Assembly: GCA_947174995.1 (NCBI GenBank) | Contig: CAMWLC010000005.1 | Location: forward strand, 18,122-82,121 | DNA: 64,000 nucleotides | DNA from: an uncultured Porphyromonadaceae bacterium | GTDB taxonomy: Bacteria; Bacteroidota; Bacteroidia; Bacteroidales; Muribaculaceae | Reading direction: 5' to 3' | Shown: positions 1-64,000 of the stretch, piece after piece | How positions within the stretch are numbered: the stretch's first letter is position 1 | Layout of the letters: each line of letters opens with the position of its first letter | Translations under genes and position numbers: made by a program | Notes under the pieces: generated by a model | What the model saw: the letters and a program-made list of their open reading frames with translations, nothing else | Told to the model about the DNA's origin: nothing | Databases searched by the model: none

Positions 1-2
1 GT

Positions 3-614
3 CACGCTGTCAACCGCTGCGACGGTCACGCTGTCGCAGGGCGCGACGATACCTTTCTCCACAGCCTCAGTCTCCGTCGCGTCACGGATGGAATCGGCAA
101 ATACGGACATCGCATTTCTTTCGTTGGATCCCACAACTGCGGACACCGCATCCATGTCTTCCTTACCCGGGTTGACCGGGCCTTCGACATTCACGATGCT
201 CACCTTCACCAAGCTGCAGTCTCCGGGATGATTCCGCGTTATGAAATTATCCTCCTTAAGGCGCTTGCGGGTGATGAGTTCCGACTTCACGCGATTGGAA
301 CGTGTGCGGGCCTTCCCGGGATTCTCGGCATTGCTCCCCTGAGAAACATAATATCCGTCTACCTTGAGCGATATTTTCCGGTCTTCAATCTTCCCCTTGT
401 TAAGCTCCACGTAGTCACAGAGCCTCTCCAACTCTTCGCCATTGTTGAAAACCGGCACTATAAACATATCTTTTCCCGACGTGAACTGAAACGTGAACAC
501 GCTGTCGCCCCTTTCCTCGGCGCATACGGGAAACGCCAGTGCTGCAAGCATGCCCACCGTCACAATCACCTTTTTGGGACTGAACCTATGTAATATGTCT
601 GCAATAGTCGCCAT
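3..614 (-). CDS. hypothetical protein, 3' end beyond the window edge (possibly OmpA-like/DUF3868-type)
   Basis: Open minus frame from ATG at 614 (MATIADILHRFSPKKVIVTVGMLAALAFPYAPRKG...KISLKVDGYYVSQGSNAENPGKARTRSNRVKSELI...) running off the left edge; not in ORF track because no stop lies in the window. Confidence 0.65.
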   Translation of the reverse strand, partial: MATIADILHRFSPKKVIVTVGMLAALAFPVCAEERGDSVFTFQFTSGKDMFIVPVFNNGEELERLCDYVELNKGKIEDRKISLKVDGYYVSQGSNAENPGKARTRSNRVKSELITRKRLKEDNFITRNHPGDCSLVKVSIVNVEGPVNPGKEDMDAVSAVVGSNERNAMSVFADSIRDATETEAVEKGIVAPCDSVTVAAVDSV

Positions 615-826
615 AAGCGTCACAAGGTTGTCAGATAACTCTGTATTTTCAGATACCTCGTAAGTGATATATATTCAACAGGATAATGTCGTTCTATAAT
701 CGGAGGAACGCTCTATGAGATACCGTTCGATAATGTTAGTTATACAAAATTACAAAGTTTTTAGAGATTGTGCAACAAAATTCTTGATTAAATTCAAATT
801 TTAACATCTCCGGCAGAAAAAATCAA

Positions 827-853
827 AAAGAGCGTTTGAATCAAACGCTCTTT
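827..853 (-). terminator. hairpin downstream of DUF4293-like gene
   Basis: AAAGAGCGTTTGA/TCAAACGCTCTTT inverted repeat. Confidence 0.55.
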
Positions 854-857
854 GTAA

Positions 858-1313
858 TCACCGGAGACGGTCCGCCGATTCGAGAAGACGCTTGTCGGCA
901 TTGATTCTCTGCCAGGCCATGATGGTGGCCACGATTGCAAGGAAGGGAGCGCAGGCCATCTGTTTCCACACCACGTTTCCCCCCTCTATCACCTGATAGC
1001 CCAGATAAAGGCCGTAGCACACCACAGCCAGGTCAAGCACTATGCCGAACACGCACATATTCTTCTGCAAAGAGAGCTTCTTGAAGAGGAAAATCGTGAC
1101 GAGAGGCACGGCCGCGGCGAGAATGGAGAGTACGAAAAATGCCGTGGTGGCGACGGGAGTTGCACCCGGCAGGCCGATGGATTCAAAACCCGAGGGTGAG
1201 AAAATCACCGTCTGTGTGGCCGTGTTGATCTGGGCGATCTCAGTGAAACTGAAAACACCCATCACCACGGCGGCTGTGAGAAGCAGTACTGACTGCCAGC
1301 GTTGTATAACCAT
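858..1313 (-). CDS. DUF4293-like integral membrane protein
   Basis: MVIQRWQSVLLLTAAVVMGVFSF... with 4 TM segments; start moved to 1313 because a TAACTTTG -7 element (1343-1350, minus) lies inside the longer ORF. Confidence 0.75.
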   Translation of the reverse strand: MVIQRWQSVLLLTAAVVMGVFSFTEIAQINTATQTVIFSPSGFESIGLPGATPVATTAFFVLSILAAAVPLVTIFLFKKLSLQKNMCVFGIVLDLAVVCYGLYLGYQVIEGGNVVWKQMACAPFLAIVATIMAWQRINADKRLLESADRLR

Positions 1314-1465
1314 TTGACGAGAGTTTTTAACTACAATATGTGCAAAGTTAAACAATTCTTTTGGTTTCTCAATCATTATCAAAGTGATTTTTGGCCTACT
1401 GTTTGTTGTAATTGTATGAGGCGGCGGTTCCTGCTGTCTTATTGATTGTCACGAATTATAAAAAT

Positions 1466-3676
1466 ATGAGCCAATATTCCAAAAACTCTCCCGTTTACAG
1501 CGCCGAGATTTCCCGGCGCCTCGGCGAACACCGCATCGCGGATTCCATCACGTTGCTCCGCAAGGCTGTCGCAGCCGAAGAATTTTCCGACTTACGACGC
1601 CCGCTTGATAATATTGAAACCACTTACCGCCACCTTCTGAGGTATCTGATTCAGGGACTGCCGGACGAGGGGCGACGCGATATGCTGACGGATTTAAAGG
1701 GAGATCTCCGCGACATTGCGCAGGAGATCGACCGCCGGATAGCCATGGTGGATGATTCCCGCCTTTATTACTCCACGGCACGTCTGCTCGACTTGCGCAA
1801 CACCGATCTGAGGGAGGTGCTCGCAAAGGGACGCGAACACTCCGCCACCATCGCGCTGGCGGTCTCGGCCGGTTCGGTCTCGCCCGACTTGTTGAAGGAA
1901 AAGGAGGCGGCATACGATGAGATATTCAATCGCATCTGGACTCTCGGGCCCGCCCGCAGGAGCGACCTCACGGTGTTGGCCGATACCGTCGTTGACCCCG
2001 ACTCACCTTTTGATCTGAGTTGTCTTGTAATCTCGGCCCTTATGCTCGGGCTTTTGCAATATTACGACAGATCCAAACTCATGGCCCTGCTCGACATATA
2101 CGAGCGGGTGGGAAACGAGCGCCTCAGCGCCCGCTCTCTCACGTCCATAGTGCTTGCCGTGAGAAGATGGAGCGAGCGAGTAAGACTCGACAGACGCGTT
2201 ATGACACGCCTCGAAGCTCTTCAGGACTCCCTGGTGAGCTACCGCCGGCTGCGCGAGATCATTCTGAGCATAATTCGCACGCGGGACACCGACCGTGTCT
2301 CCCAAAAGATGCGTGATGAAGTGATACCGGGGCTGATGAAGATGGGACCCGACATGCTCAGGAAAATGAAAGACAAGGCCGAGGACGGTCTGCTCTCCGA
2401 CATCGAAGACAACCCCGAATGGGAAGAGATGATGGCGAAAACAGGTCTGTCGGAGCGTATGCAGGAACTCTCCGAGATGCAGAGCCAGGGGGCGGACGTG
2501 ATGATGGTAGCTTTCGCCAACCTCAAGTCATTCCCCTTCTTCCGCACGATGACCAACTGGTTTCTCCCCTACACCTACTATCATTCCCAGATTCACGGAG
2601 CAGACGGTCTCGGCGAGGAGAGCATGTCGGTGCTTCTTGAGTCGGACGGCGTGATGTGTGACAGCGACAAGTTCTCTTTCGCTCTCTCCATCGCCGCGAT
2701 GCCCGAGGCAAGCCGCAAAATGGCCGTGAGCCAACTGGAGGGCAACATGACGCAGATGAAGGAGCAGCTCGAAGCCCGGCGCATGGCGAGCACCACTCCT
2801 AAGTTTGACGAGGAGGTGACCCGCTACGTGCACAACCTCTACCGGTTCTACAAACTCTTTCAGCGTCACGGAGATTTCTCGGATCCCTTCGCAAAATCAT
2901 TCAATATCGCCGAGCTCCCCGTGATCGGCGACATGATGGCCGAACCCGAGATACTTCGTCTCGTGGGCGAGTTCTATTTCAAACGCGGCTATTACAATGA
3001 GGCCCTCCCCCTTCTCATGCGTCTCACGGCTGAGGATGGAGTAGACGGTCATCTCTGGCAGAAGATAGGATATTGCCGCGAGACCACCGGAGATTTTACC
3101 GGAGCGCTCGAGAGCTATCTCAAGGCCGAGCTTTTCAGTCCCGACAGCCTTTGGGTGGTGCGAAGGCTTTGCGCAGCATACAAGGCCCTGGGAAGATATG
3201 AGGAGGCCCTCCCCTACGCCGGCCGCATCGTCGGCGAGGGGGCGGAGTCGGAAAACATAGCGGATCTGCTCGACTACGCCGACATCCTGGAGCATCTCGG
3301 AAGACATGACGAGGCCCTCAAGGTCATGTATAAGGCCGACTACATATCGGACTGTGACATAGACGTGCGTCGGCGTATAGTCCGCGCGGAAATGAAAGCC
3401 GGGAGATACCTGAAGGCCTCGGAAAGCATAGGGCGCGTGCTCGCCTACGCTCCAACCGCTGCCGACTATATGCTCGCGGCGCATTTGCAGATGGTGCTCG
3501 GTGACCTTCAGGAGGCCTCCTCGCTATATCATCAGTCGATGGATCCGGGAGTGCCCGTGGAGGCATGGCGCAAAAAGGCTGTGGAAGATGCCCTGAAGGC
3601 TACCGGAGGGAAAATTGACATGGAAATCCTGATGCTGCTCATAGACAACCTCGTCTACAACTACGCCGGGGAATAA
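1466..3676 (+). CDS. tetratricopeptide-repeat protein
   Basis: 735 aa from ATG at 1466 (MSQYSKNSPVYS); C-terminal TPR-like repeats (YNEALPLLMRLTAEDGVDGHLWQKIGYCRETTGDFTGALESYLKAE). Confidence 0.7.
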   Translation: MSQYSKNSPVYSAEISRRLGEHRIADSITLLRKAVAAEEFSDLRRPLDNIETTYRHLLRYLIQGLPDEGRRDMLTDLKGDLRDIAQEIDRRIAMVDDSRLYYSTARLLDLRNTDLREVLAKGREHSATIALAVSAGSVSPDLLKEKEAAYDEIFNRIWTLGPARRSDLTVLADTVVDPDSPFDLSCLVISALMLGLLQYYDRSKLMALLDIYERVGNERLSARSLTSIVLAVRRWSERVRLDRRVMTRLEALQDSLVSYRRLREIILSIIRTRDTDRVSQKMRDEVIPGLMKMGPDMLRKMKDKAEDGLLSDIEDNPEWEEMMAKTGLSERMQELSEMQSQGADVMMVAFANLKSFPFFRTMTNWFLPYTYYHSQIHGADGLGEESMSVLLESDGVMCDSDKFSFALSIAAMPEASRKMAVSQLEGNMTQMKEQLEARRMASTTPKFDEEVTRYVHNLYRFYKLFQRHGDFSDPFAKSFNIAELPVIGDMMAEPEILRLVGEFYFKRGYYNEALPLLMRLTAEDGVDGHLWQKIGYCRETTGDFTGALESYLKAELFSPDSLWVVRRLCAAYKALGRYEEALPYAGRIVGEGAESENIADLLDYADILEHLGRHDEALKVMYKADYISDCDIDVRRRIVRAEMKAGRYLKASESIGRVLAYAPTAADYMLAAHLQMVLGDLQEASSLYHQSMDPGVPVEAWRKKAVEDALKATGGKIDMEILMLLIDNLVYNYAGE

Positions 3677-3687
3677 ACCCTCCCGAT

Positions 3688-3732
3688 GTCATAAGACCCC
3701 ATCTCATAAAATTTCATAGTCACCGGGGTCTA
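3688..3732. terminator. bidirectional terminator between convergent genes
   Basis: AGACCCC...GGGGTCT inverted repeat between the TPR gene and dnaA. Confidence 0.5.
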
Positions 3733-3748
3733 ATAATTGAACGGAAGC

Positions 3749-5170
3749 TCAACGGCGGAGGGAGGCCTCGATGGTCTCCGCCGCCTGGGCTATCTCGCGG
3801 CTGAACGGAAGACGGTCTTTCACAGCGGAAATTCCGTGGAGCACCGTGGCATGGCGGCGATTGAGCTTGAAGCCGATGGCCGAGGAGGATAGTCCCGTGA
3901 GTTTGTTGCTCAGATACATGATCATCTGCCTTGCGTCAGCTATATCCCTGACCCTGCTCTTTGAGAATATTACGTCGGGATTGAGATGGTAATACTCCGC
4001 CGTGGCATCCACGATCATCTCGAAATTAAGGGGCTTCTCAGCCGCAGGCTTGCGGATGGAATTTGCCATCACTGCCTTCGCGAGATCCACCGTGATGGGC
4101 ACGTTGAGCGTTATGGAGCGTGTCAGAATACCCATCACCACACCCTCTATCTCACGCACAGAGTTAGTGGCCGTGTCGGCCACTACCGAAATCACATCCT
4201 CCGGGAGATGAAGGCCGTTCTTCTCCGACTTGAATGTAAGGATCTTGCGCCGTAGTGTGGCATCCGGCTTCTCGAGCTTCTCGGTGATACCCCATTTGAA
4301 ACGGTCGATGAGACGGTCGGCTATACCCTCTAATGCCATAGGGGGACGGTCGCAAGTGAATACGAGCTGCTTGCCGTTCTGGTGCAGGTGATTGAACACC
4401 GGGAAGAGGGCGTCATCGCCCGTCTTGGTCTTGAGGGAGAGTTCCTGGAGATCGTCGAAGAGGAGCACGTCCATCTGCTGAAACCAGTTGATGAACCCCG
4501 GCACCTTCTTCTGTATCACGGCATTGGCATATAGATTCTGGAACTGTCTCAGAGTCGTGAAAAGCACCTTAGCGTTGGGATTGCGCTCCTTGATGCGTAT
4601 TCCGATGGCCTGAATCAGGTGCGTCTTTCCCACTCCGACATCACCATAGAGGAAGAAGGGGTTGAAGTCAGACTTGTCGGGATGGTTGGCGATGTATTCC
4701 GCGATGGTGAAGGGGAGGCGGTTACTGTCGCCCACACAATAGTTCTCGAAGTTGAGCGAGGAATTGAGCTGAGGGTCGAAGCTGCGTCCACCCGAGGCGC
4801 CCTGCGTGCGCTGCGTCCGCATGGCGTCCGGCTGCTGGAGTGACTGAATGAAGCGACCGTTGACGGCCTGACTCTTCGATGGACTCGAAAGCGTGACGCG
4901 GGCTGCGGAGTCGTCCGCTATTATACCCACCTCATAATTGAGCTTGATACCCTCTCCGAACACCCTGCGAAGCGCCGAACTGAGGAGATTGTAGAAATCA
5001 TCCTCATATTTCTCATAGAAAAACTGGCTCGGGAGTCCGATGGTCAGACGGTTGCCTTCAAACTTCAACGCCTTGGCACAAGCGAACCATGCGTCATAGC
5101 GGGCCTGCCCGATATTATCGCGGATAATATCGAGACAATGCTGCCATTTCATTTTGAAGTCTTCCGTCAT
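3749..5170 (-). CDS. dnaA: chromosomal replication initiator protein DnaA
   Basis: Walker A GDVGVGKTHL, Walker B DVLLFDDLQ, C-terminal DnaA-box domain RDIADARQMIMYL...GFKLNRRHATVLHGI. Confidence 0.97.
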   Translation of the reverse strand: MTEDFKMKWQHCLDIIRDNIGQARYDAWFACAKALKFEGNRLTIGLPSQFFYEKYEDDFYNLLSSALRRVFGEGIKLNYEVGIIADDSAARVTLSSPSKSQAVNGRFIQSLQQPDAMRTQRTQGASGGRSFDPQLNSSLNFENYCVGDSNRLPFTIAEYIANHPDKSDFNPFFLYGDVGVGKTHLIQAIGIRIKERNPNAKVLFTTLRQFQNLYANAVIQKKVPGFINWFQQMDVLLFDDLQELSLKTKTGDDALFPVFNHLHQNGKQLVFTCDRPPMALEGIADRLIDRFKWGITEKLEKPDATLRRKILTFKSEKNGLHLPEDVISVVADTATNSVREIEGVVMGILTRSITLNVPITVDLAKAVMANSIRKPAAEKPLNFEMIVDATAEYYHLNPDVIFSKSRVRDIADARQMIMYLSNKLTGLSSSAIGFKLNRRHATVLHGISAVKDRLPFSREIAQAAETIEASLRR

Positions 5171-5402
5171 CGTTGAATTTTGGAGTTTGAGTGATTATGT
5201 GGTCTCCGCGCGGAGACATTCGGAGTATCCAACTCCTACCCTCCCCTTCGTGTCCCTGACACAGCTGTGGCCCCTTGTTTTGCCTACGGGGGAACGTCAC
5301 TGCAAAATAACAACAAAAATTCTTATAAAAAAAATGCTCCGCAGCTTGCAAATTTCGTCTCATTCGCAATATGGCTGATTTTCAATTGCAGTGTAAAAAT
5401 AT

Positions 5403-5446
5403 GACAGGCGTTATTTAGATTTTTTTCTAAACAACGCCTGTTTGCA
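5403..5446 (-). terminator. hairpin downstream of MCE gene
   Basis: ACAGGCGTTATTTAGA-T(7)-TCTAAACAACGCCTGT inverted repeat. Confidence 0.6.
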
Positions 5447-5481
5447 TTTCAGCCTCGGAAACCCCGTGTCGGGGTTCGTTA

Positions 5482-6384
5482 TCAGAGCAACTTGATGCTG
5501 ATGTATCGCTTGGGATTCTTCTTAATGTCCACGATCAGTGAGTCGACGTCCGCCGCCACACGGTTGAGACGGTTGTAGAGCTCGGGATCATTCGTCATCA
5601 TGCCGAGAGTGGAATTGGGGTCGTTGAGCCGGGCGGAGAATTTGGAGAGGTTTTCCGTAAGCTCGTTCACATTATCCACCGTAGTCTGGAGAGGAAGCGT
5701 CTTAAGCTGATAAGAGAGGGCACCTAAATTTCCGGTCACCGTGTCGAGCGTGGCCGTGATCCGGCGTGCATTCCCCATGATGGCCGGTAGCTGTCCACCC
5801 ACGCTCCTGTCCAGGCCCTGGGTGAGTGAGGCCGCCGAGGCAGTTATCTGATCCAGACGCTTGATGGAATTTGCCAGGGCCGGATCGGCCACGAGCATAT
5901 TTATATTGTAAAGTATTGAATCCAGCTTGGGAAGCAAAGTCGTGATTTGAGGCATCACGTCCGTGCTCAGCGAACTCATGAGGTCGGAGGCGCGCCCGGC
6001 CTCCACCGTACCGCCGACGGGAAGCATCTTGCTTCCGCTGCCCAGGATGAGATCCACGTTGGGCCCGCTCATAAGTGTGGGCGTCAGCACCGCTTTCGTT
6101 CCCTCGGGTACGCGGAGGTTCTTGTCAAGAGCCATGACCACCTCGATCTTGCCGGGATGCTCATAATTGAACTTGATTTCCCTCACTTGTCCCACCTTGA
6201 ATCCCTGTATGCTCACTGGTGCCGACACCGCAAGGCCGTCCACCTGGTCATAATAGGCCACATAAAAGTTGGCGGGCTTGAAAAGATTTATTCCCTTCAG
6301 ATAGTCGATTCCGAAAATCAGAATCAGTATGGCGATTACTACGGAGAGACCGATAGTCAGCTCCTTGGTAAACATTTTTTTCAT
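5482..6384 (-). CDS. MlaD/MCE family protein
   Basis: Single N-terminal TM then MCE domain (YYDQVDGLAVSAPVSIQGFKVGQVREIKF). Confidence 0.9.
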   Translation of the reverse strand: MKKMFTKELTIGLSVVIAILILIFGIDYLKGINLFKPANFYVAYYDQVDGLAVSAPVSIQGFKVGQVREIKFNYEHPGKIEVVMALDKNLRVPEGTKAVLTPTLMSGPNVDLILGSGSKMLPVGGTVEAGRASDLMSSLSTDVMPQITTLLPKLDSILYNINMLVADPALANSIKRLDQITASAASLTQGLDRSVGGQLPAIMGNARRITATLDTVTGNLGALSYQLKTLPLQTTVDNVNELTENLSKFSARLNDPNSTLGMMTNDPELYNRLNRVAADVDSLIVDIKKNPKRYISIKLL

Positions 6385-6503
6385 CTTGCCTCGGTATTGA
6401 TAATTTTATAGTGGTTGTCCGGCGACAAAAGGCCGCCATATATATAACGCAAAAAAAGGGACATCGGTTAAAAAAGATTGATTCCCTTTTTCTCGGTGCG
6501 GAG

Positions 6504-7289
6504 TCACTCGCACTCCTCGCGGTATTCCTTCACAGCCTTGAAGATGGCGTCCGCCATACTGTCGACACCCTCCTCGGAGGTCATGAAAGCAGCCGATTCA
6601 GGATTGCATATAAAGTCGAGTTCCACAAGCACGGCGGGCATACACGTGGCCCAAAGCACCCAGAAGCCGGCCTGATGCACTCCCCGGTCCTTGCGCCCGG
6701 CCACACCCACAAGATGTTTCTGCGCCTTCTCCGCGAAGGAAAAGCTCCGGCTGAGGTTGGACTTCTGGGCCATCTCGAAGATTATGTAGGATTCATCGCG
6801 CAGAGGGTCGAAGCCGCTATATTTCGTCTTGAAATCCTTCTCGTACTCTATCACCGAGTTCTCGCGCCGCGCCACCTCCATATTGTTGCCGTCTTTATGA
6901 AGGCCGAGCACATACACCGAGGCACCGGCTACATTTTTGCGGTTCTTGTTTTTCTCGTCGACGGAATTGGTGTGTATGCTCACGAAGAGATCACCCTTGC
7001 TTTCATTAGCCACGGCCGCACGCTCCTGGAGAGAGAGGAAAGTGTCATCATCCCTTGTATAGACCACCTTCACTCCCTTGAGCTTCTTTTTCAGCTTCTC
7101 CCCCAGGCGACGGGCCACGGAGAGATTTATATCCTTCTCTCTTGCACTGTTGTCGATGGCTCCATGGTCCTTTCCGCCGTGGCCGGGGTCGAGGACTATG
7201 GTGAAATCGGTCGCCACAGCCCGCATATTCGGAAGCGGAGAGGCAATCAGGGAGAGAGCGAGCAGCGAACGGAAGAAAAAATTCCTCAT
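6504..7289 (-). CDS. N-acetylmuramoyl-L-alanine amidase
   Basis: Amidase_3 motifs IVLDPGHGGKDHGA, VYTRDDDTFLSLQERAAVANESKGDLFVSIHTNS, VELDFICNPE; start set at MRNFFFRS. Confidence 0.92.
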   Translation of the reverse strand: MRNFFFRSLLALSLIASPLPNMRAVATDFTIVLDPGHGGKDHGAIDNSAREKDINLSVARRLGEKLKKKLKGVKVVYTRDDDTFLSLQERAAVANESKGDLFVSIHTNSVDEKNKNRKNVAGASVYVLGLHKDGNNMEVARRENSVIEYEKDFKTKYSGFDPLRDESYIIFEMAQKSNLSRSFSFAEKAQKHLVGVAGRKDRGVHQAGFWVLWATCMPAVLVELDFICNPESAAFMTSEEGVDSMADAIFKAVKEYREECE

Positions 7290-7290
7290 A

Positions 7291-7860
7291 TCAAAGTATT
7301 TTAATGGCGATTGCGGCGCAGGCTTCGGCGTCGGCGAGGGCGTGATGGTGGTCCTTAAGATCGAATCCGCAACGTGCCGCCACGGTGTCGAGTTTGTGGT
7401 TCGGAAGGGTGTGTCCGAATGTACGCCGGGAGCCGGTGCAGGTGCAGTGAAACTCATATTCCGGATATGTCATGCCGTATCGGGCGAATGCGGCGCGGAG
7501 GCACCCTTCGTCAAACCGGCTGAAATGCGCCACGAGCGGCAGACCTTCGATCAACTGCTCCACTTCCGCCCATACCTCCGGGAAAGTGTCCGCGCTGTCG
7601 GTGTCCTCGCGCGTGAGTCCGTGTACCCTCACGTTGCCGGGGCTGTAATAATTGGGAGCCGGATGGATGAGACTGTAATACTTGTCCGTCACCTTGCCGT
7701 CCCTGACAACGACCACCCCTACGCTGCACACGCTCGAGCGGTAGTCGTTGGCCGTCTCGAAATCTATAGCTGCAAAATCTTTCACGCTGCAAATGTTGAC
7801 CTCATAGCGCAGGAAAAAGAAATGCCTGCATCTGTAAGGTATATTCAAATTTTTCTGCAA
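7291..7860 (-). CDS. 3'-5' exonuclease (DnaQ-like)
   Basis: DEDDh motifs FAAIDFETANDYRSS, VAHFSRFDEGCL, HHALADAEACA. Confidence 0.88.
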   Translation of the reverse strand: MQKNLNIPYRCRHFFFLRYEVNICSVKDFAAIDFETANDYRSSVCSVGVVVVRDGKVTDKYYSLIHPAPNYYSPGNVRVHGLTREDTDSADTFPEVWAEVEQLIEGLPLVAHFSRFDEGCLRAAFARYGMTYPEYEFHCTCTGSRRTFGHTLPNHKLDTVAARCGFDLKDHHHALADAEACAAIAIKIL

Positions 7861-7909
7861 AAATAATAATTTTTCAGAGAGAATCCCAATATGTGACTTT
7901 AGATTTTGC

Positions 7910-7917
7910 TAACTTTG
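7910..7917 (+). promoter_or_regulatory. Bacteroidetes -7 element TAACTTTG
   Basis: TAnnTTTG 6 nt before the likely ATG at 7924. Confidence 0.55.
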
Positions 7918-7923
7918 CACATT

Positions 7924-9132
7924 ATGACTTCATATCCCGACCAATTCTATTCATTCATCAATAATCATCTCAATGCCGATCCCCGGACGCTTCTACTCAC
8001 CGCTCACGGTAAGGAATATCCTTTTCCTGTGGATTTCGCCATAACGCAGATCGAGGCACGCCGGAAGTCAGGGGCAAAGTTAGCTCCCTTCACCGCCTCG
8101 GAGCGCTTTCTGTTTCCCACCCTGCTCAGCGCGGAGCAGGCCAGCGACTGGCGGGTGGCCTGCTTTCATGCCTCGCTTCTGGAGGATAAGCGTGTGCTCG
8201 ACCTCACAGCGGGATTGGGAATCGACGCGATTACAATTGCCGGAGAGGCGCTCCGCGTCACCGCCGTAGAGATAGATGAAGGGAAATGTGAGACTCTTCG
8301 CCACAATTGCGAGGTTATGGGCAAAGCGGTAGAAGTCTTGCATGATTCGGCTGAAAATGTGATTGAGAGAGTCGGGGATAATGAGTATGACGCTATTTTC
8401 ATCGACCCGGCCCGCAGGAGCGCGGATGGGAAAAAGGTGCACGCTTTCACGGATTGCTCGCCCGACGTAATTTCCCTTATGCCACGGATGCTGGAGATAG
8501 CACCGGAAATCTTGATAAAGTCCTCCCCTATGCTTGATGTCAGGGCTGTCCTCAGAATCTTTCCTCGGACTTCCGACATTTATGTTGTGAGTCTCAACGG
8601 AGAGGTGAAGGAGGTTCTTGTCAGGGTAAAGGGATCCGCCATCGGTAGCACTCCAACGGCACACTGCGTAATGATAAAAGGAGATGAGGTGCGAAGCCTT
8701 CTGGTGCCCTTGGGAAACAGCAGGTCTTCCGGACCCGATTCCGAGAAGTATGCGGCCGCCGATGCACCCGCTCCCGGGAAGTGGCTTTACGAGCCGGACG
8801 CGGCGCTGATGAAGTTAGGACCGTGGCAGACTCTGCAAAGTCTCTATCCCGGTCTGAGGAAAATCGCACGCGACACCCATCTCTTTATCAGCGATGAAGA
8901 GTTGCCCGGATTTCCCGGACGCGGCGTCAGGATAAAAGATGTAATTGACAAAAAAAGCAGCCGCGCCCTCAAGGGCACGACTGCCAATGTCGCTGTCAGA
9001 AACTATCCTCTCGGAGCGGAGGTCCTGCGAAAGAAACTCGGAGTGAAAGACGGAGGCGATACTTTCATATATGCGTTTCGCAACTCCGATGCAAAACCTG
9101 TAATGCTCCTTTGCGAAAGGCCCGGTCTCTAA
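7924..9132 (+). CDS. class I SAM-dependent methyltransferase (THUMP-like domain)
   Basis: VLDLTAGLGIDAITIA motif I, DAIFIDPARRSADGKK, C-terminal THUMP-like segment; start at MTSYPDQFYS. Confidence 0.85.
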   Translation: MTSYPDQFYSFINNHLNADPRTLLLTAHGKEYPFPVDFAITQIEARRKSGAKLAPFTASERFLFPTLLSAEQASDWRVACFHASLLEDKRVLDLTAGLGIDAITIAGEALRVTAVEIDEGKCETLRHNCEVMGKAVEVLHDSAENVIERVGDNEYDAIFIDPARRSADGKKVHAFTDCSPDVISLMPRMLEIAPEILIKSSPMLDVRAVLRIFPRTSDIYVVSLNGEVKEVLVRVKGSAIGSTPTAHCVMIKGDEVRSLLVPLGNSRSSGPDSEKYAAADAPAPGKWLYEPDAALMKLGPWQTLQSLYPGLRKIARDTHLFISDEELPGFPGRGVRIKDVIDKKSSRALKGTTANVAVRNYPLGAEVLRKKLGVKDGGDTFIYAFRNSDAKPVMLLCERPGL

Positions 9133-9166
9133 GGCCCCATCTCCCGCAGAGTATCATGTCTCGGAC

Positions 9167-10870
9167 TTAAAACTTGAATCCCATGGTGAGCACCACCTGA
9201 TTGTTGTTGTTGCTGACCTTGGCCGAGGGGCTGATGTATTCCGATCCGGGATCCACGGTGTAGGCATGCCACACCGACTTGCGGGTCTTGTACATATAGG
9301 CTGCATCCACATAGAAGCTCTTGAAGTTGTATCCCAGGCCGCACGATACATAGTGCGTGGCGTCGTCAAAGGAATACTGCGTCAGTGTGCCGGAGGTCTG
9401 GATTATTTCCTTGTCATCACGGGCCTTCTCCTTTACCGGGGATGAAGTGTAGGCGTAACCGGCACGCACGCTGAAACGGGGAGTGACGCGAAACTCAGCG
9501 CCTATTCTCAATGTGCCGGATGTCTTGTAATACTGCTTGATTTCGGAATTGGTGACTCCGAAGGGACCGTTATATGCCCCGTTGATTCCCGCGCGTGTGC
9601 CCGTGTCGGCAGTGTTGGCGGCCGGTGCTCCCCAGAACCAGGGATCATCCCACCATCCTCCATCCCAGGAATAGCCGGGATTGTAGGCCGAGAAATTCAT
9701 GTACTGATATGACTGCCAGTCATAGTCTGCCGAGACTATGAAGCGTCCTCCTATCACTCCTGCGACACTGGCGATGAATCTCCAGGGAGTACGGAAGTTG
9801 TAGCTGTTTTCCCCAGTCGGAGTCTCGGATGAAGTGACGCGGAGCTCATCGCCATACACGAATCCGGTCTTGGCGTAATAGTTCTCCGTAATGCTGTACC
9901 ATGTCGGGGTGTGGAAAGCGAATCCGAGTCTTAGTTCCTGAATGGGCTTCACTATCACTCCGAGCTTGTAGTTGAAACCGCTCCCCGAAGCCCAGTAATC
10001 GTTGTCGAGGGCTATGTTGGAACTCATGCGACGCACGACTCCGCTGCCTGTGTCGACGTATGCGTTGTTCATCCTCTCGCCCCAGCGGGAATAGAGTGAA
10101 TAGTCCAGGTCAATGATTCCGAAATCCATGCCCCAGTAAACGAGGTTACGGAAGTTACCTCCGAGCGCGATGTTATACTCGTTGACCGCACCCTGGATAG
10201 TCTCGTTAAACTGTGCGCTTCCCGAGGTGCCCTCGCCGAACTGGCCCTCCCACGCGGGATAATCGGGATCGCCCGTGGGGGTGATGAAATAGCTGTCGTA
10301 TCCGAGCACATCCATCCAGGGGGCCGCTATGCCGCCGTCGTTGGGGTAATAGGCGTCGAAACTTCCGGTGGACTCCACATCCCCCACGGTGAGATCGCAG
10401 GAGTTGGCCACGCCCGCCATATAGTTGGTGATGGAGTTGCGCAGGGATGGGATCACACCGGTGGTCACACGGTTGAAAGACACCGACTTGTTGTAGGTGA
10501 AGCCCACGTTGACGTTGGGCAAAAATGAACTGCCGAGCATGAATGTAGCCACACCTCCGATATTGTTCAGAAGGAACTTTGTGTCGGTCTCCGAGCCCTT
10601 GGCTCCGCCTGAGAGGGCCGACGAACTCTGGCAATCGAGATTGAGCGTCAACCCTATGTCGGAGGAGCGGTAGACACCTATTCCGGCCGGATTGTAGGAG
10701 AGTGTAGTCATGTCGGCGCCCAAAGCTCCGAACGCACCGCCCATACCCATGAAGCGGGCCGTACCCTTGATGTCTGTCTGCGAAAAGCGGAATCCGTCTA
10801 TTGCGCTCTGGGCCATCATCGGCGCCACGCCTAAGGAGGCACAAGTAAGCAATATGTATAGTTTTTTCAT
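9167..10870 (-). CDS. FadL/OmpP1/TodX-like outer-membrane transport protein
   Basis: Signal peptide, ARFMGMGGAFGALGADMTTLSYNPAGIGVYRSSD, C-terminal beta strand ending in Phe. Confidence 0.85.
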   Translation of the reverse strand: MKKLYILLTCASLGVAPMMAQSAIDGFRFSQTDIKGTARFMGMGGAFGALGADMTTLSYNPAGIGVYRSSDIGLTLNLDCQSSSALSGGAKGSETDTKFLLNNIGGVATFMLGSSFLPNVNVGFTYNKSVSFNRVTTGVIPSLRNSITNYMAGVANSCDLTVGDVESTGSFDAYYPNDGGIAAPWMDVLGYDSYFITPTGDPDYPAWEGQFGEGTSGSAQFNETIQGAVNEYNIALGGNFRNLVYWGMDFGIIDLDYSLYSRWGERMNNAYVDTGSGVVRRMSSNIALDNDYWASGSGFNYKLGVIVKPIQELRLGFAFHTPTWYSITENYYAKTGFVYGDELRVTSSETPTGENSYNFRTPWRFIASVAGVIGGRFIVSADYDWQSYQYMNFSAYNPGYSWDGGWWDDPWFWGAPAANTADTGTRAGINGAYNGPFGVTNSEIKQYYKTSGTLRIGAEFRVTPRFSVRAGYAYTSSPVKEKARDDKEIIQTSGTLTQYSFDDATHYVSCGLGYNFKSFYVDAAYMYKTRKSVWHAYTVDPGSEYISPSAKVSNNNNQVVLTMGFKF

Positions 10871-10887
10871 GAGTAGTTCTTATCTTT

Positions 10888-10928
10888 AGATCAGACCCCA
10901 TCCCACGATATGTCAAATGGGGTCTTAG
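10888..10928 (-). terminator. hairpin downstream of Trp-rich gene
   Basis: AGACCCCAT...ATGGGGTCT inverted repeat. Confidence 0.45.
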
Positions 10929-10940
10929 TCAAGTTTCAAA

Positions 10941-12266
10941 TTAACGGCGTCCGCCTCGTCCGCCACCACCACCGGAGCTACGTCCGCCTCCGCTTGAACG
11001 GCCTCCACCTCCCATTGAGCGTGAACCGCTGCCGCTGTTAAAGGAACCGCTGTTGAAGGAGTTTCTGTTGCTGTTAGTCCGCGTGGTACCGTTGTTGTAG
11101 GTGGTGCCGCTTGAGCGATGGTTATTGGTGCTTCCGCCGTCGTAGCTGTTACCGCTATTGTATGTGCTGCCGCTTGAGCGGTGATTGTTGGTGCCTCCAC
11201 TGTTGTAGCTGCCCGAACCGTTCTGATTGCGACTCGGATTGGCGTTGGTGAGACCGGTGCTATTGGAGTTGCCGCTGCGGCGATGTCCGTCAGACTGCAC
11301 TGTGCGGTTGATCGTGCCTCCGTTGAATCCTCCGAGCTGACTGCCCACACGGTTGCCTGAGGTGACCCCTGTGCGTGTGCCGTTCAGATCCACGCCATGC
11401 TGACGGTGGTGGTTGGTGGTGCCGACCGCCGAACCGTGATTGCTGTTCGCGGGTGCCGAAAGACCGGGACGCGTCGAGCCGGTGTAGCGGTGCGAACCGC
11501 CGTAGCCGTTGGTGATATGGCCCGGACGCGTGTTGGCAGACCATCCCTTGTTGGGACCGACGGGGCCACGTCCGCCGGGACGCCTCCAGTCAGTGCCGGG
11601 ACGATAAGCCCACGAGGGACCCCAATCCCACGATGGGCCCCATCCCCATGACGGCCCCCATGAGGGTCCCCATGCCCAACAGGGGCCCCAGCCCCATGAC
11701 CAGCCACCCCAGCCCCAGGAAAGACCCCAGCTCCAGGAGGGGCCCCAACTCCATGACGGCCCCCAGGCGTATGACCAGTTCCATCCGCCCCAACCGAAGC
11801 CGTAAGAGGGACCCCAGTACGAGGGCCACCAGTCCATGTAGGCGTATGAGGGTGCGAAATATGGCGCTCCTTTAATGTTGAACTCTATGTTCACGTTGCC
11901 GTAGGCATTGTCGAGCACATCTTCAAGCACATCGGCATTGTCAACTACAATCGTTGGATTATAGAATTTCTGAATCTTCTGGGTATAGACGAAATCCTCG
12001 CCCCCCTCAGCGTAATTTCCTATGGTGTCGACGGGAGACGCGTAGTACTGTCCGCGAAGATTGTACTCATCCACATCCATGTTCTCGAAGTCCGCGATGT
12101 AATTGGACTTGCGGTTTTTCTTCGACGTTTGAGCGGGCTTGTCCTTATTCTTCTTGGGATTATAATAGAGATCATCCACATAATCGTCCGCGAGAATGCA
12201 GGGAGCCCCCAGAGTCAGGGCTATCGCCAGGAGTATGCCTCTTTGGGTATATTTGCTTCTCTTCAT
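10941..12266 (-). CDS. secreted low-complexity Trp/Gly/Ser-rich protein
   Basis: Signal peptide (MKRSKYTQRGILLAIALTLGAPCILA), then (WGPSW)n array and Ser/Asn/Gly-rich tail. Confidence 0.8.
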   Translation of the reverse strand: MKRSKYTQRGILLAIALTLGAPCILADDYVDDLYYNPKKNKDKPAQTSKKNRKSNYIADFENMDVDEYNLRGQYYASPVDTIGNYAEGGEDFVYTQKIQKFYNPTIVVDNADVLEDVLDNAYGNVNIEFNIKGAPYFAPSYAYMDWWPSYWGPSYGFGWGGWNWSYAWGPSWSWGPSWSWGLSWGWGGWSWGWGPCWAWGPSWGPSWGWGPSWDWGPSWAYRPGTDWRRPGGRGPVGPNKGWSANTRPGHITNGYGGSHRYTGSTRPGLSAPANSNHGSAVGTTNHHRQHGVDLNGTRTGVTSGNRVGSQLGGFNGGTINRTVQSDGHRRSGNSNSTGLTNANPSRNQNGSGSYNSGGTNNHRSSGSTYNSGNSYDGGSTNNHRSSGTTYNNGTTRTNSNRNSFNSGSFNSGSGSRSMGGGGRSSGGGRSSGGGGGRGGRR

Positions 12267-12298
12267 AGGATGGTTATTCAGGTGTATATTCAAATTTC

Positions 12299-12493
12299 TA
12301 AGTGAGTGTTCAAATTTAATTTATACAATATGCGAGTTTATTTTTTAGTCGATTTCAGTGCGGAGAGAGGGAGCATAGCAAGCTATGCGACTGAGCGACA
12401 AGCTGAAAGCGGCAAAAAAGAAGCCGCAGATTGTATAAAAGATTCAGTGAGCACTTGCTTTTGATGTTATCGTATAATTTGAACACTTACTTA
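12299..12493. repeat. MITE-like 195-bp repeat, copy 1
   Basis: TIRs TAAGTGAGTGTTCAAATTTAA / AATTTGAACACTTACTTA; aligns end to end with reverse complement of copy 2. Confidence 0.85.
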
Positions 12494-12571
12494 TAATTTT
12501 GACAATCAGCAACGGAATTGGTTTAGAAAAATTGACAGAGTCAATATTTTTTAACATTTTCCCCGCGAATG

Positions 12572-13324
12572 TCAAAATTTAAGATAGAATTCGCGGCATA
12601 ATGCGCGGTATTCATCTGCGGGGATTCCCGGAGCCTTTTCCAATATAAGTTTCTTTATCTCCGGACACGGGCCCCGACGCTCCGCTTCAAGCTCTGCGAT
12701 ACCTTCCCGCCCTACAATCGCAAGCGGCGTGGCCGTCACTACGATTCTTTTCACCGGAGCCTGCGAATGACCGCTGATTCTGACCACCGTCAGCACTTGC
12801 AGCCCCTCTCGGCAAGCGTGCTCCTTCACCTCTTCCTCGAACCACGACGGGCAGACAAAGCAAAGCCTCCCTCCGGGATTGAGAAGCCGACGGGCTTCGT
12901 GCAGCAATACGAAGGGCGAGAGCGAGGCTTGGTGTCTCGCCGCGAGTCTCGCGGAATCCGGAGATGTTATGCCGCTTCTGAAAAAGGGGGGATTGGAAAC
13001 TATCAGGTCATAACGCGAACTCTCTTCAGAGAAGTCAGCACACTCCGCCTCCAGGCGTGCGCCCCACGGAGATTTGAGGAAATTTTCACGCGCTTCGTTA
13101 ACGGAGGCCTCATCCGTGTCAATGGCACGGATACGCGCCCCCGGGGCACGCTGCGCCAGCATGAGGGCTATCACGCCGCATCCGCAACCTGCGTCAAGCA
13201 CGGTAGTGACACCCTCCACCGGAGCAAGCGCCCCGGTAAGCACGGCGTCCACACCTACCTTCATCGAGCTCATGTCGTGACTGACCTCGAAGTGCTTGAA
13301 ACGAAAAGGTCCGGATTTCTTCAT
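12572..13324 (-). CDS. trmN6: tRNA1(Val) (adenine(37)-N6)-methyltransferase
   Basis: VLDAGCGCGVIALMLAQR, DLIVSNPPFF; start at MKKSGPFRFKHFEVSHDMSSMKVGVDAVLTGA. Confidence 0.88.
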   Translation of the reverse strand: MKKSGPFRFKHFEVSHDMSSMKVGVDAVLTGALAPVEGVTTVLDAGCGCGVIALMLAQRAPGARIRAIDTDEASVNEARENFLKSPWGARLEAECADFSEESSRYDLIVSNPPFFRSGITSPDSARLAARHQASLSPFVLLHEARRLLNPGGRLCFVCPSWFEEEVKEHACREGLQVLTVVRISGHSQAPVKRIVVTATPLAIVGREGIAELEAERRGPCPEIKKLILEKAPGIPADEYRALCREFYLKF

Positions 13325-13350
13325 TGCATCATTTTGTCTTGCACTCTGCG

Positions 13351-13743
13351 TCAATATCCCAAAGGAGGCAGGTACGCGTCCTGAAGATGTTCAAGGGTGT
13401 AATGGTGCTTGTTTCCCGTGATGGCTATGATGTCAAACCTGTATTCGTAAGGCTGGTCAAGACCTCTGAGATAACGGTCGGCGGCCTTTGAAATGCGCCG
13501 TTGTTTGGTAAGGTTAACCGCGCCGGCGGCATCCTCGCCTCCGGCGCCGCGGGCCTTGACCTCCACAAAGACAATGGTGCCCGGAATCTCGGCGATTATA
13601 TCCACTTCCAGCTTGGATGACTGCGGCGACCAATTGCGCTCCCTCACCACATAACCCTCCTTGACGAGATAATCGCGGGCAATCTCCTCGGCGAGCTTGC
13701 CCCACTCAGATTTCTCACCGCCTCCCGGGGAACAGCTGTTCAT
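13351..13743 (-). CDS. YraN family endonuclease-like protein
   Basis: GKLAEEIARDYLVKEGYVVRERNW...LEVDIIAEIPGTIVFVEVKARG. Confidence 0.88.
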   Translation of the reverse strand: MNSCSPGGGEKSEWGKLAEEIARDYLVKEGYVVRERNWSPQSSKLEVDIIAEIPGTIVFVEVKARGAGGEDAAGAVNLTKQRRISKAADRYLRGLDQPYEYRFDIIAITGNKHHYTLEHLQDAYLPPLGY

Positions 13744-13747
13744 AAGC

Positions 13748-14599
13748 TCAATAGGCCTTGAACGACATATCGAGACCCTTGACACTATGGGTCAACGCCC
13801 CAACGGAGATAAAATCCACTCCGGCCTCGCCATATTTGCGTAGATTTTCGAGGGTGATGCCTCCGGAAGACTCGGTCTCCATGCGGCCGTCCACGAGTTT
13901 CACCGCCTCGCGGGTGAGTTCGGGAGTGAAATTGTCAAACATGATCCGGTCCACGCCACCGATGGCGAGCACCCTGCGGATATCGTCGAGGCTTCTCACC
14001 TCCACCTCGATTTTCAGGTCTTCTTTTCCGTTGGCACGGCAGTATTCGCGCGCTCTTTCGATGGCCTTCTCGATACCTCCGGCGAAATCTATGTGGTTGT
14101 CCTTGATGAGGATCATGTCGTAGAGACCTATGCGATGGTTGGTGCCTCCACCGGTCTTGACACCCTCCTTCTCAAGCATTCTCATTCCCGGAGTGGTCTT
14201 GCGCGTGTCGAGCACGCGGGTGTGGAGACCCTCCAGCTCATCCTGGTAGCGGCGCGTCATGGTAGCCACGCCGCTCATGCGCTGCATTATATTGAGCATC
14301 GTGCGCTCCGCCACGAGCAGACTGCGCACGGGGCCTTCAGCCGTGAATGCGATGTCGCCCGGCTTCACATGGGCACCGTCCTCTATCATAACGGTCATCT
14401 TGATGGAGGGATCCACCTTGGCCAGCACCTTCCGTGCCACCTCTACGCCGGAGAGCACTCCCTCCTCCTTTATTATCAGTCGAGACCGCCCCATGGCGTC
14501 AGCCGGTATAGTGGAGAGCGTGGTGTGGTCGCCGTCGCCGAGGTCTTCGGCAAAAGCGAGGTCGAGCAGGTCGTCGATGAGTTCGTCTTTTGTCTTCAT
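13748..14599 (-). CDS. nadC: carboxylating nicotinate-nucleotide diphosphorylase
   Basis: TMLNIMQRMSGVATMT, RVLDTRKTTPGMRMLEKEGVKTGGGTNHRIGLYDMILIKDNHI; start at MKTKDELIDD. Confidence 0.95.
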   Translation of the reverse strand: MKTKDELIDDLLDLAFAEDLGDGDHTTLSTIPADAMGRSRLIIKEEGVLSGVEVARKVLAKVDPSIKMTVMIEDGAHVKPGDIAFTAEGPVRSLLVAERTMLNIMQRMSGVATMTRRYQDELEGLHTRVLDTRKTTPGMRMLEKEGVKTGGGTNHRIGLYDMILIKDNHIDFAGGIEKAIERAREYCRANGKEDLKIEVEVRSLDDIRRVLAIGGVDRIMFDNFTPELTREAVKLVDGRMETESSGGITLENLRKYGEAGVDFISVGALTHSVKGLDMSFKAY

Positions 14600-14604
14600 T
14601 TGAA

Positions 14605-14799
14605 TAAGTAAGCGTTCAAATTTAATCGATATCACCAAAAGCAAGTGTCTACTTAATCTTTTTAACAACCTGCGGCTTCTTTTTTGCCCTTTCAGCTTGT
14701 TGCTCAGTCGCATAGCCCGCTATGCGACTTCACTCCGCACCAAAATCGGCTAAAAAATAAGCACGCATATCGTATAAATTAAATTTGAACACTTACTTA
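14605..14799. repeat. MITE-like 195-bp repeat, copy 2 (inverted relative to copy 1)
   Basis: TAAGTAAGCGTTCAAATTTAA ... TTAAATTTGAACACTTACTTA; internal palindrome GTCGCATAGC-CC-GCTATGCGAC at 14707-14728. Confidence 0.85.
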
Positions 14800-14921
14800 G
14801 GTCTTAATTTTCCGCGAAGATAGCAATTTTTATCCGCATCGCCAACATAAACGACAGATTTATCCGTTTTATAAGGAGAAATATTTTTACAAGGAGATAC
14901 TTTTCCCCAAACACCTGTTTC

Positions 14922-15395
14922 ATGGAAATCCAGTTGCTGACCGTCGGCAAGACATCCACTTCGTATATAATCGCCGGAATAGAGGAATACTGTCGGCGTC
15001 TCAAGCACTATGTGCCCTTTTCACTTGTCTCCCTTCCCGACATCAAAAATACGCGCAATCTCTCGGAGGATCGCCAGAAGCAGTCGGAGGGGGAGCTTAT
15101 ACTCGGCCACCTCTCCACGTCTGACCTCGTGGTACTTCTCGATGAGGCGGGACGCGAGTTCACCTCACGGGAATTTGCAGGATGGCTGGAGCGCGGCATG
15201 GCCACGGGACGCAAGCGGCTTGTCTTTGTGGTGGGAGGTCCGTATGGGTTCTCCAAGGCCGTGTATGACAGGGCCGACACCAAGATCTCCCTCTCGCGCA
15301 TGACTTTCAGCCACGAGATGGTGCGCCTCTTCTTCGTGGAGCAGGTCTACCGCGCCATGACAATCCTCCGGGGTGAGCCCTATCATCACGACTGA
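14922..15395 (+). CDS. rlmH: 23S rRNA (pseudouridine(1915)-N(3))-methyltransferase
   Basis: LLTVGKT start, LDEAGREFTSREFA, FVVGGPYGFSKAVYDRAD, MTFSHEMVRLFFVEQVYRAMTI. Confidence 0.95.
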   Translation: MEIQLLTVGKTSTSYIIAGIEEYCRRLKHYVPFSLVSLPDIKNTRNLSEDRQKQSEGELILGHLSTSDLVVLLDEAGREFTSREFAGWLERGMATGRKRLVFVVGGPYGFSKAVYDRADTKISLSRMTFSHEMVRLFFVEQVYRAMTILRGEPYHHD

Positions 15396-15452
15396 CCGCC
15401 ACTCCCCGGCCAATCTTCCCCTGCAAGCGGACTTAAACCTAAATCAATTTAT

Positions 15453-16373
15453 ATGGACAACAGAGAGTATGAATATGGCGGACTGTGCATCAACGGATTC
15501 GCAATGATTTTCTTCACCTTTATCCTCGTGCCGGCTATCGGGATATGGATAGCGTTGAATTTCTGGCATGTAAGCGAGGTAATGGTCGGCCTCTCGGTGG
15601 CCGTGCTTCTCGTGATTTTCATTCTCGGATGCGTGGGCTATTTCGAACAGGAGCCCAATGTGGCCCGCGTGATGATTTTCTTCGGAAAATACAAGGGCAC
15701 ATGCCGCAAGACCGGTTTCTACTGGGTCAATCCCTTCATGAGCCGCAAGAAACTCTCCCTGCGCATACGCAACATGGACATCGACCCCATAAAGGTGAAT
15801 GACAAGACCGGAAATCCCGTGATGATAGGCATGGTGCTCGTGTGGAAAATCAGCGACACCTACCGCGTGGTTTTCGACCTTGACTCCCAGTCGCTGGGTG
15901 CCGGGGCTCAGGGCATCAACAATAGCGCTCTCGAACGCTTCGTGCGCATACAGAGCGACGCCGCCCTGCGCGAGGTGACGAGCCAGTTCGCCTACGACAA
16001 CGCCCCGGGCCATCATGATGACATTACCCTCCGCGACGGATCCGAGACCATCAACGACCTTCTCGAATCCAAAATCAACGACCGCCTCGCAATGGCCGGA
16101 CTGGAAGCCGTGGAGGCACGCATCAACTATCTCGCATACGCTCCCGAAATCGCAGCGGTGATGCTCCGCCGCCAGCAGGCCGATGCGATCATCACCGCAC
16201 GCGAGAAAATCGTGGAGGGTGCTGTATCCATGGTGGAAATGGCTCTCGACCGTCTGGAGCGCCGCAACGTGGTGGATCTTACTCCTGCGCAGAAGGCCCA
16301 GATGGTGAGCAATCTCCTTGTGGTGCTTTGCGGCGACGAGCCTGCGACACCCGTCGTGAATACCTCCGAATGA
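15453..16373 (+). CDS. SPFH/Band-7 domain protein
   Basis: EQEPNVARVMIFFGKYKGTCRKTGFYWVNPF; INDLLESKINDRLAMAGLEAVEARINYLAYAPEIAAVMLRRQQADAIITAREKIVEGA. Confidence 0.88.
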   Translation: MDNREYEYGGLCINGFAMIFFTFILVPAIGIWIALNFWHVSEVMVGLSVAVLLVIFILGCVGYFEQEPNVARVMIFFGKYKGTCRKTGFYWVNPFMSRKKLSLRIRNMDIDPIKVNDKTGNPVMIGMVLVWKISDTYRVVFDLDSQSLGAGAQGINNSALERFVRIQSDAALREVTSQFAYDNAPGHHDDITLRDGSETINDLLESKINDRLAMAGLEAVEARINYLAYAPEIAAVMLRRQQADAIITAREKIVEGAVSMVEMALDRLERRNVVDLTPAQKAQMVSNLLVVLCGDEPATPVVNTSE

Positions 16374-17637
16374 ACAGGGACAGGTTAGCCAACAGCAGGG
16401 TGCCCATCAGGATACCATACCACAATGCTGCCTTGCGCCACATCTTCTCCCCAAGCCCGGGCCTGAGGTCCGGCATCTTCCCGACCGCCTCGACGACTCC
16501 TCCGTCGAGGCGGCTGCCGTCTATGGCGGTGAGAGAGCATTTCCACTCTAAGACTCCATCCTTCATCTTAACCACGCCCGGATTACCCCTCACTACCTCC
16601 TTGAGCAGTGTGTCCTCGGCAGTATATATGGGATACTCGGCCATCGAGAGGTCGCGCCACGCCTCGATACCATCGGCATCCGAGGCTACGGCGGCAAACA
16701 TCTCCACATCGTGGGCGCTGCATAGGTCATAAAGTCCGTTCAGCTTCCAGGCGGTGGACATCGAGAGACTTTTCAGGTCTGGCACGACCACTATGAAGAT
16801 CTCACCCTCGGGAGTCAGGACATCGTCGGTAAGGTCCTCCTCCCCCTCCTCATCCCAAAGACGCAACCCTGCCGACTCGCCCTCATTTCGCGCTTTCCTT
16901 ATATCGGGGCCTCCGGTGTATCTGCGCTCCACGAACACCCATCCTTCCCGCTCGTCAGGGAGGGTATCATCGGCGGTGAAGGCTACTTCCTTTCCATCCT
17001 TGCTGTATATGAAAAGCATATCCGAAGCATCCGGACCGGCCGAGGATTCATCGCTCAACCGCGTGCCGGTCTTGTAAGGGCGGAAATCCACTATCGGCTG
17101 CTCGAAGTATCCTATCCAGTTTACGCACAACACAAACGCCATACTCCCCACAAACGCTATCCATTGCAGATAAGGATGCATCACGGATACACACCGCGTG
17201 TTGCGCCACAGTAATACCCCGCACCCCGCTCCGAGAATCACGTTTTTACAAAACGTGGCCCAGTTGGACAGGAGGATGAAGTCGCCGAAACATCCGCAGT
17301 CGCTGACAGGATTAGCCACCGCTATCCAGAGCGAGAGTGGGAGCATGAAGGCCATGAGGGCAGATGCGGTCCATACGCTCACCTTGCGGTAGCATCCGAG
17401 AAGGAGCATTGCTCCGGCCAGAAATTCCACCGAACTCAACGCCACGGCTCCGAATAGGGGTATCCCCTCCCCCAAGTCCAAATGCCAGGCTGTCAGATAG
17501 GCCGAAATCTTGTAGACCGTGCCCCACGGGTCGATAGCCTTGGCGATTCCCGAGACGATGAACGTGCCCCCGACTATTATGCGGGCTGCCCACACTGCCC
17601 CCTTTATCAGCATCTCCCTGCCCCGCTCAGTCATCAC
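16279..17637 (-). CDS. DoxX/MauE-like membrane protein with C-terminal thioredoxin-like domain (BT_3928-like)
   Basis: ARIIVGGTFIVSGIAKAIDPWGTVYKI...NPVSDCGCFGDFILLSNWATFCKN. Confidence 0.78.
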   Translation of the reverse strand: MMTERGREMLIKGAVWAARIIVGGTFIVSGIAKAIDPWGTVYKISAYLTAWHLDLGEGIPLFGAVALSSVEFLAGAMLLLGCYRKVSVWTASALMAFMLPLSLWIAVANPVSDCGCFGDFILLSNWATFCKNVILGAGCGVLLWRNTRCVSVMHPYLQWIAFVGSMAFVLCVNWIGYFEQPIVDFRPYKTGTRLSDESSAGPDASDMLFIYSKDGKEVAFTADDTLPDEREGWVFVERRYTGGPDIRKARNEGESAGLRLWDEEGEEDLTDDVLTPEGEIFIVVVPDLKSLSMSTAWKLNGLYDLCSAHDVEMFAAVASDADGIEAWRDLSMAEYPIYTAEDTLLKEVVRGNPGVVKMKDGVLEWKCSLTAIDGSRLDGGVVEAVGKMPDLRPGLGEKMWRKAALWYGILMGTLLLANLSLFIRRYSRRVSQARRRKAPQGDCSPSGPSAQE

Positions 17638-18184
17638 ACGTCAGCTTGATGAGGGCGAAGAGGGCGTAGTTGATCATATCCATGTAATTGGCTGATATTC
17701 CTTCGCTTATGAGCGTCTTCCCGTCGTGGCTCTCTATCTCCTTCGTGCGCAGCAGTTTCTGAAGTATGATGTCCGTGAAACTCGACACACGCATCATTCT
17801 CCATGCTTCGTCGTAGTCATGGTTTTTGTCGGCCATAAGCGAGGTAGCCTCGGCAAGCATGTCGTCATACAGTCTCACGGCCTCTTCCGAGGGTATCTGC
17901 GGGCCGGTGCCCAGACGAAGCTGGATAAGGGCTATGGCACAATAGTTGACGATGCCGATAAACTCCGGCACCACACCCTCCTCCACGGCGTGACACCCCT
18001 TCTCTTCGATGGAACGTATGCGGCACGCCTTGATGTAGATCTGGTCGGTGAGGCTGGAGGGGCGCATGATGCGCCAGGATGTGCCGTAGTCCATGAGTTT
18101 CTTTACATATATGTCGCGGCACATAGCCTTGACTTCGGCAAACTGGGCCGCAGTGTCGGGATGCTTCTTCTCTTGTATGTCCAT
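17627..18184 (-). CDS. DUF1599 domain protein
   Basis: Two tandem copies of the unit (DYGTSWRIMRPSSLTDQIYIKACRIRSIEEKG... / DYDEAWRMMRVSSFTDIILQKLLRTKEIESHDGK). Confidence 0.8.
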   Translation of the reverse strand: MDIQEKKHPDTAAQFAEVKAMCRDIYVKKLMDYGTSWRIMRPSSLTDQIYIKACRIRSIEEKGCHAVEEGVVPEFIGIVNYCAIALIQLRLGTGPQIPSEEAVRLYDDMLAEATSLMADKNHDYDEAWRMMRVSSFTDIILQKLLRTKEIESHDGKTLISEGISANYMDMINYALFALIKLTCDD

Positions 18185-18292
18185 TTTGGGATTGTAAGTG
18201 GTTCTTCGGCAAAGTTAGCAATTTCCCCGCTATTTCTTGGGCGGTTCTATGATTTTTCACACTAAAAATTAGAAAAATTCGCCGATTTGTCT

Positions 18293-18300
18293 TATCTTTG
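18293..18300 (+). promoter_or_regulatory. -7 element TATCTTTG
   Basis: TAnnTTTG upstream of the agmatine deiminase gene. Confidence 0.4.
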
Positions 18301-18354
18301 CCCGATTATTGTGAGTCGGGGTCTGAACCCCGACACGTGATTACAGCAACCGTT

Positions 18355-19404
18355 ATGACAGACAATCGAACAAGGTTCCCTGCCGAATGGGAAGAGGCCT
18401 CGGACGTGCTTCTCGCTCTTCCCGATTCCCATACCGACTGGGCATATATTCTCGAAGAGGCGCGCCAGCAGTATGTCAGGCTTATAGGGGCCATCGCAGG
18501 CGAGGGTCTCGCCGCCACGGTGCTCTGCCGCGACATCAAGGAGGCGGAGAGCCTCCTTGCCGGCGTGATGACTCCGCGGGTAAGACTCGTCCAGGCAGAC
18601 TACAATGACACCTGGACTCGCGATTACGGACCGCTGACCGTGGTGCGTGACGGCGAAAGAATCCGTCTTCTCGACTTCGGATTCAACGGATGGGGGCTTA
18701 AGTTTGCCTCTGACAAGGACAATCTGGTCAACATGCACCTCGCTTCTGACCTGGTGATACATCCCGACCTCTACCGCAATAACCGCGACTACGTCCTCGA
18801 GGGAGGCTCGGTGGAGAGCAACGGTGCGGGCACCATACTGACCACTACCCGATGCCTCTGCTCTCCCAACCGCAACGGGGGCCGAAGCAAAGGGGAAATC
18901 AACCATATTCTCGCCGAGCGCCTCGGCGCGGACCACGTGCTCTGGCTCGACCACGGATACCTGGCCGGCGACGACACCGATTCGCATATCGACACTCTGG
19001 CCCGTCTTGCTCCGGACGACATAATCCTCTTCACGGGATGCCGCGATATGGACGATGAGCATTTCGAGGAACTCCTGAAAATGCGTGCCCAGCTCTCGCT
19101 GATGCGCACGGCGGAGGGAAACCCGTTCAATCTCGTGGAACTCCCGCTCCCCTCCCCCATATACGATGAGGAGGGACAGCGTCTGCCGGCTACATACGCC
19201 AACTATCTGGTGTATGGCGACTGCATCTTCATGCCCGTCTACAACCAGCCGGAAAACGATCTTCTGGCCTGCCGCACGATCAAGGTGGCCTATCCCGCGC
19301 ACAAAGTAGTGCCGGTTGACTGCACCACGCTCATCAAGCAGCATGGTTCGTTGCACTGCGCCACGATGCAGCTTTACGAAACCTTTAACAAGAAACAGGA
19401 ATGA
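18355..19404 (+). CDS. aguA: agmatine deiminase family protein
   Basis: DYNDTWTRDYGPLTVV, LDHGYLAGDDTDSHIDTLARL, family-typical GSLHCATMQ; start at MTDNRTRFPAEWEE. Confidence 0.88.
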   Translation: MTDNRTRFPAEWEEASDVLLALPDSHTDWAYILEEARQQYVRLIGAIAGEGLAATVLCRDIKEAESLLAGVMTPRVRLVQADYNDTWTRDYGPLTVVRDGERIRLLDFGFNGWGLKFASDKDNLVNMHLASDLVIHPDLYRNNRDYVLEGGSVESNGAGTILTTTRCLCSPNRNGGRSKGEINHILAERLGADHVLWLDHGYLAGDDTDSHIDTLARLAPDDIILFTGCRDMDDEHFEELLKMRAQLSLMRTAEGNPFNLVELPLPSPIYDEEGQRLPATYANYLVYGDCIFMPVYNQPENDLLACRTIKVAYPAHKVVPVDCTTLIKQHGSLHCATMQLYETFNKKQE

Positions 19405-20300
19405 AAAACAAGATACCGCGCGTAATCCGCACCGGCATTGTCCAGCACTTCTTCACCGGGGATGTGGAGGCAAACCGCCGGCGCAATATCGCCGCCATAG
19501 AGAATCTCGCGGCCGAGGGTGCCCGCCTCATAGTACTCTCCGAACTACATGACTCCCTCTATTTCTGCCAGACCGAGGATGTGGAAAATTTTGATCTCGC
19601 CGTAGCCCTGACGGACGAGTTTGCTGACGTATACGCTCCCGTGGCCGCAGAAAACGGCGTGGTCATTGTGGCGAGTGCCTTTGAACGCCGCTCCACAGGC
19701 CTGTATCACAACACGGCCGTGGTCTTCGACGCCGACGGCTCTATCGCCGGTACGTTCCGCAAGATGCACATTCCGGACGACCCCGGTTTTTATGAAAAGT
19801 TCTATTTCGCTCCCGGCGACAAGGGTTTCGAGCCGGTGGAGACATCCCTGGGGCGTCTCGGGGTGCTCGTGTGCTGGGACCAGTGGTATCCCGAGGCTGC
19901 AAGGCTCATGGCCCTGCGGGGAGCCGAGATGCTGATATATCCCACGGCCATCGGCTGGAACCCCGACGATCCCGAGGATGAGAAGGAGCGACAGCGCGAG
20001 GCTTGGACCGTGGTGCAACGCGCCCATGCCGTGGCCAACGGCATCCCGGTCGTGAGCGTGAACCGTGTCGGATTCGAGGAGGATCCCTCGGGAGCCTCTT
20101 CGGGCATAGATTTCTGGGGGTCGAGTTTCGTGGCCGGACCGCAGGGAGAATTCCTTTTCCGCGCTCCCTGCGATGCCCCATGCGAACACGTGGTGGACAT
20201 CGACATGGACCGCAGCGAGAATGTGCGCCGCTGGTGGCCCTTCCTCCGCGACCGCCGCATCGACTATTATTCAGGACTCACCTCCAGATTCCTGGATTGA
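19401..20300 (+). CDS. aguB: N-carbamoylputrescine amidase (nitrilase superfamily)
   Basis: Catalytic E-K-C: LSELHDSLYF, GTFRKMHIPDDPGFYEKFYFAPGD, VLVCWDQWYPEAARLMALRGAE. Confidence 0.9.
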   Translation: MKNKIPRVIRTGIVQHFFTGDVEANRRRNIAAIENLAAEGARLIVLSELHDSLYFCQTEDVENFDLAVALTDEFADVYAPVAAENGVVIVASAFERRSTGLYHNTAVVFDADGSIAGTFRKMHIPDDPGFYEKFYFAPGDKGFEPVETSLGRLGVLVCWDQWYPEAARLMALRGAEMLIYPTAIGWNPDDPEDEKERQREAWTVVQRAHAVANGIPVVSVNRVGFEEDPSGASSGIDFWGSSFVAGPQGEFLFRAPCDAPCEHVVDIDMDRSENVRRWWPFLRDRRIDYYSGLTSRFLD

Positions 20301-20324
20301 GTCCCCCAGACTGAGACTTAGGAT

Positions 20325-21107
20325 ATGCAGACACAGATAGAGGGCGTGACCCTCGAATATGAAGATTCAGGTGAGAAGAATCTCCCGGCCGTCCTCATAA
20401 TGCACGGCTGGGGATGCGACCACACTACCGTGGCCTCCATCGCCGCCCTTTTCCACGGGAAGATGCGGGTGGTGAATGTGGACCTCCCCGGCCACGGCAA
20501 GAGCAGCGAGCCCCCGGCTGTGTGGAGCATCGAGGATTTCACTCGGGCGATGGAAAAGTTTATCGACTTTCTCGGGCTCGAAAAACCGGCTCTTATAGGC
20601 CACAGTTTCGGCGGGAGAATATCCATACTGATGTCCTCGCGCAGGGAGGTCTCGAAAGTCGTGCTGGTGGATTCGGCCGGCATCAGACCCTCGCGTCCGC
20701 TGAAATACTATCTCAAAGTGTATTCATTCAAGGCCGCCAAACGTATTCTTCCCCTGCTGCTCGGCAAAGAGCGGGGAAGCAGGGCGATAGACGCGTGGCG
20801 AGGCAAGGCCGGCTCTGCCGATTACCGCAATTCATCCCCGCTGATGCGTGCCGTGATGAGCAAATGTGTCAATGAAGACCTCAAGTCGGTCATGCCCTAC
20901 ATCAAGGCCCCCGTGCTGCTGGTGTGGGGCGAAAACGACACCGCCACACCCCTATCCGATGCCAAGACGATGGAGAGACTTATCCCCGACGCCGGACTCG
21001 TGGCCTTCCCGGGATGCGGACACTACAGTTTCCTCGACAATCCCCGGGGATTCAAGGCCGTTATCAATGAATTTTTCAAACCGGAGTTCACCTCCGCAGT
21101 CTCCTGA
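20325..21107 (+). CDS. alpha/beta hydrolase
   Basis: HGWGCDHTT, nucleophile elbow IGHSFGGRISI, GCGHYSFLDNP. Confidence 0.88.
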   Translation: MQTQIEGVTLEYEDSGEKNLPAVLIMHGWGCDHTTVASIAALFHGKMRVVNVDLPGHGKSSEPPAVWSIEDFTRAMEKFIDFLGLEKPALIGHSFGGRISILMSSRREVSKVVLVDSAGIRPSRPLKYYLKVYSFKAAKRILPLLLGKERGSRAIDAWRGKAGSADYRNSSPLMRAVMSKCVNEDLKSVMPYIKAPVLLVWGENDTATPLSDAKTMERLIPDAGLVAFPGCGHYSFLDNPRGFKAVINEFFKPEFTSAVS

Positions 21108-21134
21108 CGATACCGCAGTTATTAACGCCGTTTA

Positions 21135-22742
21135 TTGACAATGAGCGCTTTTACAATTACAATCTACGTGATTTGCGGCATATATATGCTGCTCAACTTC
21201 AAGCATGACATCCACATGCTCCAGCAGAACTCCTACCGTCCCGAACGATACTGGAGGTATCTGCGCAAAAACGACCTCACCTCTCCCTGGAGGATGGTGG
21301 ATGTGGCCATGCTGCTTTTCCTCCTCTCCACTCTGCTCAACCCCGTGCTGAGGGTTCTACTCATCGCGCTGGTGTGTGTGGCGAAATGCTTCATTATATC
21401 GCGCAGGAAGTTCAAGAAACCGCTGGTGTTCACGTCTCGCGTGAAGCGAATCTACGGGGTTATAGGCGTCATCTCCGCCGGGGCCGTTCTGGCCGAGGCC
21501 CTTACGCTCGGTGTCCGGAAGGATGTGCTGGCCTACTACTCAGGCGTAGATGTCACGCTCGGCACCCTACTGCTGATCTGCATTTTCTCATGGGCAGTTG
21601 TCATGCTCGCCATCCTGATTCTCTCTCCGGTGGAAAAGAGCATCAACGCGCGATACCGCAACGAGGCGGTCTCAATCCTCAGCTCCATGCCTGACCTCAC
21701 AGTCGTGGGTATCACCGGTTCGTATGGCAAGACCTCAACCAAGCATTATCTCCACCGCATCCTCTCCGAAAGCTACGATGTGCTCATGACACCCGGCAGC
21801 TACAACACCCCCATGGGAGTGATTCGCACGGTGCGCGAGATGATGAAGCCCTACTACAAGGTATTCATTTGCGAGATGGGAGCGAAGCAGAAGGGCGACA
21901 TCAAGGAGATATGCGACATGGTGCATCCCTCCATCGGCATTGTCACCGCCGTGGGTCCCATGCACCTCGAAACCTTCAAGAGTATCGAAAACGTGCAGTC
22001 CACAAAGTTTGAACTGATCGATGCCCTCCCCGCCGAAGGATTCGCGGTGGTCAACGATGATTTCGAGTATTGCGCCAACCGATCGGTGAATAATGTCGGC
22101 ATCGTGCGTTACGCCGTCTCCAACACCGGAGCGGCAGACTACCGCGCCGAAGACATACGTTATTCTCCGCGAGGCACTACTTTCACGGTTGTCGGGCCCG
22201 ATAACCTCCGCTTGCCCCTCAACACCAAACTTGTCGGCGAGTGTAATATTTCCAACCTTCTCGCAGCCGTGGCAGTGGCCATTCATCTCAAGGTGCCGCA
22301 CGACAAGATACAGTACGCCGTGGCGTCGATCGAGCAGGTGGAGCATCGCCTCAACATCAAGCGTACCCCCGGCGGAGTCACCATCATCGATGACGCCTTC
22401 AATTCCAACCCCTCCGGATCTCGCATGGCTGTCGATGTGCTCAGCGGCTTCACCGACGGACGCCGCGTCATTGTCACGCCGGGCATGATCGAGCTTGGCG
22501 ACAGGCAGTTCGAGCTTAACAAGGAACTGGGACGCCACATCGCCTCCGGAGTCGACACGGCGATTATCGTGGGCGAATACAACCGCGAAGCGCTCGTTGC
22601 CGGAGCTCGCGAAGGGGGCATGGACGAGAGCGGCATCATACCCGTAGCCTCATTCGGCGAGGCCCAGCAGGTGCTGTCAACCATGCTCAAGGCCGGCGAC
22701 ACTGTGCTCTACGAAAACGACCTCCCCGACTCCTTCAAGTGA
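21135..22742 (+). CDS. membrane-associated Mur ligase family protein (MurF-like)
   Basis: N-terminal multi-TM region then TVVGITGSYGKTSTKHYL ATP-binding motif, CEMGAKQKGDIKEICDMVHPSIGIVTAVGPMHLETF, IDDAFNSNPSGSRMAVDVL. Confidence 0.85.
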   Translation: MTMSAFTITIYVICGIYMLLNFKHDIHMLQQNSYRPERYWRYLRKNDLTSPWRMVDVAMLLFLLSTLLNPVLRVLLIALVCVAKCFIISRRKFKKPLVFTSRVKRIYGVIGVISAGAVLAEALTLGVRKDVLAYYSGVDVTLGTLLLICIFSWAVVMLAILILSPVEKSINARYRNEAVSILSSMPDLTVVGITGSYGKTSTKHYLHRILSESYDVLMTPGSYNTPMGVIRTVREMMKPYYKVFICEMGAKQKGDIKEICDMVHPSIGIVTAVGPMHLETFKSIENVQSTKFELIDALPAEGFAVVNDDFEYCANRSVNNVGIVRYAVSNTGAADYRAEDIRYSPRGTTFTVVGPDNLRLPLNTKLVGECNISNLLAAVAVAIHLKVPHDKIQYAVASIEQVEHRLNIKRTPGGVTIIDDAFNSNPSGSRMAVDVLSGFTDGRRVIVTPGMIELGDRQFELNKELGRHIASGVDTAIIVGEYNREALVAGAREGGMDESGIIPVASFGEAQQVLSTMLKAGDTVLYENDLPDSFK

Positions 22743-22749
22743 TTTTTAA

Positions 22750-22938
22750 GTACCCGATAACGTACCCGATAAAACTGAACAAAACATATTGACTCTACTC
22801 GCGGACAACCCGCACCTTACTCGCTGAGAGCTTGCCGAAAAGATTGGAATATCGGAGAATGGCATAAAGAAGATAATGACGACACTGAAAGCCTTGGGAT
22901 GGATAGAACGCATTGGCAGCAATAAGACTGGATATTAA
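22750..22938 (+). pseudogene. 3' remnant of an AlbA_2/AAA_4-type ATP-binding protein (C-terminal winged helix)
   Basis: Frame reads VPDNVPDKTEQNILTLLADNPHLTR*ELAEKIGISENGIKKIMTTLKALGWIERIGSNKTGY*; in-frame TGA and no upstream body. Confidence 0.7.
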
Positions 22939-22976
22939 TAAGAATCGGCGGCTTGTTCAAGCTGCCGATTCTTATT
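22937..22976 (+). terminator. 19-bp stem hairpin
   Basis: AATAAGAATCGGCGGCTTG-TT-CAAGCTGCCGATTCTTATT. Confidence 0.65.
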
Positions 22977-23006
22977 GTGAGTATATTATACGGTTTCTCG
23001 TCGGAA

Positions 23007-23819
23007 TCAACTGGCGCCATTTTCTTGTGTGCTGTCTGATGAGGGTGCCGCGCCATTTGAGGATGCGGACTTCGACTTGCCACCGACGGGATTGGTGATA
23101 AGGAAGGGGGATTCTCCCGATTCCTTGTCGCGGTTCTGTATCAGATTGGTGACATAGACAGTGAAGATCGGAAACATCATCATGCCCAAGGCTGCCAGCA
23201 GCACGGAAAGCACTTTGCCCACCGGCGTTACGGCCACGATGTTCGAGCCTACCGTAGTGGCATCCATGAAGCCCCACCAGAGTGCGCTGTAATAATCCTT
23301 TACCAGCGGGTTCACTCCCTTTTCAAAGACGAAGAATACCAACGAACCGAAATAGATCGAAGCGAAAAGAGTTACGAGATATGTCATGAAGAGACTCGTC
23401 GCACGATTGTACGTGAACCATCCCACCACTATCGCCAGAGCATATCCTCCGCGCACAAGCGGGATAAAGCGGAGCAGGTATCCGATCTTCGGGTCGAAAT
23501 GCCATCCGTAATACTGAATTATCGACAGATAGGGTATTGACACGAGCAGAAACACGAAGCGAGTCTTGAGATAGTGCCATTTTCTCGGCGCCATTATCCA
23601 CTCAATGAAAAAATCCGCAAGGAAAGCCACGCAGATAAGAAATTGCGTGTGCATGAATTTCGACTGGTGATAAAACGGAATGTTCTTGAAAGTGTCGATC
23701 GAAATGGCCACAACGAGATATACCGCAAGTCCCAGCACAATGATATGCAGGATATTGTATACCCATTGTTTCCCTTTTGAGGGCCGAAGGTTGTCGGTGA
23801 CTGATGTGGAAGTGTTCAT
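23007..23819 (-). CDS. ion/potassium channel family protein
   Basis: 6-TM-like protein with pore-helix-like ALWWGFMDATTVGSNIVAVTPVGKVLSVLLAALGMMMFPIFTVYV. Confidence 0.75.
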   Translation of the reverse strand: MNTSTSVTDNLRPSKGKQWVYNILHIIVLGLAVYLVVAISIDTFKNIPFYHQSKFMHTQFLICVAFLADFFIEWIMAPRKWHYLKTRFVFLLVSIPYLSIIQYYGWHFDPKIGYLLRFIPLVRGGYALAIVVGWFTYNRATSLFMTYLVTLFASIYFGSLVFFVFEKGVNPLVKDYYSALWWGFMDATTVGSNIVAVTPVGKVLSVLLAALGMMMFPIFTVYVTNLIQNRDKESGESPFLITNPVGGKSKSASSNGAAPSSDSTQENGAS

Positions 23820-23982
23820 AGTATTTGTGAGTTTAGTCTATATTCATTACAATTCCACCCCCGTCAATGTTCAGGTATCATGAACCATTCATGGTTATCG
23901 CAGGTTTAAATAATGTTAACTTAACGTTCTCTTCAAGACATAATGTTAACGACAACCTTATAACCAAAAACCTCAAAATACT

Positions 23983-24966
23983 ATGGCAGCATCCTCTACC
24001 CCCACGGCATCAGGCTACACAGTGGCCGGTGTAATCAAGGAATTTCCACGCACAGTTGCACGCGGAGTCGGTCAGGTCATGTTTCAGGACAGTGCCTGGA
24101 CCGGACTATTGTTCTTAATCGGAATCTTCTGGGGCGCATACGCCGAAGGCTCTCCCCTCGTTGCCTGGGGAGCTCTCACAGGTGTGGTCGTCTCCACTCT
24201 GACCGGCTATCTATCCGGACTTCAGGATGAAAACGGGGCCCAGGGTCTCTGGGGATTCAACGGCGTCCTGGTAGGATGCGCCTTCCCCACCTTCCTCGGC
24301 AACACCATCTGGATGTGGCTCGCCCTTATCTTCTGCTCCGCTCTCACGACCTGGGTGCGCAATGCGTTCAATAACATCACGGGCAAATGGGGGGTCAGCT
24401 CGTTCACGTTCCCCTTCGTGTTCTGCACGTGGTGCTTCCTCCTTGCCGCCCGTCAGTTTCACGGTATGCCCGACACCGGGATGTCGACTCCGGAGATAGT
24501 TTACAATGTACCCGCAAGCATCGACATGGGCCTCGGCGACCTCGTGGTCTACTGGCTCAAGGGCATCGCCCAGGTATTCCTCATCAACAACTGGGTCACC
24601 GGAATCTTCTTCCTCATCGGCCTTGCGCTGTGTAGCGTACGAGCAGCTGTCTGGGCCGCGATAGCCTCCGCCATCTCGCTGCTCATCGCCCTATGTTTCC
24701 ATGCTCCCGGAGCAAGCGTGGCCGAAGGCCTCTACGGCTTCAGTGCAGTGCTGACCGGCATCGCGCTTGGCGCCACTTTCTGCCGCTTCACCTGGCAGAC
24801 AGCCGTATGGAGCGTATGCGGTATCATCGCCACAGTCTTCATCCAGGCCGGTATGAACTCCTTCATGGCACCCCTTGGACTCGCCACGCTGACCGGTCCC
24901 TTCTGCATCGGCACATGGCTTTTCCTGCTCCCCGCTTACAAATGGTTTGAACCCAAAAACTCATGA
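23983..24966 (+). CDS. urea transporter family protein
   Basis: GVGQVMFQDSAWTGLLFLIGIFWGA...GLWGFNGVLVGCAFPTFL...LYGFSAVLTGIALGATF duplicated UT fold. Confidence 0.85.
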   Translation: MAASSTPTASGYTVAGVIKEFPRTVARGVGQVMFQDSAWTGLLFLIGIFWGAYAEGSPLVAWGALTGVVVSTLTGYLSGLQDENGAQGLWGFNGVLVGCAFPTFLGNTIWMWLALIFCSALTTWVRNAFNNITGKWGVSSFTFPFVFCTWCFLLAARQFHGMPDTGMSTPEIVYNVPASIDMGLGDLVVYWLKGIAQVFLINNWVTGIFFLIGLALCSVRAAVWAAIASAISLLIALCFHAPGASVAEGLYGFSAVLTGIALGATFCRFTWQTAVWSVCGIIATVFIQAGMNSFMAPLGLATLTGPFCIGTWLFLLPAYKWFEPKNS

Positions 24967-26372
24967 AAACCCAATCCAACCCCACACAGACCTCTCCCTC
25001 GACGGGTGAGGTCTGTCTTTCTACCATGCCGCTGGGATGGCGGCATTACAGGATAGTGTTCACCGCCTCCCTCGGACAGCTCATAGGCACGGCCCTCGCT
25101 ACAATGGTGAGCGTCATGATTCCGATGATCCAGATTGTCTCCCATCCCGAACTCTCCTCCTTCATGCAGGGACTCATGGGAGCCATGGACCTAATAGGCA
25201 TCGCTGCAGGCTCTGTGGTGATAGGCAAGCTCACCGACCGTTACGGATACCTGCTCTTCTTCCGGCTCTGCCCGGTGATGATACTCCTCGCAGCCGTGAT
25301 GGGGCTTATCTGGCCCACGGTGGCAGTAACATTGGTATCACTCTTCTTAATGGGATTCGCCATCGGCGGGGAATACAGTCTTGATTCCGACTACGTCTCC
25401 GAACTCCTGCCAATAAAATGGCGCTCCACCATGGTGGGCGTAACCAAAGCAGCCAGTGCCCTGGGCAACATACTCGTGGCCGGAGCCTGCTGGGCGTTGC
25501 TACTGTATTGGAACGCGGCCACGGCATGGCCCAAGCTCCTGTGGATGATGGTGCTTATATCCGGCATCATGATAGCAAGCCGCATACACTTCGCCGGAAG
25601 CCCCTACTGGCTCGCCGAGCACGGGCGCCTCAAGGAGGGGGAAGCTGCCGCCAAATATCTGCTTGGAGACGACGTGACACTCGACTTAGCACAGATCGAG
25701 GCCGATGAGAAAAAAAAGGCCGAGGAGAAAAGTAACCGCACCGGCCTCCGGAGCTTCATCGCAAAAAACGGCAGGAAAATCATACTCACCGGTGTGCCTT
25801 GGGCCTGCGAGGGACTCGGAGTCTACGGTATCGGGGTCTTCCTCCCTATCCTGCTCCTCGCCCTCGGCATAGGACATGAAAGCCCCGGCGCATCGCAATA
25901 CATGCACGTCACCTATTCCGTGAAGATGACCTTCTGGATCAGTTGCGTCATGCTCCCAGGATTCATCATCGGCCTGGTGCTCATTCCGAAAATGAGATCG
26001 GTGAAGATACTGTCATGGGGCTTTTATCTGAGCGCCGCCTCCCTGGTGCTCCTATGGCTCGGATATGACCTCAAATGGCACGCGGCCATCACGGTCGTAG
26101 CCTTCATGCTCTTCGAGCTGTTTCTCAACGCAGGGCCTCACTTAATCACCTACGTGCTTCCTCCCGAAGTCTATCCCGTCAAGGACAGAAGTCTCGGCAG
26201 CGGCATCGCCGCCTGTCTCGGCAAGGTCGGAGCCGTGCTCGCAGTATTCTTCATTCCTCTGATGCTGAAATGGGGAGGCGTGAATCTGGTGCTTATCGTC
26301 TCCACCGTAACGATGATTGTCGGCGGACTGATCACCACGGTTTTCAGCTCCCTCGTAACGAAAAAATCCTGA
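24963..26372 (+). CDS. MFS transporter
   Basis: 12-TM MFS with GKLTDRYGYLLFF and GFAIGGEYSLDSDYVSELLPIKWRSTMVG; 4-bp overlap with the preceding gene. Confidence 0.88.
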   Translation: MKTQSNPTQTSPSTGEVCLSTMPLGWRHYRIVFTASLGQLIGTALATMVSVMIPMIQIVSHPELSSFMQGLMGAMDLIGIAAGSVVIGKLTDRYGYLLFFRLCPVMILLAAVMGLIWPTVAVTLVSLFLMGFAIGGEYSLDSDYVSELLPIKWRSTMVGVTKAASALGNILVAGACWALLLYWNAATAWPKLLWMMVLISGIMIASRIHFAGSPYWLAEHGRLKEGEAAAKYLLGDDVTLDLAQIEADEKKKAEEKSNRTGLRSFIAKNGRKIILTGVPWACEGLGVYGIGVFLPILLLALGIGHESPGASQYMHVTYSVKMTFWISCVMLPGFIIGLVLIPKMRSVKILSWGFYLSAASLVLLWLGYDLKWHAAITVVAFMLFELFLNAGPHLITYVLPPEVYPVKDRSLGSGIAACLGKVGAVLAVFFIPLMLKWGGVNLVLIVSTVTMIVGGLITTVFSSLVTKKS

Positions 26373-26381
26373 CAAAAGCAG

Positions 26382-26438
26382 CAAAAAGAAGTGGACTTGA
26401 CAGCTCTGTCAAGTCCACTTCTTTTGCTCAAACGCAGA
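26382..26438. terminator. strong hairpin between convergent genes
   Basis: AGCAAAAAGAAGTGGACTTGACA-GCTC-TGTCAAGTCCACTTCTTTTGCT. Confidence 0.75.
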
Positions 26439-26459
26439 CGCGCTGCTTTGTTACGCACC

Positions 26460-27023
26460 TTACTTCAGGGCGGCTCCGGCCGAGAAAGCATCGCCCACCC
26501 TTTCTCCGAGAGCGATGTAGCCGTTGTGGACAGGATCGAAAGTTATCAGCTTCATCTTCTCCACGTCAGGCTTGCCATCGGCTGCCAGATATTTCTCGTC
26601 ACAGACGATATTCACGATCTCCGCTATGAGAAAGAAACCGGACGGCGACTCATTTATTTTCTCCTTGACGCGACATTCCATCGTCATCGGGAAAACATCA
26701 AACACAGGAGCGTCGACGTGCTCACCCTTGACGACATTCCATCCTGTCTTAGCGATTTTGTCGTGACACTTCCGTCCGCTCACGATCCCCACGAAATCCG
26801 AAGCCACGAGGGTATCCGAAGTGGCGAAGGCAAGAGTGAACTCTCCGTTACGGTTGAGGTTATCCGTGGTGGCATGGGAGCCCAAAGATATCATAATATC
26901 ATGCATATCCCATTGGCCACCCCATGCTGCATTCATCGCATTGGGTGTGCCGTCGGCATCATACGTGCCGATGATAAGCACAGGCTGAGGGAGCAGCCAG
27001 GCTCTCGGTTGAAAATTCTTCAT
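26460..27023 (-). CDS. flavin reductase family protein
   Basis: PRAWLLPQPVLIIGTYDADGTPNAMNAAWGG ... SDFVGIVSGRK. Confidence 0.88.
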   Translation of the reverse strand: MKNFQPRAWLLPQPVLIIGTYDADGTPNAMNAAWGGQWDMHDIMISLGSHATTDNLNRNGEFTLAFATSDTLVASDFVGIVSGRKCHDKIAKTGWNVVKGEHVDAPVFDVFPMTMECRVKEKINESPSGFFLIAEIVNIVCDEKYLAADGKPDVEKMKLITFDPVHNGYIALGERVGDAFSAGAALK

Positions 27024-27028
27024 GGAAA

Positions 27029-27562
27029 TTAATTTTTTGGAGGAATACGTTTGATTAATCTTGCCGGATTCCCGGCCACGATAGTGTCCGCCTCCACATC
27101 CTTCGTGACGACGCTCGCCGCCCCGACCACGGCATTGTCACCTACGGTCACACCGGGGAGAATGGTGGCACCGGCACCGATCCATGCGTTTTTGCCTATA
27201 TGTACCGGCTTGCAGGTTATCACCTGACGCTCGTAAAGGTCGTGGTTATTGGAGATGAGCTGCACATTCGCCGCAATCATCGCTCCGTCGTCAACGGTGA
27301 TACCCCCTGCCGCCATCATCAGGCATCCGGGCATGATCACTACGTTCCGCCCGATTCTGACGTTGTGCGGTCTGACCGCCGTGAGGGGGATCTCGACGCG
27401 GCTTCCTTCGCCGATAGATGGGAAAATACGGTGCATGAGATCCTTGCTTTCGGGAGTGCCCGGCAAGGTATGATTGAATTTGAACACGAGCTGCGCGTGA
27501 GTCTCGGCAAGCGCCAGTTCCTCCCGCGTCTGCTTCGTAACATCGATTCTTATTTCCTTCAT
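27029..27562 (-). CDS. hexapeptide-repeat sugar O-acetyltransferase (Maa/LacA-like)
   Basis: Left-handed beta-helix hexapeptides; VHIGKNAWIGAGATILPGVTVGDNAVVGAASVVTKDVEADTIVAGNPARLIK. Confidence 0.9.
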   Translation of the reverse strand: MKEIRIDVTKQTREELALAETHAQLVFKFNHTLPGTPESKDLMHRIFPSIGEGSRVEIPLTAVRPHNVRIGRNVVIMPGCLMMAAGGITVDDGAMIAANVQLISNNHDLYERQVITCKPVHIGKNAWIGAGATILPGVTVGDNAVVGAASVVTKDVEADTIVAGNPARLIKRIPPKN

Positions 27563-27656
27563 ATTACTATAACACCGTCAAACCGAGGATTGGTCATTTT
27601 TTTTGTACGATGGGGCCTAATTTTGGAATTCGCTTGCAGGAATAAAAAAAAATTGC

Positions 27657-27664
27657 TAAATTTG
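27657..27664 (+). promoter_or_regulatory. -7 element TAAATTTG upstream of rpoD
   Basis: TTG (27634-27636)-N20-TAAATTTG. Confidence 0.5.
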
Positions 27665-27684
27665 CATAATTTAGGAAAAATTTT

Positions 27685-28545
27685 ATGCGGCAGCTAAAGA
27701 TAACCAAATCCATCACCAATCGCGAGAGCGCCTCGCTTGACAAGTACCTTCAGGAAATAGGCCGCGAGGAACTGATTTCCGTGGCTGAAGAGGTCGAACT
27801 CGCACAGCGCATCAAGAAGGGTGACAAAAAGGCGCTTGAGAAACTCACCCGCGCAAATCTCCGCTTCGTGGTCTCCGTGGCCAAGCAATACCAGAACCAG
27901 GGCCTCTCCCTCCCCGACCTTATCAACGAGGGAAACCTCGGTCTGATCCGCGCGGCCCAGAAGTTTGACGAGACCCGCGGCTTCAAGTTCATCTCTTACG
28001 CCGTGTGGTGGATTCGCCAGTCTATCCTCCAGGCCCTTGCCGAACAGTCGAGAATAGTGCGTCTGCCCCTCAACCAGGTAGGTTCGCTCAACAAGATCTC
28101 CAAGGAGCTCTCCCGCTTCGAGCAGGAAAACGAGCGCCGCCCCTCCCCCGAGGAACTCGCCGAGCGCCTTGACATCCCCGTGGACAAGATCTCGGATACC
28201 CTCAAGGTGTCTGGCCGGCATATTTCCGTGGACGCCCCCTTCGTCGACGGCGAGGACAATTCCCTGCTTGACGTGCTCCCTAACGATTCGAGCCCGATGG
28301 CCGACTCCTCACTCAATCAGGAATCACTCTCACGCGAGGTGGACCGCGCCCTAAAGCAGCTCTACGACCGCGAGCGCGAAATCCTGAAAATGTTTTTCGG
28401 TATCGGATGCCAGGAGATGACCCTCGAGGAAATCGGAGCGCAGTTCGATCTCACCCGCGAGCGCGTGCGCCAGATTAAGGAGAAAGCTATCCGACGTCTC
28501 AAGGGGCAGAAAAGCAAGCTCCTCAAAAGCTATCTCGGAGAATAA
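27685..28545 (+). CDS. rpoD: primary sigma factor RpoD/SigA (Bacteroidetes short form)
   Basis: Regions 2-4: [85 protein letters not shown]. Confidence 0.96.
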
Positions 28546-28569
28546 CATTCCCTACCACTTTTCGGGCGT

Positions 28570-29127
28570 ATGACACGAAAAATACTCAAGACCGTCGCGT
28601 CGCTTGCGTTCCTGTGCTGTTGCGGTAATGCCGGTGCAGCCATTGATGTCGACGATGAGCATACGGACTCCCCGCGACACGTGATGATCACAACGGAACT
28701 CGGCAGTTCAATCGACCTCGGGAGCCACGACATGTCGACTTTCGACGTCGACCTGGCGGCCGCATACACCAATCCATTCATCCGTGCCCTCGGACTTGGA
28801 ATCGGAGTGCACCGCTCGTTTGGGTCTGACAACACCTTCATTCCCATCTATGCGCTTTTCCAAAGCTCCTTCCGCACCCGCCCCTCGCTATTCTTCCTGA
28901 GCCTGAAAGTAGGTTACAGTTTTTCCACCGTCGGCAATTCAGCCATGTATGGCGACACCAGCGCCATGGCCGGACTCGGCATCAATCTCATGACGCGGCG
29001 CAACTTCCGGAGCCACATCATCTTCGGCTTCGGATTCCGCCACTACAACCGAAAGCACCAGACGGCCATCAGCCTCGACACCCAGAACGTGGGGCTTGCC
29101 AACCTTTCGTTCGGGGTGTCGTTCTGA
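28570..29127 (+). CDS. hypothetical outer-membrane beta-barrel-like protein
   Basis: Signal peptide, alternating beta pattern, C-terminal ...ANLSFGVSF. Confidence 0.6.
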   Translation: MTRKILKTVASLAFLCCCGNAGAAIDVDDEHTDSPRHVMITTELGSSIDLGSHDMSTFDVDLAAAYTNPFIRALGLGIGVHRSFGSDNTFIPIYALFQSSFRTRPSLFFLSLKVGYSFSTVGNSAMYGDTSAMAGLGINLMTRRNFRSHIIFGFGFRHYNRKHQTAISLDTQNVGLANLSFGVSF

Positions 29128-29139
29128 CAGAGTGTAAAT

Positions 29140-30516
29140 TCACTTCTTCATGCGATGGCGCAGAGCTATCGTGCGCAGCGTGTCCTTGTACAGGTTGTGC
29201 GCGTTGACCTGCTCCACACTCAACGCCGCATCGCTGTTGCCTTTCCAGCGGCGGCAATGGTAAAGCGACTCGTAGATGCGCCCCACGTAATAGCGAGACG
29301 ATATGGTCAGGGCCATGGCGTAATCCTCGCCGTAGCTGACATTCGGGAAGAGAATATGGCGTGCCAGCGGGGTGTAGAAAGCACGCGGTGCTCCCATGCC
29401 GTTGATGCGCAGGAGGTTGTTGCGTCCGTTAAGCGGGGTCCACTCCTTATGGGCTATCAGGCCCGGCTCAATCTCATTGAGCTCATTATCCGTGAGCGTG
29501 TAGCTTCCCACCACCATTCCGCACTTCTCGATATGAAACTTGTTGACGATGCGCTTGAGCACCCCCTCTCCGTCATACACGTCGTCGCTGTCAAGCTGCA
29601 CGGCGAAACGTCCGCAGTGTTCCGACATCAGAGCGCGGTTCCAGCAGCCCCCTATGCCCAGACCCTCTTCAGCGGCCACTTCGTAGATATAAAGACGGTC
29701 ATCCTCCTGCGCGAGTTTGCTCAGAATTTCCGAGGTGCCGTCCGTGCTGGCATTGTCCACCACAATTACGTTGAAGATGAAATCCGTCTTCTGTGACAAT
29801 GCGCTCCTAACGGCATCAGCTATCGTGCCGACACGGTTGCGCACCGGGATGATCACCGATGCTTCGAATTCAAAATGCCCCTCGGTGACGTTCACGCGCA
29901 GGGGGCGGCTCTTGAGCAGGGCCCCGAGATAATTAAGATAGGCGGTGAACTCGCTCTCCATGTCGCGCTGATACTCTCGGGAGGCGGGACTGACGTAATC
30001 ATGCTGTTTCGCCCCCGAATCACGCGCATCCTTGAGTTTGAGCCTGTAAAGCGTTTCCGGAAGCATGATGACGCCGTTGCCCTCATGGCGCATCATAAGC
30101 CACCAGAGATACTGACCTTTGTCGGCCGTGATAGACAGTGATTTTCCGAAACTCTTGTAGTATACCGCCTCAGCCTTCTTCATGGCGTCCGCGGCCAAGG
30201 CCTTGTCCACACAAAGGAGTGCCCCGAAATCAAAATCATCTCTCACTGATCCGAAAAGGTGCTCTCCCGCGGGATGCTGCCTCTCGGAGCCATCCTCAAG
30301 CACGTCTATATAGGAGCCGTACACCATCGAAGCTCCGGACATGCGCAGGGCCTGGCTCATGCGGTTTTGCGCGTATGGAAGCCACTCCACATCGTCCGAT
30401 GTGAAGCCGTATCTGACCACCATCGCCGTTTCCGCCACTTTGCGCTCCTCCTTCGCGTCATCAGGCCGCACCTGCGCACGCGCACGAGAGCTCGTGTATG
30501 CCTTGCTGTATTTCAT
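29140..30516 (-). CDS. family 2 glycosyltransferase
   Basis: EASVIIPVRNRVGTIADAVRSALSQ...VIVVDNASTDGTSEIL...GRFAVQLDSDDVY. Confidence 0.9.
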   Translation of the reverse strand: MKYSKAYTSSRARAQVRPDDAKEERKVAETAMVVRYGFTSDDVEWLPYAQNRMSQALRMSGASMVYGSYIDVLEDGSERQHPAGEHLFGSVRDDFDFGALLCVDKALAADAMKKAEAVYYKSFGKSLSITADKGQYLWWLMMRHEGNGVIMLPETLYRLKLKDARDSGAKQHDYVSPASREYQRDMESEFTAYLNYLGALLKSRPLRVNVTEGHFEFEASVIIPVRNRVGTIADAVRSALSQKTDFIFNVIVVDNASTDGTSEILSKLAQEDDRLYIYEVAAEEGLGIGGCWNRALMSEHCGRFAVQLDSDDVYDGEGVLKRIVNKFHIEKCGMVVGSYTLTDNELNEIEPGLIAHKEWTPLNGRNNLLRINGMGAPRAFYTPLARHILFPNVSYGEDYAMALTISSRYYVGRIYESLYHCRRWKGNSDAALSVEQVNAHNLYKDTLRTIALRHRMKK

Positions 30517-30578
30517 TCCTTGGTTTTGTTGATTGATTGTCGATTGATTTTATACATCCTCTTTCGGGTATGCACCTG

Positions 30579-30586
30579 CAAAATTA
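30579..30586 (-). promoter_or_regulatory. -7 element TAATTTTG for the GT2 gene
   Basis: CAAAATTA on + strand. Confidence 0.4.
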
Positions 30587-30704
30587 GCAATAATATTCAT
30601 TACTGCAAAATGCGGCTCACCCAACCTTATCACCCCTGGAGACGTTTATAACATAAAAGATAAAGAATAAAAAAGTAAAGTAGATTTATTAAAACGTTAA
30701 TACT

Positions 30705-31223
30705 ATGATCAGACCGGAAAAAATACTGGTAGCATACTTCGTGCAGAAGGGCAAGGAGGCTACCTCCAAGAGTGCGGCAGTAGCCCGCCAGGCAGTGGAT
30801 ATGCTCAAAGCCAAGGGTGTCGACACCGATAGTTTCGCCATCACACCGGTGGAGGAATATCCTGCTGACGAGGCCAATCTCGAGTTGGCAACGAAGGCGG
30901 AGCGTGACTCCCACGCACGTCCCGCGCTTGTAGGGAAATACAGTGGCATGAAAGATATTACGGGTGTGATGCTTGTATCGCCCAACTGGTGGGATTCGTT
31001 CCCGCAGGCAGTGTTCTCATTTCTCGATGACTATGATTTCGCGCAGACCCGCGTGGTGCCTGTCATCGTGACACGTGACGACGCCCGCAACGTGCGTGCA
31101 CAACTCCGCGACTTCCTCGGCAACTGGGTTCTCCCGGGCGTGGATGTGAAGGAGGATGCCGCGTCAGACGCTTCGGTCCGGCTCTCCGAGGCGATATCCC
31201 AACTTTTCGAGCCTTCGAAATAA
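30705..31223 (+). CDS. flavodoxin-like protein
   Basis: KILVAYFVQKGKEATSKSAAVARQ...GVMLVSPNWWDSFPQAVFSFLDDYDF. Confidence 0.7.
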   Translation: MIRPEKILVAYFVQKGKEATSKSAAVARQAVDMLKAKGVDTDSFAITPVEEYPADEANLELATKAERDSHARPALVGKYSGMKDITGVMLVSPNWWDSFPQAVFSFLDDYDFAQTRVVPVIVTRDDARNVRAQLRDFLGNWVLPGVDVKEDAASDASVRLSEAISQLFEPSK

Positions 31224-31234
31224 AAGACAACAAT

Positions 31235-31525
31235 ATGAAATACGACGAGTTTATAAAATCCAACACGAAAGTGCTGATTGAGTTCTACGCCGAATGGTGT
31301 GGTCCCTGCCAGACGATGGGACCCATCATGGAGGAGGTGCAGGGCATGGTCGGCGAAGACGTGAGCATCGCCCAGATCGACATCGACAAGAACGAGGCCG
31401 AGGCCAAAGCCCTGGGCATCGAGATCGTGCCGACATTCATCATCTACAAAAACGGCAAGGAGGCCTGGCGATACAGCGGCCTCATGACCCGCGGGGAGCT
31501 CATGGAGAAAATAGAAAATATCTGA
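31235..31525 (+). CDS. trxA: thioredoxin
   Basis: LIEFYAEWCGPCQTMGPIMEEV active site; IVPTFIIYKNGKEAWRYSGL. Confidence 0.93.
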   Translation: MKYDEFIKSNTKVLIEFYAEWCGPCQTMGPIMEEVQGMVGEDVSIAQIDIDKNEAEAKALGIEIVPTFIIYKNGKEAWRYSGLMTRGELMEKIENI

Positions 31526-31534
31526 CAGTTTCCG

Positions 31535-31588
31535 ATATACAGCACAAGCGGAGGAGGCCCGTAAGCCTCCTCCGCTTGTGCTGTATAT
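31535..31588. terminator. bidirectional hairpin, perfect 24-bp stem
   Basis: ATATACAGCACAAGCGGAGGAGGC-CCGTAA-GCCTCCTCCGCTTGTGCTGTATAT between convergent genes. Confidence 0.85.
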
Positions 31589-31603
31589 ACGTATCAGTGA
31601 AAA

Positions 31604-32803
31604 CTACATTGCGGCTTCCTTCGGAATGGGATTCTTGTGGTTGCCGAAGAAACGGTCCACTATCTGGGCTATGGCGCCATCGCCGGTCACGTTGCAGGCC
31701 GTGCCGAAGGAGTCCATGGCAATATAGAGGGCTATCATCAGGGCCTGGTTGGCCGAGTCAAATCCCAGATATGTGGCCAACAGTCCGAGAGCTGCCATGA
31801 TCGCACCCCCGGGCACCCCCGGGGCCGCTACCATGGAAATACCCATCATGCAGATGAAACCAATGAACTCCCCGGTGGTGTAAGGCATACCCTCCATTAT
31901 CATTAGCGCCACCGCGCAAGCGGTGATCTTCATGGCACTCCCGGACATGTGGATGGTGGCGCACAGCGGCACGGTGAAGCCCGCTATATCCTCGCTCACA
32001 CCCATCTTGATACACTGCCTGAGTGTGACGGGAATCGTGGCGGCGGAAGATTGCGTTCCTAAAGCCGTGAAATAGGCCGGGAGCATCGTGAAAAGCATCT
32101 TGAAGGGGTTCCTTCCCACAAAGAGTGCGGCAATACAGTACTGAAGCACCAACAGCAACACGTGCATTGCGAATATTATCAAGATGATGCGCATGAAGGC
32201 CGCCAATACGGAAGCCACCTGCCCCGTGAGCGTCATGTCAAGGAATATTCCGAAAATATAGATGGGAAGCAAAGGTATGATGACCTTTCCGATCGACATC
32301 GAGATGATGTCACGAAACTCGTTAAACCCCTTCGTAAGGCCCGGCGTCGGGAGATACGCCATGCAGATGCCGAGAAGGAAGGCGAGCACGAGAGCCGACA
32401 TGACATCCATCAGCGGAGGCATGGTTATCGTGAAAAAGGGCTCTATCACCCTGCCGGCCGTCTGCTCCACCGCCGCGGCGTCCCGGGCGGAGAGAAGATG
32501 CGGAAACCAGGTGTCGCCCACGAAATAGGCACCCAGCCCGGCCAAAGTGGTTGATATATACGCGAGGGCAACCGTCAGCACGAGCACCTTGCCCGCCTTG
32601 TTGCCTACCTCGGAGATGGCCGGAGCCACAAACCCTAAGATAAGCAGCGGTATGAGGAAGCCCAAAAACTGGCTGAAGATGGCATTGAACGTTGAAAATA
32701 CTCTCGCTCCCCACTCTGGCATGAAGTAGCCGAACCCGATTCCCAGGCCAATGGCCACGAGAATCTGAAACAGCAGATTGCCGGTGATTTTCTTTAGTTT
32801 CAT
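31604..32803 (-). CDS. dicarboxylate/amino acid:cation symporter
   Basis: SDF-family hairpin LGTQSSAATIPVTLRQCIKMGVSEDIAGFTVPLCATIHMSGSA. Confidence 0.93.
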   Translation of the reverse strand: MKLKKITGNLLFQILVAIGLGIGFGYFMPEWGARVFSTFNAIFSQFLGFLIPLLILGFVAPAISEVGNKAGKVLVLTVALAYISTTLAGLGAYFVGDTWFPHLLSARDAAAVEQTAGRVIEPFFTITMPPLMDVMSALVLAFLLGICMAYLPTPGLTKGFNEFRDIISMSIGKVIIPLLPIYIFGIFLDMTLTGQVASVLAAFMRIILIIFAMHVLLLVLQYCIAALFVGRNPFKMLFTMLPAYFTALGTQSSAATIPVTLRQCIKMGVSEDIAGFTVPLCATIHMSGSAMKITACAVALMIMEGMPYTTGEFIGFICMMGISMVAAPGVPGGAIMAALGLLATYLGFDSANQALMIALYIAMDSFGTACNVTGDGAIAQIVDRFFGNHKNPIPKEAAM

Positions 32804-32839
32804 ATTGTCGAGTTTTTTATGGTTGTCTTTAGATCATAG

Positions 32840-34954
32840 TCATCTTGCTTTCCTGACCATATACACTTGAATGAGGGCTTTCAGGCGCGTTTCCATTTCC
32901 TTTATCACGGGGGCCTTGGCCGGGTCATTAATCATGTTGTGCGCCATCAGATGATCGTCAATCCCATACAGTCCGATGCTCTTCTTGCCGTCAAACTGGA
33001 GCAGGTAGTCGCCGCGTGTCAGCTGGTAGATATCGTTGATGTAGCTCACGGCCCACTCGTCGCCCGGTTGCGCAGAGGTGAGGTCCATGCCGTAAGCCGT
33101 ATATGGAGCATCATGACCGACAAGGGAGAGCACGGTCGGCATTATGTCGATCTGCTGCGCTATTCCCTCCCTTTCTCCGCTTCCAAGTCTGCCGGAGGGA
33201 TCGAATATAAGCAGAGGGCCGTGGAAAGCCCCGGCATCGCTGCGGTATTCATCGTAGGCGCGGGCATTGGTGTGGTCGTTTGTGACGATGAAGAGCGTGT
33301 TCCCATACCAGGGCTGCTTCGAGGCCGTCTCGAAAAACCGTCTGAGGGCATGGTCACTGTATCCTATGGTTTGATGTATGGGGAGAGTTCCTTTGTCAAA
33401 CTTCCCCTCATACTCCTCAGGCACCCGGAAAGGATGATGACTCGAGGCTGAGAAAAGGGCCGTCATGAAGGGTTGCTTCATCTCCGACATCTTCAGTGCA
33501 TAATACTGCATGAAGGGTTCGTCCCAGATGGCCCAGTAACCGTCGAAGTCCTTGTCGCCGCCGAATCTTGCGTCTTCATCGAAATTCTCACGTCCGTAGT
33601 AACGCTCAAACCCCACAAGCCGGGCGAAACCATCGAATCCCATGCTTCCGGTGCGAGCTCCATGGAAGAAGGCCGTTTCGTAGCCATGTTTCCGGAGTAA
33701 TGCGGGGAGAGCGTCAATGGGATTCATGGCGGAGGAGGTAAGCACGAAAGGTTTGCCGAGTTTCGGAATGGATGCTAAAATCGAGGGCATGGCGTCAATG
33801 CTTTTCGTGCCGTTGTCCAGTGTGTGTACCCAACGAGTGCTCACCCTCGCAAGGGAATCCATAAAGGGCGCGTACCCCTTCGACCTATCCCCTAACACTC
33901 TGCGGTTAAGCTCGGCGATATACTCCTCCCCGAAACTCTCCATGATGATTATGACCACATTGTGCCCCTTCAACAGTGCGCTGTCGGCGGCGACAGGCAC
34001 ACGCACCGGAGAGAATATTCTCTCTGCCTCCTCATCACTCTTGAAATAATGGGGATTGACGTAGGCCTGGGAATTTATAGTGCGGATCATGGCAAACGGG
34101 GTGTTGAGTATGGCCGATACCTCCACGGGCCGTCCGGCGTGGGCGTTGGCATTTGAAAGGGCTATCGGACGTATGTCGCGGTGACGCCATCCCCCTATCG
34201 GGGCTAAAGCAACCATGATCACAGCCGCAACTGCGCAGAGCGTGGCGAAGAGGGTCCTTCGGCTTTTGTAAGCACGCCATCCCGCATACCATGCGGCGAG
34301 GGCAGCGAAATATAGATACCAGTGATTGAGCCAGCCCCCGCGTATGCCTCCCGCCACAGTGCAGCCCGCAACAATAAGCCCTATCACGGAGCATACGTAG
34401 TATTTCACACCTCCCCTGCGCGTGGCCGTCGTGCCGGGCATGGCATACAGTTTCCACATACCCCATATCAGAATCGCCACGAAAAGCACCAGATACCAAT
34501 GTCGAAGCATCTCTATTCCGAATACGCCGATCAGATTGCTTTCATGGCTGAACTCGCCGAGTGTGTCCCACGTGGTGCGTTTCATCGTGTACGGGAAATA
34601 CACCGAGTCGGCCACATTGGCTATCAGGGCGATGGAATTGACGACGATGAAAAGCCACTTGCACACCGCGTAGAATCCCGGACGCTCCTTCAAATGGAGC
34701 GGAAGGAGCATCAGTAGAATGTAGAGGAGATTGGTATAGAAAATACCGGGAGTATCGAAAGCGGCACCGGCGGCGAAGATATTCCAGAGATTACCCTCGC
34801 GCAAGGACTCCGCGAAATAGCTGCCGTTTTCGAGCATGAACTCGGCCCGCGCCAAAGCGTATACCACATAAAGAAGCAACACATTGAGGGCCGTGGCAAA
34901 CCACGGCGACAACACGGATTCCCTCCATCCCAGACGTTTCATCAAATAATCCAT
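32840..34954 (-). CDS. LTA synthase-like sulfatase-family membrane protein
   Basis: Five N-terminal TMs; VVIIIMESFGEEYIAELN, FHGARTGSMGFDGF, FIVTNDHTNARAYDEYRSDAGAFHGPLLIF; start at MDYLMKRLGW because TAATTTTG (35036-35043, minus) overlaps the longer ORF start. Confidence 0.88.
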   Translation of the reverse strand: MDYLMKRLGWRESVLSPWFATALNVLLLYVVYALARAEFMLENGSYFAESLREGNLWNIFAAGAAFDTPGIFYTNLLYILLMLLPLHLKERPGFYAVCKWLFIVVNSIALIANVADSVYFPYTMKRTTWDTLGEFSHESNLIGVFGIEMLRHWYLVLFVAILIWGMWKLYAMPGTTATRRGGVKYYVCSVIGLIVAGCTVAGGIRGGWLNHWYLYFAALAAWYAGWRAYKSRRTLFATLCAVAAVIMVALAPIGGWRHRDIRPIALSNANAHAGRPVEVSAILNTPFAMIRTINSQAYVNPHYFKSDEEAERIFSPVRVPVAADSALLKGHNVVIIIMESFGEEYIAELNRRVLGDRSKGYAPFMDSLARVSTRWVHTLDNGTKSIDAMPSILASIPKLGKPFVLTSSAMNPIDALPALLRKHGYETAFFHGARTGSMGFDGFARLVGFERYYGRENFDEDARFGGDKDFDGYWAIWDEPFMQYYALKMSEMKQPFMTALFSASSHHPFRVPEEYEGKFDKGTLPIHQTIGYSDHALRRFFETASKQPWYGNTLFIVTNDHTNARAYDEYRSDAGAFHGPLLIFDPSGRLGSGEREGIAQQIDIMPTVLSLVGHDAPYTAYGMDLTSAQPGDEWAVSYINDIYQLTRGDYLLQFDGKKSIGLYGIDDHLMAHNMINDPAKAPVIKEMETRLKALIQVYMVRKAR

Positions 34955-35035
34955 ATCTTCAGAGCGCTTGTAATGAGCGATTCTCAAAAAGCATCGAGGA
35001 TTGATATACTCGCTATTTTCTAAGAAGCCCGTGTG

Positions 35036-35043
35036 CAAAATTA
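35036..35043 (-). promoter_or_regulatory. -7 element TAATTTTG for the LTA synthase-like gene
   Basis: CAAAATTA on + strand. Confidence 0.45.
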
Positions 35044-35178
35044 ATGAAATTTCCCAATATCCCCCCTATCCTCACTGATTTTTCACTCCACCCCTCCCCG
35101 ACAGATAAGATATTCGGTAAAAAACATCAAGATATCAATATAAATCATGATATGGTATTCCGGGGAGCCGTTTGCAAA

Positions 35179-35215
35179 AGCCGCCTGTACTCCCGTTTTG
35201 GGGGTGCAGGCGGCT
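35179..35215 (-). terminator. hairpin ending a putative short transcript
   Basis: AGCCGCCTG...CAGGCGGCT followed by TTTT on the minus strand. Confidence 0.55.
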
Positions 35216-35455
35216 GTGAGTCGGGCTGGTGTGGCCGGAATCGGGATACGGGGATCACTCCCATTCGATTAAGCGTTTGCCCTGCGAGCAGGTTGATATA
35301 TTGCGAGTTATATGTTTATTCTGTTTCATCGGGGATGGAATACGGGGTTGTTTTTGATTTTGCAGGCGCGCTGTAGGACAGTCAGTTAAGCTGAAAATTC
35401 CGTGCTGTCTGCTGGGATTTTCTCTGTCTCTTCCGTTTCAGTTGGCTTTGCGACT

Positions 35456-35463
35456 GCAAAGTT
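35456..35463 (-). promoter_or_regulatory. -7 element TAACTTTG with TTG at consensus spacing
   Basis: Minus strand GTTG-TGAGAATTACAAAATTTTTG(20)-TAACTTTG. Confidence 0.55.
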
Positions 35464-35764
35464 ACAAAAATTTTGTAATTCTCACAACCTCAATGTGCTA
35501 CACTTTTAGCGCATCCTCTAAGGCTGTAGCAGAGAAGCCTGGGAGTGTTGTAATCAGATGTTTGAAACGCTTAAAGGATTGAAAGACCGTGATATAGGTA
35601 ACCCTCCATACCCCCTTCCTCCCTCCATGCCTTAAGGGGCGCACATCCGTGTCCCGTATAAAGGTAAAAATTTTCCTGGGAATTCCAGAGAACTGTACCA
35701 ACTGTTGATGTGTGCCATTTTAATCTTACTGAGCGCATTTGATACACCATCAAAGTGTGACAGC

Positions 35765-36544
35765 CTAATCTTTTAGATTATTCTGTCGCAACTGATGCAG
35801 GAATCGGTCAATTTCGGACTGGTTGCGAGTGTTGCGCGGATATCCGTTCTCTTCAAACCATGGATTCATTTCTTTGGTTATAATTCCCAGTTTCTCGTAT
35901 AGACCTCTGAACGAGTAAACGTAGAGGTCATTCACAAACCAGCCTACGAAGAGTCGTCCTTCATCTAACCAAACATCCAAATCTATTGGGTACTTAAAGG
36001 TACTGGGTACTTCCAGTTTCTTTTCTGCTTCTACCAGTTGAGGTATGATGGCTTGTTGTATAAGGGCTAACTCTTCGCTGTAATCATCGAAAGAATAACA
36101 GCGTCGAGGGTTCTTCGCATCCATACCCATAAGCCGACGTGAAAGATAATAGCGCACCCGCCATGCTGAATAGCCGTCATGGTAAAACGCAGCGTCCAGT
36201 ATAGCAAATCTTTCGGCAATGGTGGAGAAGGCTCGGTAGTCCTGCCGTTGAGCGAACCAACGATATGCGCTTATATTCTCGAAGAGGTGCCAGTCGATGA
36301 AGCGAAAGAGTTTGATGTAATGCTTTGGGGGATTCGGACTATTCTTGAATGAAAAGTCATCATAATCGCATAGTCCCAAACGTATAAGTTGTGCAATAGC
36401 TTTGTGCGGTATGTTGAAGACAAGGACACAGTTGTGTTCATAATCTATGGCATGAATATAATGTGCATGAGTCAGCCAGTTTGAAACTTCAACTACTGAC
36501 GTGGAATCAAATGGAATGGTAAGGAAGTTGTGAATATGTTCCAT
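35765..36544 (-). CDS. hypothetical protein, third gene of NADAR cassette
   Basis: 259-aa intact ORF, no recognised family (MEHIHNFLTIPFDSTSVVEVSNWLTHAHYIHAIDYEHNCVLVFNIP...). Confidence 0.65.
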   Translation of the reverse strand: MEHIHNFLTIPFDSTSVVEVSNWLTHAHYIHAIDYEHNCVLVFNIPHKAIAQLIRLGLCDYDDFSFKNSPNPPKHYIKLFRFIDWHLFENISAYRWFAQRQDYRAFSTIAERFAILDAAFYHDGYSAWRVRYYLSRRLMGMDAKNPRRCYSFDDYSEELALIQQAIIPQLVEAEKKLEVPSTFKYPIDLDVWLDEGRLFVGWFVNDLYVYSFRGLYEKLGIITKEMNPWFEENGYPRNTRNQSEIDRFLHQLRQNNLKD

Positions 36545-36633
36545 ACTATATAATGTGTAGATTGCTTAAGTTAATTGGGTTGCGCTGAGGGGATACGCAA
36601 CCCAATCTCCGTCGTTTGTGGTGAGCGCAGATG

Positions 36634-37011
36634 TTATCTTTTTATTACGATATGTTTGTTAAGTGCAGGGATGAGGCTCAAAAGAGAGCTGAAAGTATTA
36701 GTGACTTGTGATGGAGTAGTTGGATTCCATTTGAAACCTAACGTATTTGAGATATTGTACAACCTTATGTTGAGACCAATAGCAAGCCCAATCCCTATTG
36801 TTCTATTCATTGTGGTTGCAAGGTCATAATCCCACACCCACATTACCTTAAGACCTGTTATAATGCTGTCGTCAGAAACGATGGATGCAGAAATGCGTAT
36901 AGGGAGCTGAAAGTGTCCTTCGTTGAAAACCCACTCCTCAATGAGCTGTTCTGTCTCACGAGGTGAATTGGGAAGTAGGCGCACCACTGGCGCGCACTCA
37001 TGGCTATTCAT
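36634..37011 (-). CDS. hypothetical protein, second gene of NADAR cassette
   Basis: 125-aa ORF starting about 20 bp after the NADAR stop on the same strand. Confidence 0.6.
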   Translation of the reverse strand: MNSHECAPVVRLLPNSPRETEQLIEEWVFNEGHFQLPIRISASIVSDDSIITGLKVMWVWDYDLATTMNRTIGIGLAIGLNIRLYNISNTLGFKWNPTTPSQVTNTFSSLLSLIPALNKHIVIKR

Positions 37012-37030
37012 AAGCGAAATTGTTTTGCGG

Positions 37031-37798
37031 TTAGAATGTTAAATGATTGCCCAATATGGTGATATTGGCTGAGTTGAGAAGAGCGCGGTCGAAGGGCGGC
37101 TCTATACCATCAATGAGGCAGCATCGGCAAATCATAAGGATTTTGCCCATGTTGTTCTGCCCTTCAAATATTCCAATGTTGCGGACTTTGTTAGTTTCAA
37201 TGTTGATTTTGAGGTCGAGTGCCTTTTGGGTGAGGTCAGCACCACTCCACCTATTTATCCGCTCTGTGAGCTTCCTGCGCTCGGCTATCAACTCTTTATT
37301 CTTGCAGCCCCAAACGGTAGCCGTGCCACCAGTGTCACGAGTGGTCTCTTCAACCAGTATCACCCCCTCGGGGATGGAGAGCAGCTTGGCTCGGAAATCG
37401 GCATTGCCGAGGCACTTCTGCCATACTACAAACAGCATCCAGTGCAAACGGAATGTCGGAAAATCCTCACGGACTTGTGATTTATACTTCGCTTTAGTGA
37501 AACGCTTGGCGGCGTAACCGCTTGTTTGTGAGATGAGTTCGCGCTGAATTGCCACATCTGTAAACTCCCCACAAAGGTAAAGTTGCTCCGATGTCGGCCA
37601 GTTGGCACCTGCAAACTCAAACGGATAGCCACCTGCCATATTGGAGAGCCTAAGCTCAATGCCTTCGACAATGTCAGTGACTTTCTTGAAGCACCACACA
37701 GGCGGCAGTTCAGACGCAACAAGTCGCTCCTCACGCCCCAGGGACGCAACGAGTTCAGACACGGAAGATGTGGTGGAAAGGAAATTGGAATTGCTCAT
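37031..37798 (-). CDS. NADAR-domain (YbiA/DUF1768-like) protein
   Basis: LRLSNMAGGYPFEFAGANWPTSEQLYLCGEF ... LHWMLFVVWQKCLGNADFRAKLLSIPEGVILVEETTRDTGGTATVWGCKN ... GQNNMGKILMICR follows the NADAR motif order. Confidence 0.82.
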   Translation of the reverse strand: MSNSNFLSTTSSVSELVASLGREERLVASELPPVWCFKKVTDIVEGIELRLSNMAGGYPFEFAGANWPTSEQLYLCGEFTDVAIQRELISQTSGYAAKRFTKAKYKSQVREDFPTFRLHWMLFVVWQKCLGNADFRAKLLSIPEGVILVEETTRDTGGTATVWGCKNKELIAERRKLTERINRWSGADLTQKALDLKINIETNKVRNIGIFEGQNNMGKILMICRCCLIDGIEPPFDRALLNSANITILGNHLTF

Positions 37799-38052
37799 AA
37801 CATCTTGTTTTATAGGTTATACTATCGTGTCATTTTCCCACCGTGGCTTGCTATATAGCTCGGTTGGAGCGGCTCATACGTCCGTCTCTTGACACTGAGG
37901 GATTCCCCCTCTTTAGACCGCAAAGTTACAACATCCACCCACCCCCTGTCAAGTTTTCGATGTTAAAAATTGATAAGAATATGGTAGTAATAATTGACAG
38001 GAGCGACCACAAAAATAGGAGACCGAAGCCTCCTATTTTTGTCTCTATGAGA

Positions 38053-39723
38053 TTATAATCCCATGCTTCTGAATATCTGTTGTAGTTGTAATTTTTTCTG
38101 TTGATATTCGCGAACCAAATCATAATCACCTAAATTCTGAGCTAATCCTATCTGTTCATCTTTAATGCACAGCAATCGCTGTTTATACCACATAGCATTC
38201 ATGGGGTCGAGTTGACCTCTCAGCTGGTACGTTCTGAACTCATCCAGTAAAGAGTTGTGTTCATCCGTTAATGATTTTAGTTGGTTTCTCCATCGCATCT
38301 CTTTACTATTTGACGAACTATAAGAACTTGAGTTATTAGATGAATAACTATCGACTGATGAAGATGAAATTTTTGAGAAGTATTTCCCTCTTTCAAATTC
38401 AATTCTATGAGAATCGGAGTCAAATTTGATTACTAAATCATTCCTACTGCCATACTTTATTGTCTCATTATCATGTATCTCATAAGAGCCATTATATGAT
38501 AATACTCCATTCAAATAGAGACGTAGATTATATTCTGAAATGATTAATGTAGCTGAAACCTTTTTAACTCCTCCTAAGTAAACGCCCATATCCCTTGTGC
38601 CGCTATATTCCCATGTGCCATAAAGCCATTCTTTTTGCTTTTGACGTTCTTCTTCCTCGCGTCTTTGACGTTCCTCTTCGGCAGCTCGTTGAAGTTGTTC
38701 ATTATGCTCATCCAACAGTGAAGCCATCAATCCATTTAGATGCTGCTCCATGGCTTTCTGCTGTGTAGAGGTCAAAGTGGAGTTGCCATGATTATCTATG
38801 AAGTATTGGATAGTTTTCTCGTTAGTTTGATAAGGATAATTGTTTACATCCAATATTTGCCAAGTTACTAATCTCGCTCCATTATCACATTCAACCGTAT
38901 CGCGAGCAACAGTGACAGCATAATCGTCGTAGACCTTTTTCTCTTCACGTGTATTGGCGATATCTTTATAGGGAACTGTATATAGGTAGGGGCGATACAC
39001 AATCATCTTATACCCAACAGAATCGGGTGTTTCATGGATAGTTCCTTTGGTATCGACTAATTTTATTTCGTTGTCGTCAAAGACTTCCTGTGTTCCAGTA
39101 TTCCATACCGCACATTTGCCATCTTTGAAGGATGGTAATTTATGACTCACTTCTTCCCAAACAGACCCTATATTTGGACTCTCAGTAAAGTAATCTCCCG
39201 TCAACACCCATTCTCCCTTCGTGTTGATGAAACCGACGCGCTTATTCCATAGTTCTTTATCTGCCTCGTTACGGTCATCGACCACACAAGCCAAACCTTC
39301 GGAGAACTGACCAGGAGGAAAATCATCTGAGAATTGACATGGAATAACCTCTTCTCCTTGGAGATTAATATATCCCCATTTCCCATCACGACGCACAGCA
39401 GCAAGACCTTCGGAAAAAGCATCTATTTGGTCGTAACGTTCAAGTGCTTTAGTAAATTCGGGGGTGATTTTCAGAGTTGGTTTTCCGAAAGTGCTATTAC
39501 CGAGAAGGAAGAAAACACCTGCAAAGACCGCTAATGCACCTACTACTACAAGAGAAAGCCATAATCTTTTATAGGTTTTTCTCGGTTTATGCTGTTGGGG
39601 TTGCAGATTCTGAGACTTGAATGTTTCCTCAATCTGAAATTCAATGGGACAGCCACAGTGGGGGCATTCCGTTGCGCGGTCTGACATCTGACCTCCACAA
39701 TCTTTACAAATTATTAGAGCCAT
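38053..39723 (-). CDS. zinc-ribbon, single-TM, WG (KWG)-repeat protein with C-terminal coiled coil
   Basis: CKDCGGQMSDRATECPHCG; TM WLSLVVVGALAVFAGVFFLL; RRDGKWGYINLQGEEVIPCQFSDDF. Confidence 0.78.
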   Translation of the reverse strand: MALIICKDCGGQMSDRATECPHCGCPIEFQIEETFKSQNLQPQQHKPRKTYKRLWLSLVVVGALAVFAGVFFLLGNSTFGKPTLKITPEFTKALERYDQIDAFSEGLAAVRRDGKWGYINLQGEEVIPCQFSDDFPPGQFSEGLACVVDDRNEADKELWNKRVGFINTKGEWVLTGDYFTESPNIGSVWEEVSHKLPSFKDGKCAVWNTGTQEVFDDNEIKLVDTKGTIHETPDSVGYKMIVYRPYLYTVPYKDIANTREEKKVYDDYAVTVARDTVECDNGARLVTWQILDVNNYPYQTNEKTIQYFIDNHGNSTLTSTQQKAMEQHLNGLMASLLDEHNEQLQRAAEEERQRREEEERQKQKEWLYGTWEYSGTRDMGVYLGGVKKVSATLIISEYNLRLYLNGVLSYNGSYEIHDNETIKYGSRNDLVIKFDSDSHRIEFERGKYFSKISSSSVDSYSSNNSSSYSSSNSKEMRWRNQLKSLTDEHNSLLDEFRTYQLRGQLDPMNAMWYKQRLLCIKDEQIGLAQNLGDYDLVREYQQKKLQLQQIFRSMGL

Positions 39724-39725
39724 AA

Positions 39726-40910
39726 TCAATATGTCGTTATTCTATTTTGCACATTATAGGATTGAATTTTTTGTCGTTCCCATCTGTCTGGAGAGAAAGT
39801 ATCTTCGCCATTAAGATTGACAAAACCAAAATAGGAAGCCTCAGACGATTCGTCCATAAATCTATTATTGTCTACATTTTTTAGATAAGATGGAGATTCC
39901 TCCAGTCTAACTAAAAAGAGTCCATAGCTCGGATTTACATACGACTTTTGGGCTTCTGCATCATAAATTTCATTATGAAAGTACCATTCCTTTGCAGGCA
40001 CAACAATATTTCCTTGCCTATCTTTTATTCCTCTTAAGGTCATGCTATTATCAGAGACACCCCGTGTTTCTTCAAAAACTACATATTCAAATTTGGATGG
40101 GTCAACTTCGTTTACTTGCTCCAACTTATTCCCTTGAAAATCATATAGGAAATATTGATAGTCAACTTGCAGTATAAAACCACGCTCATTGACTTTTACA
40201 GGTCCCGCAACATCACCACCAATCCCATCCCAAATAAGATTGGCTCTAGCTGGGATTGGAATTTCTGTTATCGTTTCGCCTTTCTTATTGATGACACGAA
40301 AATTCTTACTTATTGTGAAACTATAATCTTCATTTTCGTGTGCAGAATAGACTACGGCTTTATCATTGACAAAGTTAGATGCTACATCATCTTTGGAGAG
40401 TTTTATTACTACCTTTCCATCTATATCTATAAAAGATTTACTCTGCTCATTTTCCACAAAGGCAAGCCCATCGTTAAATTTGGGAGCAGTGGGCCAGCCT
40501 GAATATAAGGCAGGAATTATCAAATCTCCCTTTGTGTTGATAAATCCCCACTTATAATCATCAGTCATTACGGGTGCTCTACCATCTGAGAACTCACCAA
40601 TTTGCAAAAATCTGGAGATTTTCTCTGAAAACTCTGGTGTTATTTCAACCAGCTCATCTTCTGAATCTGTTGCCGTGGTCCCAGAGATGTTAGAAGTAGA
40701 AACAGAAACGGAACGTTTTGTGGAAAGAAATACTACCACTCCAATAACCGTTATCATCAAAATACCGCAAACGAGCCATAACCAGTAATTTTTCTTCGTA
40801 GTTATTCCGTTCTTTGCATTATAGGAGGAAAGAACATATCCGCAATGCGGACATTTTTTTGCGCGGTCAGAAACTTGTTGACCGCACTCGTGACATTTAG
40901 TAAGAGCCAT
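39726..40910 (-). CDS. zinc-ribbon, single-TM, WG-repeat protein (paralogue of the adjacent gene)
   Basis: CHECGQQVSDRAKKCPHCG; TM; DDYKWGFINTKGDLIIPALYSGW. Confidence 0.78.
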   Translation of the reverse strand: MALTKCHECGQQVSDRAKKCPHCGYVLSSYNAKNGITTKKNYWLWLVCGILMITVIGVVVFLSTKRSVSVSTSNISGTTATDSEDELVEITPEFSEKISRFLQIGEFSDGRAPVMTDDYKWGFINTKGDLIIPALYSGWPTAPKFNDGLAFVENEQSKSFIDIDGKVVIKLSKDDVASNFVNDKAVVYSAHENEDYSFTISKNFRVINKKGETITEIPIPARANLIWDGIGGDVAGPVKVNERGFILQVDYQYFLYDFQGNKLEQVNEVDPSKFEYVVFEETRGVSDNSMTLRGIKDRQGNIVVPAKEWYFHNEIYDAEAQKSYVNPSYGLFLVRLEESPSYLKNVDNNRFMDESSEASYFGFVNLNGEDTFSPDRWERQKIQSYNVQNRITTY

Positions 40911-40974
40911 AAGGATGATTATAAAGTTAAAGACACGAGGCCTCCATTATAGAAGTCCCGCGTCTTTTTGACAT

Positions 40975-41490
40975 TTAGATTTGAGTATAGTCGCAAACGA
41001 GTGAGCCGTTGATGGTGACTGTCTTGTTGTCATCATCGGCAATTTTTAGGTTATCAAAGTTTAAGGTAATGGTTGACCCTTTAACTTCAGAAACCGTGAT
41101 TTTCCCACTCTTGATTTCATCATACTTGTCCCCTTCCATCACGTCTGTTATCATCTCTACATAACCGTCGTTGAGTGTTAGGGTTATCCCCTTGGAAAGT
41201 GTTTCGGATTTAGCTTCAAGAGAGATGTGTGCGCGAGGGTAAAAGTTGGTTTCATCAGATTTGGCAGGATAGAGTTCCGCATCTATCTTAATGCCAAGTC
41301 GAGTCCCATAGTCAGTGAGAGTCGAAGTTGCTCCAGTTGTGGGGTGTTCCTTGTAGCCTTGACCGTTGATGGTGAGAGATGCTTTTGAGCTACCTCCATC
41401 GGGTTCGTCGTTGTCATCGCCACAACTGGTGAGTGCAAATGACAGTGTGGCGAAGAGAGCCACGAAAAGAAGTGAAAGATACTTTTTCAT
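40975..41490 (-). CDS. hypothetical lipoprotein
   Basis: Signal peptide with lipobox LSFALTSCGDDNDEPDGG, beta-rich body. Confidence 0.7.
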   Translation of the reverse strand: MKKYLSLLFVALFATLSFALTSCGDDNDEPDGGSSKASLTINGQGYKEHPTTGATSTLTDYGTRLGIKIDAELYPAKSDETNFYPRAHISLEAKSETLSKGITLTLNDGYVEMITDVMEGDKYDEIKSGKITVSEVKGSTITLNFDNLKIADDDNKTVTINGSLVCDYTQI

Positions 41491-41533
41491 TGCTGAAAAG
41501 TGATTTTGTTGCCCTTAGTGGCTCAGTTGGGGC

Positions 41534-41757
41534 GGTGGTGATTCGTTAGTTCTGGAGACACAATAAAAAAGAGTGAGCCACCTTAGCGTTTAATCTCACT
41601 AACGCGCTCACCACAAGCGAAGAAATAAGATGTTACGATTACGGCAGCTCACCCAGTCTGCCGTATATATCATTGTTGATGTATATGCGCGACTGAGGGA
41701 ACAGCGTCTTTCGCTTCATCTCTGATTTCTTACTATACGAGGTGGTGATTCGTTAGT
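41534..41757. repeat. 17-bp motif in three copies forming imperfect hairpins
   Basis: GGTGGTGATTCGTTAGT at 41534-41550 and 41741-41757; inverted copy ACTAACGCGCTCACCAC at 41598-41614. Confidence 0.7.
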
Positions 41758-41907
41758 CAGAGAAAGCTAAAACACTTTCCATTATGTCTGTCAAAGCCTT
41801 TTACGGCAATAACGATGCAAATTTACGAAAAAATTCTAAGATTCCCAGTATAACATCCTGATAATTTGTAGAAATATGATTACCTTTGCAGGTTAAAATC
41901 CCCGATA

Positions 41908-42789
41908 ATGCCTATAACTCTTGATACATATCCCCATCCTCAACTTCGCTACACGGTGAGATTGCGATATATCTGCCCCATTTATGGTGAGCTGATAACT
42001 GATTATATCTTTATGAGCAAAGATGAACATGATGAGGAAACATCTTATCGACGGATTTTGGAGGACAAGAAGCGGGAGATAAATACTTTGGTGTATGATG
42101 GTGATGAGAAAATAGCGGAATGGGAAACCATTGCAGAAATTGAGAACACCTTCTATGAGAGTGAAATTCTTTCCGATGCTGTTCTGTCTCTTCTTAAAGA
42201 TGGGAAGGTATCTTTTATAGATGAGTGTGCTACCGAGGAGGACATAAGATTGGCATTATATTACCTTTACTCAATCTGCGACCAGTATAGTAAAGCAAGA
42301 GTTAAGAAGGAATTTAAGCGTCTGCCTTTCGCTCCGTTAAAGAATATAGTTGATAGAATCCTCTCGATATGTAATACTTCAACGAGAACGAAAAGTCAGA
42401 AGAATGGTAGAATTGAAACCGCATGGAGTAAGAAAGACCAGGAACTATCTCGACTGCTCTCGGAACAGTCAAAAGAGGCAGTTGATATGTTTCGTAAGGA
42501 TTTAATCAAGCTAAATGAAAAATGGGGAATCCGTGCCGAGGAAGACAATTATAGAAGAGCCGTAATCATTGCTAAGTTTTTATGTGATTATCCTGCTACC
42601 AAAGGGCTTAATGTGGGCTTTTCTGAGGGGATGAGAATCCTATGTAATTATTTTCGCGTGCCACAAACCACTTATAAGAGAAGGGTGCTGATGCCGTCTC
42701 CCGAAGTTCTTGAAACATTATCAAAGCCTCAACGTGCATTCCAAGAGCAAATTATAGAGCCGTGGAAGAACTTCATCAGTAAATTCTGA
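41908..42789 (+). CDS. hypothetical island protein (293 aa)
   Basis: Intact ORF with consistent coding composition; family not recognised. Confidence 0.65.
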   Translation: MPITLDTYPHPQLRYTVRLRYICPIYGELITDYIFMSKDEHDEETSYRRILEDKKREINTLVYDGDEKIAEWETIAEIENTFYESEILSDAVLSLLKDGKVSFIDECATEEDIRLALYYLYSICDQYSKARVKKEFKRLPFAPLKNIVDRILSICNTSTRTKSQKNGRIETAWSKKDQELSRLLSEQSKEAVDMFRKDLIKLNEKWGIRAEEDNYRRAVIIAKFLCDYPATKGLNVGFSEGMRILCNYFRVPQTTYKRRVLMPSPEVLETLSKPQRAFQEQIIEPWKNFISKF

Positions 42790-42896
42790 CCCCGTTCCCG
42801 AATCGTTCCAAAAATATAAGTTATAAAAGGCTGATATAGTGTCAACTATGTCGGCCTGTTTTTTATTGACACCCGATAAATCGGGGTTGGTGGTGC

Positions 42897-42904
42897 TAAC
42901 TTTG
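42897..42904 (+). promoter_or_regulatory. -7 element TAACTTTG flanked by TTGACACC/GGTGTCAA inverted repeat
   Basis: TTGACACC 42866-42873, GGTGTCAA 42906-42913, TTGACAC 42942-42948. Confidence 0.45.
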
Positions 42905-42962
42905 CGGTGTCAAATCGCTAAGGATAATCCGAAAGCGAGGATTGACACAATGCTATATACAA

Positions 42963-43475
42963 ATGACACAGACCAAATCCAACATCTCCGAAATCTCCAA
43001 GTTCTTCATCAATGAAGAATCTCAAACCGACCTCGCAGACTTCCTCACTTTCACTGCGGATGAGATAGAGGATGCAGTATGCCCGCTTAAGGACATCGAC
43101 CTCGACGATTTCGATAATCTTGATGATGAGGAAAGAGATTATGCAATCAACGGTTTATGGTTTGCTGCTAATATCACTGCCGATGAGGTTTGTCGACTCT
43201 TAGATGAATGTGAGAGAGTTGTGGCTGATTATCGCAGGCTCTCCTCAGCTCTTCGCAGATGGAAGCATGGAGACCCTAATCCACTCATCGACTCAAATCT
43301 CGTGTCCTCATTTCACTGGCTTCAAAGAAAGAGCAAAGAATGTATCATCTACGAATTGCAGCATGAGAATGTAAACGTTCTTTCCAATTATATGATTGAG
43401 GATTTATCCCCTTATTTCGGTGAAGCATACTTTACCGAGGATGCTCTCGACTATATCAACGAAACTATTCATTGA
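42963..43475 (+). CDS. hypothetical acidic island protein
   Basis: ATG at 42963 (MTQTKSNISEISKFFINEESQTDLADFLTFTADEIEDAVCPLKDIDLDDFDNLDDEERDY...). Confidence 0.65.
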   Translation: MTQTKSNISEISKFFINEESQTDLADFLTFTADEIEDAVCPLKDIDLDDFDNLDDEERDYAINGLWFAANITADEVCRLLDECERVVADYRRLSSALRRWKHGDPNPLIDSNLVSSFHWLQRKSKECIIYELQHENVNVLSNYMIEDLSPYFGEAYFTEDALDYINETIH

Positions 43476-43771
43476 TTTATCCAATCCTTCAATTCCGACT
43501 TACTATGAAACAGATAAGTTTTCCCTTCCTCAACTACCATAGCCGTAAAATCCGAGGTCAGCTGTTCATACGCCCCCCCACCAGTTAGCAACTCGGCTAC
43601 TCCAACTTCAAGGGCATTGGCGATATTCTCCAAGGTAGAGAGTTGAGGATTGCCACCGAGGGCACGACTTAGGCTTTCGGGTTTTATCCCCATGGTCTCA
43701 GCCAGTTGTTTGAGCGTCAGCCCACGCTCTGAGCAGAGTTCTTTGACTCGGATTGAAAGTGTCTTATCCAT
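43469..43771 (-). CDS. XRE-family helix-turn-helix regulator
   Basis: RVKELCSERGLTLKQLAETMGIKPESLSRALGGNPQLSTLENIANALEVGVAELL. Confidence 0.9.
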   Translation of the reverse strand: MDKTLSIRVKELCSERGLTLKQLAETMGIKPESLSRALGGNPQLSTLENIANALEVGVAELLTGGGAYEQLTSDFTAMVVEEGKTYLFHSKSELKDWINQ

Positions 43772-43790
43772 ATTTGTTGAGATTACACTG

Positions 43791-43798
43791 CAAAGGTA
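43791..43798 (-). promoter_or_regulatory. -7 element TACCTTTG of XRE gene
   Basis: Minus strand ATTG-N20-TACCTTTG. Confidence 0.6.
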
Positions 43799-43837
43799 GT
43801 GAAATTAACTCATACTATCAATTTTGTAGGTGGAATT

Positions 43838-43881
43838 AACTTTAGTTAGCTGTAATAATTTGGATTCTCATAACTTTAGTT
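43838..43881. promoter_or_regulatory. paired palindromic operators AACTTTAGTT
   Basis: AACTTTAGTT at 43838-43847 and 43872-43881; the second lies between -33 and -7. Confidence 0.6.
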
Positions 43882-43890
43882 GTAATTTTG
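43859..43890 (+). promoter_or_regulatory. consensus Bacteroidetes promoter TTTG-N20-TAATTTTG
   Basis: TTTG 43859-43862, 20-nt spacer, TAATTTTG 43883-43890. Confidence 0.7.
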
Positions 43891-43922
43891 TAGCGTAATT
43901 ATTAACCCATAATATCAATAGT

Positions 43923-44231
43923 ATGGCTGAATATATCCTTTCAATCCTCCGCTCTCAACTGATGGTAATGTGGAGCTGGGGTTTCAACTCTCCGACTCGC
44001 CTTTCCGACAATCGAGGCCTCGCCTTCAAAGTGCAGGGCTTTAAGTACAAAGGATGGGTTGAGGTTGTTTATGATAAAAGTCTCGATACATTCAGCGTCA
44101 TTCTCAAGAAAACTGGCAAGACTGTTGAAGATGTGTATTTCGATGAATAGGTGAATGTAATTGACTCGCTCGTAGAGCGCACCGAAGACTACGAGAAGAG
44201 AGTTAATGACGAGTATGGTTTCATTGCCTAA
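43923..44231 (+). pseudogene. small island-associated protein interrupted by an in-frame amber codon
   Basis: 75 aa to TAG at 44148-44150; the same frame continues VNVIDSLVERTEDYEKRVNDEYGFIA* to 44231. Confidence 0.6.
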
Positions 44232-44242
44232 TATGCACAAAT

Positions 44243-44890
44243 ATGGAAAAGACCAAGACTATTATCTATGCTCGTGTTTCCACAAGTAGTCAAGATTATG
44301 ACCGCCAGCTTCACGACCTCCGCGAGTATGCCTCCCGCCAAGGCTATGAGGTGGTAAAGGTGTTCAGCGAGAAGATTAGTGGAGCAAAGAAGGTAGAAGA
44401 ACGTCAAGCCATGAGTGAACTACTGGATTACACCAGTAAGCATAAGATTGACAAAATCCTAATCTATGAGTGTAGCCGTCTCTCTCGTCGAGCTGTTGAC
44501 TTCCTCCAACTGGTAGAGACTTTCACTGAGCAGGGCATTTCACTCTATATCTTACAGAACGGACTTGAAACGATGCTCCCCGATGGAAAGGTGAATCCCA
44601 TAGCTACCCTCGTCCTCGGCATATTAGCTCAATTCAACTCCATGGAGAGAGGTCTTATCCGAAGCCGTATGGAAAGCGGATATCGAAATTACCGAGCTAA
44701 CGGAGGGAAAGTAGGTAGAAAGGACGGTTACAACAAACCGCTCGAAGCCTACAAAGAGGAGTATGCCGAGGAGTTACGACTCTTAAAACGAGGCTACAGC
44801 CTTAGAAACATTTCAAAAATCACTGGCACCAGCGTGACTACAATCCGAAAGGTAGCCGATTTAATCAACAAAGAAAAGAAAGCTGTATGA
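44243..44890 (+). CDS. serine recombinase (resolvase/invertase family)
   Basis: IIYARVSTSSQDYDRQLHDL, IYECSRLSRRAVDFL, FNSMERGLIRSRMESGY, C-terminal HTH. Confidence 0.92.
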   Translation: MEKTKTIIYARVSTSSQDYDRQLHDLREYASRQGYEVVKVFSEKISGAKKVEERQAMSELLDYTSKHKIDKILIYECSRLSRRAVDFLQLVETFTEQGISLYILQNGLETMLPDGKVNPIATLVLGILAQFNSMERGLIRSRMESGYRNYRANGGKVGRKDGYNKPLEAYKEEYAEELRLLKRGYSLRNISKITGTSVTTIRKVADLINKEKKAV

Positions 44891-46218
44891 AGATACGTTT
44901 TAACTTGCAATATCCAAATCGCGAAAAGTCATTAATAATGGCGATAATTCGTGATAAAGGGCAGCAGACTAAAAAATCCATAGGAGTCTCTATCCCGACC
45001 CATCTATGGGATAAGTCAAAGCAACGATGCAATGAGGAAGGAGGTTCTACAGTCCGCGAAAAACGCGAATTGCACAAAATCAACAAGCAACTCGATGAGA
45101 TAGAAAAACGATGTTCCCAAGTAGGTAACTTTTGTCTATTTGGCTCAATAAAAATGTCAGACATAGACTTTACCCCTGCTTTCGACAATGCTGTAAAATC
45201 AGCTAAAAGAAAGGTGGATGAGGTGGAAGCCAAGTCTCAGCGCACCCCTACGCAGTTCTTTCAAGAGTACATTGAAAGAATACCTACGATGATATGTAAG
45301 GGTACAAAGCGAAATATCAGCGTTAAGACGCAGGGACATCATAGAGTAATTCTTAAACGGCTTGAGACTTTTATGAGAGATACTCGTACACCTGATAGTT
45401 TCGAGATGTTCAATGAGAAATTTAATGACCGCTTCACTAACTGGGCATATCATATAGCTCGCCCTGGTCGTGGTTATAGCCTCAACTCGGTGTGTGCTAC
45501 TTTTTCAATATTGAAATTGTGGTTAAATGCAGCAACAAAAGAAGGATTGCTTACAACGACTTGTTATAAAGACCTACCAACCAAGGAAGAAACGGAGAAG
45601 AAAATTTCCCTTACAGAAGATGAGATAACGGCTCTATATAATCTTGACATTTCTCAGTTGATGGAAGATGGTCTTATTGACTCGAAATCAACAATGGAAG
45701 TATCGCGTGATTTGTTCATAATTGGCTGTTGGACTGGGCTGAGACGTGCGGACTTGAATCGTATTAACGAGGCAATATTTGACTTTCCAAAGAACATTCT
45801 CACCATCCAAACCCAAAAAACAAAAGCGATGGTTACAATTCCCCTCCATCCTTATGTGAAGGCATTATATGCAAAATACAATGGGAAGTTCCCCAAACTG
45901 GTGGATAAAAGCAAAAGTAATGCACACCTCAAAGAACTGGGACGGCTCGCAGGTCTTAATGATATAGTTCAGCAATCTCAAACGGTTTGTGGTGATAGGG
46001 TATCAAAGAAATATTTGAAGTACCAATGTATAGGTTTCCATACTGCTCGACGAAGTTTCGCGACTAACCTTTATCGCAAGGGTATGCAAACACTCGCAAT
46101 TATGAGCATGACAGGTCACACCACAGAAGAAAACTTCTTGAAATATATCAAAATTGAAAAAGAAGAATATGCGGAAAGGAATCAGGAATTTTTCACTGGT
46201 AACAAGACAGTCGTATGA
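44887..46218 (+). CDS. tyrosine-type site-specific integrase
   Basis: Catalytic signatures GCWTGLRRADL, FHTARRSFATNLYRKG, MTGHTTEENFLKYI. Confidence 0.93.
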   Translation: MKIRFNLQYPNREKSLIMAIIRDKGQQTKKSIGVSIPTHLWDKSKQRCNEEGGSTVREKRELHKINKQLDEIEKRCSQVGNFCLFGSIKMSDIDFTPAFDNAVKSAKRKVDEVEAKSQRTPTQFFQEYIERIPTMICKGTKRNISVKTQGHHRVILKRLETFMRDTRTPDSFEMFNEKFNDRFTNWAYHIARPGRGYSLNSVCATFSILKLWLNAATKEGLLTTTCYKDLPTKEETEKKISLTEDEITALYNLDISQLMEDGLIDSKSTMEVSRDLFIIGCWTGLRRADLNRINEAIFDFPKNILTIQTQKTKAMVTIPLHPYVKALYAKYNGKFPKLVDKSKSNAHLKELGRLAGLNDIVQQSQTVCGDRVSKKYLKYQCIGFHTARRSFATNLYRKGMQTLAIMSMTGHTTEENFLKYIKIEKEEYAERNQEFFTGNKTVV

Positions 46219-47060
46219 AGAAGAACGAACACAAATATCAGTTTACGGCTATGCCCGTGAACTTGACCGCGTGTATGGATGTAAATTGTAGGAGTATGCT
46301 TTTTACGCTCCTGCAATTATCATCATATTACGCAGATGAAGAAGGTTGGTTCTTTCGGTCAAACGCAGACCTTCAAGCACAGAGCCGACTGAGTGAGAAC
46401 TTAGTCAGAGCCACAATCAGCACACTCTACCGATTAGGTGTTATTGACGTTAGGGTGGATGCTAAATCCAAAAATCAATCTTCCAACCGCTTTAAGGTAA
46501 ATGAAACGGCAATGCTAAAATGGGAGAAGTATAGCATTGAAGATTGCATTAAGAACCCCGACTATGCAATAATAACCGACCAGTATAGAACAACTGGATG
46601 GAAGCCATCTTATCTTGACAAATCAGCTAAGGCAACCTCTCAATCACAACAGTCTCTCCCCGAAATTGAGGACAATATAGATAATGCAGCAAATGAAGAG
46701 AATACAGTTAATATACTCTCTGCAGGGGCGCATGAGAGAACTTCTACTCGACCGAAGGAGTTTCACTCACCAGCAATGGCTGAATACAAGAAAGAGGAGG
46801 ATGCCATAATGGAACGGTTGCAAAAGGTTACATCCTGGCTTGATTTTGACAAGATAACCAGGGATGTTGACAAAATACTTATTAACCCACCAAGCGAGAA
46901 AGCAAAGGAATGCACATACCAACGCTTACAAGCCTTGACAGCCTCTAAGATTCCATACTTCACTAAGAAGTACCAGTCAGAACCCGATAACCCAATAGGA
47001 ATGCGTTTTTTCAAGTGGTTGGATGATGTTTGGGGAAAGCTCCATGGTGACGCTACATGA
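46215..47060 (+). CDS. helix-turn-helix (replication-initiator-like) island protein
   Basis: N-terminal winged-helix-like MLFTLLQLSSYYADEEGWFFRSNADLQAQSRLSENLVRATISTLYRLGVIDV; 4-bp overlap with integrase. Confidence 0.65.
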   Translation: MKKNEHKYQFTAMPVNLTACMDVNCRSMLFTLLQLSSYYADEEGWFFRSNADLQAQSRLSENLVRATISTLYRLGVIDVRVDAKSKNQSSNRFKVNETAMLKWEKYSIEDCIKNPDYAIITDQYRTTGWKPSYLDKSAKATSQSQQSLPEIEDNIDNAANEENTVNILSAGAHERTSTRPKEFHSPAMAEYKKEEDAIMERLQKVTSWLDFDKITRDVDKILINPPSEKAKECTYQRLQALTASKIPYFTKKYQSEPDNPIGMRFFKWLDDVWGKLHGDAT

Positions 47061-47128
47061 CATCGGGGTCATTTTCTCTCATCGGGGATGAATAGCGGGG
47101 GCGATTCTCTCAAAACTGGCAAAATAGA

Positions 47129-47165
47129 CAATCCACGGAAAACTCAGCGAGTTAACCGTGGATTG
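47129..47165. terminator. symmetrical hairpin between island operon and guaA
   Basis: CAATCCACGG-AA-AACTC-AGC-GAGTT-AA-CCGTGGATTG. Confidence 0.6.
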
Positions 47166-47251
47166 CTTGTAAGTGGTTGGTATCAATCCGTGTGGATTGT
47201 TCCGAAGTGGTGTAATCGACTATAGTTCAGAGGGGTCTGAATGAGCCTCTA

Positions 47252-48781
47252 TTATTCCCACTCGATGGTTGCCGGCGGCTTGGAGGAGATGTCGTAGACC
47301 ACGCGGTTGATGCCGCGCACCTTGTTGATGACTTCATTGCTCACCTCGGCGAGAAGCTCGTACGGGAGATGTACCCAGTCGGCCGTCATGCCGTCGGTGG
47401 ATATGACAGCTCTCAGTGCTGCACAGCTCTCGTAGGTGCGTTCGTCACCCATCACTCCAACGCTCTTTACGGGAAGAAGCATCACTCCCGCCTGCCACAC
47501 CTTGTCATACCATCCCCACTTGCGCAGGGCGTTGATGAAGATGGCATCGGCCTCCTGGAGAATGCGCACTTTCTCCGGAGTCACGTCGCCCAGTATCCTT
47601 ATGCCAAGGCCGGGACCCGGGAAGGGATGGCGTCCGAGAAGGGTCTGATCTATTCCCAAAGCACGCCCCACACGTCTCACCTCATCCTTGAAGAGCAGAC
47701 GAAGGGGTTCCACCACCTTGAGGTTCATCTCCTCGGGAAGACCGCCCACATTGTGATGGGACTTGATGGTGGCCGAAGGACCGTTGACACTCACGCTCTC
47801 GATGACGTCGGGATATATCGTGCCCTGGCCCAGCCAGCGAGCACCCTCTATCTTGCGGGCCTCCTCGTTGAACACCTCCACGAAGTCCCTGCCGATAATC
47901 TTGCGCTTGCGCTCGGGATCGGTCACGCCGGCCAGGTCGGCGTAAAACCTGTCGGAGGCATCCACGCCCGTCACGTCGAGACCCATGCCGCGATACTGCG
48001 CGAGCACATCTTCAAATTCATTCTTTCTCAGCAGTCCGTTGTTGACGAAAATACACTTCAGATTGCTGCCGATGGCGCGGTGAAGGAGCACGGCGGCGAC
48101 AGTGGAGTCAACGCCGCCCGAAAGACCGAGTATGACGCGGTCATTGCCGAGACGCTCCTTCAGGTGGGCCACGGTGGTCTCGATAAAGGAGGCGGGGCTC
48201 CAGTCGCCCGAGCATCCGCAGATACCCCGCACGAAGTTGGAGAGGAGCTGCGTGCCGTCGGTGGAGTGATACACCTCGGGGTGGAACTGTATGCCCCACG
48301 TCAGTTCCCCGGCGATATGATAGGCTGCTACGCGCACATTCTCTGTGCTGGCGATTATCTCATATTCAGCCGGCACGGAGGTGATGGTGTCGCCATGCGA
48401 CATCCACACCTGCGTGCGCGAGGGCAATCCCTGCATCAGGGGATCCTCGGGTGCCTTTACGGTCAACATGGCGCGCCCGTATTCCCTCGAGGGGGCTCCG
48501 TGCACCTCGCCGCCATACTCGCTTGCGAGCAACTGCGCTCCGTAGCACACTCCAAGCAGCGGAAGGTGTCCCTTGATATGGCTGAGGTCAGGCTTCGGAG
48601 CCTCGGCGTCACGCACCGAGTAAGGACTGCCGGAGAGGATGACACCCTTCACCTCCGGTCCGGGCGCGGAGGGTATTTTATTGAAGGGGAGAATCTCGCA
48701 ATACACATTCAGCTCCCTGACGCGGCGGGCAATGAGCTGCGTGTATTGCGACCCGAAATCTATGATAAGAATTTTTTCCAT
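47252..48781 (-). CDS. guaA: GMP synthase (glutamine-hydrolysing)
   Basis: GATase [15 protein letters not shown]-PPase [17 protein letters not shown]-terminal KPPATIEWE. Confidence 0.97.
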
Positions 48782-48799
48782 TCGAGAATTATTTTGATT

Positions 48800-50272
48800 T
48801 CACTGGCCCCGGGTGTAGTTGGGCGCCTCTTTGGTGATTGTGACGTCGTGGGGATGGTTCTCGATGACTCCGGCGGAAGTGATGCGCACGAATTTGGCGT
48901 CGTGGAGCGTCTCGATGTCAGGCGCTCCGCAGTATCCCATACCGCTGCGCAGACCGCCGATGAGTTGGTATACCGTCTCGCTCAGAGTGCCCTTGTAGGG
49001 GACGCGGGCCACTATACCCTCCGGCACGAACTTGCTTGAGTCCACTTTCTCGGACTGGAAATAGCGGTCTTTCGACCCGGCCTGCATCGCCTCTATGGAA
49101 CCCATTCCGCGATACGCCTTGAATTTGCGGCCGTTGTATATGATGGTCTCGCCCGGCGACTCCTCCACTCCTGCGAGCATGGAACCCATCATCACGGCAT
49201 CTCCTCCTGCGGCGAGTGCCTTCACGATGTCTCCCGAATAGCGCAGGCCTCCGTCGGCGATGACGGGGACACCTCGGCGGTGGGCCACTTTGGCGGCCTC
49301 GAAGATAGCCGTCAACTGGGGTACGCCCACTCCGGCCACGATGCGTGTGGTGCATATCGAACCCGGGCCTATGCCCACCTTGATGCCGTCCGCGCCGGCA
49401 TCGATGAGATATTCTGCAGCTTCGGCAGTGGCGATATTGCCCACCAGCACGTCAATCTGCGGGAAAACCTCCTTGACAGCCTTGAGCGTATTGACAACAT
49501 TGGCCGAATGTCCGTGGGCCGTATCGATGACCACAGCGTCCACGCCGGCCTCTACAAGCGCTTTTACCCTCTGGAGAGTGTCGCTTGTGACACCCACTCC
49601 GGCAGCCACGCGCAGACGACCCTTCGAGTCCTTGCAGGCATTGGGGTAATCCTGAATCTTGGTGATGTCCCGGTATGTGATGAGGCCCACGAGATGATTG
49701 TCTCCATCTACCACCGGAAGTTTTTCGATCTTGTGACGCAGCAGGATCTCGCTGGCCTCGGATAGGGAGGGTGAGGTAGTCGTGACAAGATTGTCCTTGG
49801 TCATGACCTCCTCCACGGGCATCTCCATATCCGACTGGAAACGGAGGTCGCGGTTGGTGACTATACCGATGAGGCGGTTGTCCTCATCCACCACCGGGAT
49901 ACCACCGATGCTGTTTTCGTGCATCAGCTGCAGGGCATCCCCCACTGTGGCGGTCTTGCGGATGGTAACGGGATCGTAGATCATACCGCTCTCGGCACGT
50001 TTCACCTTGCGCACCATGGCGGCCTGGGCATCTATCGACATATTTTTATGAATCACGCCGATACCCCCCTCGCGGGCTATGGCGATGGCCATATCGACTT
50101 CAGTGACGGTGTCCATCGCTGCCGACACCATGGGAATATTCAGATTGATGTTGCGCGAGAATCGGCTTCCGAGCTTCACCATGTTGGGTGTGACTTCGGA
50201 ATATGCGGGAATGAGGAGCACGTCGTCAAACGTCATCCCCTCCTGCACTATCTTTTCATCTATGAATGACAT
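48800..50272 (-). CDS. guaB: IMP dehydrogenase
   Basis: [27 protein letters not shown]; two CBS domains; [14 protein letters not shown]. Confidence 0.97.
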
Positions 50273-50320
50273 ATATTCTGCTTGTTGAGTAGTTTCAGCT
50301 TGTTGAGTATTCAGGTCTTA

Positions 50321-51619
50321 TCAGAAGTCCTTCAGTTTCTCGGAAAGGATGATGGTCTGGCTGCGGTCCGGGCCCACGGAGATGATACCGACCTCCACGC
50401 CGGTGACTTCCTCGATCTTCCTGACGTAGTTTTTTGCTGCTTCGGGCAGATCATCCCAGGAGCGGGCTCCGGTGATATCCTCTTTCCATCCCTCCACCTC
50501 TATGAGCACGGGCTTGCAACGCGAAAGGCGGCTGATGGTGGAGGGCGGAGTGGTCATCACCTTTCCGTCACACTCATATCCGGTGCAGATACACACCTTG
50601 TCGAGTCCCGAGAGGACATCGAAGAGCATCAGCGCCCAATAGTCCGTACCGGCGAGTCGGGCCGTATAGCGGGCCACTACGGCGTCAAACCATCCTATGC
50701 GGCGCGGACGCCCCGTGACAGTGCCGTATTCATGGCCCCGCTCGCGGATTTCATGGGCCAGTTCGCCCTGCAGTTCCGTGGGGAAAGGACCCTCCCCCAC
50801 CCGGGTGCAGTAGGCCTTGGCCACACCCACCACGTTGTCGATCCATTTCGGGGAGATTCCAGCTCCTACCGGAACACTCGAAGCCGAGGGAGTAGAAGAG
50901 GTCACGAAGGGATACGTGCCATGGTCGATGCAGAGCATCATGCCTTGCGCCCCCTCGAAGAGAATCTTCTTGTCGGGCATCCTCAGATAGCTGTTGATCA
51001 GCTCCGAAGTGTCGCAGATACGGGGCCCGAGTATGGCGGCCAGTTCCATATAGCGGCCATACACCTCCTCGAAGCGGAATTCCGGCAGTCCCAGGCTCTT
51101 CAGCTCTATATTCTTCTGTTCCAGGGCGGCGCGGAGTCGCTCCGCGAAATACTCCGGTTCCAGAAGATCGCCCATGCGGAGACCCGTACGGCTGTACTTA
51201 TCGCTGTACGCAGGGCCGATTCCCTTCTTAGTGGTGCCGATCTTCTCGCCTCCCTTCATGGCTTCGTATGCGCCATCGAGCGCGGAATGCCAGGGCATCA
51301 CCATGGCGGCGCGGTCGGAGATATAAAGCTGATAATCGTTGATGCCCTGCTCATGGAGACGCTCAAGCTCGGCCACCACGGACTCGGGATTGACAACCAT
51401 GCCGTTGGCCATGACATTCACCGTAGCGGGATTGAAAATTCCCGAGGGTATGCTCTGCAAGGAGTACTTGTGGCCGTCGAACACCACGGTGTGTCCCGCA
51501 TTGTTGCCCCCCTGGTAGCGCACCACCATATCGGCGCGGCACGCGAACCAGTCCGTTATCTTCCCCTTTCCCTCGTCACCCCACTGGGAGCCGGTAACTA
51601 CTAATCTCTCAGACATCAC
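50321..51619 (-). CDS. purA: adenylosuccinate synthase
   Basis: GSQWGDEGKGKITDW, GGNNAGHTV, GIGPAYSDKYSRTG. Confidence 0.97.
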   Translation of the reverse strand: MMSERLVVTGSQWGDEGKGKITDWFACRADMVVRYQGGNNAGHTVVFDGHKYSLQSIPSGIFNPATVNVMANGMVVNPESVVAELERLHEQGINDYQLYISDRAAMVMPWHSALDGAYEAMKGGEKIGTTKKGIGPAYSDKYSRTGLRMGDLLEPEYFAERLRAALEQKNIELKSLGLPEFRFEEVYGRYMELAAILGPRICDTSELINSYLRMPDKKILFEGAQGMMLCIDHGTYPFVTSSTPSASSVPVGAGISPKWIDNVVGVAKAYCTRVGEGPFPTELQGELAHEIRERGHEYGTVTGRPRRIGWFDAVVARYTARLAGTDYWALMLFDVLSGLDKVCICTGYECDGKVMTTPPSTISRLSRCKPVLIEVEGWKEDITGARSWDDLPEAAKNYVRKIEEVTGVEVGIISVGPDRSQTIILSEKLKDF

Positions 51620-52914
51620 TCACAAAGATTATTGCGTTTATAGATATGGTCCACATTCTTCATGTAGTATTCAAGCGTGAAGCAGGCGTCAAGTTCCTCC
51701 TCCGTCATGGCCCCCATCACTGTCTCGTTCTGCTTCAGGAGATCCTGGTATGCCAGGCCGTTGGCCATAGCCGCCATCGCTACGGGCTGCACGGTGTCGT
51801 AAGCCTTCTCGCGCGAGAAACCCTTGTCGATGAGGCCGTTCATCACCCGCTGGGCGAAGATCACGCCGTTGGTCATGTAGATGTTCTGCTTCATGCGGTC
51901 CTCGAACACCACGAGATTCTCGAGGATGCCCATCATGCGGTTGAGCATATAGTCGAGCAGGATAGTGGCGTCGGGCATTATGATGCGCTCCGTAGCGGAA
52001 TGGGAGATGTCACGCTCATGCCAGAGGGCCACGTTCTCGTAAGCCGTCACCATGTATCCGCGCATCACGCGGGCGCAGCCGCAAATGTTCTCGCTGCTGA
52101 CCGGATTGCGCTTGTGGGGCATCGCGCTCGAACCCTTCTGGCCCTTGCCGAAAGCCTCCTCCACCTCATGCACCTCCGTGCGCTGGAGATTGCGCACCTC
52201 GAGAGCCATCTGCTCCAGGGAGGAGGCTATGAGGGCGAGAGTGGCCATATAGTATGCGTGGCGGTCGCGCTGTATCACCTGGGTAGACACCTTGGAGGAA
52301 TCTATGCCGAGATGCTCGCACACGTAGTCCTGCACGAAGGGAGGGATGTTGGCGAAATTGCCTACGGCCCCGCTTATCTTGCCCACTTCCACACCACGTG
52401 CGGCCCTGTCGAAGCGCTCCATGTTGCGGCGCATCTCCTCCAGCCAGAGCACCCACTTCAGGCCGAAGCAGGTGATGTCGGCGTGTATGCCGTGGGTGCG
52501 TCCTATGCAGGGAGTGTTGCGGAACCTGAGGGCCTGCTTCACGAGCATCGCCTCAAACTTTCGCAGATCCTCGCGCAGGATGTCGTCGGCCTGTCGGAAC
52601 AGGTAGCCGTTGGCCGTGTCCACCACATCGGTGCTTGTCAAGCCATAATGCACCCACTTGCGCTCCTCTCCCAGCGACTCGCTGACGGCACGCGTGAACG
52701 CCACGATGTCATGGCGTGTCTGCTGCTCTATCTCCTTGATGCGGTCTATGTCGAAAGTGGCGTTTTTCCAAAGGAGTTCTATGTCTTCCGCCGGCACGAC
52801 TCCGAGTTCGCGCCACGCCTCGGCCGAAAGCAGTTCCACTTTCAGGTAGGCGTTGAATTTATTCTGTTCGGTCCAGACATCACGCATTATGTCGCGTCCG
52901 TATCTTTCAATCAT
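51616..52914 (-). CDS. purB: adenylosuccinate lyase
   Basis: GLTSTDVVDTA, GKGQKGSSAMPHKRNPVSSE signature. Confidence 0.97.
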   Translation of the reverse strand: MIERYGRDIMRDVWTEQNKFNAYLKVELLSAEAWRELGVVPAEDIELLWKNATFDIDRIKEIEQQTRHDIVAFTRAVSESLGEERKWVHYGLTSTDVVDTANGYLFRQADDILREDLRKFEAMLVKQALRFRNTPCIGRTHGIHADITCFGLKWVLWLEEMRRNMERFDRAARGVEVGKISGAVGNFANIPPFVQDYVCEHLGIDSSKVSTQVIQRDRHAYYMATLALIASSLEQMALEVRNLQRTEVHEVEEAFGKGQKGSSAMPHKRNPVSSENICGCARVMRGYMVTAYENVALWHERDISHSATERIIMPDATILLDYMLNRMMGILENLVVFEDRMKQNIYMTNGVIFAQRVMNGLIDKGFSREKAYDTVQPVAMAAMANGLAYQDLLKQNETVMGAMTEEELDACFTLEYYMKNVDHIYKRNNLCE

Positions 52915-52973
52915 TGTATTTGTGTGAATATGAGGTTTGTCAGTTATTATTTGGAAAAACCGTATGGTGTGAT

Positions 52974-53864
52974 TCAGAAGCCCTGCGTGTAGATGTCGCG
53001 GTCATCATCCGTGCGCGGGTCGATATGGTCAAGATAGCAGTCCACGGTGTTCTGCATCAGGCTGGCTATCGTCATGGGGCCCACTCCTCCGGGCACCGGG
53101 GTGATGTAGGAGGCCTTGGGAGCCACTTCGGCATAATCAACGTCGCCTACATACTTCCCTGTCTCGGGGTCGCGCGAAATGCCGACATCCACCACTACGC
53201 ACCCCTCCTTGACCATGTCACCCTTGATGAGATGGGGCTGCCCTATTGCCACGACCAGAATGTCAGCCTGACGCGTTATGGCGCCCAGGTCGGGAGTGTG
53301 ACTGTGCGCCACGGTGACAGTGGCGTTGCGGTCCAGGAGCATCTTCGAGACGGGATAGCCCACGAGACTGCTGCGTCCCACCACCACTGCATGCCGTCCC
53401 TCTATGCGGATTCCGTTGTCAAGAAGCATCGTGATGATACCCCGCGGCGTGCAGGCCTCCACACACGGGAGTTTCTGCCACATGGCCGCGACGTTGAGCG
53501 GATGGAATCCGTCGACATCCTTGCGATGGTCGAGATGTGCCAGTGTCTGGCGCTTGCGGATATGCCTGGGTAGGGGGAGCTGCACGAGGATGCCGTCCAC
53601 AGCCGGGTCTGCGTTGAGACGCTCTATCTCGGCGATAAGTTCATCTTGAGTGATACTTTCCGGCAGACGGATGGTGGTGTTGCGGATTCCTACCTCCACA
53701 CACGCTTTCGCCTTCCCCGCCACGTATGACACGCTCGAGGGATCATCTCCCACGAGTATCACGGCAAGCTGGGGCTCGCGTCCCGAGCGCGCAATACCCT
53801 CCTTCACCCTCTTCGCAAGGTCGCGCTTGATGCGTCCCGCGAGTGCTTTTCCATCAATATCCAT
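52974..53864 (-). CDS. folD: bifunctional methylenetetrahydrofolate dehydrogenase/cyclohydrolase
   Basis: VGDDPSSVSYVAGKAKA, DGILVQLPLP, PVPGGVGPMTIASLMQNT; start at MDIDGKALAGRI. Confidence 0.96.
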   Translation of the reverse strand: MDIDGKALAGRIKRDLAKRVKEGIARSGREPQLAVILVGDDPSSVSYVAGKAKACVEVGIRNTTIRLPESITQDELIAEIERLNADPAVDGILVQLPLPRHIRKRQTLAHLDHRKDVDGFHPLNVAAMWQKLPCVEACTPRGIITMLLDNGIRIEGRHAVVVGRSSLVGYPVSKMLLDRNATVTVAHSHTPDLGAITRQADILVVAIGQPHLIKGDMVKEGCVVVDVGISRDPETGKYVGDVDYAEVAPKASYITPVPGGVGPMTIASLMQNTVDCYLDHIDPRTDDDRDIYTQGF

Positions 53865-53881
53865 ACTCTGTCGCTTTGGGT

Positions 53882-55144
53882 CTAAAGTGAATGATGTCCT
53901 ATGTCGGTGCGGTGAAAAAGGCCCTCGGCATCCGCTTTCGCCACATTCTCGAGGGCGTTGGCATTTGCCTCGGCGAGGGTGGCTCCACGCCCCGTGACCA
54001 TTATGACGCGCCCTCCAGCGCTGATATAGCGGTCGCCGTCCCGTCGTGTACCCATGTGCCACACCCCGGGAATGTCAAGCTTTCCGAGATTGATGCCCTT
54101 GGCGTAGCTCTCGGGATAACCCTCGGCTGCGAGCACCACTCCGAGGCAGTAGTCATCGCTCCATTCGAGAGGATAATCCTTCTGTTCAAGAGCCGATTCG
54201 AAGAGGGTGTAGAGGTCGCTCTCCAGGCGGGGGAGCACCACCTCCGTCTCCGGGTCTCCGAAGCGAGCGTTGAACTCTATCACCTTCGGTCCCTCCTTCG
54301 TGAGGATAAGACCTCCGTAGAGCACCCCGGTGTAGGGTATTCCCTCTTCGGCGAGTGCGTCCGCTACGGGCTGCATGATTTTCTCAAGGGCTTCGTGCTC
54401 TATCTCGGGAGTGACGAAGGGCACGGGGCTATACGCACCCATTCCCCCGGTGTTCGGACCCTTGTCGCCGTCGAAAGCGCGCTTGTGGTCCTGGGCTATC
54501 GCCAGGGGATATACCTTACGGCCCGACACCACGCACATGAACGAGAATTCCGGACCCTCCAGGAAATCCTCCACCACTACCCTTCCCTGTCCGAAGGCTG
54601 AATCGAGGAGCATATCGCCCAGGGCCTTCTCGGCCTCCTCCATGGTTATGGCCACCACGACCCCCTTTCCGGCAGCGAGACCGTCATATTTTATGACGGC
54701 GGGAAGCGGACGGCTCTTGATGTATGCGAGGGCGGCGTCAAAGTCATCGAAGGCCTGATAGCCGGCTGTGGGTATGGCATGGCGCATCATGAGCTGCTTG
54801 GCAAACTCCTTGCTGCTCTCGATGCGGGCTCCGGCACGCGTGGGGCCGAATACGGGAATACCCGCCTCGATAAGCCCATCGGCGAGACCGGCCTCCAGGG
54901 AGGCCTCCGGACCGATAACCACCATGTCCACCCCATGATAGGATGCGAACTCCACAAGCTCCTTGACATCAGTGACCGATATGTCGACACACTCGGCCAT
55001 CTCCGTGATTCCCCCGTTGCCGGGAGCGCAGAATATCTTCCCGACTCTCGGAGAACGGGCCAGACCGTCCACTATGGCGTGGCAGCGTCCGCCGCTCCCC
55101 ACCACGAGCACTTTCTTGCCTCGGGTAATATTTTCACTACTCAT
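53882..55144 (-). CDS. purD: phosphoribosylamine-glycine ligase
   Basis: VLVVGSGGRCHAIVDGLARSP, EFNARFGDPETEVVLPRL. Confidence 0.95.
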   Translation of the reverse strand: MSSENITRGKKVLVVGSGGRCHAIVDGLARSPRVGKIFCAPGNGGITEMAECVDISVTDVKELVEFASYHGVDMVVIGPEASLEAGLADGLIEAGIPVFGPTRAGARIESSKEFAKQLMMRHAIPTAGYQAFDDFDAALAYIKSRPLPAVIKYDGLAAGKGVVVAITMEEAEKALGDMLLDSAFGQGRVVVEDFLEGPEFSFMCVVSGRKVYPLAIAQDHKRAFDGDKGPNTGGMGAYSPVPFVTPEIEHEALEKIMQPVADALAEEGIPYTGVLYGGLILTKEGPKVIEFNARFGDPETEVVLPRLESDLYTLFESALEQKDYPLEWSDDYCLGVVLAAEGYPESYAKGINLGKLDIPGVWHMGTRRDGDRYISAGGRVIMVTGRGATLAEANANALENVAKADAEGLFHRTDIGHHSL

Positions 55145-55149
55145 ACGGC

Positions 55150-56679
55150 TCAGTGCTTGAAGTGTCTCATTCCGGTGAAGAGCATCGCTATCCCCTTCTC
55201 ATTGGCCTTGCGCACGGCATCCTCGTCGCGGATGCTGCCGCCGGGCTGCACTATGGCAGCGACACCATACTTGGAAGCAAGTTCCACGGTGTCGTCAAAT
55301 GGCAGGAAACCGTCGGAGGCAAGCACGAGGCCCTCCGTGGCACCGGCCGCCTTGGCCTGTTCAAGGGCTATGTGGGCCGAGCCTACGCGGTTCATCTGTC
55401 CGGCTCCGACTCCAAGAGTCGCACCGTCTTTCACCACCACGATGGCGTTTGACTTCACATGCTTCACTATGCGCCAGCCGAAATTGAGGTCTTTCAGCTC
55501 CGAGGCGGAGGGATGACGCTCGGTGACGGTCATCTCATCCGTAATCTCAAGGGTGTGCGTGTCGGCATCCTGCACGAGCAGACCTCCGGTCACGCCCACA
55601 TACTGCTTCGTCTTGCTGTCGTCACGCTCCATGTTCACCTCCAGCAGACGGAGGTTCTTCTTGGAGGCGAGCACTTCCAAAGCCTCGGGTGTGAACGAGG
55701 GGGCCATCACGATCTCCAGGAATATAGGTTTCATCATAGCCGCCACTTCGCCAGTGAGGGGACGGTTCATGGCCACGATACCTCCGTAGATGCTCACCTT
55801 GTCGGCCTCGTAAGCCTTGCACCATGCTTCGGCGAGATCCTTCCCCTCGGCTGCTCCGCAGGGGTTCATGTGCTTGAGTCCCACGCAGAAGGGAGCGTCA
55901 AATTCCCGCACGATGCTCAGGGCGGCGTTGGCATCCTGGATATTGTTGTATGAGAGTTCCTTTCCGCCGAGCTGACGGGCGAAAGCCACTGAATAGGGCA
56001 CCTCGCGAGAGGCACGGTAGAAGGCGGCCTGCTGGTGAGGGTTCTCGCCGTAGCGAAGCCCCTGCGCCAAGTCGAAGGCCAGGAAAAGTTTTTCGTCAAG
56101 TCCTGCGGCCTTACGCATGTATGTGGCTATGTGAGAGTCATATTCGGCTGTATGCGTGTAGGCCTTGGCGGAGAGTTTGAGGCGCGTCTCGGGCAAGGTG
56201 TTGCCGGTGCGGGTAATCTCATCGATTATGCCGGCGTAGTCGTCGGGATCGCACACCACCGTTACGTCACGAAAGTTCTTGGCGGCGCTGCGAAGCATGG
56301 AGGGACCCCCTATGTCGATATTCTCCACTGCGTCCTCCATCGTCACGCCCTCCTTCGCGATGGTAGCCTCGAAGGGATAGAGATTCACGCACACCATGTC
56401 GATGGTCTCGATACCGTTTTCCTTGAGCTGGGCAAGATGCTCCTCCTTGTCACGGCGTCCGAGAAGACCGCCGTGCACCTTGGGATGCAGCGTCTTCACG
56501 CGCCCTTCGCATATTTCGGGGAATCCCGTCACGTCGCTGATATTGGTAACTTTGAGTCCCGCCTCGCGCAGGGCCGTCATGGTGCCCCCGGTGGCGATAA
56601 TCTCCCAGCCGAGATTGCTAAGGGCGGTGGCAAACTCCACCACTCCCCTCTTGTCGCTTACACTTACTAATGCTCTCAT
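55150..56679 (-). CDS. purH: bifunctional AICAR transformylase/IMP cyclohydrolase
   Basis: ALVSVSDKRGVVEFA, RVKTLHPKVHGGLL, LRYGENPHQQAAFY. Confidence 0.96.
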   Translation of the reverse strand: MRALVSVSDKRGVVEFATALSNLGWEIIATGGTMTALREAGLKVTNISDVTGFPEICEGRVKTLHPKVHGGLLGRRDKEEHLAQLKENGIETIDMVCVNLYPFEATIAKEGVTMEDAVENIDIGGPSMLRSAAKNFRDVTVVCDPDDYAGIIDEITRTGNTLPETRLKLSAKAYTHTAEYDSHIATYMRKAAGLDEKLFLAFDLAQGLRYGENPHQQAAFYRASREVPYSVAFARQLGGKELSYNNIQDANAALSIVREFDAPFCVGLKHMNPCGAAEGKDLAEAWCKAYEADKVSIYGGIVAMNRPLTGEVAAMMKPIFLEIVMAPSFTPEALEVLASKKNLRLLEVNMERDDSKTKQYVGVTGGLLVQDADTHTLEITDEMTVTERHPSASELKDLNFGWRIVKHVKSNAIVVVKDGATLGVGAGQMNRVGSAHIALEQAKAAGATEGLVLASDGFLPFDDTVELASKYGVAAIVQPGGSIRDEDAVRKANEKGIAMLFTGMRHFKH

Positions 56680-57260
56680 TATTCTTGTTTTCCTTCTTTA
56701 CTATTGATTATGCGCGAGATGGTGTCCACGTAGAGGCGGTGTTCGGCCTGGTGTATCATGGCCTCCACCTCATCTATGTCATCCCCGTCGTATGGTACGG
56801 CGGCCTGACTCACTATGGTGCCTCCGTCGATGGTCTCGTCAATGTAATGTATCGTCACGCCGTATACCTTGACCCCGTACTCGAAGGCGTCACGGATTGC
56901 GTGCGCACCCGGGAAGGCGGGAAGCAGGGCAGGATGGATATTGAGGATTCTCCCGCCGTAGCGTCCGAGAAGCTCCTCCCCCACGATCCTCATGTATCCG
57001 GCCAGACACACCAGCTCCACACCCTCCTCGTCGAGACGGTCGGCGATCATGCGCTCGAAATCGCGCTTGCCGGCGTAATCGCGCGGACGGAACTCAAGCA
57101 CCGGGACACCCAGTCGGCGCGCACGCTCCACGACTCCGGCCCCCGGACGGTCGCATACGCACACCACCACACGCGCATCGAGTCTTCCATCGGCGCAGGA
57201 CCGGGCTATGGCCTCGAAGTTGCTCCCGCTTCCGCTTGCAAATACAGCTAAATTGGTCAT
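56679..57260 (-). CDS. purN: phosphoribosylglycinamide formyltransferase
   Basis: AVFASGSGSNFEAIA, LAGYMRIVG, ILNIHPALLPAFPG, GVTIHYIDETIDGGTIV. Confidence 0.95.
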   Translation of the reverse strand: MTNLAVFASGSGSNFEAIARSCADGRLDARVVVCVCDRPGAGVVERARRLGVPVLEFRPRDYAGKRDFERMIADRLDEEGVELVCLAGYMRIVGEELLGRYGGRILNIHPALLPAFPGAHAIRDAFEYGVKVYGVTIHYIDETIDGGTIVSQAAVPYDGDDIDEVEAMIHQAEHRLYVDTISRIINSKEGKQE

Positions 57261-57289
57261 GATGTATCTTCCTGATGGGAATGTATGGT

Positions 57290-58315
57290 TTACTTTATGG
57301 TGACTCCCGAGCCTTCGGTGATTCTGCCGATGACAGAGGCCTTCTCGCCGTGAGAGGCCAGAATCTCTATCACTTTCTCGGCATCCTTCTCGCTGACGGC
57401 GAGCACCATTCCGATACCCATGTTGAAGATATTGAACATCTCGCGATGAGGCACCTTCCCGAGACGCTCCAGCATTTTGAAGACGGGAAGTATCTCCCAG
57501 CTCCCCTCCTCTATCTCAACACCCATCCCCCCTCCGAGGATACGGGGTATGTTTTCGTCAAATCCTCCGCCGGTGATGTGAGCCACACCATGCACATCCA
57601 CCTTGGAAATGACGTCGAGCACGGGCTTCACATATATTCGGGTCGGGGTGAGGAGCATCTCGCCGAGAGTGCGACCTTCGGTCTCCGGCAGCACATCGGA
57701 ATAGTCGAGTCTGTTGTCGGCCACTATCTTGCGCACGAGGCTAAAACCGTTGGAGTGTACACCCGTGGAGGGTATCCCCACGAGCACATCCCCCACGGCC
57801 ACCTTCGAGCCGTCGATTAGATTATCCTTCTCCACGGCGCCGACGGTGAATCCGGCGATGTCATACTCTCCGTCGCCATACATTCCCGGCATCTCGGCGG
57901 TCTCGCCTCCTACGAGGGCACACCCCGCCTGGCGGCATCCCTCGGCCACTCCGGCCACGATGGCCTCCACGGTCTCGGGATGGTTCTTCCCCACGGCCAC
58001 GTAGTCAAGAAACACGAGGGGTTCGGCCCCCTGCGCCAGGACATCGTTGACACACATCGCCACGGCATCGATACCGATCGTGTCATGACGGTCGGTGGCG
58101 AAGGCTATCTTGAGCTTCGTGCCCACTCCGTCCGTACCGCTGACCAGCACCGGGTGACGGTAGCCCAGGGAACCTAAATCAAACATTCCTCCGAAGGCTC
58201 CTATGCCCCCCATCATACCTTTGCGCGCCGTCGAGGCCACATGCTTCTTGATGCGGCTCACCACTTCGTAGCCCGCCTCCAGACTGACGCCGGAGTCTTC
58301 ATAACTCTTTGCCAT
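57290..58315 (-). CDS. purM: phosphoribosylformylglycinamidine cyclo-ligase
   Basis: [51 protein letters not shown]. Confidence 0.95.
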
Positions 58316-58381
58316 GATTGGTTAAGATTATTTCGTTGTTCTTTTTTTACTGCTTTTGATTCAGTCTGCTTCCACACGCAA

Positions 58382-61300
58382 TCATTTCTTGCGGAAATAA
58401 TCGACCGCGTTGCGGAAGAGGTTCTGCTCCTTGTTGCCGGAGATGTTCTTCATCAGCCCCTCCTCATATCTCTCGCTGTGGGCCATCTTGCCGAGCACCC
58501 TCCCGTCAGGCGAGATGATACCCTCGATGGAGAGCGTCGAGCCGTTGGGATTAGCCGGAGAGGTCATGGTGGCGTTCCCCTCGGCGTCGGCATACTGGAA
58601 GGCTATCTGCCCTCCGCGCATAAGCGTCTCGGCCAAAGATGGGGAGGCCACGAATTTACCCTCGCCATGTGAGGCGGCGACACTGTGAAGGTCGCCCACA
58701 CAGAAGCCGGAGAGCCAGGGACTGGCCACAGTGCCCACACGCGTGGAGACGATCTGCGAGATATGGCGGTTGATGTCGTTGTGGAAGAGCGTGGGACTCT
58801 CCTGCGTGAGTTCCCCTATCTTTCCGAAGGGAAGCAGACCTGACTTCACGAGAGCCTGGAAACCGTTGCAGATGCCAAGCACGAGGCCTCCGCGTCCGAG
58901 CAGACGCTCTATTGCTCCCTTAACCTTGTCGTTCATGATCACGTTGGCGATCATCTTCGCGCTTCCGTCAGGCTCATCGCCCGCCGAGAAGCCGCCGGAG
59001 AAAGCGAGTATGTGGCAGACATCGATATGCTTCACCATATCGTCTATCGAACGGTCCACATCCTCTGCCGTGAGATTGCGGAACACGGTTGTCGTCACCT
59101 CCGCGCCCTCGCGGCGGAAGGCCTTCTCCATATCGTAGTCGCAGTTGGTGCCGGGGAACACGGGCAGATACACCACAGGGTGTTCGACAGCTTCGCCGGG
59201 ATAAGGTGCGAACCCAATCTTTCCTTCCGAGTTGATGCTCTCACCTTTAAGGCCGCTTCGGTCGGGGTATACGGCATTAAATTTTCCGGAATTGGCTTCG
59301 GCAAGGCGCTCTATTGAAATTTTCTCTCCGTTTACGGTCACATCGGGTGTGGAGACGGTGACTCCGAGAGTCTCCAGCCCGGGGAGTTGCAGGTCATCGT
59401 CACACTCCATGAGAATGGAGCCGTAACGCAGTCCGAAAAGGTCGTCTTCCTCTATTCGGATGTCCGCTCCCACGCGGTTGCCGAAGCTCATTTTGGCTAT
59501 GGCTTCGGCCACGCCTCCGGCCCCGATGGCGTAGGCGGCGGTGATTTTCCCATCCTTGAGGGCCTTGTGGTAGGCATCGTATGCGGTTTTGAGAGCCTCG
59601 GTGTCAGGCATACCTCCGTCAAGGGGGGTATGGCGCAGCAGCGCCACGCGGCGACTCGGGGCCTTCAGATCGGTGCCGATGACTTCGCGTGCATCCACCG
59701 GAGCTATGCCGAAGGCTATGAGCGTGGGGGGCACGCTGATGTCGGCAAATGATCCGCTCATCGAGTCCTTGCCTCCTATGGAGGGTAGTCCGAGTTCCAC
59801 CTGCATTCTCAGGGCGCCGAGCAGGGCCGCCAGGGGCTTGCCCCACGCGCGGGGAGAGGTCATTTTCTCAAAATATTCCTGATAGGAAAAGCGCATACGG
59901 CGGAAATCGGCTCCGGCGGCCACACCCTTAGCCACGGAGTCCACCACTGCGTAGGCCGCTCCATGATAAGGGCTCCACTGCGTCAGGTCGGGATTGAAAC
60001 CGAAAGCCATCATGCTGGCCGTGTTCGTACGTCTGTTGCCGACTGGAATCTTCTGCACCGACACCTGCGTTTCACTCCCCTGGGTCTTTCCGCCGAACGG
60101 CATCAGCACCGTGGAGGCCCCGATGCTGGAGTCAAACATCTCGATGAGGCCCTTCTGGGAGGTGACGTTTGGTTCTGAGAGACGGTTGAGGATACGCTCC
60201 GTGAGACCTTCTCCGGAGGGTATCCGGTCAAAGGGATGCTCCTGAGGTATGCTCCCCACGATGGCCGAGGTGTGGCGGGCGGCTCTGGCTGAGTCGATAA
60301 ACTCGCGCGAAAGGTCAGCCACGATTTCGTCACCATAGAACATGCGCATACGCCCTTTGTCCGTGACGTCCGCCACATGCGTCACCTCGAGATTCTCCTC
60401 GGCGCAATAACGGGCGAACTCCTCCATATCCTTGCGCTCCACCACTACGGACATTCGCTCCTGCGATTCGCTGATGGCGAGTTCCGTTGCATTGAGTCCG
60501 TCATATTTCACCGGCACACGGTCAAGGTATATATCCAACCCGTCGGCAAGCTCGCCGATGGCCACGCTCACGCCTCCGGCTCCGAAGTCGTTTGATTTCT
60601 TTATAAGGCGCGTCACCTCCGGACGATGGAAAAGACGCTCGATCTTGCGCTCTTCCGGTGCGTTGCCCTTCTGCACTTCGCTGCCGCACTCCTCAAGCGA
60701 GGAGGCAGTGTGCTCCTTGGACGAACCGGTGGCCCCCCCAATGCCGTCACGACCGGTGCGTCCGCCGAACATCAGGATCGCGTCTCCCGGAACAGGGCGT
60801 TCACGCCTTACGTCGGCTGCCTTCACGGCTCCGACAACGGCTCCTACTTCGAGGCGTTTGGCCACATATCCGGGGTGGAATATCTCGCGCACATGGGTGG
60901 TAGCAAGTCCTATCTGGTTGCCGTAGGAGCTGTATCCGGCCGCCGCCCGCATCGAGATGACACGCTGCGGGAGCTTCCCCTTCATGGTCTCGGACACCGG
61001 CTGCCAGATGTCGGCCGCACCGGTGACGCGCATGGCCTGATACACGTAGCTTCGGCCGCTCAGCGGATCGCGTATGGCACCTCCCAGACAAGTGGAAGCT
61101 CCGCCGAAAGGCTCTATTTCGGTTGGATGATTATGTGTCTCGTTCTTGAACTGCAGGAGCCATCTCTCGCTCTCCCCTCCCTCTATGTCCACATCAATGA
61201 AGATGGAGCAAGCATTGTTCTCCTCGCTCTGCTCGAGATCGTCGAGAAGCCCGTGGGCCTTGAGATAGCGGGCTCCGACAGTGGCGAGGTCCATGAGGCA

Positions 61301-62089
61301 GAAAGGCTTATCCGCACGGCCCAACTCGGCGCGTATGTCGCGCCACATCTGAAGGCTTTTCCTGATGTCGTCGGCCGATGCGCCCTCCTCCACTTCGATG
61401 TCGTCGAGCCGGGTCATGAATGTGGTGTGACGGCAGTGGTCGCTCCAATACGTGTCAAGGATGCGGAGCTCGGTCTCGCGCGGGTCGCGCCCCTCCTTCT
61501 TGAAATACTCCACTGTCACCATCAGGTCATCGCCGTTCATGGCAAGTCTCCTCTCCTTGCACCATGCGTCAGCCTCCCCGGGAGTGATGTCTCGGAAGCC
61601 TGTCAGCACATCCACCCTCTTCGCCTCGGCACGCTCCGGGGGAGCGAGTACGCCGAGATCTTTCTTTCGCGACTCCACGGCGTTGATCACATATCGGGCG
61701 ATTTTTTCAAGGTCGTCTGCACTCACTCCGGGATCAAACACCATCAGGCGACCGCTACGTATCTCGACCCTCGCCGAGGGGTCGATGAGGTGCACGCAGT
61801 CCACGGCGGAAGCGGCCCGCTGGTCAAACTGCCCCGGCAGATACTCCGTGGCGAGATGGGGCAGGCCTTCGAGATTGATTTCACGCATCACGGTGTCAGT
61901 GGCCGGCTCGCCGAAGACACGCATTTCAGTTTTGTCAAGAAGCTCATCGTCAAAACCGAAAAGATCATACACGCAGAGCAGGCGCAGCGTCTTGATGTCA
62001 AGACCGAGGTTGGAATTGAGCTCACGGCGCAGACTCTTGGCCTCGATGCGGTATGGCTCGTTTTTCTCGACAAATATGCGGTGGTTCAT
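58382..62089 (-). CDS. purL: phosphoribosylformylglycinamidine synthase (large single-chain)
   Basis: YWSDHCRHTTF, NETHNHPTEIEPFGGASTC, C-terminal GATase LGICNGFQALVKSGLLP. Confidence 0.96.
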   Translation of the reverse strand: MNHRIFVEKNEPYRIEAKSLRRELNSNLGLDIKTLRLLCVYDLFGFDDELLDKTEMRVFGEPATDTVMREINLEGLPHLATEYLPGQFDQRAASAVDCVHLIDPSARVEIRSGRLMVFDPGVSADDLEKIARYVINAVESRKKDLGVLAPPERAEAKRVDVLTGFRDITPGEADAWCKERRLAMNGDDLMVTVEYFKKEGRDPRETELRILDTYWSDHCRHTTFMTRLDDIEVEEGASADDIRKSLQMWRDIRAELGRADKPFCLMDLATVGARYLKAHGLLDDLEQSEENNACSIFIDVDIEGGESERWLLQFKNETHNHPTEIEPFGGASTCLGGAIRDPLSGRSYVYQAMRVTGAADIWQPVSETMKGKLPQRVISMRAAAGYSSYGNQIGLATTHVREIFHPGYVAKRLEVGAVVGAVKAADVRRERPVPGDAILMFGGRTGRDGIGGATGSSKEHTASSLEECGSEVQKGNAPEERKIERLFHRPEVTRLIKKSNDFGAGGVSVAIGELADGLDIYLDRVPVKYDGLNATELAISESQERMSVVVERKDMEEFARYCAEENLEVTHVADVTDKGRMRMFYGDEIVADLSREFIDSARAARHTSAIVGSIPQEHPFDRIPSGEGLTERILNRLSEPNVTSQKGLIEMFDSSIGASTVLMPFGGKTQGSETQVSVQKIPVGNRRTNTASMMAFGFNPDLTQWSPYHGAAYAVVDSVAKGVAAGADFRRMRFSYQEYFEKMTSPRAWGKPLAALLGALRMQVELGLPSIGGKDSMSGSFADISVPPTLIAFGIAPVDAREVIGTDLKAPSRRVALLRHTPLDGGMPDTEALKTAYDAYHKALKDGKITAAYAIGAGGVAEAIAKMSFGNRVGADIRIEEDDLFGLRYGSILMECDDDLQLPGLETLGVTVSTPDVTVNGEKISIERLAEANSGKFNAVYPDRSGLKGESINSEGKIGFAPYPGEAVEHPVVYLPVFPGTNCDYDMEKAFRREGAEVTTTVFRNLTAEDVDRSIDDMVKHIDVCHILAFSGGFSAGDEPDGSAKMIANVIMNDKVKGAIERLLGRGGLVLGICNGFQALVKSGLLPFGKIGELTQESPTLFHNDINRHISQIVSTRVGTVASPWLSGFCVGDLHSVAASHGEGKFVASPSLAETLMRGGQIAFQYADAEGNATMTSPANPNGSTLSIEGIISPDGRVLGKMAHSERYEEGLMKNISGNKEQNLFRNAVDYFRKK

Positions 62090-62125
62090 CGCAATAATGA
62101 ATTTGTAGGAAACGAAACTATATTA

Positions 62126-62593
62126 TCAGATTTCGGACTCGAGCACTTTCCGTGCCTGCTCGGCGCGGAACTCATCGAGGGCCCCCCGCAACGTGGGGTC
62201 CGTGACGGAAAGGATGGAGACAGCGAGCAGGGCGGCGTTCTTAGCACCGTTGATACCCACCGTGGCCACGGGGATGCCCGAGGGCATCTGCACCATCGAG
62301 AGCAGCGAGTCGAGGCCTCCGAGAGCCTTGGTCATGATGGGCACGGCTATCACGGGGAGGGTGGTGAAGGCAGCCACTACACCGGCGAGATGGGCAGCAC
62401 CCCCTGCGGCGGCTATGAAGGCTGCAATGCCGCGCTCGCGGGCTCCCTCCACCCATTTCTCCAGCTCCGAGGGCGTGCGGTGGGCGCTCAGCACCCTTTT
62501 CTCATATTCCACTCCGAATTCATCCAGAGTCGAGGCGGCCGCCTCCATCACGGGCCAGTCGCTCTTCGAGCCCATCACTATTCCGATTTTCAT
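62126..62593 (-). CDS. purE: 5-(carboxyamino)imidazole ribonucleotide mutase
   Basis: [25 protein letters not shown]...[39 protein letters not shown]. Confidence 0.96.
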
Positions 62594-62647
62594 AATATTT
62601 ATGTCGTTTTATTTTATTTGTCCGGTTGAATATACAATAAATAATTA

Positions 62648-62680
62648 TGGCCGCCAACCATCTTTCATGGTTGGCGGCCA
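62648..62680 (-). terminator. hairpin downstream of pyrB
   Basis: TGGCCGCCAACCAT-CTTTC-ATGGTTGGCGGCCA. Confidence 0.7.
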
Positions 62681-62835
62681 CGTTTTATCATTGAGATATG
62701 TTTCGGGGTTTACTCATCATATTTGCTGGTTCACCTTTCGGTTATCAATATCCGGTGCAAAATTACAATTTTTTTTTGTGTTGCACAACATATTTCGCTC
62801 ACTTCTCCGAAAATTTCCGAAAAAGTGAGAGTCCG

Positions 62836-63924
62836 TCACAGCTTCGGCTTGGATTCGCAGTACACGCAGCGCCACTGCCCCGGAGTGTCGGCCGAGGGGC
62901 GGAAGAGGGTATCCACGTTCTCCATGTTCGAGATGCAGCGGCGGTTGCTGCACACGTGGCGGTTGCGCACGGCGTCCTCCGGCACGAGACTGCTGTTGTG
63001 CTCCGGATCATCTGCCCATTCGAGAAGCCTTGAGATCAGGGCCATGCGCACGAACTTGCCGTTTTCTACCTGGCGGAAATAAGCGGCGCGGGGGTCGTCG
63101 TCCACCTCGACGGTGATTTCGTTGACGCGGGGCAGTGGATGCAGCACGGTCATCTCCTTGCGCGCCAGCTTCATCTTCTCGGCATCGAGTATGAAGCTGT
63201 CTTTCAGACGGTCATACTCATCCTCGTCGAGGAATCGCTCCTTCTGCACGCGGGTCATGTAGAGCACGTCAAGCTCTCCCATCACCTCCTCCATCGATTT
63301 CACCTCCTTGTAGGGGATGCCGTTGAGCTCGCACACCTCATACTTCATATAGTCGGGGAGCTTCAGCTGGTCGGGGGCGATGAGTATGACCTTTACATCC
63401 TTGTAGCGGGCCAGGGCCTTGATAAGGGAGTGGACGGTGCGTCCGAAGCGCAGGTCGCCGCAGAAGCCTATGGTTATGCCGTCGATATGCCCTATCTCGC
63501 GGCGTATGGTCAGCAGGTCGGTGAGGGTCTGCGTGGGATGGGCGTGAGAGCCGTCGCCGGCGTTGATCACCGGCACACGGGCGTTCATGGCGGCCACGAG
63601 CGCGGCCCCCTCTTCGTAATGACGCATGGCGATGACGTCGGCGAAACAGGAAATGACCTTCGTTGTGTCGGCACAGGTCTCCCCCTTGCTCACGGATGAG
63701 CTCTTGGCGTCGGAAAACCCGAGCACGTTGCCTCCCAGTTCCATCATGGCCGAGGTGAAGCTCAGGCGCGTGCGGGTGGAGGGTTCGTAGAAGAGAGTGG
63801 CGAGTTTGAGCCCCTTGCACACTTCGGAATACTTCTTGCGGTCGGCGATTATGTCGAGCGCGAGGTCAAGGATGGAGTCAAGTTCCTCCTTCGTGAGGTC
63901 GGTGGGATCTATGAGATGCTTCAT
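62836..63924 (-). CDS. pyrB: aspartate carbamoyltransferase catalytic chain with C-terminal PyrI-like zinc domain
   Basis: [48 protein letters not shown]; about 50 extra C-terminal residues with CX4C...CX2C (HVCSNRRC...WRCVYCES). Confidence 0.93.
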
Positions 63925-63946
63925 TGTTTTGGAGATAAGTAGTTCT

Positions 63947-64000
63947 TAAGTAAGTGTTCAAATTTAAACGATATAATCAAAAGTAAGTGCTCACTTGATC
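63947..64000. repeat. MITE-like repeat copy 3 (truncated by window end)
   Basis: TAAGTAAGTGTTCAAATTTAAACGATATAATCAAAAGTAAGTGCTCACTTGATC matches the end of copy 2. Confidence 0.75.

Follow-up and report, generated by a model that had tools for sequence, protein, structure and literature searches.

A three-gene NADAR cassette in the 64,000-nucleotide stretch of DNA analyzed here (the window), from a gut bacterium of the Muribaculaceae, forms one conserved operon-like unit, in which a promoter and a SAM-I/IV riboswitch are followed by the NADAR gene, a gene for a 125-aa protein (g125), a conserved hairpin, and a gene for a 259-aa protein (g259). The cassette is carried by a 12-kb element that has integrated into the guaA 3′ end, and the operon stands at the far att end of that element. 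The anatomy of the locus is well supported: the gene order, the linkage, and the mobility were observed in several genomes, and the riboswitch was identified with a covariance model. As to function, we tentatively favor, at somewhat less than even confidence, a mobile defence (conflict) module that would be expressed when SAM falls, and not a DarT–antitoxin pair. An earlier note on this DNA, which had proposed a toxin–antitoxin or anti-phage module on an integrative island, described neither the riboswitch nor the promoter, the intergenic hairpin, or the guaA att sites.

The three open reading frames lie on the minus strand at positions 37031–37798 (NADAR), 36634–37011 (g125), and 35765–36544 (g259), separated by gaps of 19 and 89 bp. 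The first encodes a 255-aa protein of a long-insert subfamily, which matched the Pfam NADAR family (PF08719) with an E-value of 4.6e-9 and 37.2 bits against a cut-off of 35.1; its membership in the superfamily, which the earlier note had read from motif order, is thereby confirmed. It also matched E. coli YbiA (2b3w, 4.4e-4) and, weakly, TIGR02464. Its match to DS32_2, the NCBIfam model of a "NADAR family anti-phage protein," reached 9.6e-18 and 63.9 bits, below the cut-off of 240. Searches of viral contigs with this protein returned generic NADARs only.

The active site was mapped by alignment to YbiA together with the E+7 spacing. In the characterized C7 NADAR, E88 and K95 are catalytic or essential, the third position being D171 in the DarT1 type or the superfamily glutamate, and K95 is essential for the hydrolysis of guanine-ADP-ribose (PMC11543638); the glutamate of the YbiA type has been described separately (PMC11125620). 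The window NADAR retains E71 and E150, and the basic residue is replaced by E78. The DarT1-type aspartate, which in C7 stands two residues before the superfamily glutamate, is not found in the window protein, where the sequence reads ILVE150. The equivalent of position 78 is E, A, L, or Q in all 21 clade A and B members of the alignment, clade A being the close-type NADARs, and K or R in all 13 other NADARs aligned, including the ART-linked ones. Most members of the subfamily, clade A among them, carry in addition an insert of about 40 aa before GQNNxGKILM. As E71 is kept and the equivalent of C7 K95 is replaced by E78, the protein belongs to the NADAR superfamily but is not a canonical guanine-ADP-ribose hydrolase. 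The loss of the basic residue thus leaves a DarTG-type antitoxin role, which the earlier note had considered, unsupported. The altered pocket and the long insert suggest instead that the subfamily has another ligand or serves in sensing.

Neither partner gave a convincing match in Pfam, NCBIfam, PHROGs, or PADLOC, and PADLOC found no defence system at the locus. The absence of a canonical DarT from both proteins, which had been noticed before, held in Pfam, NCBIfam, PADLOC, and PDB searches; the further idea that they might encode another ADP-ribosyltransferase found no backing, as similarity to ART, DarT, or macrodomain proteins was found for neither, with the limit that the structure model of g259 is poor (pLDDT 49). 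Alignment with homologues showed that g125 of the window is a single-repeat form, equivalent to repeat one of a 260-aa relative that has two, and the two repeats of this family are homologous (94.6% in a repeat-versus-repeat hhalign comparison). In the AlphaFold2 model of the 260-aa relative (pLDDT 83), each repeat folds as β-α-β-β-α-α-β. Foldseek returned no hit below an E-value of 0.001 for this model; its hits are scattered, with tandem ferredoxin-like proteins (ACT, RRM, and the AcrB porter) among them, and all have poor TM-scores; there is no ART among the best 50 PDB matches listed. For g259, no match was found in Pfam or PDB, and Foldseek on its model is uninterpretable. A HEPN motif considered from the g259 sequence was discarded for want of a conserved histidine. 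Searches of viral contigs returned no relatives of either partner.

The linkage of the three genes, for which the earlier note had asked for a neighborhood survey, is kept in other genomes. A search of the genome collection gave seven more loci with close NADARs, of which nearly all carry the label Muribaculaceae or Bacteroidales. Among 397 genomes of the host's family, 26 have any NADAR hit and eight have a clade A protein; g125 is present in exactly those eight of the 26, and g259 in seven of the eight, next to the g125 family. It also occurs in one more genome (G395), where the NADAR gene is cut by the contig start. In the eighth clade A genome (G463), an unrelated 105-aa open reading frame follows g125 on a short contig that then ends. 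This linkage of g125 (8/8) and g259 (7/8) indicates that the cassette is a real unit. NADAR is its constant part, being 76–89% identical across copies with one exception pair at 70% that involves a truncated copy, and g125 (26–98%) and g259 (38–98%, in the same position) vary together. Three forms of g125 were found, namely the first repeat alone (125 aa; the window, G562, and G657), both repeats (about 260 aa), and the second repeat alone (130 aa; G427), and the pairing of these forms with matching g259 alleles suggests that the two partners work together.

Between the two partner genes, a conserved CGCTCACCAC motif with an RNA hairpin (36569–36635, minus strand) is kept in 9/9 loci, even where both flanking genes have diverged, and the stem shows a few compensatory and wobble changes. 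The hairpin could serve as a regulatory RNA or a processing site, or mark a recombination joint. Its GCGCTCACCACAA motif recurs inverted at 41604–41620 of the window, and GGTGGTGATTCGTTAGT is repeated at 41534 and 41741.

The leader of the operon carries a predicted Bacteroidetes-type promoter (37921–37952, minus strand), with TTGACA at 37947–37952 and TAACTTTG at 37921–37928; the Bacteroidetes −7 consensus is TAnnTTTG. This TTGACA...TAACTTTG arrangement precedes the riboswitch in all eight clade A copies, with TAACTTTG standing 28 nt upstream of the aptamer in seven of them and 34 nt in the eighth. The aptamer (37796–37900, minus strand) matched the SAM-I/IV model RF01725 at 49.4 bits against a gathering score of 41.1, abuts the NADAR start codon, and was the sole match above gathering in an Rfam scan of the element. 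The seven other clade A cassettes (L002–L006, L008, and L089) scored 46.7–55.6 bits, so that 8/8 pass, and RF01725 also precedes two wider-family NADARs (L019 and L045). The conserved core motifs AAGAG, CCAACC, and GGTGG are present. Across 14 aptamers, 70 of 70 cells of the P1 helix are paired, with compensatory changes in four of the five pairs; shuffling of the arms gave at most 66 paired cells in 2000 shuffles, a figure which ignores relatedness and is to be read as support, not as a probability.

Several observations bear on the ligand of this riboswitch. Elsewhere in Bacteroidales, metK stands behind an RF01725 riboswitch, and metH-like and metY-like genes stand behind weaker matches. 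By analogy, SAM is the expected ligand, and from established riboswitch knowledge the default logic of the NADAR riboswitch would be "on when SAM is low." The third P1 pair, presumably the ligand-proximal one as in SAM-I structures, is G–C in all eight clade A copies and A–U in the other six aptamers, which would seem to count against taking the SAM ligand and the switch direction as given. In the window's host genome, the NADAR leader is the one RF01725 match, metK is under a different SAM switch (SAM-II), and no SAM-I riboswitch was found. Above the cut-off, RF01725 occurs in nine of 119 family genomes: five times before NADARs, twice before members of a family called X384, once before an N-formylglutamate-amidohydrolase-like gene, and once before a 144-aa gene. 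Metabolite riboswitches ordinarily govern metabolism. In the literature searched, there was no paper linking riboswitches with NADAR and none joining riboswitches with both anti-phage defence and SAM.

Other loci of the survey deserve mention in their own right. The X384 family, which has no Pfam match, recurs beside NADARs (L019, L043, and L052), and a SAM-I/IV riboswitch stands before X384 in two genomes; its loci are L108 (1824–2930), L109 (1603–2244), L019 (1–954), L043 (5236–6381), L052 (7278–8432), L042 (64–1128), and L047 (10217–11263). The N-formylglutamate-amidohydrolase-like genes (L107, 1604–2311; L120, 1281–1502) begin exactly at the riboswitch. An ART-like protein adjoins a lysine-bearing NADAR at L053 (1853–7016), L055 (5823–6991), and L056 (5649–6804), which are possibly true ART–NADAR pairs, and the L053 cluster adds a microbial PARG and an ADP-ribosylglycohydrolase. 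At L046 (5474–6610) and L051 (5706–6887), NADARs of the window protein's subfamily carry a fused XRE-type helix-turn-helix. A 141-aa protein beside a wider NADAR at L042 is a possible relative of the N-terminal part of g259, though a weak lead, and L009 of Bacteroides ilei (4981–6613) holds a C-terminal NADAR remnant with two short proteins, one of them faintly like the g125 repeats.

Carriage by an integrative island, as the earlier note had supposed, was borne out by guaA-derived att copies at both ends and by a gene order common to other copies. The guaA-side att, CATCGAGTGGGAATAA (47252–47267, minus strand), is the guaA 3′ end itself, and a copy of it, AATCGAATGGGAGTGA (35255–35270, minus strand), forms the far end; DNA similarity between loci ends sharply at window positions 35253–35259, where this copy stands, and it marks the sharp end of the shared DNA in other loci too. 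Near the two ends of the element lies a terminal direct repeat of 30 nt (35318–35347 and 47071–47100, plus strand), whose two arms are 77% identical and 11,753 nt apart. Reading from guaA, the element carries a 281-aa gene (46215–47060, plus strand) without a Pfam match, possibly a replication or regulatory protein; a tyrosine integrase (44887–46218, plus strand; PF00589/PF13102/PF17293); a serine resolvase (44243–44890, plus strand; PF00239, 1.4e-35); a 75-aa gene; an XRE regulator (minus strand) and two uncharacterized genes, h293 and h177 (plus strand), which together span 41908–43771 and are common to the copies; variable cargo; and then NADAR, g125, g259, and the att site. The variable cargo, often zinc-ribbon/WG-repeat proteins (PF14903), is present in some copies only and comprises two zinc-ribbon and WG-repeat proteins in the window (38053–40910, minus strand). 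Such proteins adjoin the cassette there and among the upstream genes of L002, L003, and L005. The element has no methionine or SAM gene.

G562, G427, and G587 repeat the gene order, as do G358 and G399 up to the ends of their contigs. An integrase beside guaA with att at both ends is complete in the window, G562, G427, and G587; G358, G399, and G657 show a partial guaA element where contigs end, and on the G657 guaA contig the NADAR start lies directly beside guaA without other element genes. The integrase protein is identical in the window and in G562, which belongs to another genus, indicating recent transfer. Only cassette-bearing genomes hold relatives of the 281-aa gene at 70% or above, and all six genomes with close relatives carry the cassette. 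It is absent from three genomes with distant relatives (46–57%); L102 and L103 are genomes of this distant kind that lack it. In an empty-site comparison, the left-flank gene was not found in five relatives. No close relative was found in phages and plasmids.

These features could be joined in the following mechanism. High SAM would keep the operon off and low SAM would switch it on, as in the metK, metH, and metY leaders. SAM might fall when an invader destroys or consumes it (by phage SAM lyases or hydrolases, or by heavy methylation) or under methionine starvation. NADAR would then be made and would act on, or sense, an ADP-ribose-type ligand through its altered pocket, and the fast-changing g125/g259 pair would supply recognition and/or effector function. 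The whole module would serve defence and also benefit the element. A more specific version, riboswitch-gated anti-phage immunity in which a SAM drop (e.g., by SAM lyases disarming restriction-modification) releases a NADAR-centered effector with diversifying partners, is possible but on the unlikely side. It was counted for defence that the nearest curated family is an anti-phage NADAR, although the match is below cut-off; NADAR-domain systems are among those studied with DefensePredictor (PMC13092281).

Metabolic and counter-defence roles are serious rivals to the defence reading. A metabolic role is possible since RF01725 serves methionine and SAM genes elsewhere: the NADAR N-glycosidase and its partners would handle a metabolite related to SAM, NAD, or riboflavin under the same riboswitch control as methionine genes, and the element would simply carry a fitness gene. 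The position of SAM-I/IV before metK, and more weakly before metH-like and metY-like genes, speaks for this, as do the NADAR/YbiA members that are N-glycosidases on riboflavin intermediates (PMC9503650) and the weak TIGR02464 match. Yet with no methionine or SAM gene on the element, a sparse and element-borne distribution, and partners that diversify fast around a constant NADAR, which is unusual for housekeeping enzymes, we regard this explanation as unlikely. Counter-defence or element protection, in which NADAR strips ADP-ribose added to element or host by defence systems or by toxins of rivals, or breaks down immune signals derived from NAD, has been proposed as a role for phage NADARs (PMC9503650); it fits a cassette that is element-borne in nearly all copies whose context can be read, and ART–NADAR, PARG, and ARH clusters exist in genomes of the same family. 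This role is distinctly unlikely, as the lost basic residue, essential in C7 NADAR (PMC11543638), argues against ordinary de-ADP-ribosylation and the SAM switch is left unexplained.

The loss of that residue weighs also on the toxin–antitoxin explanation, in which g259 or g125 would be an unrecognized ADP-ribosyltransferase or other toxin and NADAR its antitoxin. NADAR–ART pairs such as DarT1–NADAR and YarT–YbiA are known (PMC11543638, PMC11125620), the three genes are tightly linked, and a cryptic ART fold could go unnoticed given the poor model of g259. But Pfam scans found no ART in the partners, the β-α-β-β-α-α-β fold of the g125 relative matched no known structure significantly and has no ART in the best 50 PDB matches listed, and NADARs of the same bacterial family that do have an ART partner retain the lysine and adjoin a recognizable ART. 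A riboswitch turning toxin and antitoxin on jointly would be odd as well, and we consider this explanation improbable. That g125 and g259 are decayed genes, a possibility the earlier note had raised, or chance open reading frames beside a NADAR gene might be suggested by the absence of database matches and by the 125-aa form being half of the 260-aa form; intact frames in the same gene order in other Muribaculaceae, with conserved, syntenic homologues down to 26–38% identity, refute it and leave it with almost no probability.

The pairing of a riboswitch with NADAR is unexpected and suggests that a presumed conflict or defence module may come on at low cellular SAM, so that the depletion of SAM by invaders can be linked, in a directly testable way, to ADP-ribose-type chemistry. 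With the host's own metK on SAM-II, the conserved RF01725 riboswitch ahead of the mobile NADAR operon suggests that mobile elements bring along a metabolite sensor of their own for timing a conflict gene. Furthermore, a NADAR subfamily is defined here by the loss of a residue that guanine de-ADP-ribosylation is known to require, which suggests another substrate.

By the tests made, DS-32, DarT1–NADAR, and YarT–YbiA appear as neighbors of the window cassette and not as families to which it belongs. The DS-32 anti-phage protein (NF053876; DS-n names as in DefensePredictor) is the closest curated NADAR model, and the comparison with it, 63.9 against 240 bits, covers the NADAR protein alone. DarT1–NADAR (DarTG1) is likewise a small, defence-like cluster of genes built with a NADAR-fold protein, but the window cassette has no DarT, no DarT1-type aspartate, and no basic residue, and it has two unrelated partners and a SAM riboswitch. 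The YarT–YbiA pair of myxobacteria shares a YbiA-type glutamate NADAR with a neighboring gene; compared to it, the window cassette has partners without ART similarity and an insert of about 40 aa before GQNNxGKILM, and it is mobile and riboswitch-controlled. Compared to the SAM-I/IV riboswitches before methionine and SAM genes elsewhere in Bacteroidales, with which it has the gathering score, core motifs, and P1 pairing in common, the window copy has a mobile NADAR operon downstream and the clade A third P1 pair, G–C and not A–U. Finally, the element resembles other guaA-site integrative elements in its tyrosine integrase next to guaA and its att copies of the guaA 3′ end, and differs from them in carrying, at the far att end, a cargo unit with its own riboswitch.
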